A stretch of DNA of 57,781 nucleotides, taken from the NCBI GenBank assembly GCA_015494155.1, contig WGBU01000047.1, forward strand, positions 1-57,781. The letters are read 5' to 3'. Shown piece after piece: positions 1-57,781 of this stretch. Positions within the stretch are counted from its first letter, which is position 1. Every line of letters begins with the position of its first letter. The notes beneath the pieces were generated by a model. The model was not told where the DNA came from. It searched no databases and saw nothing but the letters and a program-made list of their open reading frames with translations. Made by a program: the position numbers and the translations under genes. The DNA comes from Deltaproteobacteria bacterium (GTDB taxonomy: Bacteria; Desulfobacterota; Dissulfuribacteria; Dissulfuribacterales; Dissulfuribacteraceae).

Positions 1-874
1 AGAATATATCTGTCACAATATTATGACACTTTTCCTTTACGTTAAATGCCTCCTTCACCGATGACATGCAGCACGTACTAGAACAGAATGGCCGCTTAAG
101 GGGGACCATGGTCCTTGAGCCAGCACACTGTACCCATGCAATGCGCGCAGGGCTTTCACCATCAGATGGCCTCACCACCCTGCCATTGGTTGGGCCAGTG
201 GCCCTCATCATCTGCTCCATCTCCAAGTTTGTAATCACATTGGGGATAGAGCCATAGCCAAGGGACGATATGGGCGTTGGATCAAAGGGGCGGGCGCCAG
301 TAGCCACCACAACTGCCTTTGCACCTATGGTAGTACCAACCCTTGTCTGGTCGAGGTCAATTGCACCCCTGGGACACACCTCTTCACACCGCCTACATGT
401 ACCGTACTGAAAAAAGAGACAGCTCGCAGGATCGATCACAAAGCTATTGGGTATCGCCTGGGGATATGGCTTTGAGACTGCCTTCTTGCCGCTATTGAGC
501 ACCCTGGAAGGATCTGTCACAAAAATAGGACATACCTCTTCACACCTACCACACGACACACACCTCTTTTCGTCTACATATCTTGGATTGAGGGTGACAG
601 AGATAGAAAGCCCCTCCTCCCTCTCCACTATGGAACCTATCTCCACCCGCGTGAGGATCTCCACCTGGGGCCGCCTGGAGAGCTCTATGAGCTTTGGGGC
701 CAAGGTGCACATGGAACAATCATTGGTGGGAAAGGTCTTGTCTAGCTCTGCGGCAACGCCACCCACTGCATCACCCTTCTCCAGAATCACCACCCTGACC
801 CCTGCCTCTGAGAGATCGAGGGCGCACTGGATCCCAGCAATACCTCCCCCAATGATACACACACGCTCCTTCAT
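1..874 (-). CDS. hdrA: HdrA-like FAD/iron-sulfur oxidoreductase (3' end outside window)
   Basis: Translating the minus strand from the ATG at 874 gives an open frame of 291 codons running off the left edge. It opens with an FAD-binding glycine motif (CIIGGGIAGIQCALDLS), then the HdrA-type NDCSMCTLAPKL segment and a ferredoxin-like cluster motif (CVSCGRCEEVCP). A second cysteine group follows (GTCRRCEEVCPRGAI), then a second nucleotide-binding stretch (VVVATGARPFDP). In the family, HdrA bifurcates electrons or passes them between hydrogenase or other donors, ferredoxin and HdrBC. Its C-terminal part is not visible. It lies 42 bases downstream of the sigma-54 activator on the same strand, so the two could be co-transcribed. 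No hdrB or hdrC is visible here. Confidence 0.85.
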   Translation of the reverse strand, partial: MKERVCIIGGGIAGIQCALDLSEAGVRVVILEKGDAVGGVAAELDKTFPTNDCSMCTLAPKLIELSRRPQVEILTRVEIGSIVEREEGLSISVTLNPRYVDEKRCVSCGRCEEVCPIFVTDPSRVLNSGKKAVSKPYPQAIPNSFVIDPASCLFFQYGTCRRCEEVCPRGAIDLDQTRVGTTIGAKAVVVATGARPFDPTPISSLGYGSIPNVITNLEMEQMMRATGPTNGRVVRPSDGESPARIAWVQCAGSRTMVPLKRPFCSSTCCMSSVKEAFNVKEKCHNIVTDIF

Positions 875-916
875 CAGGCCTATACCGATAGATTAGTGTA
901 ATATTTTTGTGACATT

Positions 917-1930
917 TTATCGACCCTTCCTGAATTTATTCACATCTATTTGGTACTGTTGAAGCTTGAGGTAGAGGTTCTGGCGCCTGAGCCCTGAAAT
1001 CGTGGCCGCCTTGGATACGTTTCCCCTCACCCTCTTTAGCAACACCTCCAGGTATAATCTCTCGAATTCCTTCTTTGCCTTTATAAGGGGGCTTTCAAAG
1101 AGGTGGACTCCAACTGAAGGCCTTCCACCTTCTTGTGACTCTTCTGTTGCCATGTCCTCTGTAAGCTGTGGTGGCAGGGAAAACGGCGTTATCCTCTTCC
1201 CTTTTTCCACTATTACTGCGCGTTCTACCACGTGGATCAACTCCCTTACGTTCCCTGGCCAAGGATAGCCTAAAAAGATCTCTTCCACCTCCTTTGAAAA
1301 TCCCTTTACAGACTTCGAATACTTCTTATTAAAGGCCTGCAAAAAATATTCTCCTATGAGAAGGACATCCTCCCCCCTCTCCCTCAAGGGAGGGAGCTTG
1401 ATCTCCACCACATTTAGCCTAAAGAAGAGGTCCTGCCTAAACGTCCCAGTGGCGACGCCCTGTCTCAAGTCTTTATTGGTGGCAGCGATTATCCTCACAT
1501 CTACCTTGATAGGCCTTGTAGAGCCCACCTTGCAAAACTCCTCTTCCTGGAGCACGTGGAGGAGGGCAGTCTGAAATGAAGGGGTGCTGTCGCCGATCTC
1601 GTCTAGTAGGAGGGTCCCCATGTGGGCCTCTTCAAAAAAGCCCTTGGAACGGCGGGATGCCCCTGTAAACGCCCCCCTTTCGTGGCCAAACAGGGCGCTC
1701 TCTATAAGGGTATCTGGAATGGCACCGCACTGTACTGTCACAAAGGGTCTTTTGGCACGCGGACTGAGATCGTGGATGATGCGGGCCACAAGCCCCTTCC
1801 CAGTACCAGTCTCTCCTGTGATGAGCAACTGCACCCCAAGTGGGGCTATCCGTTTTATGAGCCTCAGGACCTCTTTTATCTTGGGAGATCGGCCAATTAG
1901 TGCCGGTACCGAATCCATATCAATGACCAT
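917..1930 (-). CDS. sigma-54-dependent transcriptional activator without receiver domain
   Basis: This is an enhancer-binding protein of about 337 residues. It has an AAA+ domain with Walker A GETGTGKG, the sigma-54 contact loop GAFTGA, Walker B LLLDEIGD and an arginine-rich sensor region. It ends in a Fis-type helix-turn-helix (GNVSKAATISGLRRQNLYLKL). There is almost nothing before the AAA+ domain, so it lacks a receiver, PAS or GAF input domain, as in PspF. Activity is therefore probably controlled by a partner protein or by expression. The frame can be extended to a TTG at 1948; I prefer ATG 1930 (ATG 1918 is possible), though none has a strong ribosome site. It diverges from the hydrogenase operon, whose promoter is sigma-54 type, so it is the obvious candidate activator (inference). 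Confidence 0.9.
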   Translation of the reverse strand: MVIDMDSVPALIGRSPKIKEVLRLIKRIAPLGVQLLITGETGTGKGLVARIIHDLSPRAKRPFVTVQCGAIPDTLIESALFGHERGAFTGASRRSKGFFEEAHMGTLLLDEIGDSTPSFQTALLHVLQEEEFCKVGSTRPIKVDVRIIAATNKDLRQGVATGTFRQDLFFRLNVVEIKLPPLRERGEDVLLIGEYFLQAFNKKYSKSVKGFSKEVEEIFLGYPWPGNVRELIHVVERAVIVEKGKRITPFSLPPQLTEDMATEESQEGGRPSVGVHLFESPLIKAKKEFERLYLEVLLKRVRGNVSKAATISGLRRQNLYLKLQQYQIDVNKFRKGR

Positions 1931-1977
1931 GATAGCATGGCCTGCCAATAGGTAAACCCGTGAGACGGTTAGTTCTT

Positions 1978-1994
1978 TGGAACAGGTTTTGCTA
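1978..1994 (+). promoter_or_regulatory. sigma-54 (-24/-12) promoter of the hydrogenase operon
   Basis: The sequence TGGAAC-AGGTT-TTGCTA matches the sigma-54 consensus TGGCAC-N5-TTGCA. The GG is at 1979-1980 and the GC at 1991-1992, giving the required 12-base spacing. It lies 52 bases upstream of the small-subunit ATG and faces it, next to a divergent sigma-54 activator gene. Confidence 0.85.
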
Positions 1995-2045
1995 GTAAAA
2001 GTTCAGAAGGGCAAAAAATTGATTTTAAAAAAGGAGGTAAAGGCG

Positions 2046-3125
2046 ATGTCTCGAACCTTATGGGACCCTGAAGTGTCCAGGCGGAGTTTTTTAAAGGGGT
2101 GCGCCATTTGCTGTGCAGCCCTAGGGCTATCAGACGATATCATTCCAAAGATGGCAGAGGCCGCTACTTCAAAAAAGCGGCCACCTGTAGTGTGGCTGCA
2201 CTTTCAGGAGTGTACTGGATGTACAGAGACGCTCCTTAGGGCCTCTCATCCAGATGTTGCGAGACTCATACTGGACATCATCTCTGTGGATTACCACGAG
2301 ACACTATTAGCAGCGGCAGGTGAGCAGGCCGAAGAGATCTTGAGGAGTACTGTGGCCGAGAACAGCGGGAAGTTTGTCTGTGTAGTGGAGGGGGCCATCC
2401 CCACCAAGGACAATGGGATCTACTGTAAAATTGGCGGCCGCACTGCCCTGGAGATCCTGAACGAAGTGGCCCCCAAGGCAGCAGCAGTGATAGCCATTGG
2501 CACATGTGCATCGTTTGGTGGCATACAGGCGGCAAAGCCCAATCCCACAGGGGCCAAAGGTGTTCGAGACATCCTCAACACTACTCCAGTAGTGAATTGC
2601 CCAGGGTGCCCACCCAACCCAATAGCATTTCTGGGCACAGTGCTCCACTTCCTGACCTTTAAACGCCTGCCCCCAACAGACAGGTTGGGGCGCCCGCTCT
2701 TCGCCTATGGCCGCAAGATCCACGATCACTGTGAGAGGAGGCCCCACTTTGACGAAGGCCGTTTTGCAGAGCAGTTCGGCGACTGTGGGCACAAAAATGG
2801 TTACTGCCTCTACAAACTTGGGTGCAAGGGCCCAGAGACCTATTCCAATTGCCCTGCAGTGCGCTTTAACGACGTGGGCGTATGGCCAGTCTATGTGGGC
2901 CACGGGTGTGTGGGGTGCACAGAGCCCAACTTCTGGGACACCATGACCCCATTCTATGAACGGCTGCCCAATGTCTCCATCCCAGGAGGCAATGGGATCA
3001 ACAACAGTGCCGAGTCCTTTGGCAAAAAGGCCCTAGGCATCACAGGTGCGGCAGTGGCGATCCACGCCCTAGCAGGGATTGGAAAAAAGCTTGCCCAGAA
3101 AAAGGGCGAGACGGGTGATGAGTAA
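2046..3125 (+). CDS. hynB: [NiFe] hydrogenase small subunit, Tat-exported, membrane-anchored
   Basis: This is the electron-transfer subunit of a group 1-type uptake hydrogenase, 359 residues. The N-terminus has a twin-arginine signal (SRRSFLKGCA) and a hydrophobic stretch, so the folded complex should be exported. Proximal-cluster ligands are seen in FQECTGCTE, GTCASFGG and PGCPPNP. Medial and distal ligands lie in HDHCERRPHF, CGHKNGYC, GCKGPETYSNCP and CVGCTEPNFWD. A C-terminal hydrophobic segment (ALGITGAAVAIHALAGIG) followed by lysines is the usual membrane anchor. The open frame reaches back to a TTG at 1977, but that would start inside the sigma-54 promoter. ATG 2046 has a strong AAGGAGG 8-9 bases upstream and is the right start. 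The symbol follows the Hyn/Hya nomenclature and could equally be hyaA. Confidence 0.93.
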   Translation: MSRTLWDPEVSRRSFLKGCAICCAALGLSDDIIPKMAEAATSKKRPPVVWLHFQECTGCTETLLRASHPDVARLILDIISVDYHETLLAAAGEQAEEILRSTVAENSGKFVCVVEGAIPTKDNGIYCKIGGRTALEILNEVAPKAAAVIAIGTCASFGGIQAAKPNPTGAKGVRDILNTTPVVNCPGCPPNPIAFLGTVLHFLTFKRLPPTDRLGRPLFAYGRKIHDHCERRPHFDEGRFAEQFGDCGHKNGYCLYKLGCKGPETYSNCPAVRFNDVGVWPVYVGHGCVGCTEPNFWDTMTPFYERLPNVSIPGGNGINNSAESFGKKALGITGAAVAIHALAGIGKKLAQKKGETGDE

Positions 3126-3150
3126 TTGAAAAGGTAAGGAGGTAATAACC

Positions 3151-4851
3151 ATGGCAACTCGAATAACCGTGGACCCAATAACAAGGATAGAAGGGCACTT
3201 GAGGATAGATGCGGAAATAGAGAATGGTAAGATACAGAAGGCCTGGTCTTCTGGCCAGATGTGGCGAGGGATAGAGGTGATACTCAAGGGTAGAGACCCA
3301 AGGGATGCCTGGATCTTCACCCAGAGGATCTGTGGTGTCTGCACCACAGTACACGCCATAACATCGGTTAGGGCCGTTGAAAACGCCCTGGGCATGGAGA
3401 TCCCTCTAAATGCACAATACATCCGAAACCTCGTCCTGGCACTCCATGCGCTCCATGACCATATAGTCCATTTCTACATCTTGTCGGCCCTGGACTGGGT
3501 GGATGTGGTCTCTGCCCTAAAGGCAGACCCCAAAAAGACCGCACAATTGGCCCAGTCTATCTCTGATTGGCCAGGGAACAGCGCAAAGCGCTTTAAGGCC
3601 GTCCAGGAGAAGGTAAAGGCCCTGGTTGAAAGTGGCCAATTAGGCCCCTTTGCCAATGCCTATTGGGGCCATCCAGCCATGAAATTGCCCCCAGAGGCGA
3701 ATCTCATGGCAGTTTCACACTATCTCGAGTCACTGGACTACCAGAGAAAGGCCACCCAAGGGCTGGGTATCATTGGCGGGAAAAACCCGCACATCCAAAA
3801 CCTGTGCGTGGGCGGGGTGGCCACGGCCATCAACCCAGACAACGACTCCACCCTAAATGCCGAACGGCTCTACTGGATCAAACAGCTCCTGGAAGAAGTA
3901 CGCTCCTTTGTACAGAACGTCTACCTACCAGATGTGTGTGCAGTGGGTGCACTCTATGCCGAGTGGCTAAACTATGGTAGCGGAGTGACCAACTACCTCG
4001 CAGTGCCAGACATGCCTCTCGATACGAGAGGAGAGAGCTTTGATCTGCCAGGCGGGACCATCTTCGATGGCGACCTTTCGTCTGTAAAGGTCTTCAAGAG
4101 CTTTAAAGACCCCTACTTTAGGGACAATGTGGCAGAGTGTATTGCACACTCTTGGTATGAAGGAGACTGGACCAGGCATCCATTTGAAGAAGATACAGTC
4201 CCACAATACACAGATTTCAATGACTCTGGCAAGTATTCCTGGGTGAAGGCACCGCGATTTGACGGAAGGCCCATGCAAGTGGGCCCACTTGCCCAGGTGC
4301 TAGTAGGATATGCCTCTGGCCACAAGCTCACCCAAAAGTATGTGGACCTGGCCCTCGAAAAGATCTCGAAGCTCGCTGGGACAAACGTGTCGCCACAGGC
4401 CCTACACTCCACACCAGGGCGCCATGTAGCCCGTGCAGTGAGATCAGCGGTCATCGCAGACCTTGCGCTAAAACACTGGGAACTCCTGGTGGCCAATATC
4501 GAGAGGGGTGACCTGGAGATCTTTGTAGAACCCAAGTTCCCCAAGGGGAGACAGATGGGCTTCGGATTTCACGAGGCACCCCGCGGGGCACTGTCACACT
4601 GGATCGTGATAGAAGATGGCCAGATTGCCAACTATCAGTGTGTCGTTCCTTCCACATGGAATGCTGGCCCGAGAGACGACAAAGATCAGCCAGGCCCCTA
4701 TGAGGCCTCGCTCGTGGGAAATCCAGTGGCAGACCCTGGAAAGCCGTTGGAGATCCTAAGGACCATCCACTCGTTTGACCCATGTCTTGCATGTGCAATA
4801 CATCTATTGGACGTAAGGGGCAAGGAACTTTCCAAGGTGAAGGTGCTCTAA
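3151..4851 (+). CDS. hynA: [NiFe] hydrogenase large (catalytic) subunit, cysteine type
   Basis: This is the nickel-iron catalytic subunit of a group 1-type hydrogenase, 566 residues, the normal length. The N-terminal nickel motif is RICGVCTTVHA. The C-terminal motif is DPCLACAIH, followed by a 15-residue tail (LLDVRGKELSKVKVL) that the maturation protease would remove after His. All four nickel-ligand positions are cysteine, unlike the second hydrogenase in this window. A strong ribosome site (AAGGAGGT) lies 7 bases before the ATG. It follows the small subunit by 25 bases. The complex should oxidise H2 at the periplasmic face and pass electrons to the cytochrome b encoded next. The symbol is family-level; hyaB is equivalent. 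Confidence 0.95.
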   Translation: MATRITVDPITRIEGHLRIDAEIENGKIQKAWSSGQMWRGIEVILKGRDPRDAWIFTQRICGVCTTVHAITSVRAVENALGMEIPLNAQYIRNLVLALHALHDHIVHFYILSALDWVDVVSALKADPKKTAQLAQSISDWPGNSAKRFKAVQEKVKALVESGQLGPFANAYWGHPAMKLPPEANLMAVSHYLESLDYQRKATQGLGIIGGKNPHIQNLCVGGVATAINPDNDSTLNAERLYWIKQLLEEVRSFVQNVYLPDVCAVGALYAEWLNYGSGVTNYLAVPDMPLDTRGESFDLPGGTIFDGDLSSVKVFKSFKDPYFRDNVAECIAHSWYEGDWTRHPFEEDTVPQYTDFNDSGKYSWVKAPRFDGRPMQVGPLAQVLVGYASGHKLTQKYVDLALEKISKLAGTNVSPQALHSTPGRHVARAVRSAVIADLALKHWELLVANIERGDLEIFVEPKFPKGRQMGFGFHEAPRGALSHWIVIEDGQIANYQCVVPSTWNAGPRDDKDQPGPYEASLVGNPVADPGKPLEILRTIHSFDPCLACAIHLLDVRGKELSKVKVL

Positions 4852-4871
4852 TATAGAAGAGGAGGAAGACC

Positions 4872-5525
4872 ATGGATTATACAGTTAAAAAGGTGTGGAG
4901 CCCGCTTCTAAGGCTCTATCACTGGACCTTTGCCATATCTATTGGGACATTGGTGGTAACAGGCCTTTATATCCACGATCCCTGGACCAATAGCACCCTC
5001 TTTGGGACAGGGAAGTTCACCATGGCCCTATTTAGAGAGATACACTTTTCAGCAGGATTTGCCCTGATGGCCGCCTTCATAGCCAGGGTGTACCTCCTCA
5101 TATTCGGAAACAAGGAGGAACGCATCCTCTCCTTTGCCCCTGTGACGCCTGCAAATATCCGAAACTTCTTCTCCACCATAGGCTACTACCTCTACTTTGG
5201 AAAAAAAGAACACAGACCTGGCCACAATGCCTTTGCAGGTACATTCTACCTCCTCACGCTCTTTTTTGCCCTAGGGCAGATCCTGTCTGGACTATATCTC
5301 ATGTACCCCGAAAACCTCTCCATCCAAGGCATGGGTCTGGCGCTCTTTGGTACACAACAGGAGGCCCGCTTTATCCACCACCTCATCATGTGGTACTTCA
5401 TGCTCTTTGCCCTAGTGCATGTGTATATCGTCATATGGAACGACATCATGGACCCAGAGGGGCTGGTCTCCTCTATATTCACAGGTAGGAAATTCTTCGA
5501 GAAAAAGGCGGGGCCTAGTGCATGA
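4872..5525 (+). CDS. hyaC: hydrogenase cytochrome b subunit (HyaC-like)
   Basis: This integral membrane protein of 217 residues has four hydrophobic helices. Histidines are placed as in HyaC/HydC haem b proteins: RLYHWTFAISIG in helix 1, REIHFSAGFALM in helix 2, and HHLIMWYFMLFALVHVYIV in the last helix. In the family it anchors the hydrogenase dimer and passes electrons to the quinone pool. A GAGGAGG ribosome site precedes ATG 4872, and the gene is 20 bases after the large subunit. The final TGA overlaps a possible ATG of the next frame. Confidence 0.92.
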   Translation: MDYTVKKVWSPLLRLYHWTFAISIGTLVVTGLYIHDPWTNSTLFGTGKFTMALFREIHFSAGFALMAAFIARVYLLIFGNKEERILSFAPVTPANIRNFFSTIGYYLYFGKKEHRPGHNAFAGTFYLLTLFFALGQILSGLYLMYPENLSIQGMGLALFGTQQEARFIHHLIMWYFMLFALVHVYIVIWNDIMDPEGLVSSIFTGRKFFEKKAGPSA

Positions 5526-5611
5526 GAAAGGAACACCTTGGTATTGGAAGGGAAAAAGCACAAGACATGCCCCATTATGCCCTCATTAATTCTAGGGCAG
5601 AAAGGAGCCTC

Positions 5612-7897
5612 ATGCTCACCGTAAAGGGAGTGGTCCAGGGGGTGGGCTTTAGACCCTTCTGTTACAGGCTTGCAAGCTCCCTTGATCTCTCTGGCGAGGT
5701 CTTAAATACGGGTGATGGCGTCCTCATATATCTAAAGGGAGAGGGCTCCACCATTGGGGAATTTCTAAGGCGCCTTGTAGAAGAGGCCCCGCCCTTGTCA
5801 CACATCGATTCAGTCGACATCGAAGAGGTCCATCAAAGGGATGTCAAGGGCTTTAAGATCGTAGAGAGCCTTGGGGAAACAGGGGCCGCCACACTCATCC
5901 CACCAGATATCTCCATATGCCAAAACTGCCTAAAAGAACTCCTAGACCCAGCAGACAGGCGCCACCTCTATCCATTCATAAATTGTACAGACTGCGGCCC
6001 GAGATATACCATCATAGAGTCTCTCCCCTACGACAGGCCAAAGACTACGATGTCTCCCTTTAGGATGTGCCCCGAGTGCCATAGTGAATACAATGACCCT
6101 GGAGACAGGCGCTTTCATGCCGAACCCATTGCCTGCCCTGAGTGTGGGCCCGAGTGCTATCTTAGCTTTGGAGAACGCGTCTTCAAGGCCCAAGAGGCAT
6201 TGGCCAGGGCAGCAACCCTCCTTCGTGAGGGTAAGATACTTGCCATCAAGGGATTGGGCGGTTTTCACATAGCATGTGACGCATTGAATCTAGATGCAGT
6301 CCTAAGGGTGCGGAAGGTGAAAAATAGGCCGGAAAAGCCCCTCGCCCTCATGATGAGGGATATTGGTCTGGTCAAGAAATACCTTAGATGCTCCCCTAAA
6401 GAGGAGGCCCTTTTGCTGGACCACAAAAGACCCATTCTACTCCTTGAAAAGCGGCCAGAATATGAAGGGCTCTTTGAGGCCATCTCCCCAGGGATAAAAC
6501 ATGTTGGTGTAATGCTCCCCTACACCCCCTTACACTATCTCCTGATGGGTTATTTCAATGCACCTCCTCTGTTGGTAATGACGAGCGGCAACAAGAGAGG
6601 AGAACCCATAGTGATTAAAAACAGCGAGGCGCGAGAACGACTTACAGGGCTCGTGGATGGATTCCTCATGCACACACGGCCCATATTGAGACGTGTAGAC
6701 GACTCTGTAACCACTCTGGTTGGTGGCAAAGAGCACATTGTTAGAAGGGCAAGGGGCTATGTGCCCTGCCCCATAAGTGTAAGGGAAGAGGTGACGCCCG
6801 TTTTGGCCTTTGGTGCAGACCTCAAAAATACCATCTGTATAGGGCGTGATCGCGAACTCATCCTCTCCCAACACATAGGCGACCTCGACTCGCCATACGT
6901 GCAGGATCACTTGATGGATGTAGTGCACGATCTTCTGGGCCTCCTAGATGTAGAACCCGCCATGGTCGTAGTGGACATGCATCCAGACTACTACTCATCA
7001 AGACTCGGTGAGGCATTTTCTAAAGAGCTTGGGGTGAAACTCTTTAGAGTGCAGCACCACCACGCCCACATGTTGAGCGTTGTGGCAGAACACCAGATCG
7101 AGGGACCTGTAATCGGTTGTATACTTGATGGGACAGGCTACGGCCTCGATGGCACCATATGGGGTGGCGAGGTACTCTATGCCAATGTGTCTCGCATCTC
7201 ATCCAAGATTCCGAGCTTTGTAAGGCTTGCACACCTGGAGCATCTCCCACTTCCAGGGGGCGACAAGGCAGCAAAAGAGCCGTGGAGGATGGCCGTCTCT
7301 GCTGTCTACGCCGCGCGGGGAGAGGACGGTGTAAAAAGGCTGGATGTGAACCAACATAAGGCCATGGCCATCTTAGAGATGGTCAAAAAGGGGCTATTCT
7401 CGCCAAAGACCTCCAGCGCTGGGAGACTCTTCGATGCCATCTCATCCATCCTAAGCATTCGTCACTACAACGACTTTGAGGGCCAGGCAGCCATGGAGCT
7501 TGAGGCCCTGGCCCAGAAGGATTTGAGGTGTGCGCCCTACAACGTGGCCTTGAGAAATCAGGTGGCGCACCCATGGGTCATATCGGTGAGGTTTCTGATT
7601 GAAGAGGTATTGCGCGACAGGGAAAGGGGTGTTGAGCCAGAGGTGATCGCCACAAGGTTTCACCTGTGGTTGGCATCGGCCATGGCCATGTGCCTTTTGA
7701 GCTTTTCAAGGACCTATGATGTAAAAAATGTGGTGCTGGCAGGGGGGGTCTTTCAGAATCGCTTCCTCCTAGAGGCCATCTCAAACGATCTCGAGCGCCA
7801 CGGACTCAATGTCTATACCGGGGTAAGGGTCCCAGTAAACGATGGTGGGATTGCATTGGGCCAGGCATATTGCGGAGGGATCAAGGGATGTGTCTAG
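5612..7897 (+). CDS. hypF: carbamoyltransferase HypF
   Basis: HypF makes the carbamoyl group that becomes the cyanide ligands of the NiFe site. Domains in order: acylphosphatase (VKGVVQGVGFRPF), two zinc-finger blocks (CQNCLKEL with NCTDCGPRY; CPECHSEY with ACPECGPEC), a YrdC-like domain (AIKGLGGFHIACDA, MTSGNKRGEPI), and a Kae1-like domain with the metal-binding VQHHHAHMLSVV and GGVFQNRFLLEA. The frame is open back to ATG 5522, which overlaps the cytochrome stop (ATGA), with another ATG at 5567. I chose ATG 5612 because AAAGGAG precedes it and the acylphosphatase domain begins there. The upstream start by translational coupling cannot be excluded. The product is about 761 residues, normal for HypF. 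Confidence 0.93.
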   Translation: MLTVKGVVQGVGFRPFCYRLASSLDLSGEVLNTGDGVLIYLKGEGSTIGEFLRRLVEEAPPLSHIDSVDIEEVHQRDVKGFKIVESLGETGAATLIPPDISICQNCLKELLDPADRRHLYPFINCTDCGPRYTIIESLPYDRPKTTMSPFRMCPECHSEYNDPGDRRFHAEPIACPECGPECYLSFGERVFKAQEALARAATLLREGKILAIKGLGGFHIACDALNLDAVLRVRKVKNRPEKPLALMMRDIGLVKKYLRCSPKEEALLLDHKRPILLLEKRPEYEGLFEAISPGIKHVGVMLPYTPLHYLLMGYFNAPPLLVMTSGNKRGEPIVIKNSEARERLTGLVDGFLMHTRPILRRVDDSVTTLVGGKEHIVRRARGYVPCPISVREEVTPVLAFGADLKNTICIGRDRELILSQHIGDLDSPYVQDHLMDVVHDLLGLLDVEPAMVVVDMHPDYYSSRLGEAFSKELGVKLFRVQHHHAHMLSVVAEHQIEGPVIGCILDGTGYGLDGTIWGGEVLYANVSRISSKIPSFVRLAHLEHLPLPGGDKAAKEPWRMAVSAVYAARGEDGVKRLDVNQHKAMAILEMVKKGLFSPKTSSAGRLFDAISSILSIRHYNDFEGQAAMELEALAQKDLRCAPYNVALRNQVAHPWVISVRFLIEEVLRDRERGVEPEVIATRFHLWLASAMAMCLLSFSRTYDVKNVVLAGGVFQNRFLLEAISNDLERHGLNVYTGVRVPVNDGGIALGQAYCGGIKGCV

Positions 7898-8115
7898 CAG
7901 TACCAATGAAGGTGGTTGAAGTAGATGGGAACAGGGCAAGGGTCCATGCTGGCGGCATAGAAAAGGAGATCTACCTGGACATAGTAGATCGTGAACCAGG
8001 TGTGGGCGACTATGTGATTGTACACGCAGGATTCGCCATACACACCATGGCACCCCAAGAGGCCGAAGAGAGCCTGAGGTTATTCCACCAAATGGCTGAA
8101 GGGGTAGGCGACTGA
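7888..8115 (+). CDS. hypC: hydrogenase assembly chaperone HypC
   Basis: This is a 75-residue chaperone that works with HypD in assembling the Fe(CN)2CO unit and delivers it to the hydrogenase large subunit. The conserved MCLAVP start, with essential Cys2, fixes the start at ATG 7888. A longer frame from TTG 7870 would bury that cysteine. The start overlaps the end of hypF by 10 bases, and the stop overlaps the hypD start (TGATG). Confidence 0.93.
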   Translation: MCLAVPMKVVEVDGNRARVHAGGIEKEIYLDIVDREPGVGDYVIVHAGFAIHTMAPQEAEESLRLFHQMAEGVGD

Positions 8116-9206
8116 TGTACAGAGACCTTGGCATCTTGAGGGAGAAAAGGGGGATAGAGCCCCTCTTGACCCAGCTATCAAAGGAGGTCCAGGGTCCGCT
8201 TCGGGTAATGGAGGTGTGTGGTACCCATACGGTGAGTATCTTTCGCCATGGCCTAAGGAGCATTTTACCCAAGGAATTGACCCTCATCTCTGGACCTGGA
8301 TGTCCAGTGTGTGTGACCTCTCAGGGTGATATTGACCAGATGGTGGACCTGTCACTAAGAAATGGGGTAAGGGTCGTCACATTTGGAGACATGCTTAAGG
8401 TGCCAGGTAGCCAGGGGAGCCTCAAAGACGCCATGGCCCAGGGTGCCAAGGTAGACGTTGTGTATAGCCCCTTGGACGCCCTTGAGATAGCGAAGCGCCA
8501 CAAGGGGGAAGAGGTGGTGTTCTTGGGGATCGGCTTTGAGACCACTGCCCCTGCCATTTCCGCCATGATAAAAAGGGCAAAAGGGGAGGGCATAGAAAAC
8601 CTGAGTGTATATCCTGCCATGAAACTCATCCCACCAGCCCTCTCTGCCCTCATGTCTTCCTCCGGGGTGGACATCCAAGGCCTTCTCTGCCCAGGCCACG
8701 TGAGTGCCATAATTGGGGCCAGGGCATATGAGGCCATATCTACTTCCTACCGCCTCCCCTGCGTTGTGTCTGGCTTTGAACCAGGCGACATACTCCTTGC
8801 CCTTTTGGCCATAGCAAGACAGGTGAGGAGGGGTAAGGCCAAGGTGGAGAACATGTATCCCAGGGCTGTGACCTATGGGGGAAACTCAAGGGCCATGGAG
8901 ATCATGGACGAGGTCTTCGAGCGGGAAGATTCCCATTGGCGGGGGCTCGGCACTATACCTTCAAGTGGGCTTAGGCCAAAGGGGGAGTATGAGTACTTCT
9001 CGGCACGGCGTCGCTTTTCGCTAAAACCCAAAGAGGTCCCAGAACCCAAGGGGTGCAGGTGTGGAGAGGTCTTGAAGGGTGCCATCTCTCCGCCAGAGTG
9101 TCCCCTCTTTGGAAGGGGCTGTACGCCAGCTATTCCTGTAGGACCATGTATGGTCTCTAGTGAAGGGACGTGCCAGGCCTACTACAGATATGGCCTAGGG
9201 GGCTAA
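8115..9206 (+). CDS. hypD: hydrogenase formation protein HypD
   Basis: HypD is the iron-sulfur scaffold on which the Fe(CN)2CO group is built. At 363 residues it is full length. Family motifs are clear: EVCGTHTVSIFRHGLR near residue 35, SGPGCPVCVTSQGDID with the redox cysteines, GIGFETTAPA, and LLCPGHVSAIIG. C-terminal cysteines at CRCGEVLKG, ECPLFGRGC and VGPCMVSSEGTC are typical of the [4Fe-4S] site. Translation is probably coupled to hypC through the TGATG overlap. Confidence 0.95.
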   Translation: MYRDLGILREKRGIEPLLTQLSKEVQGPLRVMEVCGTHTVSIFRHGLRSILPKELTLISGPGCPVCVTSQGDIDQMVDLSLRNGVRVVTFGDMLKVPGSQGSLKDAMAQGAKVDVVYSPLDALEIAKRHKGEEVVFLGIGFETTAPAISAMIKRAKGEGIENLSVYPAMKLIPPALSALMSSSGVDIQGLLCPGHVSAIIGARAYEAISTSYRLPCVVSGFEPGDILLALLAIARQVRRGKAKVENMYPRAVTYGGNSRAMEIMDEVFEREDSHWRGLGTIPSSGLRPKGEYEYFSARRRFSLKPKEVPEPKGCRCGEVLKGAISPPECPLFGRGCTPAIPVGPCMVSSEGTCQAYYRYGLGG

Positions 9207-9207
9207 G

Positions 9208-10242
9208 ATGGGGCAGGAGGTGCCAGTGAAACGAGACGAGATCATCACCCTTGACCATGGAAGTGGCGGTCTAAAGACCAAGGAGCTCATAGAGGGACTC
9301 TTCCTCGAGATGCTCTCAAACCCGCTCCTCGACACCCTAGAAGACAGTGCAGTGTTTAATGTGAATGGAGGGCGGGTTGCCTTTACCACAGACTCCTATG
9401 TGGTGGACCCCATCGTGTTTCCAGGGGGCGACATTGGTGCCCTGTCTGTCCACGGCACCATAAATGACCTAGCCATGAAGGGGGCGTGGCCTTTGGCCTT
9501 GAGTCTCGGCCTCATCCTCGAGGAAGGGCTCGAGATGAAGGTCCTCGAAAGGGTACTCGATTCTGTGGCACGCGCTTCAAAAGAGGCAGGGGTGATGGTG
9601 GCGACTGGCGATACAAAGGTGGTGCCCAAGGGAAAGGGCGACAAGATCTTTATCAACACTACTGGTCTTGGTGCAATACCAGGTGGAATTGACATTGGAG
9701 TACACAGGGTCTTGCCAGGAGATGTCATCATCTCCTCTGGGACCATAGGCGACCATGGCATCACCATACTTACCCAGCGAGAAGGGCTTAAGTTTGCAGG
9801 GGATCTAAAGAGCGATTCTCAGCCGCTCCACAGACTCGTAAAAGGGCTCATTGAAGAGCTTGGAGAAGATCTCCACTGTTTGAGAGACCCCACAAGGGGT
9901 GGTGTGGCCACTGTGCTTGTGGAAGTGGCGGAACGGGCAGGCGTGCCTATGGAGATCTTTGAAGATAGACTGCCCATACGCGAAGAGGTAAGGGCCACAG
10001 CAGAGCTTTTGGGGCTCGATCCACTCTATCTGGCCAATGAAGGAAAGCTGTTGTGCTGGGTACCAGAGAGGTGTTCAGACAAGGCCCTCGAGGTCATGAG
10101 GGGCTACGAAGAGGGCAAGGATGCAGCAGTAATCGGAAGGGTGGTCCAGGGGGACCAGGGGCGTGTGGTCCTTAACACAATTATCGGGGGAAAAAGGGCC
10201 ATTTTTGCCCTATCTGGTACACCGCTACCAAGGATCTGTTAG
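9208..10242 (+). CDS. hypE: hydrogenase maturation protein HypE
   Basis: HypE dehydrates the carbamoyl group received from HypF to a thiocyanate on its C-terminal cysteine. The protein ends in PLPRIC, exactly the family tail. The ATP-binding half shows LDHGSGGLKTKEL, TDSYVVDPIVFPGG, GTINDLAMKGAWP and ATGDTKVVPKGKGD. The C-terminal half shows LRDPTRGGVATVLVE. ATG 9208 directly follows the hypD stop. A GTG at 9223 is an alternative because GGAGG sits 5 bases before it; both keep the whole domain. Length is 344 residues (339 from the GTG). Confidence 0.95.
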   Translation: MGQEVPVKRDEIITLDHGSGGLKTKELIEGLFLEMLSNPLLDTLEDSAVFNVNGGRVAFTTDSYVVDPIVFPGGDIGALSVHGTINDLAMKGAWPLALSLGLILEEGLEMKVLERVLDSVARASKEAGVMVATGDTKVVPKGKGDKIFINTTGLGAIPGGIDIGVHRVLPGDVIISSGTIGDHGITILTQREGLKFAGDLKSDSQPLHRLVKGLIEELGEDLHCLRDPTRGGVATVLVEVAERAGVPMEIFEDRLPIREEVRATAELLGLDPLYLANEGKLLCWVPERCSDKALEVMRGYEEGKDAAVIGRVVQGDQGRVVLNTIIGGKRAIFALSGTPLPRIC

Positions 10243-10269
10243 TGAGTTACAAAAATTAGGGGGTAAACA

Positions 10270-10734
10270 ATGGGGATAGATCAGGGGGTATTAGGCGTTG
10301 GGAATATCCTCTTAAGAGACGAGGGCTTTGGCGTCTTTGTTGTTCGTTATATGGAAGAAAAGTTCAAATTGCCCGAAGGTACTAGACTCCTCGATGGAGG
10401 CACCTCTGGAATCTCGCTTTTAGATTATGTAAAGGGGCTAAATAGGCTCCTCATAATAGACGCCATAAAGGAGGCAGCCCCCCCTGGCACCCTCGTTGAG
10501 TTCTCCTCTGACGAGATAGAACTCCTGGCCCCATCCCTTAGGATGAGCCCACACCAGGTGGGCATCTTGGACCTATTGTCCATCCTAAGATTCGAAGGCT
10601 CTGCCCCAAAGGAGATAGACTTTTTATGTGTCATACCCAAGGAACTCTCCACTGGTCTTGGGCTCAGTGAGGAACTCGAGGCACTTGTGCCTGTTGCGGC
10701 TAAAAAGGCGTATGAGTGGGCGAACCATGCATGA
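10270..10734 (+). CDS. hydrogenase maturation endopeptidase (HybD/HyaD family)
   Basis: This 154-residue protease removes the C-terminal tail of a hydrogenase large subunit after nickel insertion. The N-terminal GVGNILLRDEGFG carries the first nickel-sensing acid. LDGGTSGISLLDY, the Asp in LLIIDAIKE and the His in MSPHQVGILDLL match the other family positions. GGGGGTAA lies before ATG 10270. Its place between hypE and hypA in the group 1 operon suggests it serves the large subunit at 3151-4851. Whether it also processes the selenohydrogenase is unknown. Confidence 0.92.
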   Translation: MGIDQGVLGVGNILLRDEGFGVFVVRYMEEKFKLPEGTRLLDGGTSGISLLDYVKGLNRLLIIDAIKEAAPPGTLVEFSSDEIELLAPSLRMSPHQVGILDLLSILRFEGSAPKEIDFLCVIPKELSTGLGLSEELEALVPVAAKKAYEWANHA

Positions 10735-11113
10735 GTTTTCCCTCGCAGAGGGTCTCGCAAGAGAACTCCTCAGGATTGCCAGGGAGCACAAGGCCTCGGC
10801 AGTAAGGGAGGTCTATGTCTCAATTGGGGCACTTTCTGGGATTGTGAGGGAGAGCTTCAGCTTTGGTTTTGAGATAATCAAGGAACACGAACCCATGTTG
10901 AAGGAGTCGCAGCTACATATTGAGGTGGACTATCCCACATACAGGTGCGGCCAGTGTGGCTACCTCATCGAGAGGTCCAGTGTAGTACCCGCCCAGTGCC
11001 CCATGTGTAACGGGGTTGAATTTTATCCGTCTGGTGGTGACGACCTCAAGATCATGCGGGTGGAACTGGACCTAGAGGAAGAAACCAGTGGTGGAGGTGA
11101 TGAGCATGTGTGA
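10727..11113 (+). CDS. hypA: nickel-insertion protein HypA
   Basis: This 128-residue metallochaperone helps HypB insert nickel. The diagnostic N-terminus MHEFSLAEGL, with His2 as a nickel ligand, fixes ATG 10727; the frame can be extended upstream to 10628, but that would hide this end. The structural zinc site is the pair CGQC and CPMC, separated by a loop. The start overlaps the protease stop by 8 bases, and the stop overlaps the hypB start. Confidence 0.94.
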   Translation: MHEFSLAEGLARELLRIAREHKASAVREVYVSIGALSGIVRESFSFGFEIIKEHEPMLKESQLHIEVDYPTYRCGQCGYLIERSSVVPAQCPMCNGVEFYPSGGDDLKIMRVELDLEEETSGGGDEHV

Positions 11114-11786
11114 TACATGTGGTTGTGGTGAAAGGCAAGTGGATGTGGAGGTAAAAGAGAGCCTCTTTTCAAAGAACAGGGCCCTGGGCGAAGAAAATCG
11201 CCGTCTTGTTGAGGCAAAGGGGGCAAAGTTGGTCAACCTCATAAGTGCTCCTGGTTCAGGGAAGACCACTCTCCTTGAGGCCACAATAACGCACCTCATG
11301 CCCAAGGTATCCATTGGGGTTATCGAAGGGGACATAGAGACAGAGCGAGACGCCCAGAGGATCAGGGCCACTGGTGCCCGGGCAGTCCAGATCACCACAG
11401 GTGGGGCGTGTCACCTGGATGCCGTCTTGGTCCACAAGGCACTACACACACTTTTTGAGGGCGACAGTCACCTGGACCTCATATTCATAGAAAACGTGGG
11501 AAACCTCGTGTGTCCTGCGAGCTTCTACCTTGGCGAACACCTGAGATGTATACTCGTTTCCGTCCCAGAGGGTTCTGACAAGCCTTCGAAGTATCCCACG
11601 ACCTTTAAGGACGCAGATGTATTTGCCATTACCAAAATAGACCTGCTCCCCTATTTCGACTTCTCCATTGATGAGGCGGCCAGAGAGGCAAGGCGGATAA
11701 ATCCTGGCATCCAGATCGTTGAAGTGAGTGCCAAGACTCAAGAGGGGATGGCCGATTGGATTCATGCCCTGGGCATGAAAATATAA
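11106..11786 (+). CDS. hypB: nickel-insertion GTPase HypB
   Basis: HypB is a SIMIBI-class GTPase that drives nickel delivery. The N-terminal CDTCGC matches the high-affinity nickel site of E. coli-type HypB, and no histidine-rich nickel-storage stretch follows. GTPase motifs are SAPGSGKTTLLE (P-loop), EGDIETERDAQRI, ENVGNLVCPASF and ITKIDLLPY. ATG 11106 is preferred over ATG 11100 and the earlier start at 11088 because GGAGG lies 8 bases upstream and the Cys motif then sits at the N-terminus. The product is 226 residues. Confidence 0.94.
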   Translation: MCDTCGCGERQVDVEVKESLFSKNRALGEENRRLVEAKGAKLVNLISAPGSGKTTLLEATITHLMPKVSIGVIEGDIETERDAQRIRATGARAVQITTGGACHLDAVLVHKALHTLFEGDSHLDLIFIENVGNLVCPASFYLGEHLRCILVSVPEGSDKPSKYPTTFKDADVFAITKIDLLPYFDFSIDEAAREARRINPGIQIVEVSAKTQEGMADWIHALGMKI

Positions 11787-11808
11787 CCTAATAAGGAGGG
11801 AGTTAGTC

Positions 11809-12870
11809 ATGGGGAAGAGATTGATCATTTGTGTGGCACTCTGTGTATGGGTAGGGGCCCTTTGGCCCCACGGCTCTAAGGCAGAGCAGGAGCCCTTTTC
11901 CCGGTTCCACATGCCTGTGAGCAACCCCGTCTATTTTGGTGATCCCAGGAATGTAACTATGGTGAGGCCCATCTATCTCTACCAGCGCCTACCAGACAAG
12001 ATAGAACCAGCACCTGGGCTCAAGGGACTCCTCAAGGAAAAACTTGGAACAGACAAGATCCCCTTGGATGGTCACGTGAACGGTTTTGCAGTCCAATTGA
12101 GCTACGCCTTTAGCCAGCGCCTTTCCTTTGTAGCTGTAAAAGATGGATATGTGGATTGTAGACCCGATGGAGATGCCCTCGATTGGGACGATCACAATGG
12201 TTGGGCAGACATCGCAGCAGGGGTTCAATACTCATTTTGGTACAGGCCAGACCAGGACTTTGTAGTCACTGCAAGGCTTGTCTATGAACTACCAAGTGGC
12301 ACAGACTCGATCTTCCAGGGTAATGGAGATGGAAACCTTGCACCATCCCTACTCTTTCTAAAGGGCTTTGGGAAACTCCAGGTTAACGGCGCCATTGGCC
12401 TGGTACTGCCCATGGACACTGACGAGGAAAACACCCTGTTTTTTGACTCGTGGCACGTGAGCTATGCAGTCACCAACTGGTTTAGGCCACTTGTGGAGTT
12501 GAACCACTTCCATGTCTTAAATGCAGGTGACAGAGACCTTGAAGATGCCCTGGGAAAGGATGTGGTAGAGGCACTTCCAGGGCTGGATGGTGCAACCATA
12601 GCCGAAGCACTCCACAAGACCTCTAAGTCCAACAAGTGGGACGATCTGGTTGCGGCAGCCGCATCCTTTAATGGCTGCGACATCATTAATCTTGGGGGAA
12701 AGGACAACGACGAAAACGCAGACCTGGTCACACTTGCCATTGGGGCAAGGTTTAGGTTGACCAATTGGCTGGATCTAGGGGCTATCTACGAATTTCCACT
12801 CACCGACGACGAAGAAGGGATGATAGAGGATCGATACATGGTGGACGCTATGATTACACTCCACTTCTAA
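11809..12870 (+). CDS. predicted outer-membrane beta-barrel protein, unknown function
   Basis: This 353-residue protein starts with a Sec signal peptide (KRLIICVALCVWVGALW, probable cleavage near SKA-EQE). Alternating hydrophobic/polar strands with many aromatics follow, ending in MITLHF; a terminal Phe is typical of proteins inserted by the Bam machinery. The middle has acid-rich loops. I do not recognise a named family with confidence; it resembles putative transport/DUF beta-barrels common in Desulfobacterota. A good AAGGAGG precedes ATG 11809, 22 bases after hypB, so it is probably the last gene of the hydrogenase operon. Its role there is unexplained. Confidence 0.75.
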   Translation: MGKRLIICVALCVWVGALWPHGSKAEQEPFSRFHMPVSNPVYFGDPRNVTMVRPIYLYQRLPDKIEPAPGLKGLLKEKLGTDKIPLDGHVNGFAVQLSYAFSQRLSFVAVKDGYVDCRPDGDALDWDDHNGWADIAAGVQYSFWYRPDQDFVVTARLVYELPSGTDSIFQGNGDGNLAPSLLFLKGFGKLQVNGAIGLVLPMDTDEENTLFFDSWHVSYAVTNWFRPLVELNHFHVLNAGDRDLEDALGKDVVEALPGLDGATIAEALHKTSKSNKWDDLVAAAASFNGCDIINLGGKDNDENADLVTLAIGARFRLTNWLDLGAIYEFPLTDDEEGMIEDRYMVDAMITLHF

Positions 12871-12896
12871 TAGACACATAGCGCCCCAAACCTCCT

Positions 12897-13985
12897 TCAG
12901 AGGGGTGGTCTGGTCATGGCTGCCCCTCGTTCTCTAGATTGGTCCGATCCAGCCTGTGGTCGAGGCGGCCTTACAGGTACTGTAATTATTGAGAGGAGCT
13001 TTCCATCCTTCCTCTCCATCCTCACGTCCCCGCCGTGTTCGAACATGATCTTTGTGCAGAGATCTAGCCAGGTATGCGAACGTCTTGACGGGATTACAGG
13101 CACAGTGGCACCACCGTCAGACTCTGTCTTGCATATCTCGGCATCTCCACCCTCTCGAAAGACCATTATGATCTCGTCCCAACAGAGCCTGGCCTCAAAG
13201 ATTATGGTCTTTGAGGTGCGATATATGGCCTGCAGGGTGTATTCTGCAATGTGCCAGAGGACCTGGCTAAAGAGGTCTCTATCCAGCATGACCTTGGGGA
13301 GTCCCTCCTCTACGTGGCACCTCGCCTCCATATCATATCGCCTCGCCTCTGCACAGAACGAGTGGCACCACTCTTGGAGCAGCGGGACTATGTCCGTCTC
13401 TCTCAGCTTTGGCGTAGAGACCAGGGCAATCTCACATGCCTGCCTCACCGCCTTTTCCATCTGTTCCACATGTTTTAGCACCTTCTTTAAGGTCTTTTTG
13501 GTAACGTATGGGGTACTCTCATCCAGGAGCAGTTTTCTAGTGAGTGCGCCTGTGCTCATCAATGCATTTCTTATGACGTGGGTAAGCTGATATACTACCT
13601 TTGAGACCGCTATTACACTGTCTGAGGCAGTGAGCTGGCGCTGGAGGGTAATCCTGTCGTGTAACTCTTCCATTATGGCCATGAAGAGCTCTATCACCCT
13701 TTTCCCCACGAGATCTACATCCTCTGGAATGAGATCCATCAGTCCCTTTCGCGTCTCCACATCTCCGGATAGGTCCACCACCAACTGGAGTCCTTCTATG
13801 GAGTTTAGCGCCTTGTAGTCATCAAAGGTGGGGATACCTAGCTCTTCTGCCAACACCCTCCCAGGTGCATCCTTTTTGGGATCTATGACTGTGGCAATAG
13901 AATAGTTGGAATAGTTGGAGTATTCAGACAGCAATAACAAAAGCTCCTTACACTCTGGTCCTCCTCCAACTATTCCTATGCGCAT
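12897..13985 (-). CDS. Rossmann-domain / degenerate histidine-kinase fusion
   Basis: This is about 362 residues. The N-terminus is a Rossmann-like nucleotide-binding fold (MRIGIVGGGPECKELL, then VVDLSGDVETRKGL). After it comes a helical part with an H-box-like sequence (VYQLTHVIRNALMSTGAL, His in the expected place), and then a region corresponding to a histidine-kinase ATPase domain. The usual N-box and glycine-rich G-boxes are weak or absent, so catalysis is doubtful. No membrane segment or receiver is seen. It is convergent with the hydrogenase operon end. A 9-base direct repeat near 13900-13920 gives NYSNYS. The function is unknown; a soluble sensor of a dinucleotide or small ligand is an inference. 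ATG 13985 is used rather than the TTG at 13997. Confidence 0.7.
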   Translation of the reverse strand: MRIGIVGGGPECKELLLLLSEYSNYSNYSIATVIDPKKDAPGRVLAEELGIPTFDDYKALNSIEGLQLVVDLSGDVETRKGLMDLIPEDVDLVGKRVIELFMAIMEELHDRITLQRQLTASDSVIAVSKVVYQLTHVIRNALMSTGALTRKLLLDESTPYVTKKTLKKVLKHVEQMEKAVRQACEIALVSTPKLRETDIVPLLQEWCHSFCAEARRYDMEARCHVEEGLPKVMLDRDLFSQVLWHIAEYTLQAIYRTSKTIIFEARLCWDEIIMVFREGGDAEICKTESDGGATVPVIPSRRSHTWLDLCTKIMFEHGGDVRMERKDGKLLSIITVPVRPPRPQAGSDQSRERGAAMTRPPL

Positions 13986-14118
13986 CAAATGTAGCAATCC
14001 TCCAAGTGGGTCTGTGTTATTAAAAAAAACAAAGCAAATTTAATGCCATTTACCTGGTTTCAGCAGTGTGTGTACAAAACAAAAGGGCTCACCACGAAAT
14101 GCAAATATCATGCTCTTG

Positions 14119-14132
14119 GTCATCGTGATGAC
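14119..14132. promoter_or_regulatory. interrupted palindrome in the 261-bp gap before hom
   Basis: GTCATC-GT-GATGAC is a perfect 6-bp inverted repeat with a 2-base spacer, in the divergent gap between the Rossmann/kinase gene and hom. It could be an operator. Apart from it, the gap (13986-14246) is AT-rich and holds no gene that I can see. A possible -10-like TTATAA lies near 14229, with no convincing -35. Confidence 0.25.
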
Positions 14133-14246
14133 ACTGCCCCCTCTATGATTTGTCTAAATAGATTTATCTCCTTGCCCAAATTCTTTCAAATGTTTAGAGT
14201 ACAAGACTAGACCAGCTTATCACATTTTATAAGGGAAGTATTGCAA

Positions 14247-15563
14247 ATGTTTACATGTGCCCTCTTGGGATATGGGACTGTGGGTACTGGGGTCTATAGA
14301 CTTCTTGTGGAAAAGAAGCAGGAGATCCAGCGACGTATTGGTGTGGATGTCGTCATCAAGTGGGTATTTGACAGGGGCTTTAGGAGGACCAAGGAATTCC
14401 CACTCCCAGAAGGGGTGATGACCCGTGACCCAGAGGTCATATTCAATGACCCAGACGTAGACTGCGTGATCGAGCTCATCGGTGGTCTCGAACCTGCAAA
14501 AAGCTATATCCTAAAGGCCATTCGTGCAAAAAAGCATGTAGTCACTGCAAACAAGGCGGTCCTCTCCCATTCTGGACCAGAGATTTGGACCAGTGCCTAC
14601 GAAAACCTTGTGGCCATTGGTTTTGAAGCCAGCGTGGGCGGCGGCATTCCAGTCATAAAGACAGTGAGAGAGTCTCTTGTGGCAAACGACGTCTCGTCCA
14701 TTGTGGGGATCATGAATGGCACATCCAATTACATCCTCTCCAAGATGACCAAAGAGGGGAGCGAATACGCCCACACCCTAGAGGATGCCCAAAGACTCGG
14801 GTACGCCGAGGCAGACCCCACCTTTGACGTGGAGGGCTTCGATGCCGCACATAAGCTCACCATCTTGGCCATGTTGACTTTTGGCCAACCCTTTTCTTCA
14901 GAAGACGTCTATACCGAGGGGATCACCCAAATCACCCCCTTGGACATAGAATTTGCAAGAGAATTTGGCTACAGGATAAAACTACTTGCCATAGGGGACA
15001 AAGGGCCACAGGGTGTGATGTTGAGGGTCCATCCCACCATGGTGCCCGAGACCCATCTATTGGCCCAGGTTGACGGTGCCTACAATGCATTTTATTTTGT
15101 TGGAGATGAGGTGGGAAAACTGATCCTCTTCGGAATGGGGGCAGGCCAGGGCCCAACAGCCAGTGCAGTAGTAGCTGATATTGTGGACATTGCTAGAATG
15201 ACCAGGGAAAGAGCAACTACCTCTATGCCCTTTGCACCCAATTTCACTCTGGACAAAAGTGCTACAACCATCCCTAAGATCCCGGTAACGTCCCTTGTCT
15301 CTAGGTATTACTTCAGGATCAGCGCACTGGACCGTCCTGGGGTGCTTGCAAAGATAGGAGGGGTGTTGGGAGAACATGACATCAGCATAGAGTCTGTAGT
15401 ACAGAAGGGAAGGGGCAAAAAGGACGCAGTACCAATCGTCATGCTCACCCACGAGGCCCTGGAACAGAATGTGAGATCAGCCCTTTCAATAATTGATTCC
15501 CTTGAGATAACCATGGACAAGACCGTGGTCATAAGGTTGGCAGACTTGTCCAACGTGGGATAG
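14247..15563 (+). CDS. hom: homoserine dehydrogenase
   Basis: This enzyme reduces aspartate semialdehyde to homoserine (threonine/methionine pathway). At 438 residues it is the monofunctional, ACT-containing type. The NAD(P) motif LLGYGTVGTGVYRLL is at the N-terminus. Family motifs include TANKAVLSHSG, FEASVGGGIPVIKTVRESL, GIMNGTSNYILSKM and YAEADPTFDVEGFDAAHK. The C-terminal ACT domain (YYFRISALDRPGVLAKIGGVLGEH...) suggests threonine feedback. ATG 14247 is used (AAGGGAAG upstream) rather than TTG 14241. The next gene, 25 bases on, is probably the homoserine kinase. Confidence 0.95.
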   Translation: MFTCALLGYGTVGTGVYRLLVEKKQEIQRRIGVDVVIKWVFDRGFRRTKEFPLPEGVMTRDPEVIFNDPDVDCVIELIGGLEPAKSYILKAIRAKKHVVTANKAVLSHSGPEIWTSAYENLVAIGFEASVGGGIPVIKTVRESLVANDVSSIVGIMNGTSNYILSKMTKEGSEYAHTLEDAQRLGYAEADPTFDVEGFDAAHKLTILAMLTFGQPFSSEDVYTEGITQITPLDIEFAREFGYRIKLLAIGDKGPQGVMLRVHPTMVPETHLLAQVDGAYNAFYFVGDEVGKLILFGMGAGQGPTASAVVADIVDIARMTRERATTSMPFAPNFTLDKSATTIPKIPVTSLVSRYYFRISALDRPGVLAKIGGVLGEHDISIESVVQKGRGKKDAVPIVMLTHEALEQNVRSALSIIDSLEITMDKTVVIRLADLSNVG

Positions 15564-15588
15564 AAAGCAAAAAAAGGAGAAACGAGCA

Positions 15589-16863
15589 GTGAGTGACCAG
15601 ATCCAGAAACCTCCAGTAGATCGTTACTGCATACTCATCGGTGACGGGATGGGGGATTTCCCCATTGAAGAACTCGGAGGCAAGACCGCACTTCAGGCAG
15701 CCAGGACCCCTGCTATGGACAGGATGACCAGGCTTGGTGAGATCGGGACTGTCCAGACCATTCCAGAGGGGTTTCAGCCCGGAAGCGATGTGGCCAATAT
15801 GACCTTGCTCGGCTACGACCCACGCCAATATTACACAGGCAGGGGCCCACTAGAGGCAGCGGCCCTGGGAATCCCAATGAACCCAGAAGATGTTGCCTTT
15901 CGCTGCAATCTCGTAACCCTGGGCTTCAAAGAGGGCCGAGTAATCATGGTGGACTATAGTGCAGGGCACATAAGTGACGAAGAGGCCCGACGCCTCATAG
16001 AGGACTTCGCACCCACCATAGCAGGCCGCTCCTTTCACCTATACCCAGGGGTGAGCTACCGAAATCTCCTCATGTGGCATGGTGGGCCAGAGGGGCTTGC
16101 TACTGTCCCACCCCACGACTTTACAGGAATGGACGTAACCGATGCATGGCATGTGTATGAAGAGGAGCCACTCCTGTACGAGATGCTCACAAAGGCCATC
16201 CAATTCTTCCACAAACACCCAGTGAACGAAAAGAGGCGAAAAGAGGGAAAGAGGCCTGCCAATGCCCTTTGGCCCTGGGGCCAGGGGAGAAAACCCATAA
16301 TGCCCAAGATCACCGAACGTTTTGGAGTAAGTGGCGCTGTGATTGCAGCAGTGGACCTCATCCGGGGACTCGGTGTTTGGGCAGGCCTTGAAGTGCTCAA
16401 AGTCAAAGGTGCAACGGGATATCTGGATACAGACTACAAGGCAAAGGCAAGGGCTGCCATAGAGGCCCTAAAGGACTATCAGCTTGTGGTGGTGCACCTT
16501 GAGGCACCAGACGAGGCATCACACATGGGAAATGTGAAGGAAAAGGTCAAGGCCATAGAACGCTTTGACAAAGAGATAGTGGCAGAGGTGTGGGATGCCC
16601 TGAAGGACATGGGTGTCACATACAGGCTAATGGTGGTCACAGACCACTTCACCCCCATCAGGCTCAAGACGCATGGCCCATTTCCAGTCCCCTACTGCAT
16701 CTTTGACTCTACAGACATCAAAGACAATCCCAATGCCTCCTTTTGCGAGAGGGTGGCAGAGGAGAGCACGGTCCACTTCCCAGAGGGCCATGAATTGTTT
16801 GAACGATTTCTGGGCATTGAACCAGTCTATGTAGAACTAGACCCAAAGAAGAAGGCACAATGA
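15589..16863 (+). CDS. cofactor-independent phosphoglycerate-mutase family protein, probable homoserine kinase
   Basis: This 424-residue protein of the alkaline-phosphatase superfamily belongs to the archaeal-type (ApgM-like) branch. It has the metal site LIGDGMGDFP, the catalytic-serine region GSDVANMTLLGYDP, YYTGRGPLEAA, HLEAPDEASHMG and VVTDHFTPIRLKTHGPFPV. A subfamily of these proteins is proposed to be an alternative homoserine kinase, based on clustering with threonine genes. Here it lies 25 bases after hom, which favours that role over glycolysis (inference). The start is GTG 15589, with AAAGGAG about 10 bases upstream. The stop overlaps the next ATG (ATGA). Confidence 0.85.
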   Translation: MSDQIQKPPVDRYCILIGDGMGDFPIEELGGKTALQAARTPAMDRMTRLGEIGTVQTIPEGFQPGSDVANMTLLGYDPRQYYTGRGPLEAAALGIPMNPEDVAFRCNLVTLGFKEGRVIMVDYSAGHISDEEARRLIEDFAPTIAGRSFHLYPGVSYRNLLMWHGGPEGLATVPPHDFTGMDVTDAWHVYEEEPLLYEMLTKAIQFFHKHPVNEKRRKEGKRPANALWPWGQGRKPIMPKITERFGVSGAVIAAVDLIRGLGVWAGLEVLKVKGATGYLDTDYKAKARAAIEALKDYQLVVVHLEAPDEASHMGNVKEKVKAIERFDKEIVAEVWDALKDMGVTYRLMVVTDHFTPIRLKTHGPFPVPYCIFDSTDIKDNPNASFCERVAEESTVHFPEGHELFERFLGIEPVYVELDPKKKAQ

Positions 16864-17300
16864 TACACACAACCAACTACAGGGTAATTTATGGGGATAC
16901 AGACAAGGCAGGGGTAGTCTACTATGGAAGCTACCTCAGGTTGTTTGAGATAGGTAGGACAGAGTTCCTGAGGTCCATGGCAAAGATGACATACAAGGAG
17001 ATAGAGTCGAAGGGTATTGTCATGCCTGTGGTGGAGGCCTATGTGAGATACAAATCCCCCGCCTTCTACGACGACCTATTAAACATTGAAACTGCCATCT
17101 CTGCCCTAGACGACTACAGCATCACGTTCTTTTACAGGATCACAAGACATGGTGAAGACAAGGTAATAGTCCAGGGGAGCACCAAGCTCTGCGCCATAGA
17201 TGAAAGTGGTGGTGGGATCACAAAGCTTCCAGAAGAGCTCGTCGCCACACTCGCCCCCCTGGTCATTCGTCCCAAGGTGCCCCATGAAAAGGTCAATTAA
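16860..17300 (+). CDS. acyl-CoA thioesterase, hotdog fold (YbgC/4HBT type)
   Basis: This 146-residue single hotdog domain has the YbgC signature YGDTDKAGVVYYGSYLR with the catalytic Asp, followed by FEIGRTEFLR. Family members hydrolyse short-chain or aromatic acyl-CoA, and YbgC proteins are often tied to the Tol-Pal system, of which no gene is seen here. The substrate cannot be predicted. It overlaps the upstream gene by 4 bases, so translation is probably coupled. Confidence 0.88.
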   Translation: MIHTTNYRVIYGDTDKAGVVYYGSYLRLFEIGRTEFLRSMAKMTYKEIESKGIVMPVVEAYVRYKSPAFYDDLLNIETAISALDDYSITFFYRITRHGEDKVIVQGSTKLCAIDESGGGITKLPEELVATLAPLVIRPKVPHEKVN

Positions 17301-17431
17301 GGGCTGATATGTACAGGGTGAGCTCTACCATTGCACCTCCACCACCACATGGGCAAAGAGGGGCAAGGCCTCATCCAGGTATGAGGCGGGCGTCGATCCA
17401 CCCCCCAGGGGCTTAAAGGGAGTAGTGGGCC

Positions 17432-19186
17432 ATGGCCTATATCCCAGAAGAGATCATACAAAGGGTCCAAGACCTCGCAGACATAAGGCAGATAGTAGCA
17501 GAATATGTGCCCATTCGTAAGCGGGGGAGCAACTGGGTGGGGCTCTGCCCCTTTCACAACGACAAAGACCCTTCCTTTACAGTAAATGAAGACAAACAGA
17601 TCTTCCACTGCTTTGGTTGCGGGGTTGGGGGTGGTGTGTTCAAATTTCTCATGCTCATAGAGGGGATGACCTTTGTCGAGGCAGTTAAAAGCCTTGCAAC
17701 TCGATATGGCATTGAGATACCCACTCAATCTGGCCAAAGGGCAGGGGCTCAAAAGAGGGGATTCAAGACCGAGGAACTCCTAGAATGCCTTGCCTTTGCC
17801 CAGGAATTCTTTTCAAGCAATCTCACCAAGAGCAGGACAGGGCTCAGGGCCATGGAATATCTACAGGGGAGGGGGCTCAGTGAGGACACCATTGACCACT
17901 TTGGAATAGGATGGGCCCCTGATGGCTGGGACCACCTCGTAAAGGCCTTGAAGGCGCGGGGTTTTGAGTTGGGGGCGGCAAAGGATGCAGGACTCTTGGC
18001 CCAGAGGGAGGGCGCAACTGGATTCTACGACCGCTTTAGGGCCAGGATCACCTTTCCTATCCACGACAGACGGGGCAGGATCGTGGCATTTGGTGGCCGT
18101 CTCATAGAGGATGGAGAGCCCAAATATATAAACTCTCCAGAGGGCCCCCTCTACAGAAAGAAAGATATACTCTACGGCTACTACCTCAACAGGTCCTATA
18201 TTCGTACTCAAGGCCTTGGCATTGTGGTGGAGGGCTATATGGACCTCGTGGCCCTGTTTCAACACGGGATAAAAAATGTGTGTGCCACCCTGGGTACTGC
18301 CCTTACCACAGAACATGGACGCATAATGAAGGGGCTCACCAAGGAGTGGCTCCTGGTCTTCGATGCAGATGAGGCAGGGCTAAAGGCGGCCCAACGGGCG
18401 CTCCCCATACTCTACTCCCTTGGTATTCGACCACGGGTCCTCTGCCTACCAGATGGACACGACCCAGACTCCTTTGTGCGTCAAGAGGGACGGGCCCAGT
18501 GGGAGAAACTAGTGGAACAGGCAGATTCTGGGATCGACTTTGTCATAAAACAGGCGAAGAGGCGCTTTGGCCAGGGCCCAGATGGGTGGATCGAGGCTAG
18601 CGAGTCTGTGATCAAGGTATTGGAAGAGATAGAAGACCCCATCAGAAAATCGCTCCTCTTAAGTTACGCAAGCCAAAAGCTCGGCGTGAGGGAATCACTC
18701 CTCATGGATCGAATGAAGACCCCCAAGAGATTGAGGGGCAAGGTGGCACAAGACAAGGCGCTGGTGGGGAGGAAGACTGGTGTTAAGGGCGTTGGCACTA
18801 CATCACAGGCACAGCTTTTATCATTTATACTTAGCAATCCCCACAGGATGGATGCCTTCTTAGATGCAGGTCTCGAATTCTGGCTACAGGACCAGGCGTT
18901 GCTCAACCTATGGCAGAGCATGGTACACGCCTATGAAATATTTGGAGGACTGGAAATAGAGAGATTTTTGGACTACATTTCAACGTCCAAGGAGTTGGTC
19001 ACCATGGCAATGGAGCTAATGGATATGCCTCCACCCCTGGAAGATTCAGAAGAGACCATTAAGAGGCTCATTGCCCACTGCCAGGACATGAAAAGGAGGA
19101 CCCTCAGGAAGGAACTCATTGCCCAACTAAAGGACCAAGAGGCAAATGTGGAACATCTCCTAAGGAAGATCGAGGAACTCCATTAA
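17432..19186 (+). CDS. dnaG: DNA primase
   Basis: This enzyme synthesises RNA primers at the replication fork. The 584-residue protein shows the N-terminal CHC2 zinc finger ([11 protein letters not shown]...[10 protein letters not shown], residues about 39-66) and the primase core [13 protein letters not shown] / [21 protein letters not shown]. The TOPRIM metal site is [12 protein letters not shown] and [15 protein letters not shown] helical C-terminal domain for helicase contact follows. The 131 bases upstream hold no clear gene. rpoD follows by 11 bases, the usual macromolecular-synthesis arrangement without rpsU in this stretch. Confidence 0.96.
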
Positions 19187-19197
19187 TAGATTACGCC

Positions 19198-20574
19198 ATG
19201 AAAAAAATCGATAAAGACGGCTTTGACGACGAGATCATTTACGACGACCCTGGGTTAGAAGGCCTATCTGCCCTTGACTTTTCAAGCCCAACCCTCGACC
19301 CAGTGAAGGTCTACCTAAAAGAGATGGAGGCCAGTCGGCCACTCTCAAAGGAACAAGAACAAGAGGTGGCCAGGGTAATGGAACAGGGGGAGAGAGACCT
19401 GGTTGCCTCTGCCCTGAGGATTCCAAAGGTGATGGAGACCTTCATAAGTGCAGCCCAGTGTATGCTCAAGGTGGCAAAAGAGCTCAAGATCGAGCCGTGT
19501 AGTGACCTGCCTGTGGGAACAAAGGAGGCTTCGCCCTGTGAAGTCATGTTGAACAGGGTTATAGAGATCCACCATGAGTGCTCGAAACTATTGGAAAGGC
19601 TCAAAGAAGACAGAGAGAGAAGGGATGAGATAGTAGAGGAACTCAAGGGGGTGCGTGAAGGGCTCGACTCCATCTTTGAAACGATCCGCATGGAAAAGCG
19701 GCTCCTTGACACTGTAATCAACAACTATAGGGAAGAGGCCGAACGTCTAAAAGGGCTCGATGAAGAGAAACTACTGTTGGAGACAGGGCTCACCAGGGAG
19801 GATCTAGACATGGTAGATGAGGGATTTAGGAGCGGCTTCACAAGGGCCACATCTGCCAAGAGGCACCTCATCCAGTCGAACCTTAGACTCGTGGTGAGCA
19901 TTGCCAAGCGCTATGTGCACCGAGGACTCCATCTCTCAGACCTCATCCAAGAGGGAAACATTGGGCTCATGAAGGCAGTGGAAAAATTTGAATACAGGCG
20001 TGGCTACAAATTCAGCACCTATGCCACCTGGTGGATCAGACAGGCCATCACAAGGGCCATAGCAGATCAGTCAAGGACAATCCGCATCCCAGTCCACATG
20101 ATAGAGACCATGAACAAGGTCTTAAAGGAGATGCGCGAGCTCCACCACGAGACAGGCAAGGAGCCAGATACCGCTGTGGTGGCAGAGAGACTAGGGCTCT
20201 CCAAGGAGAAGGTAGATCAGATACTCAAGATCGCGAGAGACCCTGTGAGCCTGGAGACACCCATTGGAGATGAAGACGACTCATATCTCATAGACTTCAT
20301 AGAGGATGAGGACACCCCCACACCTGATGAGTGGGCAGTGAGGATGAACCTCATAGAGCAGACCAGGATCGCCCTGGCCACACTGACCCCCAGGGAGGAA
20401 AAGATCCTCAGGATGCGATTTGGCATAGGAGAGAACGCGAATCACACCTTGGAGGAGGTGGGTAAGGACTTTGCAGTTACCCGCGAGAGGATACGACAGA
20501 TCGAGGCAAAGGCCATAAAAAAGTTACGCCATCCAAGGCGCGGTAAGGACCTCAAGCACTTTGTGGAAAAATAA
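19198..20574 (+). CDS. rpoD: primary RNA polymerase sigma factor (sigma-70)
   Basis: At 458 residues it is shorter than the E. coli factor because region 1.1 is missing or minimal and the spacer between regions 1.2 and 2 is short. Region 1.2 is [18 protein letters not shown]. Region 2 is diagnostic: [42 protein letters not shown] and [20 protein letters not shown]. Region 3 follows, and region 4 ends with LRMRFGIG and the -35-binding helix [21 protein letters not shown]. It ends a dnaG-rpoD unit and converges with the SprA-like gene 19 bases on. Confidence 0.96.
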
Positions 20575-20593
20575 TAGATGAAAGATTGACCTC

Positions 20594-21208
20594 TTAGACC
20601 ACGATGTCTAGGCCCCTATTCTCACCAGTGCCCCTTTCCCCTGACTGGTTTGCCCCCTGTCTCACCTTGTTTTCCTCTGCCTCTTTCATGATCTCCACCA
20701 TGGCCTGAATGGCCTTGGCCGCTGCCTGTGCCGCCACGCGCCTGTCTTGCTGAGATGGGTGAGCTGGTGCAAGGGCAGCCCGTTGGACAGTACGCATCTT
20801 CTCGAGGGTAGCCCGTGGGTCCTTCTCTTCGGAGGTGTCAATGGAGACCTCCCCTGCCACTGCATAGCGCCTACCATCTGGACCAGTCTTATACTCAAAG
20901 TGGGCCCCGCCCCTGACATAAGGGCCACCAGCGGCAATGTGGGCCATTTCATGCTGCTTGACTTCCTGATCCCTCTTTTTCAGTCGAAAGAGTTCCTGCA
21001 ATTCTTGACTGGTAAGGTCATTGGGTGTCGATGCACCCTGAGAATATATGTCCCTCTTGGAGGATGCTTGGTCTTCTTGTGCCAGGGAAGTGTCTTTCTG
21101 CCCCTTCTCATCAGTCACACCAGGGGTACTGCCCTCATTTTTGACTGGTGGGGCATAGCTCTGATGAATATTGCTTGGGACCTGGGGCAATATCTTCATA
21201 ATATTCAT
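20594..21208 (-). CDS. SprA-related putative metalloprotease
   Basis: This 204-residue protein has a polar, low-complexity N-terminal third. A conserved domain follows with a zincin-like HExxH variant ([21 protein letters not shown]) and [12 protein letters not shown], the hallmark of SprA-related proteins. The C-terminus is Ala- and Gln-rich and helical, then disordered. No signal peptide is obvious. The family's function is poorly known; the motif HEMAH is consistent with metal binding. No clear ribosome site precedes the ATG at 21208 (ATG 21199 is an alternative). Confidence 0.75.
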
Positions 21209-21272
21209 TTTTTATATCGGCAAAAAGGGGCATGGGCTTTAATTTCCCTTTAATTCCCATTAGACGCACCCC

Positions 21273-22181
21273 TCAACTGCCACCCTCTTTATCTTGATCC
21301 ACCTCGTTTACCACCTCGACGAACCACTTCTCCCCACCATACAATTCCCTTGCACATTCTGGACAGATGGAGTGGCTGAAAGAGACATCTGAATGTGTTG
21401 TAATGTAGGACTCTAGCTGGTTCCAATATCCTTGGTCGTCTCTGATCTTCTTACACCTTGAACAGATGGGGATAAGGCCTGAGAGGGTCTTTATTTCGTT
21501 GTGGGCGCTTTTGAGTTCTTGTAACAATCGTTGGAGTTCCTTGTGCTTTTGAGAGACCTTGGCCTTTTCTTCATAGAGACGTCTTAGGAGTAGAAAATTC
21601 CTTCTATAGGAAAACTCCTTTGAGTAGGCTGTAAATAACCCAATGATCAATGTAGTAAGGGCAAAGAAATTCTGTTGTAGAAATGTATCCAGTGGTACCT
21701 GAAAGAGGGCAAAAGAGACCACCTCAAAGGCTGCAATCAAAAAAATGGCCGTAGCCGAGGCCCACAAGAACCTCATGTTAATGAAGGCGGTCCCATAGAA
21801 GATCACCAGCAAGAGCCCCACGTAATAAGTGTAGCGCGTTGGGGGTGGGATGATGACGAGCATGGCAATCACGCCAAGCCCTGCTCCGGTGACGAGCAGT
21901 GCAGTCACAGGCTGCCAGTATCGCCTGAAACTCGGATGGTACGAATAGAGGACCCCAAGGAAGAGTAGTGGGCATACAAGGGCATATCTAATGAACCAGA
22001 TCTCTTCCTTTTGTTCTGGTACAGAAAGGGCGTCTAGCAGGCCAAAGAGGCTATAGAGGACTATACCGATGATAAAGCCACACCTAAAGAGCTGAAGAGA
22101 GCTATCGTAGAAAAATTCCCTGAACTCCTCTTCGTATGCCTGGTCATGTCCTTTAAACGATAGGGTAAGGAGGTGTTTCAT
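21273..22181 (-). CDS. membrane sensor-like protein with C-terminal CxxC...CxxC module, no output domain
   Basis: This is 302 residues. About six hydrophobic segments cover residues 30-195, followed by a coiled-coil helix (RRLYEEKAKVSQKHKEL...), and then the motif LSGLIPICSRCKKIRDD...GYW with a second pair SICPEC. This last module is common at the ends of PAS-containing kinases and cyclases in delta-proteobacteria and probably binds a metal. Here it terminates the protein, with no kinase, GGDEF or receiver after it. The membrane part resembles MASE-type sensory domains. The function is unknown; it may act through a partner. Confidence 0.65.
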   Translation of the reverse strand: MKHLLTLSFKGHDQAYEEEFREFFYDSSLQLFRCGFIIGIVLYSLFGLLDALSVPEQKEEIWFIRYALVCPLLFLGVLYSYHPSFRRYWQPVTALLVTGAGLGVIAMLVIIPPPTRYTYYVGLLLVIFYGTAFINMRFLWASATAIFLIAAFEVVSFALFQVPLDTFLQQNFFALTTLIIGLFTAYSKEFSYRRNFLLLRRLYEEKAKVSQKHKELQRLLQELKSAHNEIKTLSGLIPICSRCKKIRDDQGYWNQLESYITTHSDVSFSHSICPECARELYGGEKWFVEVVNEVDQDKEGGS

Positions 22182-22199
22182 TTTTTTTAAATTGGAGAC

Positions 22200-22958
22200 T
22201 CAATCTGAGACTATGAACGAATCTGGATACCCCGTCCGCTCTAGACTCTTCTCCAGCTTTCTTGCGGCCACGATATATGTGCCAGCATATACCTGGACGC
22301 CGTACAAGGTCCCCTTGGGAGTCCACCTCTTCCTTATTTTTACCGTCTTAAATCTCTTGAGGAGTCTCTCCCTGAGCCTCAGGGCATTGGCCTTGTCCCT
22401 GAAGGCCCCGATCTGGACATAGAACCTCCCATGGGCGAGGTCTGGAAGGTGCTTAAAGGCCGCCCGTGTCCTGGTGGTGCTCTCGCCTAGGGCAGTCACC
22501 CTGACCTTGGCGACCCCAGGCCCCACCATCCCAATGGCCCGGGCAGCAGCATAGCTTAGGTCAATTATGCGCCTTTTCACAAATGGGCCGCGGTCATTTA
22601 TCTTTACCACCGTCTTCTTTCCATTCTCGAGGTTTTCCACCAGGCAATAGGTGCCAAGGGGAAGGGTCTTGTGGGCAGCAGTAAACCGGTACATGTTGTA
22701 AGGCTCACCACTTGCTGTGGGCCTACCGTGGAAGGCACGGCCATACCATGAGGCATAACCCACCTCTCTATATCCCAGGGCGCTTGGAAGCGGATAATAG
22801 ACCTTGCCATTGACTACATAGGGCTGCATGGATGGTGGGCGCCCCGTCACACGGGGTGGCTGAGGTCTCTTATGACCCCCACAGGAATAGAGGCCTAGGG
22901 AAAGGACGCCTATGCAAAGGATGCGTATTGTGTTATGAATCCATCTAAATCTTTCCAC
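22200..22958 (-). CDS. rlpA: RlpA-like septal ring lytic transglycosylase with SPOR domain
   Basis: This 252-residue lipoprotein begins with a signal peptide ending in a lipobox-like LYSC (Cys near residue 27). The RlpA double-psi barrel domain shows GYASWYGRAFHGRPTASGE, AAHKTLPLGTYCLVEN and VVKINDRGPFVKRRIIDLS, with the catalytic Asp in NDRGPF. A C-terminal SPOR domain (GRFYVQIGAFRDKANALRLRE) should bind denuded septal peptidoglycan. The only start in frame is GTG 22958; it is 14 bases from the divergent cysteine desulfurase start, so the promoters must overlap. Confidence 0.92.
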   Translation of the reverse strand: MERFRWIHNTIRILCIGVLSLGLYSCGGHKRPQPPRVTGRPPSMQPYVVNGKVYYPLPSALGYREVGYASWYGRAFHGRPTASGEPYNMYRFTAAHKTLPLGTYCLVENLENGKKTVVKINDRGPFVKRRIIDLSYAAARAIGMVGPGVAKVRVTALGESTTRTRAAFKHLPDLAHGRFYVQIGAFRDKANALRLRERLLKRFKTVKIRKRWTPKGTLYGVQVYAGTYIVAARKLEKSLERTGYPDSFIVSD

Positions 22959-22972
22959 GTTTTTACTTTAAG

Positions 22973-24130
22973 ATGATGAAAAGGATCTACCTGGACTATA
23001 ATGCCACGACACCGGTCTCTCGTAAAGCAATAGAGGCAGCAATCCACGCCATGGAAAGTGGGTGGGGGAACCCAGGATGCACCCACGAGGCAGGGATTGA
23101 GGCCAAAAGGTTGGTAGAGCTTGCAAAAGAAAGAGTGGCACGCATGATAAATTGCCATGGAGATGAGATCGTATTCGTTAGCGGTGCCACTGAGGCCAAC
23201 AATACAGTGCTATTATCGATATTGCCCCACGTGGCCAAGGGCTCTACCAGTTCACACCTCATCACCACAGAGATCGAACACCCGTCTGTGTTAAACCCAG
23301 CGATCCGGCTGATGGAGCTTGGGTATAAGTGTACCTTTTTGAAGGTGGACAAAGATGGGCGTGTGGACCCACAGGCATTTGAGGCTGCCATAAGGCCCAC
23401 TACCAGACTTGCGTCCATAATGCTCGCCAATAACGAGCTTGGCACCATAGAACCAGTGAGGGAGATCGCAGAGATAGCCAAAAGGTACGGTATCCTCATC
23501 CACACAGATGCCTCCCAGGCCATTGGAAAGATTCCGGTGGACGTAGAGTCGCTCGGGGTAGATTACCTCACCATTGCAGGCCACAAATTTTATGCACCCA
23601 AGGGGATAGGCTGTCTTTACGTGAGGCGAAGGGCACCCTTTTTCCCCATGTTCTTTGGTGGTGGGCAGATTGGTGGAAGGCGCCCCGGCACAGAACCCGT
23701 ACCACTTATGGCCGCCTTGGGCGCTTCGGCAGAGGAGGTGAGTCAAACGGTCTATGAGGAGGGCCCTAGACAAAAGGCCCTAAGGGACTACTTTTATGGG
23801 CTCTTAAAGGAGCGCATTGGAGGAGAACGCGTCTTGGCCAATGTCTCTCTCGAGACCACTTTACCCAACACCCTTAGCGTGAGATTCAAGGGGGTGGAGT
23901 CAAGAAACCTCCTTTCAAAGTGTAGATACGTCATGGCATCCACAGGGGCAGCATGCCATGAGGTAGAGGCCTCTGTCTCTCACGTGCTTGCGGCCATAGG
24001 GCTAGGCCCAAAAGAGGCGAGTGAGACTGTGAGGTTCTCCCTTGGTAGATACACAGACAAAGAGGCCATAGAGATCGCGGTGAATGACATAGAGAGGGCC
24101 TATATGGAACTTAAAGAAGAGAGATCGTAG
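22973..24130 (+). CDS. cysteine desulfurase (NifS/IscS family)
   Basis: This PLP enzyme, 385 residues, removes sulfur (or selenium) from cysteine for Fe-S clusters and other cofactors. It has YLDYNATTPV, SGATEANNTVLLS, TEIEHPSVLNP, HTDASQAIGKIPVD, and the PLP-lysine region TIAGHKFYAPKGIGCLYVRR. The persulfide cysteine lies in STGAACHEVEASVSHVL, a compact loop. A scaffold-type Nfu gene and selA are in the same co-directional gene run, so it could serve Fe-S assembly or selenium supply (inference). The start MMKR has two adjacent ATGs and no strong ribosome site. Confidence 0.93.
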   Translation: MMKRIYLDYNATTPVSRKAIEAAIHAMESGWGNPGCTHEAGIEAKRLVELAKERVARMINCHGDEIVFVSGATEANNTVLLSILPHVAKGSTSSHLITTEIEHPSVLNPAIRLMELGYKCTFLKVDKDGRVDPQAFEAAIRPTTRLASIMLANNELGTIEPVREIAEIAKRYGILIHTDASQAIGKIPVDVESLGVDYLTIAGHKFYAPKGIGCLYVRRRAPFFPMFFGGGQIGGRRPGTEPVPLMAALGASAEEVSQTVYEEGPRQKALRDYFYGLLKERIGGERVLANVSLETTLPNTLSVRFKGVESRNLLSKCRYVMASTGAACHEVEASVSHVLAAIGLGPKEASETVRFSLGRYTDKEAIEIAVNDIERAYMELKEERS

Positions 24131-24152
24131 TAGAGGAAATAGGGGAGGGCCT

Positions 24153-25286
24153 TTGAAATTTATAGACCTTAAAAGACAGTATCTTGCATACAAAGACGAG
24201 ATAGACCGGGCGATTCAGGGTGTTGTGGAGTCCTCTAGCTTCATACTTGGAAAAGAGGTAGAGGCATTGGAGGAAGAGCTCTCATCTATGGTGGGGCAGC
24301 GAGGGGCTGTGGGGGTTGCCTCTGGAACAGATGCACTTCTCTTGAGCCTCATGGCCCTAGGTGTTGGGCCAGGGGATGTGATCTTAACCACACCCTTTAC
24401 CTTTATCGCCACAGCAGAGGTAGTCTCTCTCCTTGGTGGAGAGCCACACTTTTCAGACATCCAGCCCGATACCTTCAATATGGACCCAGACAAACTCGAG
24501 GAGACCATTAAAAAGGTGGAATCCACCCACAAGGGGCCAAAGGGCATCATTGTAGTGAGCCTCTTTGGCCAGGTCCCAGACATGGATGAAATCCTCGAGA
24601 TCGCCAACCGTCACGGCCTCTTTGTCATAGAGGATGCATGCCAGTCCTTTGGAGCAATGTACAGGCAAAGGCCCTCTTGCGGTTTGAGTACGGTCGCCGT
24701 CACCTCCTTCTTCCCATCAAAACCTCTAGGCTGTTATGGAGATGGGGGAATGGTCTTTTCAAGTGATCCCGACCTCCTCGCCGAGATAAGGGCGCTCAGG
24801 GACCATGGTCAAAAGAGGCGCTATATCCACGAACGGATTGGGCTAAATTCTAGGCTCGACGCCATCCAGGCGGCTGTCCTGAGGGTAAAGGCAAGGCACT
24901 TAAAAGACGAAATCAAAAGGCGGGAGACCATAGCCACGAGATATGGCCAGCTCATAGAGGAAGAAGGGGTAGATGTATTGCCCCCTGTAGTAAGGCCAGA
25001 CAGAAACAGCGTATTTGCCCAGTACACCATCAGGATCGGTCAGGGGATGCGAGACAGGGTGAGGGAGCAACTGGCATCTGAGGGGATACCCACAGCGATC
25101 CACTACCCGATCCCACTCCACCTCCAGCCCTGCTTCAAGGGGCTTGGGTATGGCAATGGAGCCTTTCCAGTGGCCGAGGAGGCGGCCAAGGAGGTGTTGA
25201 GCCTCCCCATGCACCCATTTCTCGAAGAAGGGGAACAGGTCCGGGTGGTAAAAGGGATAAAGGAGGCATTAAGGGCGAGCGCTTGA
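24153..25286 (+). CDS. DegT/DnrJ/EryC1/StrS-family sugar aminotransferase
   Basis: This PLP-dependent enzyme, 377 residues, usually aminates a nucleotide-linked keto-sugar for surface polysaccharide. Motifs: FIDLKRQYLAY at the N-terminus, ASGTDALLLSLMALGVGPGD, TPFTFIATAEVVSLLG, IEDACQSFGAMY, and the lysine loop TSFFPSKPLGCYGDGGM. Then DHGQKRRYIHERIGLNSRLD. The start is TTG 24153, supported by GGGGAGG 5 bases upstream; no ATG lies nearby. No other sugar-nucleotide genes are seen, so the substrate is unknown. Confidence 0.92.
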   Translation: MKFIDLKRQYLAYKDEIDRAIQGVVESSSFILGKEVEALEEELSSMVGQRGAVGVASGTDALLLSLMALGVGPGDVILTTPFTFIATAEVVSLLGGEPHFSDIQPDTFNMDPDKLEETIKKVESTHKGPKGIIVVSLFGQVPDMDEILEIANRHGLFVIEDACQSFGAMYRQRPSCGLSTVAVTSFFPSKPLGCYGDGGMVFSSDPDLLAEIRALRDHGQKRRYIHERIGLNSRLDAIQAAVLRVKARHLKDEIKRRETIATRYGQLIEEEGVDVLPPVVRPDRNSVFAQYTIRIGQGMRDRVREQLASEGIPTAIHYPIPLHLQPCFKGLGYGNGAFPVAEEAAKEVLSLPMHPFLEEGEQVRVVKGIKEALRASA

Positions 25287-25362
25287 TCTTTTAAGGCCCT
25301 TGATTTGCGTAAGACTTGCCCTCTCAAAGGGCGCAAATCTATACGAAAGGAGAGAATGTGTC

Positions 25363-26667
25363 ATGATCGAACGATATTCAAGGCCAGAGATGGCCTCTAT
25401 ATGGACGCAGGAGAACAAGTTTAAGACCTGGCTCGAGGTGGAGTGTCTGGCCGCAGAGGCATGGGCCGAACTAGGCGTCATACCCAAAGAGGCGGCCAAG
25501 GCCATAAGAGAGAGGGGCAACTTCGACCCACGGCGTGTAGAGGAGATCGAAAAGACCACTCGCCACGACGTAATAGCATTTCTCACAAATGTTGCTGAAT
25601 ATGTGGGCGAGGAGGCACGCTACCTCCACTGGGGTCTCACCTCGTCTGACATGCTTGATACTGCCAATGCAGTGATAATGACCCAGGCCATGGACCTCAT
25701 CATAAAGGACGTAGAAGGACTCATGGAGGTGATCAGGCGAAGGGCCTTTGAACACAAGGACACAGTGATGATAGGCCGTTCCCATGGCATACATGCAGAG
25801 CCCATCACCTTTGGCCTCAAGCTGGCAGTCTGGTACGACGAGATGCGGCGAAACAGAGAAAGGCTCCTCGGGGCAAGGGAACGCATTGCATATGGTAAGA
25901 TATCTGGTGCAGTGGGCACCTTTGCCAATGTGGATCCCAGGGTCGAGGCATACGTGTGCGAAAGGCTCGGACTAAAGCCCGCCCCAGCCAGCACCCAGAT
26001 CATACAGAGGGACCGCTATGCCGAGGTCTTTTGCCAGCTTGCAGTGCTCGCAAGCTCGTGCGAAAAGATAGCCGTGGAGATAAGGCATCTTCAGAGGACT
26101 GAGGTCCTGGAGGCAGAAGAGTACTTTAGGCCAGGCCAGAAGGGCTCATCTGCCATGCCGCACAAGAGGAACCCAATCCTCACAGAGAACATTACAGGGC
26201 TTGCGCGCCTGGTGCGCTCCTATGCCATCCCAGCCTTAGAGAATGTGGCCCTGTGGCACGAGAGAGACATAAGCCACTCATCAGTAGAGAGGGTCATTGG
26301 GCCAGATGCCTTTATTGCCTGCGACTTTATGTTGGCGCGGCTAAAGGGCGTATTGGACAAGCTCGTAGTCTATCCAGAGCGCATGAAAAGGAACCTCAAT
26401 CTCTTAAAGGGACTCATTTTTTCCCAGCAGGTCCTCCTGGTGCTCACACAAAAAGGGGTCTCCAGGGAAGAGGCATACAGGCTTGTACAGAGAAACGCCA
26501 TGAAGGTCTGGGAGGGTGAGGGAGACTTTAAATCCATGCTCCTTGCCGACCAAGAGTTGATGTCTCACCTCTCCAAAGAAGAGATTGAGGAGATTTTTGA
26601 TCTCGGTTATCATCTAAAACATGTGGATACTATTTTTAAACGCGTCTTTAAGGACCAAGACGAGTGA
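25363..26667 (+). CDS. purB: adenylosuccinate lyase
   Basis: This enzyme acts twice in purine synthesis (SAICAR to AICAR, adenylosuccinate to AMP). The 434 residues begin MIERYSRPEMASIWTQENKF, as in B. subtilis-type PurB. Active-site motifs: TRHDVIAFLTNVAE, GLTSSDMLDTANA, MIGRSHGIHAEPITFG, and the signature loop GQKGSSAMPHKRNPILTE. The open frame extends upstream to 25300, but ATG 25363 has AAAGGAGA before it and matches the family start. The stop overlaps a possible GTG of pyrE. Confidence 0.95.
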   Translation: MIERYSRPEMASIWTQENKFKTWLEVECLAAEAWAELGVIPKEAAKAIRERGNFDPRRVEEIEKTTRHDVIAFLTNVAEYVGEEARYLHWGLTSSDMLDTANAVIMTQAMDLIIKDVEGLMEVIRRRAFEHKDTVMIGRSHGIHAEPITFGLKLAVWYDEMRRNRERLLGARERIAYGKISGAVGTFANVDPRVEAYVCERLGLKPAPASTQIIQRDRYAEVFCQLAVLASSCEKIAVEIRHLQRTEVLEAEEYFRPGQKGSSAMPHKRNPILTENITGLARLVRSYAIPALENVALWHERDISHSSVERVIGPDAFIACDFMLARLKGVLDKLVVYPERMKRNLNLLKGLIFSQQVLLVLTQKGVSREEAYRLVQRNAMKVWEGEGDFKSMLLADQELMSHLSKEEIEEIFDLGYHLKHVDTIFKRVFKDQDE

Positions 26668-26678
26668 GAAGGGCCCCG

Positions 26679-27245
26679 ATGGACTTTGAACAGAAGAGAC
26701 AAAGGCTCATGGAGATACTCAAGGAGCGCTCTTACAGGGAGGGCGACTTTACCCTTACCTCTGGTAAAAAGAGCAGGTACTACATAGACTGTAAGACTAC
26801 GACCCTCCTGCCAGAAGGGGCCTATCTCACGGGCCTCCTCTTTTACCACACCATCTGCCAGGAAGGCCTTCCACAGGTGGAGGCTGTGGGGGGCATGACC
26901 CTTGGGGCAGACCCATTGGTGACGGCAGTGGCAGTGATAAGCCACTTGGAGGGTCGGCCACTACCTTCTCTCATCATAAGAAAAAAACCAAAGGGCCACG
27001 GCACAGGTGCCTGGATAGAGGGGCTCAGCAATGTAAGGGCAGGAGCAAGGGTTGCACTGCTAGAAGACGTGGTCACCACAGGCGGCACCCTCATCCAGGC
27101 GGCCCAGAGGATGAAAGATGCAGGTCTTGAGGTGGTGCGCGTAATCTGCCTCGTAGACCGTGAAGAGGGTGGGGCAGAGGCCCTTAAGGCACAAGGGCTC
27201 CACCTCGAATCCATAATCAAGAGAAAGGAGTTGACAGAGCTATGA
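26679..27245 (+). CDS. pyrE: orotate phosphoribosyltransferase
   Basis: It adds PRPP-derived ribose phosphate to orotate in pyrimidine synthesis. At 188 residues it has [35 protein letters not shown], and the PRPP motif [23 protein letters not shown] at 26664 overlapping the purB stop is an alternative start; ATG 26679 has AGAAGGG in front and fits the family better. It is separate from the pyrBC pair at 35.7-37.9 kb. The stop overlaps the next ATG. Confidence 0.93.
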
Positions 27246-27469
27246 AGGAAAAGGTCCAAGAGGCCCTCGACAAGGTAAGGCCCATGCTCCAGAGGGATGG
27301 CGGAGACGTGGAGCTTGTGGACGTAGACGAGGAGATGGGCATAGTCCAGGTGAGGCTTACAGGTGCATGTAAGGGGTGCGCCATGAGTCAGATGACGCTT
27401 CGAATGGGGATCGAACGCTTTTTGGTCCAGGAAGTGCCTGGAGTAAGGGGTGTCGAGGCAGTGCCTTGA
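27242..27469 (+). CDS. NifU C-terminal-like (Nfu) iron-sulfur carrier
   Basis: This 75-residue single-domain protein has [20 protein letters not shown] and the cluster-binding pair CKGCAMS. Such proteins carry and deliver [4Fe-4S] clusters. It overlaps pyrE by 4 bases (ATGA) and ends one base before the convergent rlmH stop. Its partner may be the cysteine desulfurase at 22973, in the same gene run. Confidence 0.93.
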
Positions 27470-27922
27470 TCACTGATGGTGATAGGGCAACCCCCTTTCT
27501 ATGGTGATGGCCCTATAGACCTGTTCCACCAGGAAGACCCTTGCCATCTCGTGGGTCAAGGTCATGCGCGATAGAGAGAGTGTAAGGTCCCCCTGGGTCA
27601 ATACACGCTGATTGAGACCACTGGGCCCACCTATTATGAACGCCACGTGATTAGGAGGGGAATTGAGACGTTGGGTCAAAAACTTGGAAAAGGAAAGGGA
27701 GTCCATCTCTTGCCCCCCTTCGTCCAAGATCACCTTGAATGCGCGAGGTGGAAGAGACCTTTCCATGCAATCATATGGTCCGCGGCCCCTTTTCGATGCC
27801 TCCTTAACCTCTCGCACCTCCACCTGGACAAAGTGTCCGATCCTCTTTACATAGAGGTCGATACCCACTTTTATCCACTGTTCCCTGGTCTTGCCGGGCC
27901 AGAGAAAGGAAATCTTTGACAT
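27470..27922 (-). CDS. rlmH: 23S rRNA (pseudouridine1915-N3)-methyltransferase
   Basis: This SPOUT-family enzyme of 150 residues methylates pseudouridine 1915 in helix 69. It has the typical WPGKTREQWIKVGIDLYVKRI start, ILDEGGQEMDSLSFSKFL, AFIIGGPSGLNQ and the knotted C-terminus LSLSRMTLTHEMARVFLVEQ with YRA. It ends GLPYHHQ, close to the family's Y-H-(K/N) tail. The open frame runs far upstream (to 28531), but that part is antisense to selA. ATG 27922 is preceded by GGAG at 6 bases. Its start codon shares two bases with the divergent selA start. Confidence 0.93.
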   Translation of the reverse strand: MSKISFLWPGKTREQWIKVGIDLYVKRIGHFVQVEVREVKEASKRGRGPYDCMERSLPPRAFKVILDEGGQEMDSLSFSKFLTQRLNSPPNHVAFIIGGPSGLNQRVLTQGDLTLSLSRMTLTHEMARVFLVEQVYRAITIERGLPYHHQ

Positions 27923-29321
27923 GACGTACTCCAAATTACAGGCCGAACTCTTTAAAAGACTACCAAAGATAGATGAGCTTTTAAAGCACGCCCCAGCGGA
28001 TTGTCCGCGTAGTGCAGCGCTAAAGGCGGCGAGGGAGACCGTGGAGAGGCTTAGGACCACCATCAAGGAGGCCCCAGAAGAGGCAGCGCCCTTGTTGGAC
28101 ACTGGTGCCACAAGGGAGCTCTTTGAAGAGCGCCTCAGCCGCATACTATCGCCCTCTCTAAGACCAGTGGTCAATGCCACAGGGGTGATCGTCCACACAA
28201 ACTTGGGAAGGTCCCTTATCCCGCGAGAGATCTTGAGGGATATGGAGGAGATCGGGGCCAGATATTCCAATCTGGAGTTTGACCTCGATCGTGGGGTGAG
28301 GGGCTCAAGGTATGTGCACGTGGAAGAGCTCTTGTGTGAGATTACAGGGGCAGAGGCGGCCCTGGTAGTGAATAACAATGCAGCAGCCGTACTCCTTGTG
28401 CTCTCGAGCCTTGCCAAGGGCAAGGAGGTGGTGGTCTCGAGGAGCGAACTTGTGGAGATTGGCGGTTCCTTCCGCATCCCAGACGTCATGCGCCAGAGCG
28501 GTGCAATACTTCGGGAGGTAGGGGCCACCAACAGGACACACCTTAGAGACTATGAAGGGGCCATAACAGAAGAGACTGCCATGCTCTTGAAGGTCCACCA
28601 GTCCAATTTTAAGATCCTTGGCTTCACTAAATCTGTGTCTGTAAGGGAGTTGAGGGAGCTTGCAGACCGCCATAATCTCCTGGTGTTCGAAGACCTTGGT
28701 AGTGGCTCCTTTGTGGACTTTTCAAAGTATGGTCTCGAGTATGAACCAACAGTCCAAGAGGCAGTAGGGCTTGGGGCCCACGTAGTGAGTTTTAGCGGTG
28801 ACAAGCTACTGGGGGGGCCACAGGCAGGGGTGATCCTTGGGACGAGGGAGCTCATAGGTAAAATCAGGCAAAATCCACTCAACCGCGCGCTTAGGGTGGA
28901 CAAATTCACACTCTCTGCCCTAGAGAGCCTCTTGAGGTTGTACAGGGACGAAAAAAAGGCCATCCAGGCCATTCCAACGGTTCGGATGATAACAGAACCC
29001 CCGGAGGTCCCCAAGAAAAAGGCAAGAAGGCTTTTAAACAGGTTGAGGCGCCTCAATTTAAAGGGAGTTACATTTGGTCTGATCCCCACTGTGGGACGCG
29101 TGGGCGGCGGCGCACTCCCCCTTCAAGACATCCCTTCTTTTGGGGTGAAGATGGAGTTTCACCCTGATTCTCCACTGGACGCCCATGGTGTAGAGGAGGC
29201 GCTCAGAACGAATGATCCGCCTGTCATCGTGAGGATAGAGGCAGAGTGTGTGATCTTCGATGCAAAGACCCTTTTGGAAAGCGACATCCCAATCATTGAA
29301 ATGGCCCTAAGGACCCTATGA
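27921..29321 (+). CDS. selA: L-seryl-tRNA(Sec) selenium transferase
   Basis: SelA converts seryl-tRNA(Sec) to selenocysteyl-tRNA(Sec) using selenophosphate. The 466-residue PLP protein shows RPVVNATGVIVHTNLGRSL, NLEFDLDRGVRGSR, VNNNAAAVLLVLSSLA and VVSRSELVEIGGSFRIP. The lysine loop is VSFSGDKLLGGPQAGVILG. The longer frame starts at TTG 27891, but ATG 27921 is preceded by AAAGGAA and fits the family. It shows that the organism can make selenocysteine, consistent with the UGA codon in the hydrogenase at 43.8 kb. selB, selC and selD are not in the window. The stop overlaps the TPR gene (ATGA). Confidence 0.96.
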   Translation: MTYSKLQAELFKRLPKIDELLKHAPADCPRSAALKAARETVERLRTTIKEAPEEAAPLLDTGATRELFEERLSRILSPSLRPVVNATGVIVHTNLGRSLIPREILRDMEEIGARYSNLEFDLDRGVRGSRYVHVEELLCEITGAEAALVVNNNAAAVLLVLSSLAKGKEVVVSRSELVEIGGSFRIPDVMRQSGAILREVGATNRTHLRDYEGAITEETAMLLKVHQSNFKILGFTKSVSVRELRELADRHNLLVFEDLGSGSFVDFSKYGLEYEPTVQEAVGLGAHVVSFSGDKLLGGPQAGVILGTRELIGKIRQNPLNRALRVDKFTLSALESLLRLYRDEKKAIQAIPTVRMITEPPEVPKKKARRLLNRLRRLNLKGVTFGLIPTVGRVGGGALPLQDIPSFGVKMEFHPDSPLDAHGVEEALRTNDPPVIVRIEAECVIFDAKTLLESDIPIIEMALRTL

Positions 29322-31102
29322 TCCAGCCACTTACGAGAGAAGACATAGTGATCCTCGCACCATTGGTTACAGAGGAGCTCAGGGCCATATTTTCCTTTAA
29401 AAAGGGAGATCCATACCCACTGGATACCCTAGAGGAGCAAATCAACAAGACCTTTCCTGCCACCTTGGCCAAAAGGGCACTAAGATCCATACTCCAGGAC
29501 GAGCCCGTATGGGACAGGATTGGACACAGGGTGTGGTTGCCCATAAGGGGAAAAAACGGTGGTACTCCCCTGGGAGTACTTAGCCTAAATGGAGTAGAGC
29601 GAACCGTCTCTCCTGAAGAGGGCATGAGGTGGCTCCCAGTACTTGCCCGCCTTGTAAAGGGACTCTACAAGGAGAAAAAGGAAGCGGCACTCGGAAAAAT
29701 GGTGGATTCAGTCCCCTCCTATCTACTCTATACCCTCGATGGGATAAGGAGTGGGGCAATATTGGAATACATGCCCTATATCCTTTACTTGGAGTATGGA
29801 AAAAGTGGCGGGCAGGACCCAAGAAAGATATTTAAAGGGGCGCACTTTTTGGGTGGTGGGCACGGGGTAGGCTGGTGGTTTGTAGATGGAGATCCTGGGC
29901 GACACGCCCTCTATCTCGAACGCCTCCTTAGGGCTGGGGCCAAGAAGGCATTTATATTTGAGACGAAAGAGGCCGTGGAAAGGGATGACTTGTCAAAAAG
30001 GCTCGAAAGCTACCAGGAGGTCTCAAGGGCACTTGGATTTAGGGTGCTCTCAAAGGCGACCTTGGAGATACTCTCTGGGCGCTCTGGCATCGAGGACCCG
30101 TTGGCCTTTTTTAATACCATAGACCCAGCACTCAAAAGTGTAAGGCGTAGGCCCCAAAAGAATTTCTTTATTACAGGCCTACATGGGAGGAGAGGAGATA
30201 CGGCTACAACCCGGGCCACCACAGGGGGAACGGTCCTCTATGAGGATAATCTTACGCACTTTTTCATAGGTGGAGCAGGGCATGTATCCAATAAGGGGGA
30301 TTTTGTATTCTCAGAGACCAATTGTGACTCATTTAATACCTTGTGGCTAAAGCGGGGGCTTTTTTGGGCAGGGGCGCACGCAAGCTTTCTTAAGAAAGGG
30401 GAGCGCTTCTCTGTGGGTTCTCTTACCTTTCAGGTGGCAGGGGACGAGTGCTTCTCTTTGGGGGATCTTTGGGCCGCGGTCCACTATTATAAAAAGGCAG
30501 TGGCACTCGACCCTAATAATGTTGGGGGGTGGAACAGCCTTGGGGTGTCTCTTGCCCGTATAGGGCAGGTAAAAAGGGCTATAGAGGCCTTTAAGCGCGC
30601 TATCCATCATGCCCCAGAAGACCCCATGGGCCACTACAATCTGGGTGGACTCTTGCTCCAGCACGAAAGGGTAATGGATGCCTTGGACCATCTCGCCAAG
30701 GCCCATCGACTCGATGGAGAAAACCCACTCATATGTGCGAGATATCTAGAGGCCCTCTTGGAGGCAGGCGAGGATAAGGATGCAGAACGCCTCCTAGTGG
30801 AGCTCGAAAAACGTCAACCATCCATGGAGGACACATCTGCTGTTCACCGCATAGCATCCAGGGCGAAGTTCCTATTGGGAGACATTGAGGGCGCGTCCTA
30901 TCTTGCAAAAAGGGCCCTTTCCATAAGACAAAACGACCCAGAGATGCTCTTTATTGCAGCAACCGCACTCTTTTTATTGGAGGGACTGAGGGAAAAGCCC
31001 AAGGCCATTCTCTCTTCCCTAGACCCCCAAAAGATCGCATCAAGACGGATGAGAAGACAATATCACCTGTTCAAATCCAAGATATATTGTGATAAAAAAT
31101 AA
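29318..31102 (+). CDS. TPR protein with unassigned N-terminal region and possible FHA-like domain
   Basis: This 594-residue protein overlaps selA by 4 bases. Residues about 380-500 contain at least three TPR-like units (for example AVHYYKKAVALDPNNVGGWN and AIEAFKRAIHHAPEDPMGHY). Residues about 320-368 resemble an FHA domain (NCDSFNTLWLKRGLFWAGAH then LKKGERFSVGSLTFQV), though the usual early Arg/Ser residues are not obvious. The first 310 residues are soluble and alpha/beta; I do not recognise them. There is no signal peptide or membrane segment. It sits where selB often follows selA, but has no GTPase motifs, so it is not SelB. The function is unknown; a scaffold role is an inference. Confidence 0.75.
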   Translation: MIQPLTREDIVILAPLVTEELRAIFSFKKGDPYPLDTLEEQINKTFPATLAKRALRSILQDEPVWDRIGHRVWLPIRGKNGGTPLGVLSLNGVERTVSPEEGMRWLPVLARLVKGLYKEKKEAALGKMVDSVPSYLLYTLDGIRSGAILEYMPYILYLEYGKSGGQDPRKIFKGAHFLGGGHGVGWWFVDGDPGRHALYLERLLRAGAKKAFIFETKEAVERDDLSKRLESYQEVSRALGFRVLSKATLEILSGRSGIEDPLAFFNTIDPALKSVRRRPQKNFFITGLHGRRGDTATTRATTGGTVLYEDNLTHFFIGGAGHVSNKGDFVFSETNCDSFNTLWLKRGLFWAGAHASFLKKGERFSVGSLTFQVAGDECFSLGDLWAAVHYYKKAVALDPNNVGGWNSLGVSLARIGQVKRAIEAFKRAIHHAPEDPMGHYNLGGLLLQHERVMDALDHLAKAHRLDGENPLICARYLEALLEAGEDKDAERLLVELEKRQPSMEDTSAVHRIASRAKFLLGDIEGASYLAKRALSIRQNDPEMLFIAATALFLLEGLREKPKAILSSLDPQKIASRRMRRQYHLFKSKIYCDKK

Positions 31103-31104
31103 AT

Positions 31105-32421
31105 ATGGGGACAATTTCCTGTTTAAGATACATGATCTACTGGATTGTGTATCTTTTTGTGACCATATTCACAATTACGCCCCTTGCACATGCCACAAAT
31201 GGCATGAACATCATCGGCTTTGGGCCCTTGGGGCTTGGTATTGGCGGAGCAGACGTGGCGCTCCTCGGGGCCTGTAGCCCCATAGCCTCAAACCCTGCCA
31301 ACCTCATCCAAGTATGTGACAGGAGCCTCTCCATCGGTTCTTCCTTTCTTTATCCCAAGTTAAGACTGAAAACAGACCCACCCCCGGGTCAAAAGGGGAA
31401 CAACAGGGCGTCCTCGCACCAGGTATTTGCCTTCCCCTTTGCATCCATGGCCGTTAAGCTCAATGACAGGCTGGGGATTGGCGTGGGCGTCTTTGTCCAA
31501 GGGGGGATGGGTGTAAACTTTAAGGACCTAAACACCATCTATGGTACCAGGGACGAGATAAAGAGCCAGGTGAGGTTTGGGAGGCTCAGTCCAACCATAG
31601 TCTATTCGCCTACTGAGCGACTCTCCGTGGGGTTGAGCGTAAAGCTTGGATATGCAGATGTGGGGTACAAATTTTTCCCTGCCACCTCCCTTTACCGTGA
31701 CGAGATGGTATTTTTCGGTCAAGAGCTCAGAGGTGCCCGCTCCACCACCTTTTCCATCACCACTGGGGTGAACTACAAGGTCACACAGAGGATACGGCTT
31801 GGAATAGACGTCACCACCAAGAGCTCCCTTGACCTCAAGGCAGGCAAATTATTGGTGAACATGGAGGGCTTGGGACTCGGAATGGTTAGATACGATGCTG
31901 AGGTGAAAGACTTCACATGGCCTGCCCAGTTGCGAATGGGATTATCCTTAAGGCCTGCGAGGAAAATCAAGCTGGCCTTTGAGTTGAGGCACATCTGGTG
32001 GAAAGAGGCACTAGGCACCATCAGAGTAAAAGGCCGCGATCCCCACGGCGGAGGCACCACGAGGCCCCCTGACTTTATGGCAAAGTTCCCTTTTAGGTGG
32101 CGAAACCAATGGGTAGCGGCCTTTGGCGGCGAGATACAGGCGACCCCGAATATTTTGATCCGCTTTGGTTATAACCATGGAGACAACCCCATAAGGTCGA
32201 GATACCTCTCACCCCTCTTTCCTGCAACTGTAGAAGACCATGTGAGCCTAGGGGTCCGATTTGCCTGCCCATGTGTGAAAGGCACAGCCATAGACCTTGC
32301 ATATGTCCATGCATTTACCACAGAGGAAAAAGTAGAGGCCCAAAGCCTTATTGCAGGCGAGGACCCGAGGATCAAACACGTCCAAGACACCCTGGGACTC
32401 TTCTTTACAAAGAAGTTTTGA
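31105..32421 (+). CDS. FadL/TodX-family outer-membrane transport protein
   Basis: This 438-residue beta-barrel has a signal peptide (IYWIVYLFVTIFTITPLAHA) and the conserved N-terminal hatch region GPLGLGIGGADVALL with SNPANL, the FadL hallmark. Strands alternate to a C-terminal DTLGLFFTKKF ending in Phe. The family moves long-chain fatty acids or other hydrophobic compounds across the outer membrane. ATG 31105 follows the TPR gene stop by 2 bases; ATG 31132 is a credible alternative. Neither has a strong ribosome site. Confidence 0.88.
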   Translation: MGTISCLRYMIYWIVYLFVTIFTITPLAHATNGMNIIGFGPLGLGIGGADVALLGACSPIASNPANLIQVCDRSLSIGSSFLYPKLRLKTDPPPGQKGNNRASSHQVFAFPFASMAVKLNDRLGIGVGVFVQGGMGVNFKDLNTIYGTRDEIKSQVRFGRLSPTIVYSPTERLSVGLSVKLGYADVGYKFFPATSLYRDEMVFFGQELRGARSTTFSITTGVNYKVTQRIRLGIDVTTKSSLDLKAGKLLVNMEGLGLGMVRYDAEVKDFTWPAQLRMGLSLRPARKIKLAFELRHIWWKEALGTIRVKGRDPHGGGTTRPPDFMAKFPFRWRNQWVAAFGGEIQATPNILIRFGYNHGDNPIRSRYLSPLFPATVEDHVSLGVRFACPCVKGTAIDLAYVHAFTTEEKVEAQSLIAGEDPRIKHVQDTLGLFFTKKF

Positions 32422-32524
32422 TGAAGGGACCCTAGTAGTCAGATCCCACACAATCCCATCTTAAAATAGATACTTTTACCCCTGATTTATGCCAAAACTT
32501 GGTGGACAATCTATTTGTACTCAC

Positions 32525-32553
32525 TTGACAATTCGATTTTTGGCTATTAGATG
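32525..32553 (+). promoter_or_regulatory. candidate sigma-70 promoter of the por operon
   Basis: A perfect -35 TTGACA at 32525-32530 is followed after 16-17 bases by TTAGAT/TAGATG, a weak -10. It sits in the 163-bp AT-rich gap just upstream of porG, the first gene of the run. Confidence 0.45.
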
Positions 32554-32584
32554 AATGAGAAATCTCATTTTCGGGGGAATATCA

Positions 32585-33133
32585 ATGAAAGAGGTAAGAC
32601 TACATGGACGTGGGGGTCAAGGTGGAGTGACCTCCGCAGAGCTCGTTGCCATTGCAGCTATCGAAGAGGGAAAATATGCACAGGCATTCCCCAGTTTCGG
32701 GCCTGAGAGGAGAGGTGCACCTGTGGCCGCCTTCATCAGGGTGAGCGATGCACCCATCAGGACGCGTGAGAAGGTGTACCATCCAGACATCGTCCTCGTC
32801 CTAGATGCAGCCCTTCCGCAGATCGTAAACGTTCAGGCAGGCATGAAGGATGGGGGGATCACTATCTTGAACTCCGAGATGTCTGAGGCTGAAATCCGGG
32901 AAAAGTTCGGTCTCAAGGGGCGGTTGGCCATCGTAGACGCCAATAAGATCGCCATGGAGGTATTGGGGCTCCCCATTACGAACACGACTATGTTGGGGGC
33001 GCTCCTAAAGGCCACTGGAATCGTTGGGATCGAGCCATTGGAGGCCGCCCTGGAGAAACGGTTTGGTAGGCTGGCAGACAAGAACAAGGCAGCTTTGAAG
33101 CGTGCCTATGACGAGACCGTAATCACCGATTAG
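32585..33133 (+). CDS. porG: pyruvate:ferredoxin oxidoreductase gamma subunit
   Basis: This is the 182-residue gamma subunit of a four-subunit 2-oxoacid:ferredoxin oxidoreductase. It has MKEVRLHGRGGQGGVTSAEL, FPSFGPERRGAPVAAFIRVSD and TTMLGALLKATGIV. The frame extends to 32555, but ATG 32585 has GGGGGAA 6 bases upstream and is the family start. The por genes follow in the order G-D-A-B, with short gaps. Confidence 0.94.
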   Translation: MKEVRLHGRGGQGGVTSAELVAIAAIEEGKYAQAFPSFGPERRGAPVAAFIRVSDAPIRTREKVYHPDIVLVLDAALPQIVNVQAGMKDGGITILNSEMSEAEIREKFGLKGRLAIVDANKIAMEVLGLPITNTTMLGALLKATGIVGIEPLEAALEKRFGRLADKNKAALKRAYDETVITD

Positions 33134-33169
33134 TATCGGATCAGAAAAACAAGTTTAAGGAGTTGTACC

Positions 33170-33466
33170 ATGGCTGTTCAAGATGCCATTATTGGTTGGA
33201 AGACGATTACACACGGGTGCCATGTGCTTGAGCCAGGGAGCACTCGACATTTCAAGACCGGCGACTGGAGGTCCATGAGGCCTGTAGTGGACAAGGAAAA
33301 GTGCATAAAGTGCGGGATGTGCTACATCTTTTGCCCAGACATGTGTTATTCCCAGACAGAAGAGGGCTACTACGAGGCCAACATGGACTATTGCAAGGGT
33401 TGTGGCATCTGTGCCAACGAATGCCCCAAAGATGCCATAACCATGGTCCCGGAAGAGGAGGAGTAA
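33170..33466 (+). CDS. porD: pyruvate:ferredoxin oxidoreductase delta subunit (2[4Fe-4S])
   Basis: This 98-residue ferredoxin-like subunit carries two cluster motifs, CIKCGMCYIFCPDMC and CKGCGICANECPKDA, linked by the typical acidic YYEANMDY segment. It passes electrons from the TPP/Fe-S core to free ferredoxin. An AAGGAGT ribosome site precedes the ATG; porA begins 2 bases after the stop codon. Confidence 0.95.
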   Translation: MAVQDAIIGWKTITHGCHVLEPGSTRHFKTGDWRSMRPVVDKEKCIKCGMCYIFCPDMCYSQTEEGYYEANMDYCKGCGICANECPKDAITMVPEEEE

Positions 33467-33467
33467 G

Positions 33468-34646
33468 ATGGCAAAACGTGTAGGTATTGAAGTTTCCATA
33501 GCAATCGCAGAGGCGGTTAAGTTGGCTCAGGCAGAGGTCGTTGCCGCCTACCCCATCACCCCACAGACACACATCGTAGAACACCTCTCGGAGTTGGTGG
33601 CAGATGGGGAATTGGACGCAGAATTCATCCCAGTGGAGTCAGAGCACGCAGCACTCAGTACCTGTTGTGGGTCTGTAGCAGCAGGGGCCAGGACATATAC
33701 TGCCACGAGTTCCCAGGGCCTCATGCTCATGAGCGAGGTACTATATGTGGCCTCTGGTATGAGGCTCCCCATTGTGATGACCGTGGCAAACAGGGCGCTT
33801 TCAGCACCCATCAGCATCTGGAATGACCACCAAGACATCATGACCCAGCGTGACTGTGGCTGGATACAGACCTTTGCAGAAAATGGACAGGAGGCAGTGG
33901 ACCTCACCCTCCATGCATTTAGGGTTGCAGAGGACCGTAAGGTCTCACTCCCCATGATTGTGAACATCGATGGCTTTACCCTGAGCCATGTGATCGAACC
34001 CATCGAGTTGCCAGACCAGGCAGACGTGGACAGGTATCTACCGCCATTCAAGCCAAAGTACAAACTCGACCCGAAAAAGCCCATATCCATGGGTCCAGTG
34101 GGGATCCCAGAGGTCTATACAGAGGCGCGTATGGCCCACGATCAGGCCATTAAAAATGCCAAGCGCTGGATCATCAAGGCGTGGGACGAGTTTGAAGAGG
34201 TCTTTGGAAGGCGTTACAATCCAGTGGAAGAGTATCGCACCGAGGATGCAGAGATAGTGCTCGTGACCATGGGGAGCATCTCTGAGACTGCCATGACGGC
34301 AGTGGATAAGATGCGCGACGAGGGCAAGAAGGTGGGCCTTTTGAAGATCAGGCTGTGGAGGCCATTCCCAGGGCCCGAGTTCAGAAAGGCAGCAAAGGGC
34401 GCCAAGGTGCTCGCTGTTGTGGACAGGACCCTTGCTCCAGGCGCCTCCAGCGGGCCTGTTGGCGAGGAACTGAGGACAGTGTTCTACAAGGTCCCAGGTG
34501 CACCCAAGATCTTCAACTTCATTGCCGGACTGGGTGGCAGGGACGTTACAGTAGAACGCTTTGAGGAAATGGTGGACAAGGCCGCCTCTTATGCCAAGAA
34601 GAGGCCAAAAGAACTCTATGAAGTGATTGGAGTGCGTGAAAAATGA
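33468..34646 (+). CDS. porA: pyruvate:ferredoxin oxidoreductase alpha subunit
   Basis: This 392-residue subunit has the pyrimidine-domain motifs VAAYPITPQTHIVEHLSELV, VESEHAALSTCCGSVAAGAR, and TATSSQGLMLMSEVLYVASG. The MTVANRALSAPISIWNDH stretch and the late KVGLLKIRLWRPFPG domain are as in archaeal-type PorA. The enzyme interconverts pyruvate + CoA with acetyl-CoA + CO2 using ferredoxin. It overlaps porB by 4 bases. Confidence 0.95.
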   Translation: MAKRVGIEVSIAIAEAVKLAQAEVVAAYPITPQTHIVEHLSELVADGELDAEFIPVESEHAALSTCCGSVAAGARTYTATSSQGLMLMSEVLYVASGMRLPIVMTVANRALSAPISIWNDHQDIMTQRDCGWIQTFAENGQEAVDLTLHAFRVAEDRKVSLPMIVNIDGFTLSHVIEPIELPDQADVDRYLPPFKPKYKLDPKKPISMGPVGIPEVYTEARMAHDQAIKNAKRWIIKAWDEFEEVFGRRYNPVEEYRTEDAEIVLVTMGSISETAMTAVDKMRDEGKKVGLLKIRLWRPFPGPEFRKAAKGAKVLAVVDRTLAPGASSGPVGEELRTVFYKVPGAPKIFNFIAGLGGRDVTVERFEEMVDKAASYAKKRPKELYEVIGVREK

Positions 34647-35581
34647 TACCTGAACTCGAAAAATTCAAAGGATTTTCAGCAAAGAGGTTACCAAAGGAAG
34701 AAGGGCTCGCCTCTGGGCACAGGGGATGCCAGGGCTGTGGCGAAGTGCTTGCCCTTCGTATGGTCATGAAGGCCCTAGGGAAGGATGTAATAGTATGTAG
34801 TGCCACAGGGTGTATGGAGATCATCACATCTCCTTATCCACAGAGTGCGTGGAATGTGCCCTGGATCCATGTGGCCTTTGAAAACGCCGCTGCCGTGGCA
34901 TCTGGTGTGGAGTCAGCACTCAAGGTCTTGAGGCGTAAGGGGAAACTCCCCAAGAAGCACATAGATGTAGTGGCAGTGGGTGGCGACGGCGCCACTGGTG
35001 ACATTGGGCTCCAGTGGATCTCTGGCGCCTTTGAGCGTGGCCACGACATGGTTTATGTCTGCCTAGACAACGAGGCATACATGAACACTGGTGTCCAGCG
35101 TTCGGGCTGCACCCCATATGGTGCTATGACCACCACAAGCCCTCCAGGGAAAAAGAGCATAGGCCAGGTAACGTGGAAGAAGAACATACCGCAGATCATG
35201 GTGGCCCACAACATCCCCTATGTGGCCACTGCAAGCCCTGCGTATTACCTGGACCTTATGAACAAGATCAAGAAGGCGGCCATGGTAAATGGCCCAGCAT
35301 ATGTGCACATCTACTCACCATGTCCCACGGGCTGGGGTTCAAGGGGTGAAAAGTCAGTAGAATATGCCCGCCTGGCAGTGGAGACAAAGGTATTCCCACT
35401 TTACGAGGTAATCGAGGGCAAATACATCGTAAGCAGGAAGATCACAAAGCCAAAGCCAGTCTCTGAATACCTCAAGGGTCAGAGGCGCTTTCGCCACTTG
35501 ACAGAAGAGAACATTGCGTATATCCAAAAGAGGGTGGACGAAGAGTACGAAAAGATACTGAGGTTGGCAGAACTTACCTGA
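34643..35581 (+). CDS. porB: pyruvate:ferredoxin oxidoreductase beta subunit (TPP/Fe-S)
   Basis: This 312-residue subunit binds thiamine diphosphate and one [4Fe-4S] cluster. It has SGHRGCQGCGEVLALRM, VCSATGCMEI and the TPP motif VGGDGATGDIGLQWISGAFE with LDNEAYMNTGVQRSG. A further conserved Cys is in YSPCPTGWG. The set GDAB, lacking fused domains, is the four-subunit pyruvate synthase type. A strong terminator follows. Confidence 0.95.
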   Translation: MIPELEKFKGFSAKRLPKEEGLASGHRGCQGCGEVLALRMVMKALGKDVIVCSATGCMEIITSPYPQSAWNVPWIHVAFENAAAVASGVESALKVLRRKGKLPKKHIDVVAVGGDGATGDIGLQWISGAFERGHDMVYVCLDNEAYMNTGVQRSGCTPYGAMTTTSPPGKKSIGQVTWKKNIPQIMVAHNIPYVATASPAYYLDLMNKIKKAAMVNGPAYVHIYSPCPTGWGSRGEKSVEYARLAVETKVFPLYEVIEGKYIVSRKITKPKPVSEYLKGQRRFRHLTEENIAYIQKRVDEEYEKILRLAELT

Positions 35582-35626
35582 GAAGAGACCATGAATTTTT
35601 CATCCACATAATGGGTGCTTTATTTC

Positions 35627-35656
35627 AAGGCCTCCCCAAAAGGGAGGCCTTTTTTT
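35627..35656 (+). terminator. rho-independent terminator after porB
   Basis: A perfect 10-bp stem (AAGGCCTCCC with GGGAGGCCTT) with a 5-base loop CAAAA is followed by a run of T. It separates the por operon from pyrB, whose ATG is 26 bases further on. Confidence 0.93.
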
Positions 35657-35681
35657 GGGCTAAAATTGAGGAGATCCCCTG

Positions 35682-36599
35682 ATGAAACACCTCCTTGGAA
35701 TGAGATTTCTGGAAAGGGAAGAGATTGAGGCGATATTGGACCAGGCAGAGGCCTTCAAGGAAATCCTTGAAAGACCGATAAAGAAGGTACCGACGCTACG
35801 GGGTAAAAGTGTGGCAAACCTCTTTTTCGAGCCCAGCACCAGGACAAAGCTCTCGTTTGAGATGGCAGCCAAGCGGCTCAGTGCAGATACAGTGGGCATT
35901 TCCAAGACCACCAGCAGCGTGGTAAAGGGGGAGGACCTAATAGATACGGTAAAAAACATAAAGGCCATGAAGACCGATTGCTTTGTGATCCGCCACGCCT
36001 CTTCTGGGGCACCACATATGATAGCCCGCCACCTGGACTGCCCAGTGATAAACGCAGGCGATGGCACCAACGAGCACCCCACCCAGGCACTCCTGGACTG
36101 CCTCACCATCAAGGAGCGGTTTGGCGACTTTAAGGGCCTCAATGTAGTGGTCGTTGGCGACATACTCCACAGCAGGGTGGCCAGATCGGACCTCATGGCC
36201 CTCACCAAGCTTGGGGCCACGTGTTCTGTCTCTGGCCCTGCCACCATGCTGCCACCTTATGTGGAGGAGGTGTTGGGTGCTAAGAGGATATATGACATAA
36301 AAGAGGCTGTAAGGGAGGCAGACTGCATCATCTGTCTCAGAATCCAGAGGGAGAGGCTTGGAGACCTCCCTCTCTTTCCCAGTGTAAGGGAGTATGCGAG
36401 TTTCTTTGGAATCTTCCCAGAGGTCCTTGAGTATGCACCACCAGAGAGCGTCATAATGCACCCAGGCCCTATAAACAGGGGGGTGGAGCTCGATCCAGGA
36501 CTTGCAGACAGTGATCGATCCCTCATCCTCGACCAGGTGACCAATGGAGTGGCAGTGAGGATGGCCGTCCTGGTAATGCTATTGGCACAAAACAACTAA
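35682..36599 (+). CDS. pyrB: aspartate carbamoyltransferase catalytic subunit
   Basis: It catalyses carbamoyl phosphate + aspartate to carbamoyl aspartate. The 305-residue protein shows LFFEPSTRTKLSFEMAAKRL (carbamoyl phosphate site), NAGDGTNEHPTQALLDCLTI, VVGDILHSRVARSD and VIMHPGPINRGVEL. GAGGAG lies 8 bases before the ATG. No regulatory pyrI is seen. pyrC follows by 15 bases. Confidence 0.96.
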   Translation: MKHLLGMRFLEREEIEAILDQAEAFKEILERPIKKVPTLRGKSVANLFFEPSTRTKLSFEMAAKRLSADTVGISKTTSSVVKGEDLIDTVKNIKAMKTDCFVIRHASSGAPHMIARHLDCPVINAGDGTNEHPTQALLDCLTIKERFGDFKGLNVVVVGDILHSRVARSDLMALTKLGATCSVSGPATMLPPYVEEVLGAKRIYDIKEAVREADCIICLRIQRERLGDLPLFPSVREYASFFGIFPEVLEYAPPESVIMHPGPINRGVELDPGLADSDRSLILDQVTNGVAVRMAVLVMLLAQNN

Positions 36600-36614
36600 G
36601 GGAATCGAGAGATC

Positions 36615-37907
36615 ATGCTGGATATCTTATTTAAGAATTGCACCATCATAGACCCATTTAACAGGGTAGAGACAAAGGCTGATCTCCTCATTGAAGGTGG
36701 GAGAATAACGGGGCTGGAAAGGGATATAACCCCTCGAGACGGCATCAAGACCATAAATCTCCAAGGGCGGTGGGTGGTGCCGGGCCTTGTAGACATCCAC
36801 ACCCACCTTAGGGAACCTGGCGAGGAATACAAAGAGACCATCTTAACAGGGCTTAAGAGTGCAGTTGCAGGGGGATTCACTACGGTCTGCGCCATGCCAA
36901 ATACAAGGCCGCCCAACGATTCAGCTTCGGTCACCAGATTCATCATAGGGCGCGCCCGTGAGTGCAACCTTGGTCGTGTGCTCCCAGTGGCAACCATCAC
37001 CAAGGCACAGAAGGGCACAGAACTCACCGAGTTCGGAGACCTGCTCAGCGCTGGTGCAGTGGCCTTTTCAGACGATGGGCTCCCTGTAAAAAATTCAAGG
37101 ATCATGAGGCTTGCCCTAGAGTATGCCCTCAACTTCGATGCCCTCATAATCTCCCATTCAGAGGACTTGGAGCTTGCACGCCACGGGGTAATGAACGAGG
37201 GGAGGATGTCCACCACCCTAGGGCTTATGGGGATACCCAATGCCGCAGAGGACATCCAGGTTTATAGGGATGTAAGGCTTGCAGAGACCACAGGAGCAAG
37301 GCTCCACATCGCCCATGTGAGTACAAAGGAGGCGGTGGAGATCATACGCTCTGCCAAGAGGCGTGGTGTACGGGTGACGTGTGAGACTGCCCCCCACTAC
37401 TTTTCCCTCACAGAAGAGGCAGTAGAGGGCTACAACACCCTTGCCAAGATGAATCCACCTCTTCGGACCGAGGAAGACAGAGAGGCCATTATTGAGGGGC
37501 TTAGGGACGGGACCATAGATTGTATAGCCACTGACCATGCCCCCCACAGTACCCTTGAAAAGGAGTGCGAATTTGAAAAGGCGGCAAATGGCATAATAGG
37601 CCTTGAGACAGCAGTCCCACTTGGGCTCCGCTTGGTAAAGAAAGGGGTCTTGTCTCCCATGCAGCTTGTGGAACTCATGACAGTGGGGCCTTGTAAGGTT
37701 ATTGGCCTTGAGAAAGGGGGCGTAAGACCTGGTGAGTTGGCAGACCTTACAGTGATAGACCCGGAGTGCGCCTTTCACGTGACCCCTCAAAACCTTTGCT
37801 CCAAGTCACACAACTCGCCCTTTCTGGGTGAGACCCTTGAAGGGCGTGCCGTCATCACCCTATTTGAGGGACGGTGCGTATTTGATCTCCATGGGATGGT
37901 CTCATGA
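36615..37907 (+). CDS. pyrC: dihydroorotase
   Basis: It closes the pyrimidine ring. The 430-residue protein of the class I (B. subtilis-like) type has the metal motif VPGLVDIHTHLREPGEEYKE. Other motifs are VCAMPNTRPPNDS, AVAFSDDGLPV, LHIAHVSTKEAVEII, CETAPHYFSLTEE and CIATDHAPHS. It overlaps the next gene by 4 bases (ATGA), making one transcription unit with pyrB and probably the two-component genes. Confidence 0.95.
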   Translation: MLDILFKNCTIIDPFNRVETKADLLIEGGRITGLERDITPRDGIKTINLQGRWVVPGLVDIHTHLREPGEEYKETILTGLKSAVAGGFTTVCAMPNTRPPNDSASVTRFIIGRARECNLGRVLPVATITKAQKGTELTEFGDLLSAGAVAFSDDGLPVKNSRIMRLALEYALNFDALIISHSEDLELARHGVMNEGRMSTTLGLMGIPNAAEDIQVYRDVRLAETTGARLHIAHVSTKEAVEIIRSAKRRGVRVTCETAPHYFSLTEEAVEGYNTLAKMNPPLRTEEDREAIIEGLRDGTIDCIATDHAPHSTLEKECEFEKAANGIIGLETAVPLGLRLVKKGVLSPMQLVELMTVGPCKVIGLEKGGVRPGELADLTVIDPECAFHVTPQNLCSKSHNSPFLGETLEGRAVITLFEGRCVFDLHGMVS

Positions 37908-39316
37908 AGCCCAAGATCCTGGTAGTGGACGATGACCCCAGTCTCAGGGAATTTCTCGAGATCTTTTTGGCAAGCGAGGGCTACAGGGTAGAGTCTTCAG
38001 AGGATGGAGATGGTGCGCTGAGTGCCCTTGAGGCCGGGGACATCGACTGTGTGCTCTCTGACATAAAGATGCCAGGGATGGATGGCGTAAGCCTCCTAAA
38101 AGAGATCAAGGCCAGGTGGCCAAAGCTCCCTGTCATCCTGATAACTGCCTTTGCATCTCTAGATTCTGCTGTAGAGGCCATGCGTGAGGGGGCGTGGGAC
38201 TATGTGACAAAGCCCTTTCAGATAGACGAGCTCAAGGGAATCATCGAAAGGGCTCTAGACTCTACTGAAGAGGCCCACCAGGGCCATCCATCTGGCCAGC
38301 TCCATTCAGACGAGACTATGCCCTTTACCTTGGGGCGAATGGTGGCCAAGAGCCCCAAGATGAAAAAGATCTTCGAGCTCATACCCAGGGTGGCATCGAG
38401 TCCCTCAAGTGTCCTCATCACTGGAGAGAGCGGCACGGGCAAGGAGTTGATTGCCAGGGCATTACACAACCTGGGCTCCAGGCGCGACTATCCCTTTGTT
38501 GTGGTGAACTGCGGCGGGATCCCAGAAAACCTCCTTGAAAGCGAACTCTTTGGTTACGTAAAGGGGGCCTTTACTGGCGCAGACCGGGACAAGGAAGGCC
38601 TATTCATGAGGGCCCACCGGGGCACCATCTTTTTGGACGAGGTGGGAGAGCTCCCCTTGCCACTCCAGGTAAAGTTGCTCCGGGTACTCCAGGAAAAGGC
38701 CTTCTGCCCCTTGGGGAGTACTGAGGAAAAGAGTGTAGATGTCAGAATCATAGCAGCCACCAACAGGGACCTGGAGGTGGAGGTCATGGAGGGTAGGTTC
38801 AGAGAAGACCTCTACTACAGGTTGAATGTGATCCACATCCACGTGCCACCCCTAAGAGAGAGGCCTGAGGACATCCCTATCCTGGTCCAATATTTCCTAG
38901 AAAAATATAGCAAAGAACAGGGGAAACCCGTACAGGGGATCTCGAGCTATGCCATGGAGGCACTCAAGAACTACCCCTTCCCTGGTAATGTGCGCGAGCT
39001 CGAAAACATCGTAGAACGAAGCGTTGCACTCTCTTCTACAAATCTGATCCTGCCAGAGAGCCTGAGTCTCGCCAGGTTCAAAGAGGGGAAGAAGGCCCCT
39101 TCCCAGCCCATGGCCAAGGATCTAGCCACCCTCATAGATCTAGTGGAATTGCCAGAACAGGGGCTCGAACTCGACTCCACCTTGGACAGGCTCGAAAGGC
39201 GCCTCATAGAACTCGCCATGGAGAGGGCCAACGGCTCTAAACAGGAGGCGGCGAGGATATTGGGGATCAACCAGAGGTCTTTACGTTACAGGCTTCAAAA
39301 ACATGGCCTCCTATGA
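37904..39316 (+). CDS. NtrC/PilR-family sigma-54 response regulator
   Basis: Of 470 residues, the N-terminal receiver is KILVVDDDPSLREFLEIFL with the phospho-acceptor Asp in VLSDIKMPGMDGV. The AAA+ domain has GESGTGKELIARALH, GAFTGADRDKEG and LDEVGELPLPLQ. The Fis-type helix-turn-helix is ERANGSKQEAARILGINQRS. It activates sigma-54 promoters when phosphorylated. The kinase gene overlaps by 14 bases and has a PilS-like layout, so the pair may be PilS-PilR; no pilin gene is nearby, so the symbol is left blank. Confidence 0.93.
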   Translation: MKPKILVVDDDPSLREFLEIFLASEGYRVESSEDGDGALSALEAGDIDCVLSDIKMPGMDGVSLLKEIKARWPKLPVILITAFASLDSAVEAMREGAWDYVTKPFQIDELKGIIERALDSTEEAHQGHPSGQLHSDETMPFTLGRMVAKSPKMKKIFELIPRVASSPSSVLITGESGTGKELIARALHNLGSRRDYPFVVVNCGGIPENLLESELFGYVKGAFTGADRDKEGLFMRAHRGTIFLDEVGELPLPLQVKLLRVLQEKAFCPLGSTEEKSVDVRIIAATNRDLEVEVMEGRFREDLYYRLNVIHIHVPPLRERPEDIPILVQYFLEKYSKEQGKPVQGISSYAMEALKNYPFPGNVRELENIVERSVALSSTNLILPESLSLARFKEGKKAPSQPMAKDLATLIDLVELPEQGLELDSTLDRLERRLIELAMERANGSKQEAARILGINQRSLRYRLQKHGLL

Positions 39317-40901
39317 GATAACCCCACGTCTCTTCTATGCACTCACTGCAGGTCGCCTGGTGGTCCTGGTAGTGGTGTTGGTGAGTGCACTCTTTTTAAA
39401 GGGCATAGGCACTGCCTGGCAGGCCCAAGGTGTAGAGGAATTCTTCTTCTTACTCGCCTTTGCCTTCTTTGTAACCATTGTTGCAATACTCTGGTTTAAA
39501 AAAAGGCGTCTCACACTCCCTTTCATCTACGCCTATGTGATGACAGACCTCATACTAGTTACTGGTGCTGTCTATCTCACAGGGGGCACAGAGAGCCATC
39601 TCTCTTTTCTTTACATGCTGGTGATCTTCTCGTCGTGTTTTTTTGAATACCAATATGGACCGAGTGTCTCTGCTGGTTTTGCCACAGTAGCCTACATCTT
39701 CCTTACCACCATGGACGCGCAAAAGGGTATCCCGCTGCGCAGTCTTGCCTTTGTCTTTTTCACTAACATGGCAGCCTTTTGGCTCACAGCCCTCTTGGGC
39801 TCTATCCTGGCAAGGCGCCTTCTCACGTCTAGGAAAGAGGTGGATCGGCTTAGGGCCATCCAGGACACAGTCTTGGACTCGCTCTCCTCTGGACTCATAC
39901 TCACAGACCCATCGGGTGAAGTGATATTTATAAACCGGGCAGGGAAAGAGGTCCTCAGGGACGCAATAGCCATCTCTCCAGGGCACCGCCTCCAGGGCCT
40001 TTGGCCAGAGGTATGGCAGATGAGACACGAGGTGGATGGCACACGAGGTGCCAAGCGAGAGGAGGTGCAGCTTCAACTAAAAGATGGTAGCAAAAGGTCG
40101 CTGGGCATCTCTTGTTTTTCATTAACTTCCTCTCCAGAGAAGGCACCCCTTGGATATGGATTCATCTTTCAAGACATAACCCCGTTTAAGGAGCAGGAGC
40201 GACGGCTCCAGCGGATGGACAGGCTCGCTGCCCTTGGGGAGATGGCGGCAGGTCTTGCCCATGAACTTAGAAACCCCCTGGCATCCATGTCTGGGGCAGC
40301 ACAATTCCTGGCAAAAAGGGGAGGCATGGACCGTGCCTCAAAAAGGCTCCTCGAGATCATAGAAAAGGAGGCATCCAGGCTGAACTCCATTGCAGAGTCC
40401 TTTCTCCTGTATGCACGGCCAGACAGATCGAACAACCAGGAAGACGCAGACCCAGTAAGTGTGATCGAAGATGTACTGGCCCTAGTGGAGAGGAAAAAGG
40501 ACCTCCCCAGCGCCACCATAGAGACCAGGTTTGAGGCAAAGGAGCGCCTCCAAGTCCCAGAAGGCCCCTTGAAGCAGGTGGTCTTAAACTTGGTTATGAA
40601 TGCCTTTGAGTCCCTTGGACCTGAGGGAGGGAGGATCACTATCTTTCTCGTACCTGGTGAAAAAGGGGATGAGTCGAGGCTTATCATTGAGGATACTGGT
40701 GTGGGCATCGATGATGAGTTGATAGACAAGATATTTGACCCATTCTACTCTACAAAACCCACTGGCACAGGCCTCGGGCTTGCCATTGTCCACAGCCTTG
40801 TGAGGTCTTGGGGTGGAGACATCCAGGTACATTCTAAAAAGGGGAAAGGGACCAGGTTTTCCATCACCCTCCCCAAAGTAAGTGACACTGCTCTCTCTTA
40901 A
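39303..40901 (+). CDS. PilS-like membrane sensor histidine kinase
   Basis: Of 532 residues, about six membrane segments cover residues 10-180, including the PilS-like TGGTESHLSFLYMLVIFSSC. A PAS domain (DTVLDSLSSGLILTDPSGEV) follows. The HisKA domain has MAAGLAHELRNPLASMSGAA, the phospho-His being in AHELRNPL. The ATPase domain shows NLVMNAFESLG (N-box), IEDTGVGIDDELIDKIFDPF and [17 protein letters not shown]. It is the cognate kinase of the upstream regulator, with overlapping reading frames. Confidence 0.92.
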   Translation: MASYEITPRLFYALTAGRLVVLVVVLVSALFLKGIGTAWQAQGVEEFFFLLAFAFFVTIVAILWFKKRRLTLPFIYAYVMTDLILVTGAVYLTGGTESHLSFLYMLVIFSSCFFEYQYGPSVSAGFATVAYIFLTTMDAQKGIPLRSLAFVFFTNMAAFWLTALLGSILARRLLTSRKEVDRLRAIQDTVLDSLSSGLILTDPSGEVIFINRAGKEVLRDAIAISPGHRLQGLWPEVWQMRHEVDGTRGAKREEVQLQLKDGSKRSLGISCFSLTSSPEKAPLGYGFIFQDITPFKEQERRLQRMDRLAALGEMAAGLAHELRNPLASMSGAAQFLAKRGGMDRASKRLLEIIEKEASRLNSIAESFLLYARPDRSNNQEDADPVSVIEDVLALVERKKDLPSATIETRFEAKERLQVPEGPLKQVVLNLVMNAFESLGPEGGRITIFLVPGEKGDESRLIIEDTGVGIDDELIDKIFDPFYSTKPTGTGLGLAIVHSLVRSWGGDIQVHSKKGKGTRFSITLPKVSDTALS

Positions 40902-41100
40902 AGAGGGCTTTTGCGTATTTTTTTGTGGCCTACGGGACGCCTTCTTTTTTGTGAATTTTTTAGGGAACCAGCCAACAATTAGGGTTCATAACGACCATTA
41001 CGCTTTCTAAGAGATTTGCTGTTCAGTATCGACATGTATTTTAAAGACTCCAAAACGTTATCAACGTATTTATCCATTTCAATCAAGGTTTTTAATTGGA

Positions 41101-41297
41101 GGGCGGAGGCGCTCCAAACGGAACATGGTCTCGCCTTTTCCTCCGTGCTCCGCTCGGCCGGCCTAGTCGGCCTCCATGCCGACAAGGCCGGGGCGTGCGT
41201 CCATGCACGCCCCCTCACTCCCTTCGGGAGTTCGGGCCTTTTTCGCTTTGCACTCCGGAGCTCGACCAAACCGTTCCTTATTGGAGCCGCCCCCGCC
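41101..41297 (+). repeat. 197-bp structured palindromic repeat, copy A
   Basis: The ends are imperfect inverted repeats: GGGCGGAGGCGCTCCAA opens it, and the reverse complement of its end begins GGCGGGGGCGGCTCCAAT. Inside are three successive hairpins. H1 (41158-41191) has stems CCGGCC and GTCGGC, split by TA/AA, with loop CTCCAT. H2 (41192-41211) has stem GGCGTGC and loop GTCCAT. H3 (41217-41231) has stem ACTCCC. A T-run follows H3. The copy at 41576-41772 has the same length in inverted orientation with no indel between the two. It could act as RNA or single-stranded DNA. No transposase is nearby. Confidence 0.88.
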
Positions 41298-41400
41298 TTG
41301 CTCCTTTACCCATTGCTTTTTTTCTTGTTTGTACATTCACTTTTGGGCAAACCGCTATCCTCCCAGGACATGAGATAACGGACAAAAATAGAAAATGAAA

Positions 41401-41540
41401 GGGCAAGGTTGAGCCTCTTTAAAGCGGGCTCTAGGGCAATCATTTACGATCACAAAACCGTCTGAACTCCTCAGTTCCTCTTCCACTCCCTGGTCTATGA
41501 CAAACCTTCTAGTAACCAGCCATGATTTTCGTTTTTAAAG
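41401..41540 (-). pseudogene. decayed fragment of a paralogue of the AAA+ gene at 46130-48385
   Basis: The minus strand reads KNENHGW, then after a deletion and frameshift RFVIDQGVEEELRSSDGFVI. The AAA+ protein has ENENHGWFMVHQ..., FVIDQGVEEELRDSDGFVII and then DD at residues about 100-160. DNA similarity is obvious between 41447-41538 and roughly 47960-48095, apart from about 50 missing bases. The end also keeps a diverged version of the PTLKRLSPK segment. No start, Walker motifs or complete domain remain. It lies between the two inverted 197-bp repeats, so it may have been carried in, or captured, with them. Confidence 0.8.
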
Positions 41541-41575
41541 GCTGATAGGGGCGTCAGGATTTTCGGCCTTGCAGA

Positions 41576-41772
41576 GGGCGGAGGCGCCTCCAATAAGGAA
41601 CGGTTTGGTCGAGCCCGGAGTGCGTAACGAAAAAAGCCCGAGGCCCTTAAAGGGCCGAGGGTGCGCACATGGATGTGCGCACCGCCCTTGTGTGCATGGA
41701 CGCACACTAGGGCGGCTAAGTGGAGCACGGAGGAAAAAGCGAGACCATGTTCCGTTTGGAGCGCCTCCGCCC
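41576..41772 (-). repeat. 197-bp structured palindromic repeat, copy B (inverted)
   Basis: This is the same element as 41101-41297 on the opposite strand. The outer 50 bases are almost identical to copy A. Hairpins lie at 41715-41682 (stems CCGCCC and GTGTGC, loop GTCCAT), 41681-41662 (stem TGCGCAC, loop ATCCAT) and 41656-41642 (stem GGCCC). The stem sequences differ from copy A but remain fully paired, while the loop CCAT and the TA/AA internal loop are kept. This copy has better-matched ends than A. Confidence 0.88.
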
Positions 41773-41805
41773 AAAAGGCTTGGCAGATGAACATTCACTA
41801 AAGCC

Positions 41806-41964
41806 CTAGTTTAGTGCATTTAGATTCTCTTCCACGACCCCAAAAAACACTTCAAAAACATCATGGGTAAAGGCCACTCCAGGGGACAATCTATAGACCT
41901 TGGCCACGCTCTTGAGCGAGAAGGAGCAGTAGCGAAGACTCCAGCGATTGGACCGGCTCTATCT
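41806..41964 (-). pseudogene. possible C-terminal coding vestige
   Basis: One minus-strand frame without a start reads about 50 residues, including SLKSVAKVYRLSPGVAFTHD and VFEVFFGVVEENLNALN, and ends at a TAG (41808-41806). The composition looks protein-like, but it is preceded by a stop and no family is recognised. It could be the tail of a decayed gene next to repeat B, or chance. Confidence 0.3.
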
Positions 41965-42086
41965 TGACTATTGAGGAATCTTTTGTCATAATCAAAACAT
42001 ATGGTATCTAAAGATATTTTCTATAGATAATCCATCTTTCTATAAGAAATACCAATAGACGCATTCTAGCTGGAGCACAGAAGAAG

Positions 42087-42713
42087 ATGAGTGAAAAAGT
42101 AATAATAGATTGTAGTGGCCTTGCCTGTCCAAAGCCCGTCCTGGAGGCCAAAGAGGCCCTTGAATCCATGCCAAAAGATGGCTCGAAAGAGCTCGTGGTC
42201 ATAGTAGACAACGAGGCCGCCAGAAACAATGTGGAACGCTTTTTGAGTAGTCAGGGCTGTAGAGTTCAAGTAGAGGCCCTGGGTGGAGAAAAATTCAGGC
42301 TCACAGCCTCGGTGGGGAGTGGATACAAAGAACGTCCTGTAGAGATAAGCTGCACCCCTTCGCCGCAGAAGGGAGCAGAGTCCATTGCCATCTTATTTAA
42401 GTCTGATACCATGGGTGAAGGGGACAGAGAACTGGGCACCACCCTTATGGATGCCTTTTGTCATACACTTCTCGAGATACGGCCTGTACCGATGTTTATG
42501 GCCTTCTACAATAGTGGAGTAAAACTCGCCACCACGGGTTCGGTTGTGTTGGATGCCCTTAAAGAGTTTGAAAAACAGGGTACCCAACTCCTAGTCTGCG
42601 GGACCTGTCTCCGTTTCTATGGCCTGGAGGATGCCCTTGAAGTGGGTAGGGTATCCAATATGTATGAGATCTTGGAGGCCTTGACCAAGGTCACCAAGGT
42701 CATCCATCCATGA
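42087..42713 (+). CDS. yedF: YedF-type selenium-metabolism protein (TusA + DsrE-like)
   Basis: This 208-residue two-domain protein has an N-terminal TusA/SirA-like domain with the catalytic CSGLACPKPVLEAKEALE (Cys-Pro-x-Pro). The C-terminal DsrE/F-like domain shows AILFKSDTMGEGDRELG and LLVCGTCLRFYG. This exact fusion is the family that co-occurs with selenium-utilisation genes, where it is thought to handle reactive sulfur or selenium. Here selA and a predicted selenoprotein hydrogenase are close by, which fits. AGAAGAAG precedes the ATG. It overlaps the next gene by 4 bases. Confidence 0.9.
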   Translation: MSEKVIIDCSGLACPKPVLEAKEALESMPKDGSKELVVIVDNEAARNNVERFLSSQGCRVQVEALGGEKFRLTASVGSGYKERPVEISCTPSPQKGAESIAILFKSDTMGEGDRELGTTLMDAFCHTLLEIRPVPMFMAFYNSGVKLATTGSVVLDALKEFEKQGTQLLVCGTCLRFYGLEDALEVGRVSNMYEILEALTKVTKVIHP

Positions 42714-43837
42714 CCAAGACCGTCTTCAAATTCCTGGCAGTAGTCCCACTAGGGATCGAGGATGTGACCCTGGGAGAGGTCAAATCCCTATTCAACTCTG
42801 GGAAAAAGGTGAGGGGAGGTGTGGAGTTTTCAGGGGATATATCTACCCTAATGAAGGCCAACCTGTACCTCAGGACACCAACCAGGATTTTGCTCACTGT
42901 TGGGCGATTCAAGGCAAAGGACTTTAAGTCCCTAATCCAGCGCACAGCCAGGTATCCATGGGAGATCTATTGCCCCAAAGGGATTCCCCTCAAGATCAGG
43001 GTGGCCTCGAGCCATTCGAGGCTCTGGCACACAGATGCAGTGAAAGAGCGTCTCCTAAAGGGCATCGAAGGGCGCCTCGGGTTCAGCCCCACGCTCTGTC
43101 CCAAAGGTGAAGTGCAAGACCACGACCAATACCAATTAGTGGTCTGTAGGTTAAAAAACGATATCTGTACCCTAGAGGTGGACACCTCTGGAGACTTCCT
43201 CTTTAAGAGGGGATACAAGGTATCCAAGGGGCTTGCCCCCCTTAGGGAAAATCTTGCAGCAGCGCTCATCCTTGCCTCTGGCTGGGACAAAGACTCCCCG
43301 CTCCTAGACCCATTCTGTGGCACTGGGACCATCCCCATCGAGGCGGCACTCATGTTGCGAAACATACCGCCTGGAGCGAAGAGGACGTTTCCATTTTTTA
43401 GGTGGCGCATATTCGATGCCAGACTGTGGGAAGATATCTTGTATAGGGCGTTGGAGGGGGTAAAAAGAGAGGAGATGAGCCCCATTATCTTTGCCAGAGA
43501 CAGGGACCCTGCCATGGTAGAGGCCACATGCGAGAATGCTAAAAGAGCCGGTGTTTTGGAAGATATCTCTGTTGAAAGGCTATCTTTTGAAACTTCTGCT
43601 CCACCAAACAACCGTCCAGGCTGGATAGTGACCAATCTGCCATATGGTGAAAGGCTAAAGGAGGGTGGCGAAAGCGCTTTTCTAAAAAACATAAAAGAAC
43701 ATCTTGGGAAGAACTACAGGGGCTGGAAGGTCTTTTGCCTATTTCCCACTGCTCAAACAAGACTGATACAGGGAGCGAGAGAAGTCTTGCGATTTTTCCA
43801 TGGTGGCATCAAGGTCTCTCTTTTGAGACTATCCTGA
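42710..43837 (+). CDS. THUMP-domain RNA methyltransferase (RlmL/Trm-like)
   Basis: This 375-residue protein has an N-terminal ferredoxin-like/THUMP region (LRTPTRILLTVGRFKAKDFK). The SAM-dependent methyltransferase domain has motif I SPLLDPFCGTGTIPIEAAL and the guanine-N2 methyltransferase motif IVTNLPYGERLKEGG. These enzymes modify 23S rRNA or tRNA guanines. It resembles the N-terminal half of E. coli RlmL, without the RlmK part. The stop at 43837 lies 28 bases inside the convergent selenohydrogenase frame. Confidence 0.9.
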   Translation: MTKTVFKFLAVVPLGIEDVTLGEVKSLFNSGKKVRGGVEFSGDISTLMKANLYLRTPTRILLTVGRFKAKDFKSLIQRTARYPWEIYCPKGIPLKIRVASSHSRLWHTDAVKERLLKGIEGRLGFSPTLCPKGEVQDHDQYQLVVCRLKNDICTLEVDTSGDFLFKRGYKVSKGLAPLRENLAAALILASGWDKDSPLLDPFCGTGTIPIEAALMLRNIPPGAKRTFPFFRWRIFDARLWEDILYRALEGVKREEMSPIIFARDRDPAMVEATCENAKRAGVLEDISVERLSFETSAPPNNRPGWIVTNLPYGERLKEGGESAFLKNIKEHLGKNYRGWKVFCLFPTAQTRLIQGAREVLRFFHGGIKVSLLRLS

Positions 43838-45215
43838 CCCCCTGTACCAGGTGGGTGGCACACGAGATTCAGGGATCGTGGGCGCGTACGACCAGGGCAA
43901 CCTTTTCCCTGACTCGTTCCAGACCTTCCCCCCTCTCAATGCACCCCTCTGCAATCCTTTGGGCATCCTCTGCCATGGGTGCTATATTGTGGGTAGTGCC
44001 CACAATGAGGTTGGCCTGCCTCAAGATCCCTTTTGAGTCGATTTCATAGTGGTGGATCAGTGTTCCCCTTGGTGCCTCAAGAGAGCCTATACCCGTATAG
44101 CGTCGGGTATCTCCTGCTTCAGCCACCCACGTACGGCTTGACAGAGCTGGTCCTTCCAAAAGGTCTATCCCTTCCAATATCTTTAGTGCCTCCTCTGCGC
44201 AATAGAGCATCTCTATGAGCCGTGCCCAGTGGTAGTTCATGGGATGCCACGCATGCGTGCCCAACTCGCTCAAAAATTGACCATACTCTCCCTGTGCCAT
44301 CCGGGTGGAAGGGCCTTTTGAGACCAGCAATCTAGAGAGGGCATTCACCCTGTAAATACCCCTTTGGCCATGGCCACTCCCCCAGAGATCTGTCTTCACT
44401 AGCTTTGAATAGGACCAGTCAACTTCCTCCTCCACTAGGTAGTCACCATAGTCCTCCCCTTGGAAAAGGGCCACTTCACCTGTAGGGCCCAAGAGCTTTA
44501 GGTTCCCATGGTATAGCTCGAGCCACCCATCCTCGTCCACTGTCCCGAGGAAGCCCGTCTTTTCGCAGGGGATCTCCCAAAGGGATTCCTTTAGTGAGAT
44601 AAAGAACCTCTCCTTTGAATAGGAAAGGGCCCACTTTGAAAATTCGAGCAGTCTTTTAGTCGCCCTTTTTATAGTACGGAGTGCCTCTTTACCAGGAGGT
44701 GATGCCACCCCGCCGATCACAATGGACACTGGGTGAATTGCCTTTCCACCTAGTATCTCAAGGAGATCAAAACAGGTCTTTTTGGCCTCAAGGGCCCTTT
44801 TGGCCACCTCTGGCTCCATCTTCAGGACCTCACCCAGGCCACTCACCCGTCTCCCCTCATCCATGGAGAGGAAATCTGGAAGGGACATGAGGAAGAAGTG
44901 GAGTATCTTGTCCTGTATGTGTGATATGAGGAAAGCGAGTCGCCTAAGGGCCTCTGCCCGTGGGGGGACATCGATACCCAGGGCCCTTTCAATGGCCTTT
45001 ACTGACGCCAGGTGATGGGACCAGGGACAGAGCCCGCAGATCCGAGTGACAATCCGCGGTACTTCTTCTACGGGTCTTCCCTCCAAGAGCTTTTCAAAGC
45101 CTCTAAAAGACCCTATGAGGAGACGGAGGGACTTAAACCTGCCCTTTCCATCTACCTCTAGCTCTATGTCTGCATGGCCTTCTATGCGGGTTATGGGATG
45201 GATCGTCTTTTTCAT
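43809..45215 (-). CDS. [NiFeSe] hydrogenase large subunit with in-frame UGA (predicted selenocysteine)
   Basis: This group 3c-like (MvhA/VhuA-type) catalytic subunit begins KTIHPITRIEGHADIELE and has the first nickel motif RICGLCPWSHH near residue 60. A conventional reading stops at 43869-43871, giving 448 residues ending VVRAHDP, one residue before the essential C-terminal motif. The stop is UGA. Read as selenocysteine, the frame continues DP-U-ISCATH and then LVQGVRIVSKERP to a UGA at 43809-43811. This restores D-P-U-x-x-C-x-x-H and a 13-residue processing tail, 468 residues in all. selA in the window supports this. The extended end overlaps the convergent methyltransferase gene by 29 bases. 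The ATG overlaps the small-subunit stop (ATGA). Confidence 0.92.
43837..43856 (-). promoter_or_regulatory. SECIS-like stem-loop directing selenocysteine insertion
   Basis: Starting 12 bases after the UGA, the mRNA can form ACCCACCU / AGGGGGU, a 7-bp stem with one bulged A, and a loop GGUAC. The loop GGU lies 21-23 bases after the UGA. In the E. coli fdhF element the corresponding GGU lies at a very similar distance (about 19-21). The fold was drawn by eye. Confidence 0.6.
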
Positions 45216-46108
45216 CTGGTGTATATCCCATGGGCACCAATGAAGCGGTTTAACCCCCCGGGGTCCAACAGGCCCTCAAGGCTTACCCCGTGTGTGGAGA
45301 GTATTGTTGCCATTCCCAGGAGCTGGTTGTGGCACCCAGGGACTGGCCCATAGCAGCCCCGACAAGGGACGTGTGCCTTAAGACAGAGTGGAGGGCCGTC
45401 AGCACCACAGCCAGCGAGCGTCACAGGTCCAAGACAGAGGAACCCCTCCTCCAAAAGACACCTATTGCCAAGTGTCGCAGAGGGTGGATAGGAGCCTGGC
45501 AGAAGTCGCCTTAAAATTTTAGTCTCAAACCTCCCCTGCCTCTCCATGGGACAGTGGTCGCATACACTCTTTCCACCTGTGGGCCTAGGTCCCATATGAC
45601 CCATGGCCTTTAAAAGCCCTTTTAACTCCTTTGGGCTTGGGGGACAGCCTGGGACTAAGAGGTCCACTGTCACTACTTCGTCCAGGGCAAGGACATCTGG
45701 CAGAAACTTCGGGAGCACGCTACCCGATCTCTTGGTGGAGGGATTTATCTCTTTTGCCACCTCACCCAGTCCAAGCCTATTTGCCATGGCAGGGATGCCA
45801 CCGTGGGTGGCACAGGTGCCCAGGGCAATTATACGTTTTGACCTTCTTCGCCCCTCCTCTACCAGTGCCAGTTGACCTTCAGTGGCAACAGCGCCTGTAA
45901 ATAAGAGGTAATCATAGTGGGTATCCTGGCTGCTAAAGGGTAACCTATCCTCTACGAGAAAAAAGGCGTCCATCAAAAGCCCCTGGTAGAGTTGAATGAG
46001 TGATCTTCCAAGGCTCAAGATGGCTGCCTCACAGCCAGCACACCCAGAGAGCCATAAAATGGCAGTGCGGGCCCTTTTCGTCTTATCTTCGCTGATAGGC
46101 GGCCCCAT
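45212..46108 (-). CDS. group 3c-like hydrogenase small subunit (MvhG-like)
   Basis: About 298 residues, without a Tat signal, hence cytoplasmic. Proximal-cluster ligands are WLSGCAGCEAAIL, GTCATHGGIP and PGCPPSPKEL. Further cysteines are CDHCPMER and the MvhG-type region GPVTLAGCGADG...PCRGCYGP. It transfers electrons from the NiFe(Se) site to a partner. Methanogen and sulfate-reducer homologues feed HdrA complexes through MvhD, but no mvhD is adjacent; an hdrA lies at the left window edge. ATG 46108 (GAGG 5 bases before it) is preferred to TTG 46123. It follows the AAA+ gene by about 21 bases. Confidence 0.9.
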   Translation of the reverse strand: MGPPISEDKTKRARTAILWLSGCAGCEAAILSLGRSLIQLYQGLLMDAFFLVEDRLPFSSQDTHYDYLLFTGAVATEGQLALVEEGRRRSKRIIALGTCATHGGIPAMANRLGLGEVAKEINPSTKRSGSVLPKFLPDVLALDEVVTVDLLVPGCPPSPKELKGLLKAMGHMGPRPTGGKSVCDHCPMERQGRFETKILRRLLPGSYPPSATLGNRCLLEEGFLCLGPVTLAGCGADGPPLCLKAHVPCRGCYGPVPGCHNQLLGMATILSTHGVSLEGLLDPGGLNRFIGAHGIYTR

Positions 46109-46129
46109 GGCCCCCTCCTCCAAGAAGTT

Positions 46130-48385
46130 TTACCATACGCCCCTTAGGCCCTCTTCCCTGCGTATCCTATCGAGCCTCCTTTCTAGATCAATGCGCCACT
46201 CTGCATGGATTCTGGCCGCAGGTGGTGTAATGAGTTCTGGAAGTCCATATACAAGCCTATTGGCCGCATGGCTTGCCTCGATCACCGCCTCTATGGAGCG
46301 TGCGCCAAACTTGTACTTTGCGATCAAGAGCCTGAGCAACAGACCAGAGGTCTTTCGGGCAGCCTTTTTCCAGTGACTATTCATCTGGTGGGCAATTATA
46401 AAAGCGCGCTTTAAGAGGAGTCTCCTCAACTCTTCCAACTCTTCATCTGTGGCAGAGTCCCTTAGGAGCCCTTCTGGTATGTCTATCCCCTCTATGTCCA
46501 GTACCACCCTCAATCTGCTCATGAAGTCTGGCACCTTCAACGTCTTCATGAGCTTTACTGCCTCTTTGTCTTCTTGCACTAGCAGCCTCTCCATGGCCTC
46601 CCAGCTCTCTTTGACCCCACCAGCAAACACGAATACACTCCTTCCAATGTATCTTGGAATGCCATGGACATATGTGACTCCATCTTGCATACTCGGGAGG
46701 AAATAACGCAAGTAGCCGAACTCATTTCCATCATATCGGCAATCGAACTCGTCCCAGAAGGCAATGGGCACCCTCCCCTTGGCAACAGAGGCGCGAACTA
46801 GATCGATGGCTGCGTTAATCTCCTCTGGTCCTGAAAATTGTGTGAGGTTGAACTCGAAGAATTCAAAAGGATTCTGGTCAAAGCGCCTTGATATTACACT
46901 GGCTACCTCTTTCACGGCAAAGGACTTGCCAGACCCAGGTGGGCCAAAGACCCCTATACAAAGTGGCCTCTTCACCTCCTCCTTGGAGACATAGTTGTCC
47001 ATGACCCTCTGGAGGGTGATCACAGGGGCGATCTCTACTGGATCAGTTGTCCTGAGATTTCCCACCCTAAAAAGCCTGAGTCCCTCAAAGCCATTTCCAC
47101 GATTCACCTCCTCCTTCAGGTGCTTTAGCACCGTGAGTATCACCCCAATATAGCCCAGCCTAGCCTCAAGGTCCTTTTCAGACACACCATAGGGACAGGA
47201 GGGCTGTGTCTCAAAAAATGACCTCACCGCCGCCTTTCTCGCAGAAGTCCACTCCTGGCTCGATACGGCACTTAGGACGTCGTCAAAATCGCTTCGTATA
47301 TAAGGTAGTTCAAAAAAGGTGGGCTCCACCTTGGTCTCCAAAAAGGAGCAGGGTACCCCCCCTGGATAGGTGGAGGAAAAGTCCATGTTAGGGAATTCCA
47401 GCTCATCCGAGAAGTAGTAGCCATATCTCTCTAGGAGCTTCCAGTTGTTTAGAACGCGCTTTGAGAAGTCAAAAAAGTAGCTCCGCTTGAAGGGGATTTT
47501 GCCAATTGCCAAGGCATCTATGGCCAGCATGGAGACGACAAGCGTATCGTGACAGGGCACAGAGCCATGCCGCTTCATCTTGCTCACTCCAGGCAGGGCA
47601 CCTTCTCTGTGCCTAAAAAGCGCTATTTCTGGCCCAATATAGAGCAGTCCATCTGGAAACATCTCCACTATGATATGGCACTTGAACCTGCCACTCTTTC
47701 TGTCCCAAAGACCCACTTCGTCGCTCTTTAGGGCGCGTATGGTCATGGCCACCACAGATTCCCACACCACTGCACTGTCCATCTCCATCCTGGTGGTCTC
47801 CAGATCGCTCAACCGGCAAAAGAGCAAAAAAGAGCGACCAAAGGCCTGGGCCCACCTCTCCCAGTGTGCAGCGCTTATCCCGAGGGCAAAGACCCAGGAC
47901 TTAGGGCTTAGCCTCTTTAGGGTGGGCGCTATGGCAGGGGGATTACCACTGTCGTCTATGATCACGAAACCGTCAGAGTCCCGCAGTTCCTCTTCCACAC
48001 CCTGGTCTATGACGAATTCCTCTGGTTCCTGTTTCCTACCTCCTGGTGGTAGTATCTGGTGGACCATGAACCAGCCATGATTCTCGTTTTCGGGTATGTG
48101 CTTGATCTTTTTGAAGATCTGGAAGACCTGTCTCTCTTCACCATACGCATGGGTATAGACCCTGGGGGCAAGGCCTGAAGGCGTAAGAAAGGACGATAGC
48201 CATGTAAGACACTGTTCCAGCCTCCCCTCTTCCTTGGTGACCTTTCCTGCCAAGAGTTCTATGAAGTCGCCTGGGTCATATCCATAGGATGGAAGGCTCC
48301 CTTGGGACAGGAGACTCACCTCTTTGATGGGAAGATTGGTAATAGTGGCCTTTGAGCCTATGAGACAAATCTTTTTGTTTACCAT
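46130..48385 (-). CDS. AAA+ ATPase with large unassigned N-terminal region, first gene of the selenohydrogenase cluster
   Basis: This is 751 residues. The AAA+ module starts near residue 475, with Walker A FGPPGSGKS (about 480) and Walker B IAFWDEFDC (about 540). An Asn/Arg sensor region (FVFAGGVKESW) and a helical lid follow. The first 470 residues contain an alpha/beta region (GFVIIDDSGNPPAIAPTLKR, CHIIVEMFPDGLLYIGPE) that I cannot place. No membrane segment is seen. ATG 48385 has AGGGG 5 bases upstream; the frame also offers GTG 48391. It is co-directional with the hydrogenase genes, so it probably shares their transcript. A damaged paralogue fragment lies at 41.4 kb. A chaperone or remodelling role is inference. 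Confidence 0.8.
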   Translation of the reverse strand: MVNKKICLIGSKATITNLPIKEVSLLSQGSLPSYGYDPGDFIELLAGKVTKEEGRLEQCLTWLSSFLTPSGLAPRVYTHAYGEERQVFQIFKKIKHIPENENHGWFMVHQILPPGGRKQEPEEFVIDQGVEEELRDSDGFVIIDDSGNPPAIAPTLKRLSPKSWVFALGISAAHWERWAQAFGRSFLLFCRLSDLETTRMEMDSAVVWESVVAMTIRALKSDEVGLWDRKSGRFKCHIIVEMFPDGLLYIGPEIALFRHREGALPGVSKMKRHGSVPCHDTLVVSMLAIDALAIGKIPFKRSYFFDFSKRVLNNWKLLERYGYYFSDELEFPNMDFSSTYPGGVPCSFLETKVEPTFFELPYIRSDFDDVLSAVSSQEWTSARKAAVRSFFETQPSCPYGVSEKDLEARLGYIGVILTVLKHLKEEVNRGNGFEGLRLFRVGNLRTTDPVEIAPVITLQRVMDNYVSKEEVKRPLCIGVFGPPGSGKSFAVKEVASVISRRFDQNPFEFFEFNLTQFSGPEEINAAIDLVRASVAKGRVPIAFWDEFDCRYDGNEFGYLRYFLPSMQDGVTYVHGIPRYIGRSVFVFAGGVKESWEAMERLLVQEDKEAVKLMKTLKVPDFMSRLRVVLDIEGIDIPEGLLRDSATDEELEELRRLLLKRAFIIAHQMNSHWKKAARKTSGLLLRLLIAKYKFGARSIEAVIEASHAANRLVYGLPELITPPAARIHAEWRIDLERRLDRIRREEGLRGVW

Positions 48386-48415
48386 GCTCACCCCTAGGCA
48401 AAATTTATGCTTTTT

Positions 48416-48444
48416 TTGAATCTTACCGAAAAAAATGATAGCAT
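48416..48444 (+). promoter_or_regulatory. candidate promoter for the TonB-receptor operon
   Basis: TTGAAT (48416-48421), a 17-base A-rich spacer and TAGCAT (48439-48444) give 4 of 6 matches in each box. It lies in the 87-bp divergent gap between the AAA+ gene and the receptor gene, just upstream of ATG 48473. Confidence 0.4.
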
Positions 48445-48472
48445 TTTGGCAATTAGTTACAAGGAAAAAGTC

Positions 48473-50503
48473 ATGTCTAAAGGACTCGTCGCCCTATTAA
48501 TAATTGTTGTGCTGGTATTTTGTGGTGTTGACCAGGCACTTTCCATATCGCATCTCGAACTCTCTCGTCAGGAAAAAGAGATGCTCACACTCTTCTATAA
48601 TATTACCTCCCTAGCAACACGCTCTATGCGCATGGTGGGTAAGACACATGTGGCGACCACTGTCTTGACAAAAAGAGACATTGAACGATCTGGTGCCAGG
48701 ACCATAGAAGACCTCCTAAGATTGGTCCCAGGCATACAGGTGGCCATATCTCCTGTGGGATATCCTCGGTTGTACCTCAGGGGATTGCCAAACCAGGGTG
48801 CAGAAAAGATCAAGATATTCTTAAATGGCCAAGACCTTGCATCTGCCATCTCAGGGGGTGCAGCATTCTTTCTAGACCATTTTCCAGTCGCCTATGTGGA
48901 GAAGATGGAAATCATACGGGGCCCAGGTTCATCCCTCTATGGTTCAGATGCCCTTGCAGGTGTGATTAATATCGTCACATCACCAAAGTCTGTTGACCAC
49001 ACTCAATACGATGCTGGCATCGAGTATGGCTCGTGGGATAGTACCCGGTTCAATTCAAGGGTCCTCCAGCCACTTACAGGTGGATACATTATGGGTTCTG
49101 CCCACTTCTTTCACTCAAATGGTGCAGACGTACACATGTCTCAGGATGCCTTGGGCCATTCTGGCCATACCAATGAACGCCAAGAACGCACTGATCTTTC
49201 CCTGACTGTGAAAAAAGGCCCTTTCACACTTAACGGCTACTATGTAAACTACTGGTCAGGTGGGTATTACAATCCTGGTTTCTACCTCACAGACAAAACC
49301 CGGACAGGATGGGAAGAGTTTCTCGCCAATGTCTCATATAAGGATTCCTTTTTAGAGGGCAAATTCACGGTGAAGGAACGTATCTATTTTAGCAGGCACA
49401 GGCCAAAGTTTGACATATTTTACAGACCAAGGGGCTGGAGGAGCCCTCTTGGTATCACTTATCCCAATGGGATCAGGACAGAACTCTCAGGATATATGGA
49501 CCACTATGGTACAGAGTTTGTGACAAATTTAAGACCCTATGAGAGACATACGTTCACCCTGGGTGTGGAATTGAGACAAACAGAACTCCATGGTGTTTCC
49601 ACAAAGGCCAATTATGACCCCCGCCCGCTCCCAAAGGTAACAGATGTATCCAAGAGATTTAACTGGATCGAACCTGAAGACAGATTTTTCTGGAGTGGAT
49701 TTCTCCAGTATCAGTGGGACCTAAATGACTCGGCTTATATCGTTGGTGGTGTGAGATACGACATGTATGACGATGTGGGCGATGTTATAAGCCCAAACCT
49801 TGGCCTATATTGGGGCTTCAAAAGGCACTTTAGCCTTTCAGTCCACTTTGCCAAAGGATTTCGTGCACCAGCGTTCAGGGAGCTCTACAAGCACACCCCT
49901 GGCCCACCTGTAATTGGTAATCCCGACTTAAAACCAGAAGAGGCAAACAGCCTCGATGCCACCCTGACGTGGTCTCCAGCAAGGGGTCTATCTCTAAGCC
50001 TCACGGGCTTTTACAGCAAAATAGAAGACCTTATTGTTGCGGTAGATAGGGAGTTTCAAAATGTGGGCAACCTCTGGTCGAGCGGCCTTGAAGTATCGGC
50101 CAAAATAGAACTAGATAGTTTCACATGCCAACTGCAACAGACCTATGTCAAAAGCCAGATGGATGGTAAAGACTTTTCAGGGGTGTCCAATTGGATTGGG
50201 ACAGCACTTTTGTCCTATGACATTACAAAACGGGCATGGATCAGCTCCCTCATCTACTTTGTGGGCTCCTCAGATGTCTATTCGCCTATACTGGGACGCA
50301 AGCAGATCGATGACTACACCTCAATAGACCTCGTACTGGGCTTTAAGCATCTCGTTGATCCAAAAAATGGACCAGACCTCTCAATCGCTGTTCGAAACCT
50401 GCTGGACGAGGAGATCACCTTTCCAGAGGTAACAGGAGTAGTTCCAGAGGGTCTCAAACGGCCGGGTATCTCCTTTGATGCAAGGCTATCGTTTTCTTTC
50501 TAG
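48473..50503 (+). CDS. TonB-dependent outer-membrane receptor
   Basis: About 676 residues. A signal peptide (GLVALLIIVVLVFCGVDQALS) is followed by a plug domain (TKRDIERSGARTIEDLLRLV, FLNGQDLASAI, MEIIRGPGSSLYGSDALAG) and a 22-strand-type barrel. Conserved late motifs are AKGFRAPAFRELYKH and NPDLKPEEANSLDATLTW, and it ends ARLSFSF. The open frame begins at 48407, but ATG 48473 is preceded by AAGGAAA and starts the signal peptide directly. It resembles the vitamin B12/siderophore class. The next two genes (a binding protein and a hybrid kinase) suggest a ligand-sensing uptake locus; the ligand is unknown. Confidence 0.92.
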   Translation: MSKGLVALLIIVVLVFCGVDQALSISHLELSRQEKEMLTLFYNITSLATRSMRMVGKTHVATTVLTKRDIERSGARTIEDLLRLVPGIQVAISPVGYPRLYLRGLPNQGAEKIKIFLNGQDLASAISGGAAFFLDHFPVAYVEKMEIIRGPGSSLYGSDALAGVINIVTSPKSVDHTQYDAGIEYGSWDSTRFNSRVLQPLTGGYIMGSAHFFHSNGADVHMSQDALGHSGHTNERQERTDLSLTVKKGPFTLNGYYVNYWSGGYYNPGFYLTDKTRTGWEEFLANVSYKDSFLEGKFTVKERIYFSRHRPKFDIFYRPRGWRSPLGITYPNGIRTELSGYMDHYGTEFVTNLRPYERHTFTLGVELRQTELHGVSTKANYDPRPLPKVTDVSKRFNWIEPEDRFFWSGFLQYQWDLNDSAYIVGGVRYDMYDDVGDVISPNLGLYWGFKRHFSLSVHFAKGFRAPAFRELYKHTPGPPVIGNPDLKPEEANSLDATLTWSPARGLSLSLTGFYSKIEDLIVAVDREFQNVGNLWSSGLEVSAKIELDSFTCQLQQTYVKSQMDGKDFSGVSNWIGTALLSYDITKRAWISSLIYFVGSSDVYSPILGRKQIDDYTSIDLVLGFKHLVDPKNGPDLSIAVRNLLDEEITFPEVTGVVPEGLKRPGISFDARLSFSF

Positions 50504-50513
50504 TGTGGTGGAG

Positions 50514-51437
50514 ATGAGGGGGCTCATTGTAGTAATTTTATTTTCCTGCACTCTATTTTTCAGTACCAGGGTCTATTCCGGTGAACCTGTCTCGCAGGTG
50601 CTAATTGCCTATAGGGATGACATCACCATCCACAAGATCCTCTTAAATGGACTCATGGCATCATTGAAAGATGACTACTTCACTGAAAAAAAGGTGAAGA
50701 CCATAGGCCTTACAGGCGACAAGAACACCTGGCCGCTGATCGGTGAGAAGAAGGCAGACCTTGCAGTTGCCCTCGGAGACAGTGCCTTAAAATTTGTATT
50801 GGAACAGGCGGAGACTAGGCGTGGCATTTACCTCCTCATATCCAATCCAGAGATAAAGGAAAGTGCAGATAGAAAAGGGATATGGACTGGAACCACCCTC
50901 TGGGTGCCCTTGGGCATTCAGCTATCGGTGATAAAGGAGATGTACCCGAATCTAAAACGCATTGGGATTGTGGTGGGCAAAGAGACTCTTCCCAGGCTGA
51001 AAAGAGAAATAAACCAGGTGAAATCAGACCGTACCTTGCCCCTCACCATAGTGACCATCGACAGACCTCGAGAGCTATTAAAAGAGATATCGACACTCTT
51101 TCCAAAGATCGATGCATTCCTATTCTATCCTGACCCTATCATCTTTAACAGCGCCACCATAGGTGAGATATTGAGACTTCAAAAGGAGTTTTTGGTGCCT
51201 GTAGTAGCTCCAGCCCCAGCTATTGCACAGATGGGGGCATGTATTGCCGTATACTATGACTTAAACGAACTCCTAAGGGAGATCGTCCATCACATTACCC
51301 ATGCGCCTTTTGAAGACTTTGACAAGGAGTGCTGTGTAAAGGTGAGCATCAACGTCGATACAACGAAGATGTTGAATGCAGACTGGCTCCTCACTCCGGC
51401 AAAGGGAAAGGAAAAGATTTCTTTTATAAAGAACTAG
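50514..51437 (+). CDS. periplasmic ABC-type substrate-binding protein (ABC_sub_bind-like)
   Basis: 307 residues from ATG 50514, starting with a signal peptide (RGLIVVILFSCTLFFSTRVYS). The fold matches the family of periplasmic binding proteins with sequences such as ADLAVALGDSALKFVLEQ, LKRIGIVVGKETLPRLKR and IDAFLFYPDPIIFNS. No permease or ATPase gene follows; instead a membrane kinase does, so it may present ligand to the kinase rather than to a transporter (inference). The frame can start upstream at 50475, overlapping the receptor end; ATG 50514 puts the signal peptide at the N-terminus. Confidence 0.82.
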   Translation: MRGLIVVILFSCTLFFSTRVYSGEPVSQVLIAYRDDITIHKILLNGLMASLKDDYFTEKKVKTIGLTGDKNTWPLIGEKKADLAVALGDSALKFVLEQAETRRGIYLLISNPEIKESADRKGIWTGTTLWVPLGIQLSVIKEMYPNLKRIGIVVGKETLPRLKREINQVKSDRTLPLTIVTIDRPRELLKEISTLFPKIDAFLFYPDPIIFNSATIGEILRLQKEFLVPVVAPAPAIAQMGACIAVYYDLNELLREIVHHITHAPFEDFDKECCVKVSINVDTTKMLNADWLLTPAKGKEKISFIKN

Positions 51438-51447
51438 GGGTCGATTG

Positions 51448-54279
51448 GTGATAAGGAACCTAGGAAAAAGACGTTTAAATACATTCTTCGCCCGGATCTT
51501 CATTGGTGTACTGGTGGTAATCCTGTGCCAGACCCTCTTTTCCTTTGCTCTACACTATTCGCTGGAGTCGAGATTCATCTGGGGCCTATTTGAAGACAAG
51601 GGCAGACACATAGTCAAAAACTTTGCAAGGCTTTCTGCCACTGCCCTATACATTAAGAGCCAGACCCTTGCAAATACAGCCCTAGAGACTGTACTTGACG
51701 ACAAGTTTGTAATGTCTGTAGGGCTCTACGACAAGGATGGTAGTGCCTGGATAATAAATGAATCTATGGAGGAACCCCGTGAAGCCACTTCAGTCCCAAG
51801 TGCCCTGGACCATTCTACCATAAAGGCATTAGAAAATAGGGAGGTCCTATCCCGTCACGGCTCCCACGTGCAGCTCTTCATCTGTCCAGTAAAGATTGTA
51901 CCCTACAGCAAGTGGATGTTGGAATCCTTTGGCGAAGAGGCGAAGGAAGACACCATAGGCTATGCTGCCGTGGCCCTTTCAAAGGACCTCTTGGAGATTT
52001 ATTCCTCCCCCATCAGAAAATACACCATCATTACAGGTGTAATTACCACATTAATTGGCCTCTTTGTGGCCTTCTTCATAGCCAAGAGGCTCTCTCTTCC
52101 CATCAGAATACTCTCCCAAAAGGCAAAGGATGAGCAGGTGGTACAGGAAAATCTGGACTTCGACCTGCCCGGGCCTGTGGAAATCCAGGAACTTAGCGAG
52201 GCATTGAGTACATTTTTGCGGGCACGACGCTTTTTTGAACAAGCGCTTACAAGCGAACGAAACCGGCTGAGGAGTGTTTTCGAGGCCATTCCAGACCCGG
52301 TCTATGTAGTTGGAACAGATGACCGTATCCTATTCTCCAACAGGGCCTTCAATGTGAGGTTTGGAAGACCTGACGACGGCCCATGCTATAAACGCATAAA
52401 TCAGTTGGACAATAGATGTCCATGGTGTCCAGTGGGTAGTGTGGATACCACAAATCCAGAACAATACTTTGCCTTTTACCACAAGACATCCAAGAGTTTC
52501 TTTGAGGGCCTTTGTAGATTCTTTTCCACAGAGGATCAAAATGGTGCATGGCTCTTCATGTTGAAGGATGTGACGTCGTGGAAGCTCAATCAGGAGGCCC
52601 TAGAAAGGGAGCTTCGGGAAAACGAGGTCTTGAATGAATTGTCCAGGTCTCTTCTGACAGTTAGGGACGACCCGGACAAGGTTGCAGAACTTGTTCTCTC
52701 AAGGGCCATGGAACTCACCAGGAGTTCAGCAGGGTTTGTGGCTATGAAGGAGCTAGAATCTGGCCGGATGAAGCTCCTAAAGTGGATGGTTGAGGGTCAA
52801 GATTGCGGTAGAGACCAGGTGGATACCATGGTATTTCCATCGGAGACAGAAGGAGATCACAGGATACAGTTGGGGCTCCACGCACATGCCATCAATCTTA
52901 GAGATGGATTTTATTGTAATGACCCCCAGTCTCATGAGGCCTGGGCAGGCCTCATGCCCAAAGATCATATAAAGATCGAGAACTTTATGGCCGCCCCAGC
53001 ACTCATTGAAGATGAACCCCACGGCCTAATAGGATTGGCCAATTCCAAGACAGGGGACTTTAGCCCCAGGGACCTCAAATCTCTAGAGCGGATATCAGAC
53101 CTCTATGCCCTGGCATTGAGCAATCTCAGATACTCTGAGGAAAAGGAGAGGCTCTGGAAGGAGCTAAGGCAGGCCCAAAAGATGGAGGCCATAGCCACCC
53201 TTGCAGGGGGCATAGCGCACGATTTCAACAACATATTGGCACCCATCATGGGCTATGCGGAGATACTCCTCATGAGGGCAGGTTCAGACGAGGAGCTAAA
53301 ATCTGGGCTCAAGAAGATATTTGACTCTGCCATGCGTGCCAAGGAGATAGTGGCCCAAATATTGACATTTAGCAGGAGCAGGGAAGGGGAGGCCCGTCCA
53401 GTCTCTGTGACGAGCATAGTAAAAGAGGTGATAAAGCTCCTCTCCTCATCCATTCCAAAGACCATTTCCATTGAGACAGACATACGAGGGGACATCCCAC
53501 CAGTAGTGGCAGACCCTGTACACATACACCAGATACTCATGAATCTCTGCACCAATGCATTTCATGCCATGGAAGACCAGGGGGGGACGCTCTTCGTAGG
53601 GCTGGATGTAGTGGAGGAAAAAGGTGTTAAATATGTGAAATTAACGGTGTCTGATACAGGACAGGGCATCCCAAGTGAACACCTACACCGTATATTTGAA
53701 CCATATTTTACTACCAAAAAATTGGGGAAAGGAACAGGTCTTGGCCTTGCTATTGTGCACGGCATAGTAGAGGTCTATAATGGCCACCTCCGAGTGGATT
53801 CCAAGGTGGGACAGGGGACGACCTTTGAGGTCCTTTTGCCCGCTCGAGATGGAATTGGACAACCCGAAGGTCTGGAGCATGACCACCCTTCCTCTGAATC
53901 AATAACCAGGTTTAGTGGTTCTATACTGGTAGTAGATGACGAGGAGGCAGTAAGACGTGTATTAAAGGGGCTGGCACAGGAATTGGGTCTGGATGTAGAT
54001 ACTGCATCAAATGCTAATGAGGCCCTCCAACTCTTGGTGGAACAAAAGAAGACATATGACCTAATCATCACAGACCAGACCATGCCTGGGATGACTGGTA
54101 TTGAACTGGTGAAGAGCCTCAGACAGAGTGATATCGAGACCCCTGTGATCATATGCACTGGTTACAATTCCAAGATGGACAAGAGGATGGGGCGTAAATT
54201 GCGCATAGTGGATTTCCTGCTCAAACCAGTGGATGTGGCCACACTCCACAGGACTCTAAAAAAGGTCTTTAAAAGATAG
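51448..54279 (+). CDS. hybrid sensor histidine kinase (periplasmic sensor, HAMP, PAS, GAF, HisKA, HATPase, receiver)
   Basis: 943 residues. A membrane helix near residue 20 ([19 protein letters not shown]) and another near 205 ([20 protein letters not shown]) flank a periplasmic domain. Then come HAMP, a PAS domain ([20 protein letters not shown]) with a Cys-rich insert DNRCPWCP, and a GAF domain. HisKA has [17 protein letters not shown], His near residue 589. The ATPase has [10 protein letters not shown] and [15 protein letters not shown]-terminal receiver ([14 protein letters not shown], Asp in [13 protein letters not shown]) follows. No DNA-binding output is present. GTG 51448, with AGGGG 7 bases upstream, is preferred to TTG 51445. 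It ends the receptor/binding-protein run. Confidence 0.93.
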
Positions 54280-54375
54280 CTCCACCCTCTTGGCCTTGAT
54301 GGCCCGATTCTCACGTGTTAGTCTTTGATCTACATGTTTTTTTAGACACATATAGACTTCTTTGGGGGCCAGTCC

Positions 54376-55806
54376 ATGGAATTTGAAGCTGTCATAGGTC
54401 TTGAAGTACACTGTCAATTGAAGACACAGTCAAAGATTTTCTGCAACTGTTCTGCAGATTTTGGCGCACCTCCCAATACCCACACCTGTCCTGTATGTCT
54501 TGGGATGCCAGGGGTCCTGCCAGTGCTCAATAAAAAGGTAGTGGACTATGCACTTAAGCTCGCCCTTTCCACCAATTGCACCATAAACAAAAAAAATGTA
54601 TTTGCGAGAAAACACTACTTTTACCCAGATCTGCCCAAGGGTTATCAGATCTCCCAGTATGAACTCCCAATTGCAGAGCATGGCTGGATCGAGATAGAGA
54701 CACCTAAAGGGGGTAAGAGAAGGATTGGCATAACTCGCATCCACATGGAAGAAGACGCAGGAAAGCTCATCCACCACGACACACGCCCCATAAGCTATGT
54801 AGATCTCAACCGTACAGGCACACCACTCTTGGAGATAGTGAGTGAACCAGACATCCGTACCCCTGAAGAGGCAGGGGAATATCTAAAACGCCTGCGGGAG
54901 TTGGTACGTTACCTTGGAATAAGCGATGGCAACATGGAGGAAGGGAGCCTTAGGTGCGACGCCAACATCTCATTGAGGCCAAAGGGTGAGACCAAGTTTG
55001 GGACCAAGGCAGAACTAAAAAATATGAACTCCTTTCGCCACGTGCAGCGTGCCCTGGAATATGAGATCAGGAGGCAGACGGCCCTCCTCTTAGACGGAAA
55101 GCAGGTTGAGCAGGAGACGAGGCTCTGGGATGAGGCAAGGGGGGTCACGCTCCCCATGCGGGGTAAGGAAGAAGCACACGACTATCGCTACTTCCCAGAT
55201 CCTGATCTGGTCCCACTGGAGATAGACGAGGCCTGGATAAAAGAGATCAAAAAGACCCTACCAGAGCTCCCCCAGGAAAAGAGGAGGAGATTTGTAGAGG
55301 AGTACGGTCTTGGAAGCGATGACGCCATGGTCCTCACATCTTCCAAAGAGCTTGCAGAGTTTTTTGAGGCAACTCTCAAGGGGTTTAATGAACCCAAGAA
55401 GGTGGCAAACTGGATCATGGTGGAGCTCATGAAGTTCTTGAATCAGGATGGCATTGAGATCCATGAATGCCGTGTGACCCCAACGCACATGGCAGAACTC
55501 CTGGGCTTGATTGAAAAGGGCACCATCAGTGGCAAGATGGCAAAAGAGGTCCTGGAAAAGGTCTATAAGACGGGCACATCTCCTGGAGAGATCGTGGAAA
55601 AGGAGGGCCTGAGCCAGGTAAGTGATGAAGACACCCTCCATGCAGTATGCCAAGAGGTAATGGATGAAAATCCAAAGGAAGTGGAAAAGTACAGGGCAGG
55701 TAAGAAGAAGGTAATTGGATTTCTGGTGGGACAGGTCATGAAAAAGACCAAGGGGAAGGCCAACCCCAAACGGGTAAACGAGATCCTGATAGAGCTTCTG
55801 GGGTGA
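54376..55806 (+). CDS. gatB: aspartyl/glutamyl-tRNA(Asn/Gln) amidotransferase subunit B
   Basis: GatB binds misacylated Glu-tRNA(Gln) or Asp-tRNA(Asn) and activates it for amidation. The 476 residues start [20 protein letters not shown]. They contain the zinc-type cysteines CNCSADF and [35 protein letters not shown] and [14 protein letters not shown]-terminal YqeY-like tail domain is present. gatA and gatC are not adjacent. The 96 bases upstream show no gene. Confidence 0.96.
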
Positions 55807-55813
55807 AAAGGGA

Positions 55814-56896
55814 ATGGAACCATTAGAAATCCTAAAAAAAGAAGGTGGTTCTGAGATATGCCCATTGAGATGGGAAAGCGGGAGACTCCAGCTCATAGAC
55901 CAGAGACGCCTCCCTCATGAGGAATCGTGGCTTGATATCACCACTTGGAAGGGTGCCAGAGATGCCATAAGTGACATGGTGGTCCGTGGTGCACCTGCCA
56001 TTGGCATCACTGCTGCCTTTGGGATGGCCTTGGGGGCAAAGGACCTGTATGATGGCTTGGATTTAGAGGAGTCTATAAAGAGGCTTGAGGACGTGGCACA
56101 AGGGCTTCTCAAAGCCAGACCCACAGCAGTGAATCTTGCGTGGGCAGTAGAACGGATGTTTAAGGAAGCCAGACATTCTCTGGATGTAAACGGGGGCGCG
56201 TCTAACCTCTATGACGACCTTGAAAGGGAGGCCAAGACCATTTGGAAAGAAGATGTGGTCGCCAACATTGAAATGGGTCGCTACGGTGCCCAATTGATAC
56301 AGGATGGCTTTACGGTCCTCACCCACTGTAATGCAGGTGCATTGGCCACTGGCGGCTATGGTACAGCATTGGGTGTCATAAGGTATGCAGCCTTTAGCGG
56401 AAAGCGCATAACAGTACTATGTGATGAGACACGCCCATGGCTTCAGGGCATAAGGCTTACTGCATGGGAGCTCATGAAGGAGGGGATTGAGTGTGCAGTA
56501 ATATGTGATGGGGCAGCAGGACACTTCATGAGACGCTCCAGGGTGGACTGTATTGTAGTTGGGGCAGACAGGATTGCGAAAAACGGGGATGTGGCAAATA
56601 AGATCGGGACCTATACCCTTGCAGAGTTGGCAAGGGCCAATTCCATTCCATTTTACGTAGCAGCCCCCTTTTCCACCATCGACCTCAAGACAGAGAGCGG
56701 TCAAGACATTCCTATTGAGGAGAGACCAGAGGAGGAAATAACAAAACTAAATGGTAAGGCCCTTGGCCCCTCTGGTGTGAGGGCCAGAAATCCCGTGTTT
56801 GACGTAACACCGCACGAGCTAGTCAGCGCCATAATAACTGAAAGGGGCATACTAAGACTGCCATATAAAGATGCTATCTTGGAAAGGTCCGACTAG
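55814..56896 (+). CDS. mtnA: methylthioribose-1-phosphate isomerase
   Basis: It isomerises 5-methylthioribose-1-phosphate in methionine salvage. The 360-residue protein has MVVRGAPAIGITAAFGMALG, ARPTAVNLAWAVERM and the catalytic-Cys region VLTHCNAGALATGGYGTALG. DETRPWLQGIRLTAWEL and VVGADRIAKNGDVANKIGTY complete the set. It lies 7 bases after gatB. A 9-bp hairpin lies just past the stop. Confidence 0.95.
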   Translation: MEPLEILKKEGGSEICPLRWESGRLQLIDQRRLPHEESWLDITTWKGARDAISDMVVRGAPAIGITAAFGMALGAKDLYDGLDLEESIKRLEDVAQGLLKARPTAVNLAWAVERMFKEARHSLDVNGGASNLYDDLEREAKTIWKEDVVANIEMGRYGAQLIQDGFTVLTHCNAGALATGGYGTALGVIRYAAFSGKRITVLCDETRPWLQGIRLTAWELMKEGIECAVICDGAAGHFMRRSRVDCIVVGADRIAKNGDVANKIGTYTLAELARANSIPFYVAAPFSTIDLKTESGQDIPIEERPEEEITKLNGKALGPSGVRARNPVFDVTPHELVSAIITERGILRLPYKDAILERSD

Positions 56897-56905
56897 TCTG
56901 GTCAG

Positions 56906-56932
56906 ATCTCAGAGATCCCCTTACTCTGAGAT
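56906..56932. promoter_or_regulatory. 9-bp perfect hairpin between mtnA and the GAF gene
   Basis: ATCTCAGAG and CTCTGAGAT form a perfect stem around a 9-base loop. No T-run follows, so it is not a classic terminator. It could be an operator, a transcript-stability element or a weak terminator. The following ATG is 15 bases downstream. Confidence 0.4.
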
Positions 56933-56946
56933 TAAAACAATGAGAA

Positions 56947-57781
56947 ATGTCTAAGAAAAAGACCTCGTTAGACATCTTTATAGAGGCCGTGCAGGACTGC
57001 TTTGATGCCCACACATCTGCGCTATTCGTAGTGACCTCAGATTCAAAGGGCCAGGGTTGGAATGCAGGAGATGATTTTGATGGTGTAGAGGCAGAGCTTG
57101 TGAGTTGCTCTAGTCTGAGTGACAAGGTAATTGAAGATGCCAGACTCAGGGCTGGCCAAGGAATTTTGGGTTGGAGTCTTAAAAGTGGTGAATTCCTCCA
57201 CGCCACTGATTTCAAACGGGATACAAGGACCCTCGGGATCTATTCAGAAGATGTTGGAATAAAGGCGATCATGGTCTCACCTATCGGGGGTAGGAGAAGT
57301 GGCGTGCTCATGGTGGACTCGAGAAACCAGTTCACCTTTTCAGAAAAGAAGCAGAGACAATTTAGGTCCATGGCCACCATATGTGGCAGTTTAGTGGACA
57401 GCTACTATGACCAGGCAAGGCTGGGATTCTTAAATCGCTTTGTTGAGGAATATAATAGATTAAAAACAGGTGGTGAGACGACCCTTAAGGCACTTCTTGA
57501 GATAACCACCCTAGATGTAGGGGTGAAACTCACTATTAGAGATGGGAGGGCCTTTGTAGATATTGTTGTTCCCCACGGCGCCCACAGGATGGATGAACAC
57601 TTTTTAAGGGACATAAAGGGCATAACATCACTCCTCATAAAGCATAGATGCCCACTTCTGTTAGATCGCTTCAGGGCACTAAATGGGTCTGGTGGGAGTG
57701 CCTCTCCCATTGGCCCCACTGTAATGGGAATACCATTGGTGGACAGAGAAGGTGTAACTGGTAGTGTGTGGATATTGTCTG
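56947..57781 (+). CDS. GAF-domain protein (3' end outside window)
   Basis: The frame from ATG 56947 is open to the right edge (278 codons). After MSKKKTSLDIFIEAVQDCFD comes a GAF-like domain (FVVTSDSKGQGWNAGD, RAGQGILGWSLKSGEF, GIKAIMVSPIGGRRSGVLMV). Then follow a linker and the start of what looks like a second GAF-like unit (LLEITTLDVGVKLTIRDGRA, MGIPLVDREGVTGSVWIL). The output domain is beyond the window. No strong ribosome site is seen. Confidence 0.75.
   Translation, partial: MSKKKTSLDIFIEAVQDCFDAHTSALFVVTSDSKGQGWNAGDDFDGVEAELVSCSSLSDKVIEDARLRAGQGILGWSLKSGEFLHATDFKRDTRTLGIYSEDVGIKAIMVSPIGGRRSGVLMVDSRNQFTFSEKKQRQFRSMATICGSLVDSYYDQARLGFLNRFVEEYNRLKTGGETTLKALLEITTLDVGVKLTIRDGRAFVDIVVPHGAHRMDEHFLRDIKGITSLLIKHRCPLLLDRFRALNGSGGSASPIGPTVMGIPLVDREGVTGSVWILS

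Follow-up and report, generated by a model that had tools for sequence, protein, structure and literature searches.

Inward-facing pairs of MITE-like palindromic repeats with candidate CsrA sites in Dissulfuribacterales and other bacteria

REP and REPIN sequences are inverted pairs of hairpin elements whose stems carry compensatory changes. MITEs are short, non-coding, dispersed sequences with terminal inverted arms and strong secondary structure, which lie between genes and often 3' of them (PMC10969869); the same review makes no mention of CsrA. The consensus for CsrA binding is RUACARGGAUGU, with GGA placed within a loop, (PMC4347634), and RNAs that sequester the protein carry several GGA hairpin-loop motifs near it. 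The TwoAYGGAY RNA (Rfam RF01731) was predicted by Gardner and Eldai to bind CsrA (PMC4333381). Here, we describe a pair of elements that has traits in common with each of these systems, found in a 57,781-nucleotide stretch of Dissulfuribacterales DNA (contig WGBU01000047.1; hereafter the window).

Copy A (41101..41297, plus strand, which defines the A orientation) and copy B (41576..41772, minus strand) are the left and the inverted right member of an inward pair, with covariance-model scores of 181.6 bits (A, 100% self match) and 183.8 bits (B, 83% identity to A). The 278-bp spacer between them (41298..41575) holds no recognised gene, and in some other pairs genes sit there. The 3' end of a decayed ZnuA-like gene (41797..41925, minus strand) abuts the outer end of B. 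Each copy folds into a long outer stem enclosing three inner hairpins, with z-scores of -6.75 (A) and -9.97 (B), and 0/200 shuffles folded equally well. In A, H1 (41158..41191) has the loop CTCCAT at 41172-41177 on the plus strand (ATGGAG on the minus strand), H2 (41190..41213) has GTCCAT at 41199-41204 (ATGGAC on the minus strand), and H3 (41217..41231) has a UUCG-type loop and, after the hairpin, a T run on the plus strand. In B, the order is H3 (41642..41656), H2 (41660..41683, plus strand, loop ATGGAT in the context ACATGGATGT), and H1 (41682..41715, plus strand, loop ATGGAC). Re-examination of the sequence agrees with the limits of A and B proposed in a first-pass annotation and with all the stem differences and retained pairings that it listed for H1, H2, and H3. 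Its end-to-end alignment of the copies does run over the full length but is not gap-free, as copy A has one extra base near 41262, which opens one 1-nt gap; its common loop CCAT is better written NTCCAT (ANGGAN on the opposite strand); and its TA/AA internal loop of H1 is in fact a single A-A mismatch beside a T-A pair. Two things had been overlooked: the pair forms an insertion unit, and its loops take the form of CsrA sites.

A and B are members of a dispersed repeat family present in several bacterial groups. BLAST and covariance-model searches, as the first-pass annotation had proposed, found further copies in the same genome and in related ones. The own genome holds two more full copies on contig C186 (13120-13316, plus strand, and 14784-14979, minus strand), again an inward pair, 1.5 kb apart, and additionally one element fragment. 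On that contig, a further ZnuA-like fragment and a longer ZnuA-like reading frame adjoin element copies (L006, 12862-13059 and 17128-17790, minus strand), as if the ZnuA-like gene end had travelled or recombined with the elements. The sister genus (G002) gave 15 BLAST matches, truncated copies among them. A covariance model trained on 12 copies (R1) picked up diverged copies in a further seven genomes of the order (G011, G004, G020, G023, G025, G035, and G043), and its carriers were restricted to this order in a 395-genome sample of the phylum under strict filters. The same model also matched the element core in Luteimonas (E 4e-6). A broader model (R2), built partly from Luteimonas copies, found 18, 16, 8, 5, and 2 copies in Luteimonas/Lysobacter genomes and 15 in a Methylococcaceae genome. 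The element structure is kept across phyla. Two other repeats occur around the G002 copies: a separate AT-rich palindrome (GTTTTGAGTGTTGAGTTTTGAGTT...) interrupts several of them (L014, L017, L018, L019), and a repeat with CTTGACACCG ends, which holds a TTGACA promoter-like hexamer, encloses or adjoins several (L097, L098, L099, L100).

The pairing of A and B is part of a wider tendency. Among neighbouring elements in the fetched DNA, a count in which elements detected by covariance model in the order are pooled with AT-hairpin elements found elsewhere (see below), 19 pairs faced inward, 6 were direct, and 1 was outward (p 4e-7 against one quarter); Luteimonas and Methylococcaceae added more inward pairs and one outward case. 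Relatives that have no element between the same flanking genes were found for the window locus and for two sites of a related genus. The gap between the HK and TusA genes measures 1185 bp in the window versus about 190 bp, free of elements, in G002. In G023, one pair sits between convergent genes whose ends are no more than about 15 bp apart in G010, G033, and G037, and the second G023 site is likewise free of elements in these three genomes. Therefore, the pair behaves as one inserted unit, the flanking genes being adjacent where the element is absent. We read this absence as probable insertion in the carriers rather than loss from the relatives. At the second G023 site, the cargo is a secreted-protein gene in G023 and G020 and an Mrr endonuclease gene in G035, whereas the inner borders beside the elements are conserved between G035 and G023; thus, the cargo has been exchanged or replaced. 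The cargo of other pairs is a type ISP restriction enzyme or a PEP-CTERM/DUF3466 protein; in G025, an AAA-ATPase with PDDEXK_9 lies within a direct pair. Toxin-antitoxin-like and other accessory genes, recognised by eye, adjoin further elements (L079 7664-8375, L088 1565-2260, L090 3470-3859, L086 1147-1527), and the inner-side DNA of some single elements differs between sister species.

A mobile unit is supported by the number and dispersal of the copies, by their covarying structure, by the tendency to pair inward, and by relatives in which neither end is present at the corresponding site. Very probably, A and B terminate a single inserted unit, which belongs to a non-autonomous, MITE-like repeat family. 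Like ERIC, Correia, QMITE, and other MITEs, the element is small, non-coding, and dispersed, and has terminal inverted arms. Unlike them, it is built with a multi-branched palindrome at each end and occurs as an inward pair able to enclose genes. No consistent target-site duplication was found at the boundaries of L108 and L077 or in the DNA flanking other copies. The first-pass annotation saw no transposase in the window pair; none is there, and none was recognised inside the inward pairs examined. With REP/REPIN sequences, the elements have in common the inverted pairing of hairpin elements with compensatory changes; they differ in size, being about 200 bp each versus about 25. A REP/RAYT system was rejected as their source: no element adjoins any Y1 transposase gene, and Y1 genes were not found in G023, G025, G035, and G043, each of which carries several elements. 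Phage or plasmid origin was also rejected: neither collection gave a match, and just one viral contig bore the AT hairpin.

That AT-rich hairpin (GTTCNTTTCTTTTG..CAAAAGAAANGAACCAAAGAAAA) opens each element of genus g11, often a few bases past a stop codon. It occurs in at least 119 stretches of public genomes, from Bacteroidota, Gamma- and Betaproteobacteria, Thermotoga, Aquificaceae, Propionigenium, and others, whose inner parts differ and which at times form inward pairs. This repeat of many phyla looks like a large repeat class, for which we know of no name. The twin TCC/GGA hairpins occur in a subset, i.e., Xanthomonadaceae, Methylococcaceae, this order, and, by hairpin search, one Selenomonadaceae copy, and model R2 found no copies in 13 other genomes bearing the AT hairpin. 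A second common inner motif like AACTCGCTGCGCTCAAACA replaces the twin TCC hairpins in AT-hairpin repeats (L124-L242, e.g., L126, L214, L229, L140). The window copies do not have the AT hairpin and share the inner core alone; therefore, common descent of the whole unit is no more than a possibility for them.

The stems covary strongly. Over the 12 copies, 97.0% of pair cells hold standard pairs, both sides changed in 22 of the 48 pairs (1-5 in slid controls), and the covariation score was 0.362 against 0.030-0.068 for slid structures, a value reached by 0/500 shuffles. The first-pass annotation had named a lack of further copies and of significant covariation as an outcome that would speak against it; further copies and strong covariation both exist, so that outcome did not arise. 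Its conclusion that a folded RNA or single-stranded DNA is under selection stands less firmly, as other readings fit the same stems. Over 40 distinct hairpins, the 395 pairs of H1 and H2 comprised 378 Watson-Crick pairs, 2 G-U, 0 A-C, and 15 mismatches, nearly all of which are the conserved H1 mismatch. A tRNA control gave 3 G-U in 71 pairs, too small a sample to carry weight. Such Watson-Crick purity is unusual for an RNA helix. It is consistent with a constraint acting on the two DNA strands alike or with template switching that copies one arm to repair the other. Hairpins almost devoid of G-U pairs make maintenance of a palindrome at the DNA level as plausible as selection on RNA.

Template switching during DNA replication can yield two-sided changes and is documented for hairpins (PMC8794818). 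Therefore, with stems of near-pure Watson-Crick pairing, we do not take covariation alone as proof of RNA function. Could mutation alone, with template switching between the palindrome arms and no selection on folding, keep the stems perfect? In H1 and H2 of the 12 copies, one-sided standard-pair (G-U) intermediates are absent and changes are two-sided only, as such a mechanism would leave them. However, closely similar copies mostly show one-sided changes. Moreover, the TCC loops keep one orientation over three groups, though template switching can also invert spacers, and the Xanthomonadaceae set has no GGA loop in the A orientation. We regard mutation alone as unlikely; it would be compatible with the mobile unit with a CsrA link that we favour or with a role in DNA only (see below). 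A polarity of strands, read from G-U versus A-C changes, was dropped because the strand tests conflict. RNAalifold counted about 3 GU versus 10 AC changes in the window's family, the outer stems of 45 copies leaned the opposite way, and close copy pairs were mixed. Folding energy favoured the GGA strand in the window's family and not in g11, and was strand-neutral overall.

A search for A.GGA-type loops within closed stems returned 70 loops, every one of which a C-G pair closes (C[A-N-GGA-N]G or C[AGGAY]G), on freely varying stems; 37 were ATGGAT, 18 ATGGAC, and the remainder variants. Exceptions are one H2 subtype in genus g11, with the loop GACGAUU instead of ANGGAN, and one G011 copy (L082) that has no GGA in H2. 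In the window, both main hairpins, H1 and H2, show CsrA-type loops on one strand, namely the strand that leads away from the spacer (minus in A, plus in B). H2 of B (ACATGGATGT) differs from the core consensus ACARGGAUGU at a single base, having U at the R position, and its GGA motif is spaced 24 nt from the other one in B. Twin C[ANGGAN]G loops would have a form suited to one CsrA dimer. csrA was present in 12/12 carrier genomes tested, a co-occurrence that counts for little, since csrA is widespread in these groups. In several GGA hairpin-loop motifs near consensus and a host csrA, the elements agree with RNAs known to sequester CsrA. Paired GGA hairpin loops and CsrA-encoding genomes are also the traits in common with CsrB/RsmZ-type small RNAs; those are promoter-driven single genes, whereas the elements are dispersed multi-copy repeats known from DNA alone.

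The closest described RNA is TwoAYGGAY, which, like the window element, consists of two adjacent AYGGAY-type hairpins, the second stem longer, inside an outer stem, and is a proposed CsrA binder (PMC4333381). AYGGAY loops are present in both hairpins of B (ATGGAT and ATGGAC); in A, ATGGAC is accompanied by ATGGAG, which departs at one base. Unlike TwoAYGGAY, the window element has a third hairpin and long defined arms; its dispersed inward-pair habit may be a further difference. The first-pass annotation had recognised no known family, and the whole window has no match at the Rfam thresholds; still, the core is a sub-threshold relative of TwoAYGGAY (41658..41717, plus strand, E 0.002), scoring 35.6 bits against a gathering threshold of 43, with related copies at 35.3-38.7. 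HEARO and omega RNAs, which had been put forward for comparison, gave no match to an Rfam model. Rfam matches to microRNA families were dismissed as chance, mostly falling on a separate AT-rich palindrome. In the same order, a different element with two hairpins and no H3 (G009:C25:12900-13021, minus strand, L022) has a single TwoAYGGAY match of 44.3 bits, above the threshold.

Our best explanation joins the mobile unit to CsrA. Each end is a multi-branched palindrome whose long outer stem closes H1, H2, and H3; the two ends face inward around a spacer that is empty, as in the window, or holds unrelated genes. The unit would enter intergenic gaps, mostly at the 3' ends of genes, moved by an enzyme supplied in trans that reads the folded ends. 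On transcription of the outward-reading strand, H1 and H2 would present two C[ANGGAN]G loops to CsrA, and the element RNA, or an mRNA carrying the element, would bind CsrA, so that either CsrA is titrated or the fate of the RNA comes under its control. For this CsrA part, which may hold on the basis of motif form, motif conservation, and co-occurrence with csrA, we see the chances as even, and the explanation as a whole is likewise evenly poised. Against the CsrA part are a promoter scan that found no convincing strong promoter reading into the elements, an antisense GGA strand, and the few G-U pairs, which fit a constraint on DNA better than one on RNA. In many copies, the GGA strand runs antisense to the nearest gene, since the elements often sit immediately downstream of the 3' end of an oppositely oriented gene. 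The H2 loop exceptions, and the failure to find a target duplication or a transposase, also count against the explanation.

The main rival is a DNA-only role in transposition, in which single-stranded or cruciform hairpin ends are recognised by a transposase or recombinase reading the loop bases (TCC/GGA), with no role for RNA and an accidental likeness to CsrA sites. The paired ends, insertion units, and cargo would all follow from it, as would stems that are near-pure Watson-Crick on both strands (2 GU and 0 AC of 395) and strand-neutral folding energies overall. Yet the conserved loop and its closing C-G pair match a CsrA site at fixed bases, usually twice per element. Furthermore, AT-hairpin repeats of Bacteroidota and Betaproteobacteria pair inward although most of them have no twin loops; thus, the loops are not required for pairing in general. 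We hold the DNA-only role to be a serious possibility, of somewhat lower probability than the mobile unit with a CsrA link.

The location of the copies raises another reading, i.e., that the element is a 3'-end RNA structure of the upstream gene, a terminator or mRNA stabiliser as proposed for some REP/MITE insertions, with the A strand functional and H3 plus its T run acting as terminator. Many g11 copies do begin a few bases past a stop codon in the same direction, and H3 often has a UUCG-type loop and then a T run. However, a terminator scan found no intrinsic terminator in A or B, the orientation preference across phyla is modest (71 co-directional versus 53 anti upstream), and the conserved TCC loops would be left unexplained. 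This reading is very unlikely.

Taken as MITE-like repeats, a known kind, the elements would bring a candidate link to CsrA: no earlier report joining CsrA with MITEs or repeats was found among the open papers listed, and a literature search by sequence string returned nothing. Tentatively, and with more doubt than confidence, we suggest a broader picture, in which paired structured mobile repeats in several phyla move accessory genes, including defence genes, conserved twin CsrA sites tie the element or its cargo to the global regulator of the host, and TwoAYGGAY offers a partial view of that class. If CsrA does bind the loops, this repeat family would spread sites for a global regulator through genomes and would offer candidate sponge RNAs for CsrA networks outside Gammaproteobacteria. 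If it does not, the family would clearly exemplify strong covariation in the absence of any RNA function, and would call for caution in the discovery of RNA families. Either way, inward pairs with exchangeable cargo would represent a route by which restriction and accessory genes enter the chromosome with no obvious transposase.
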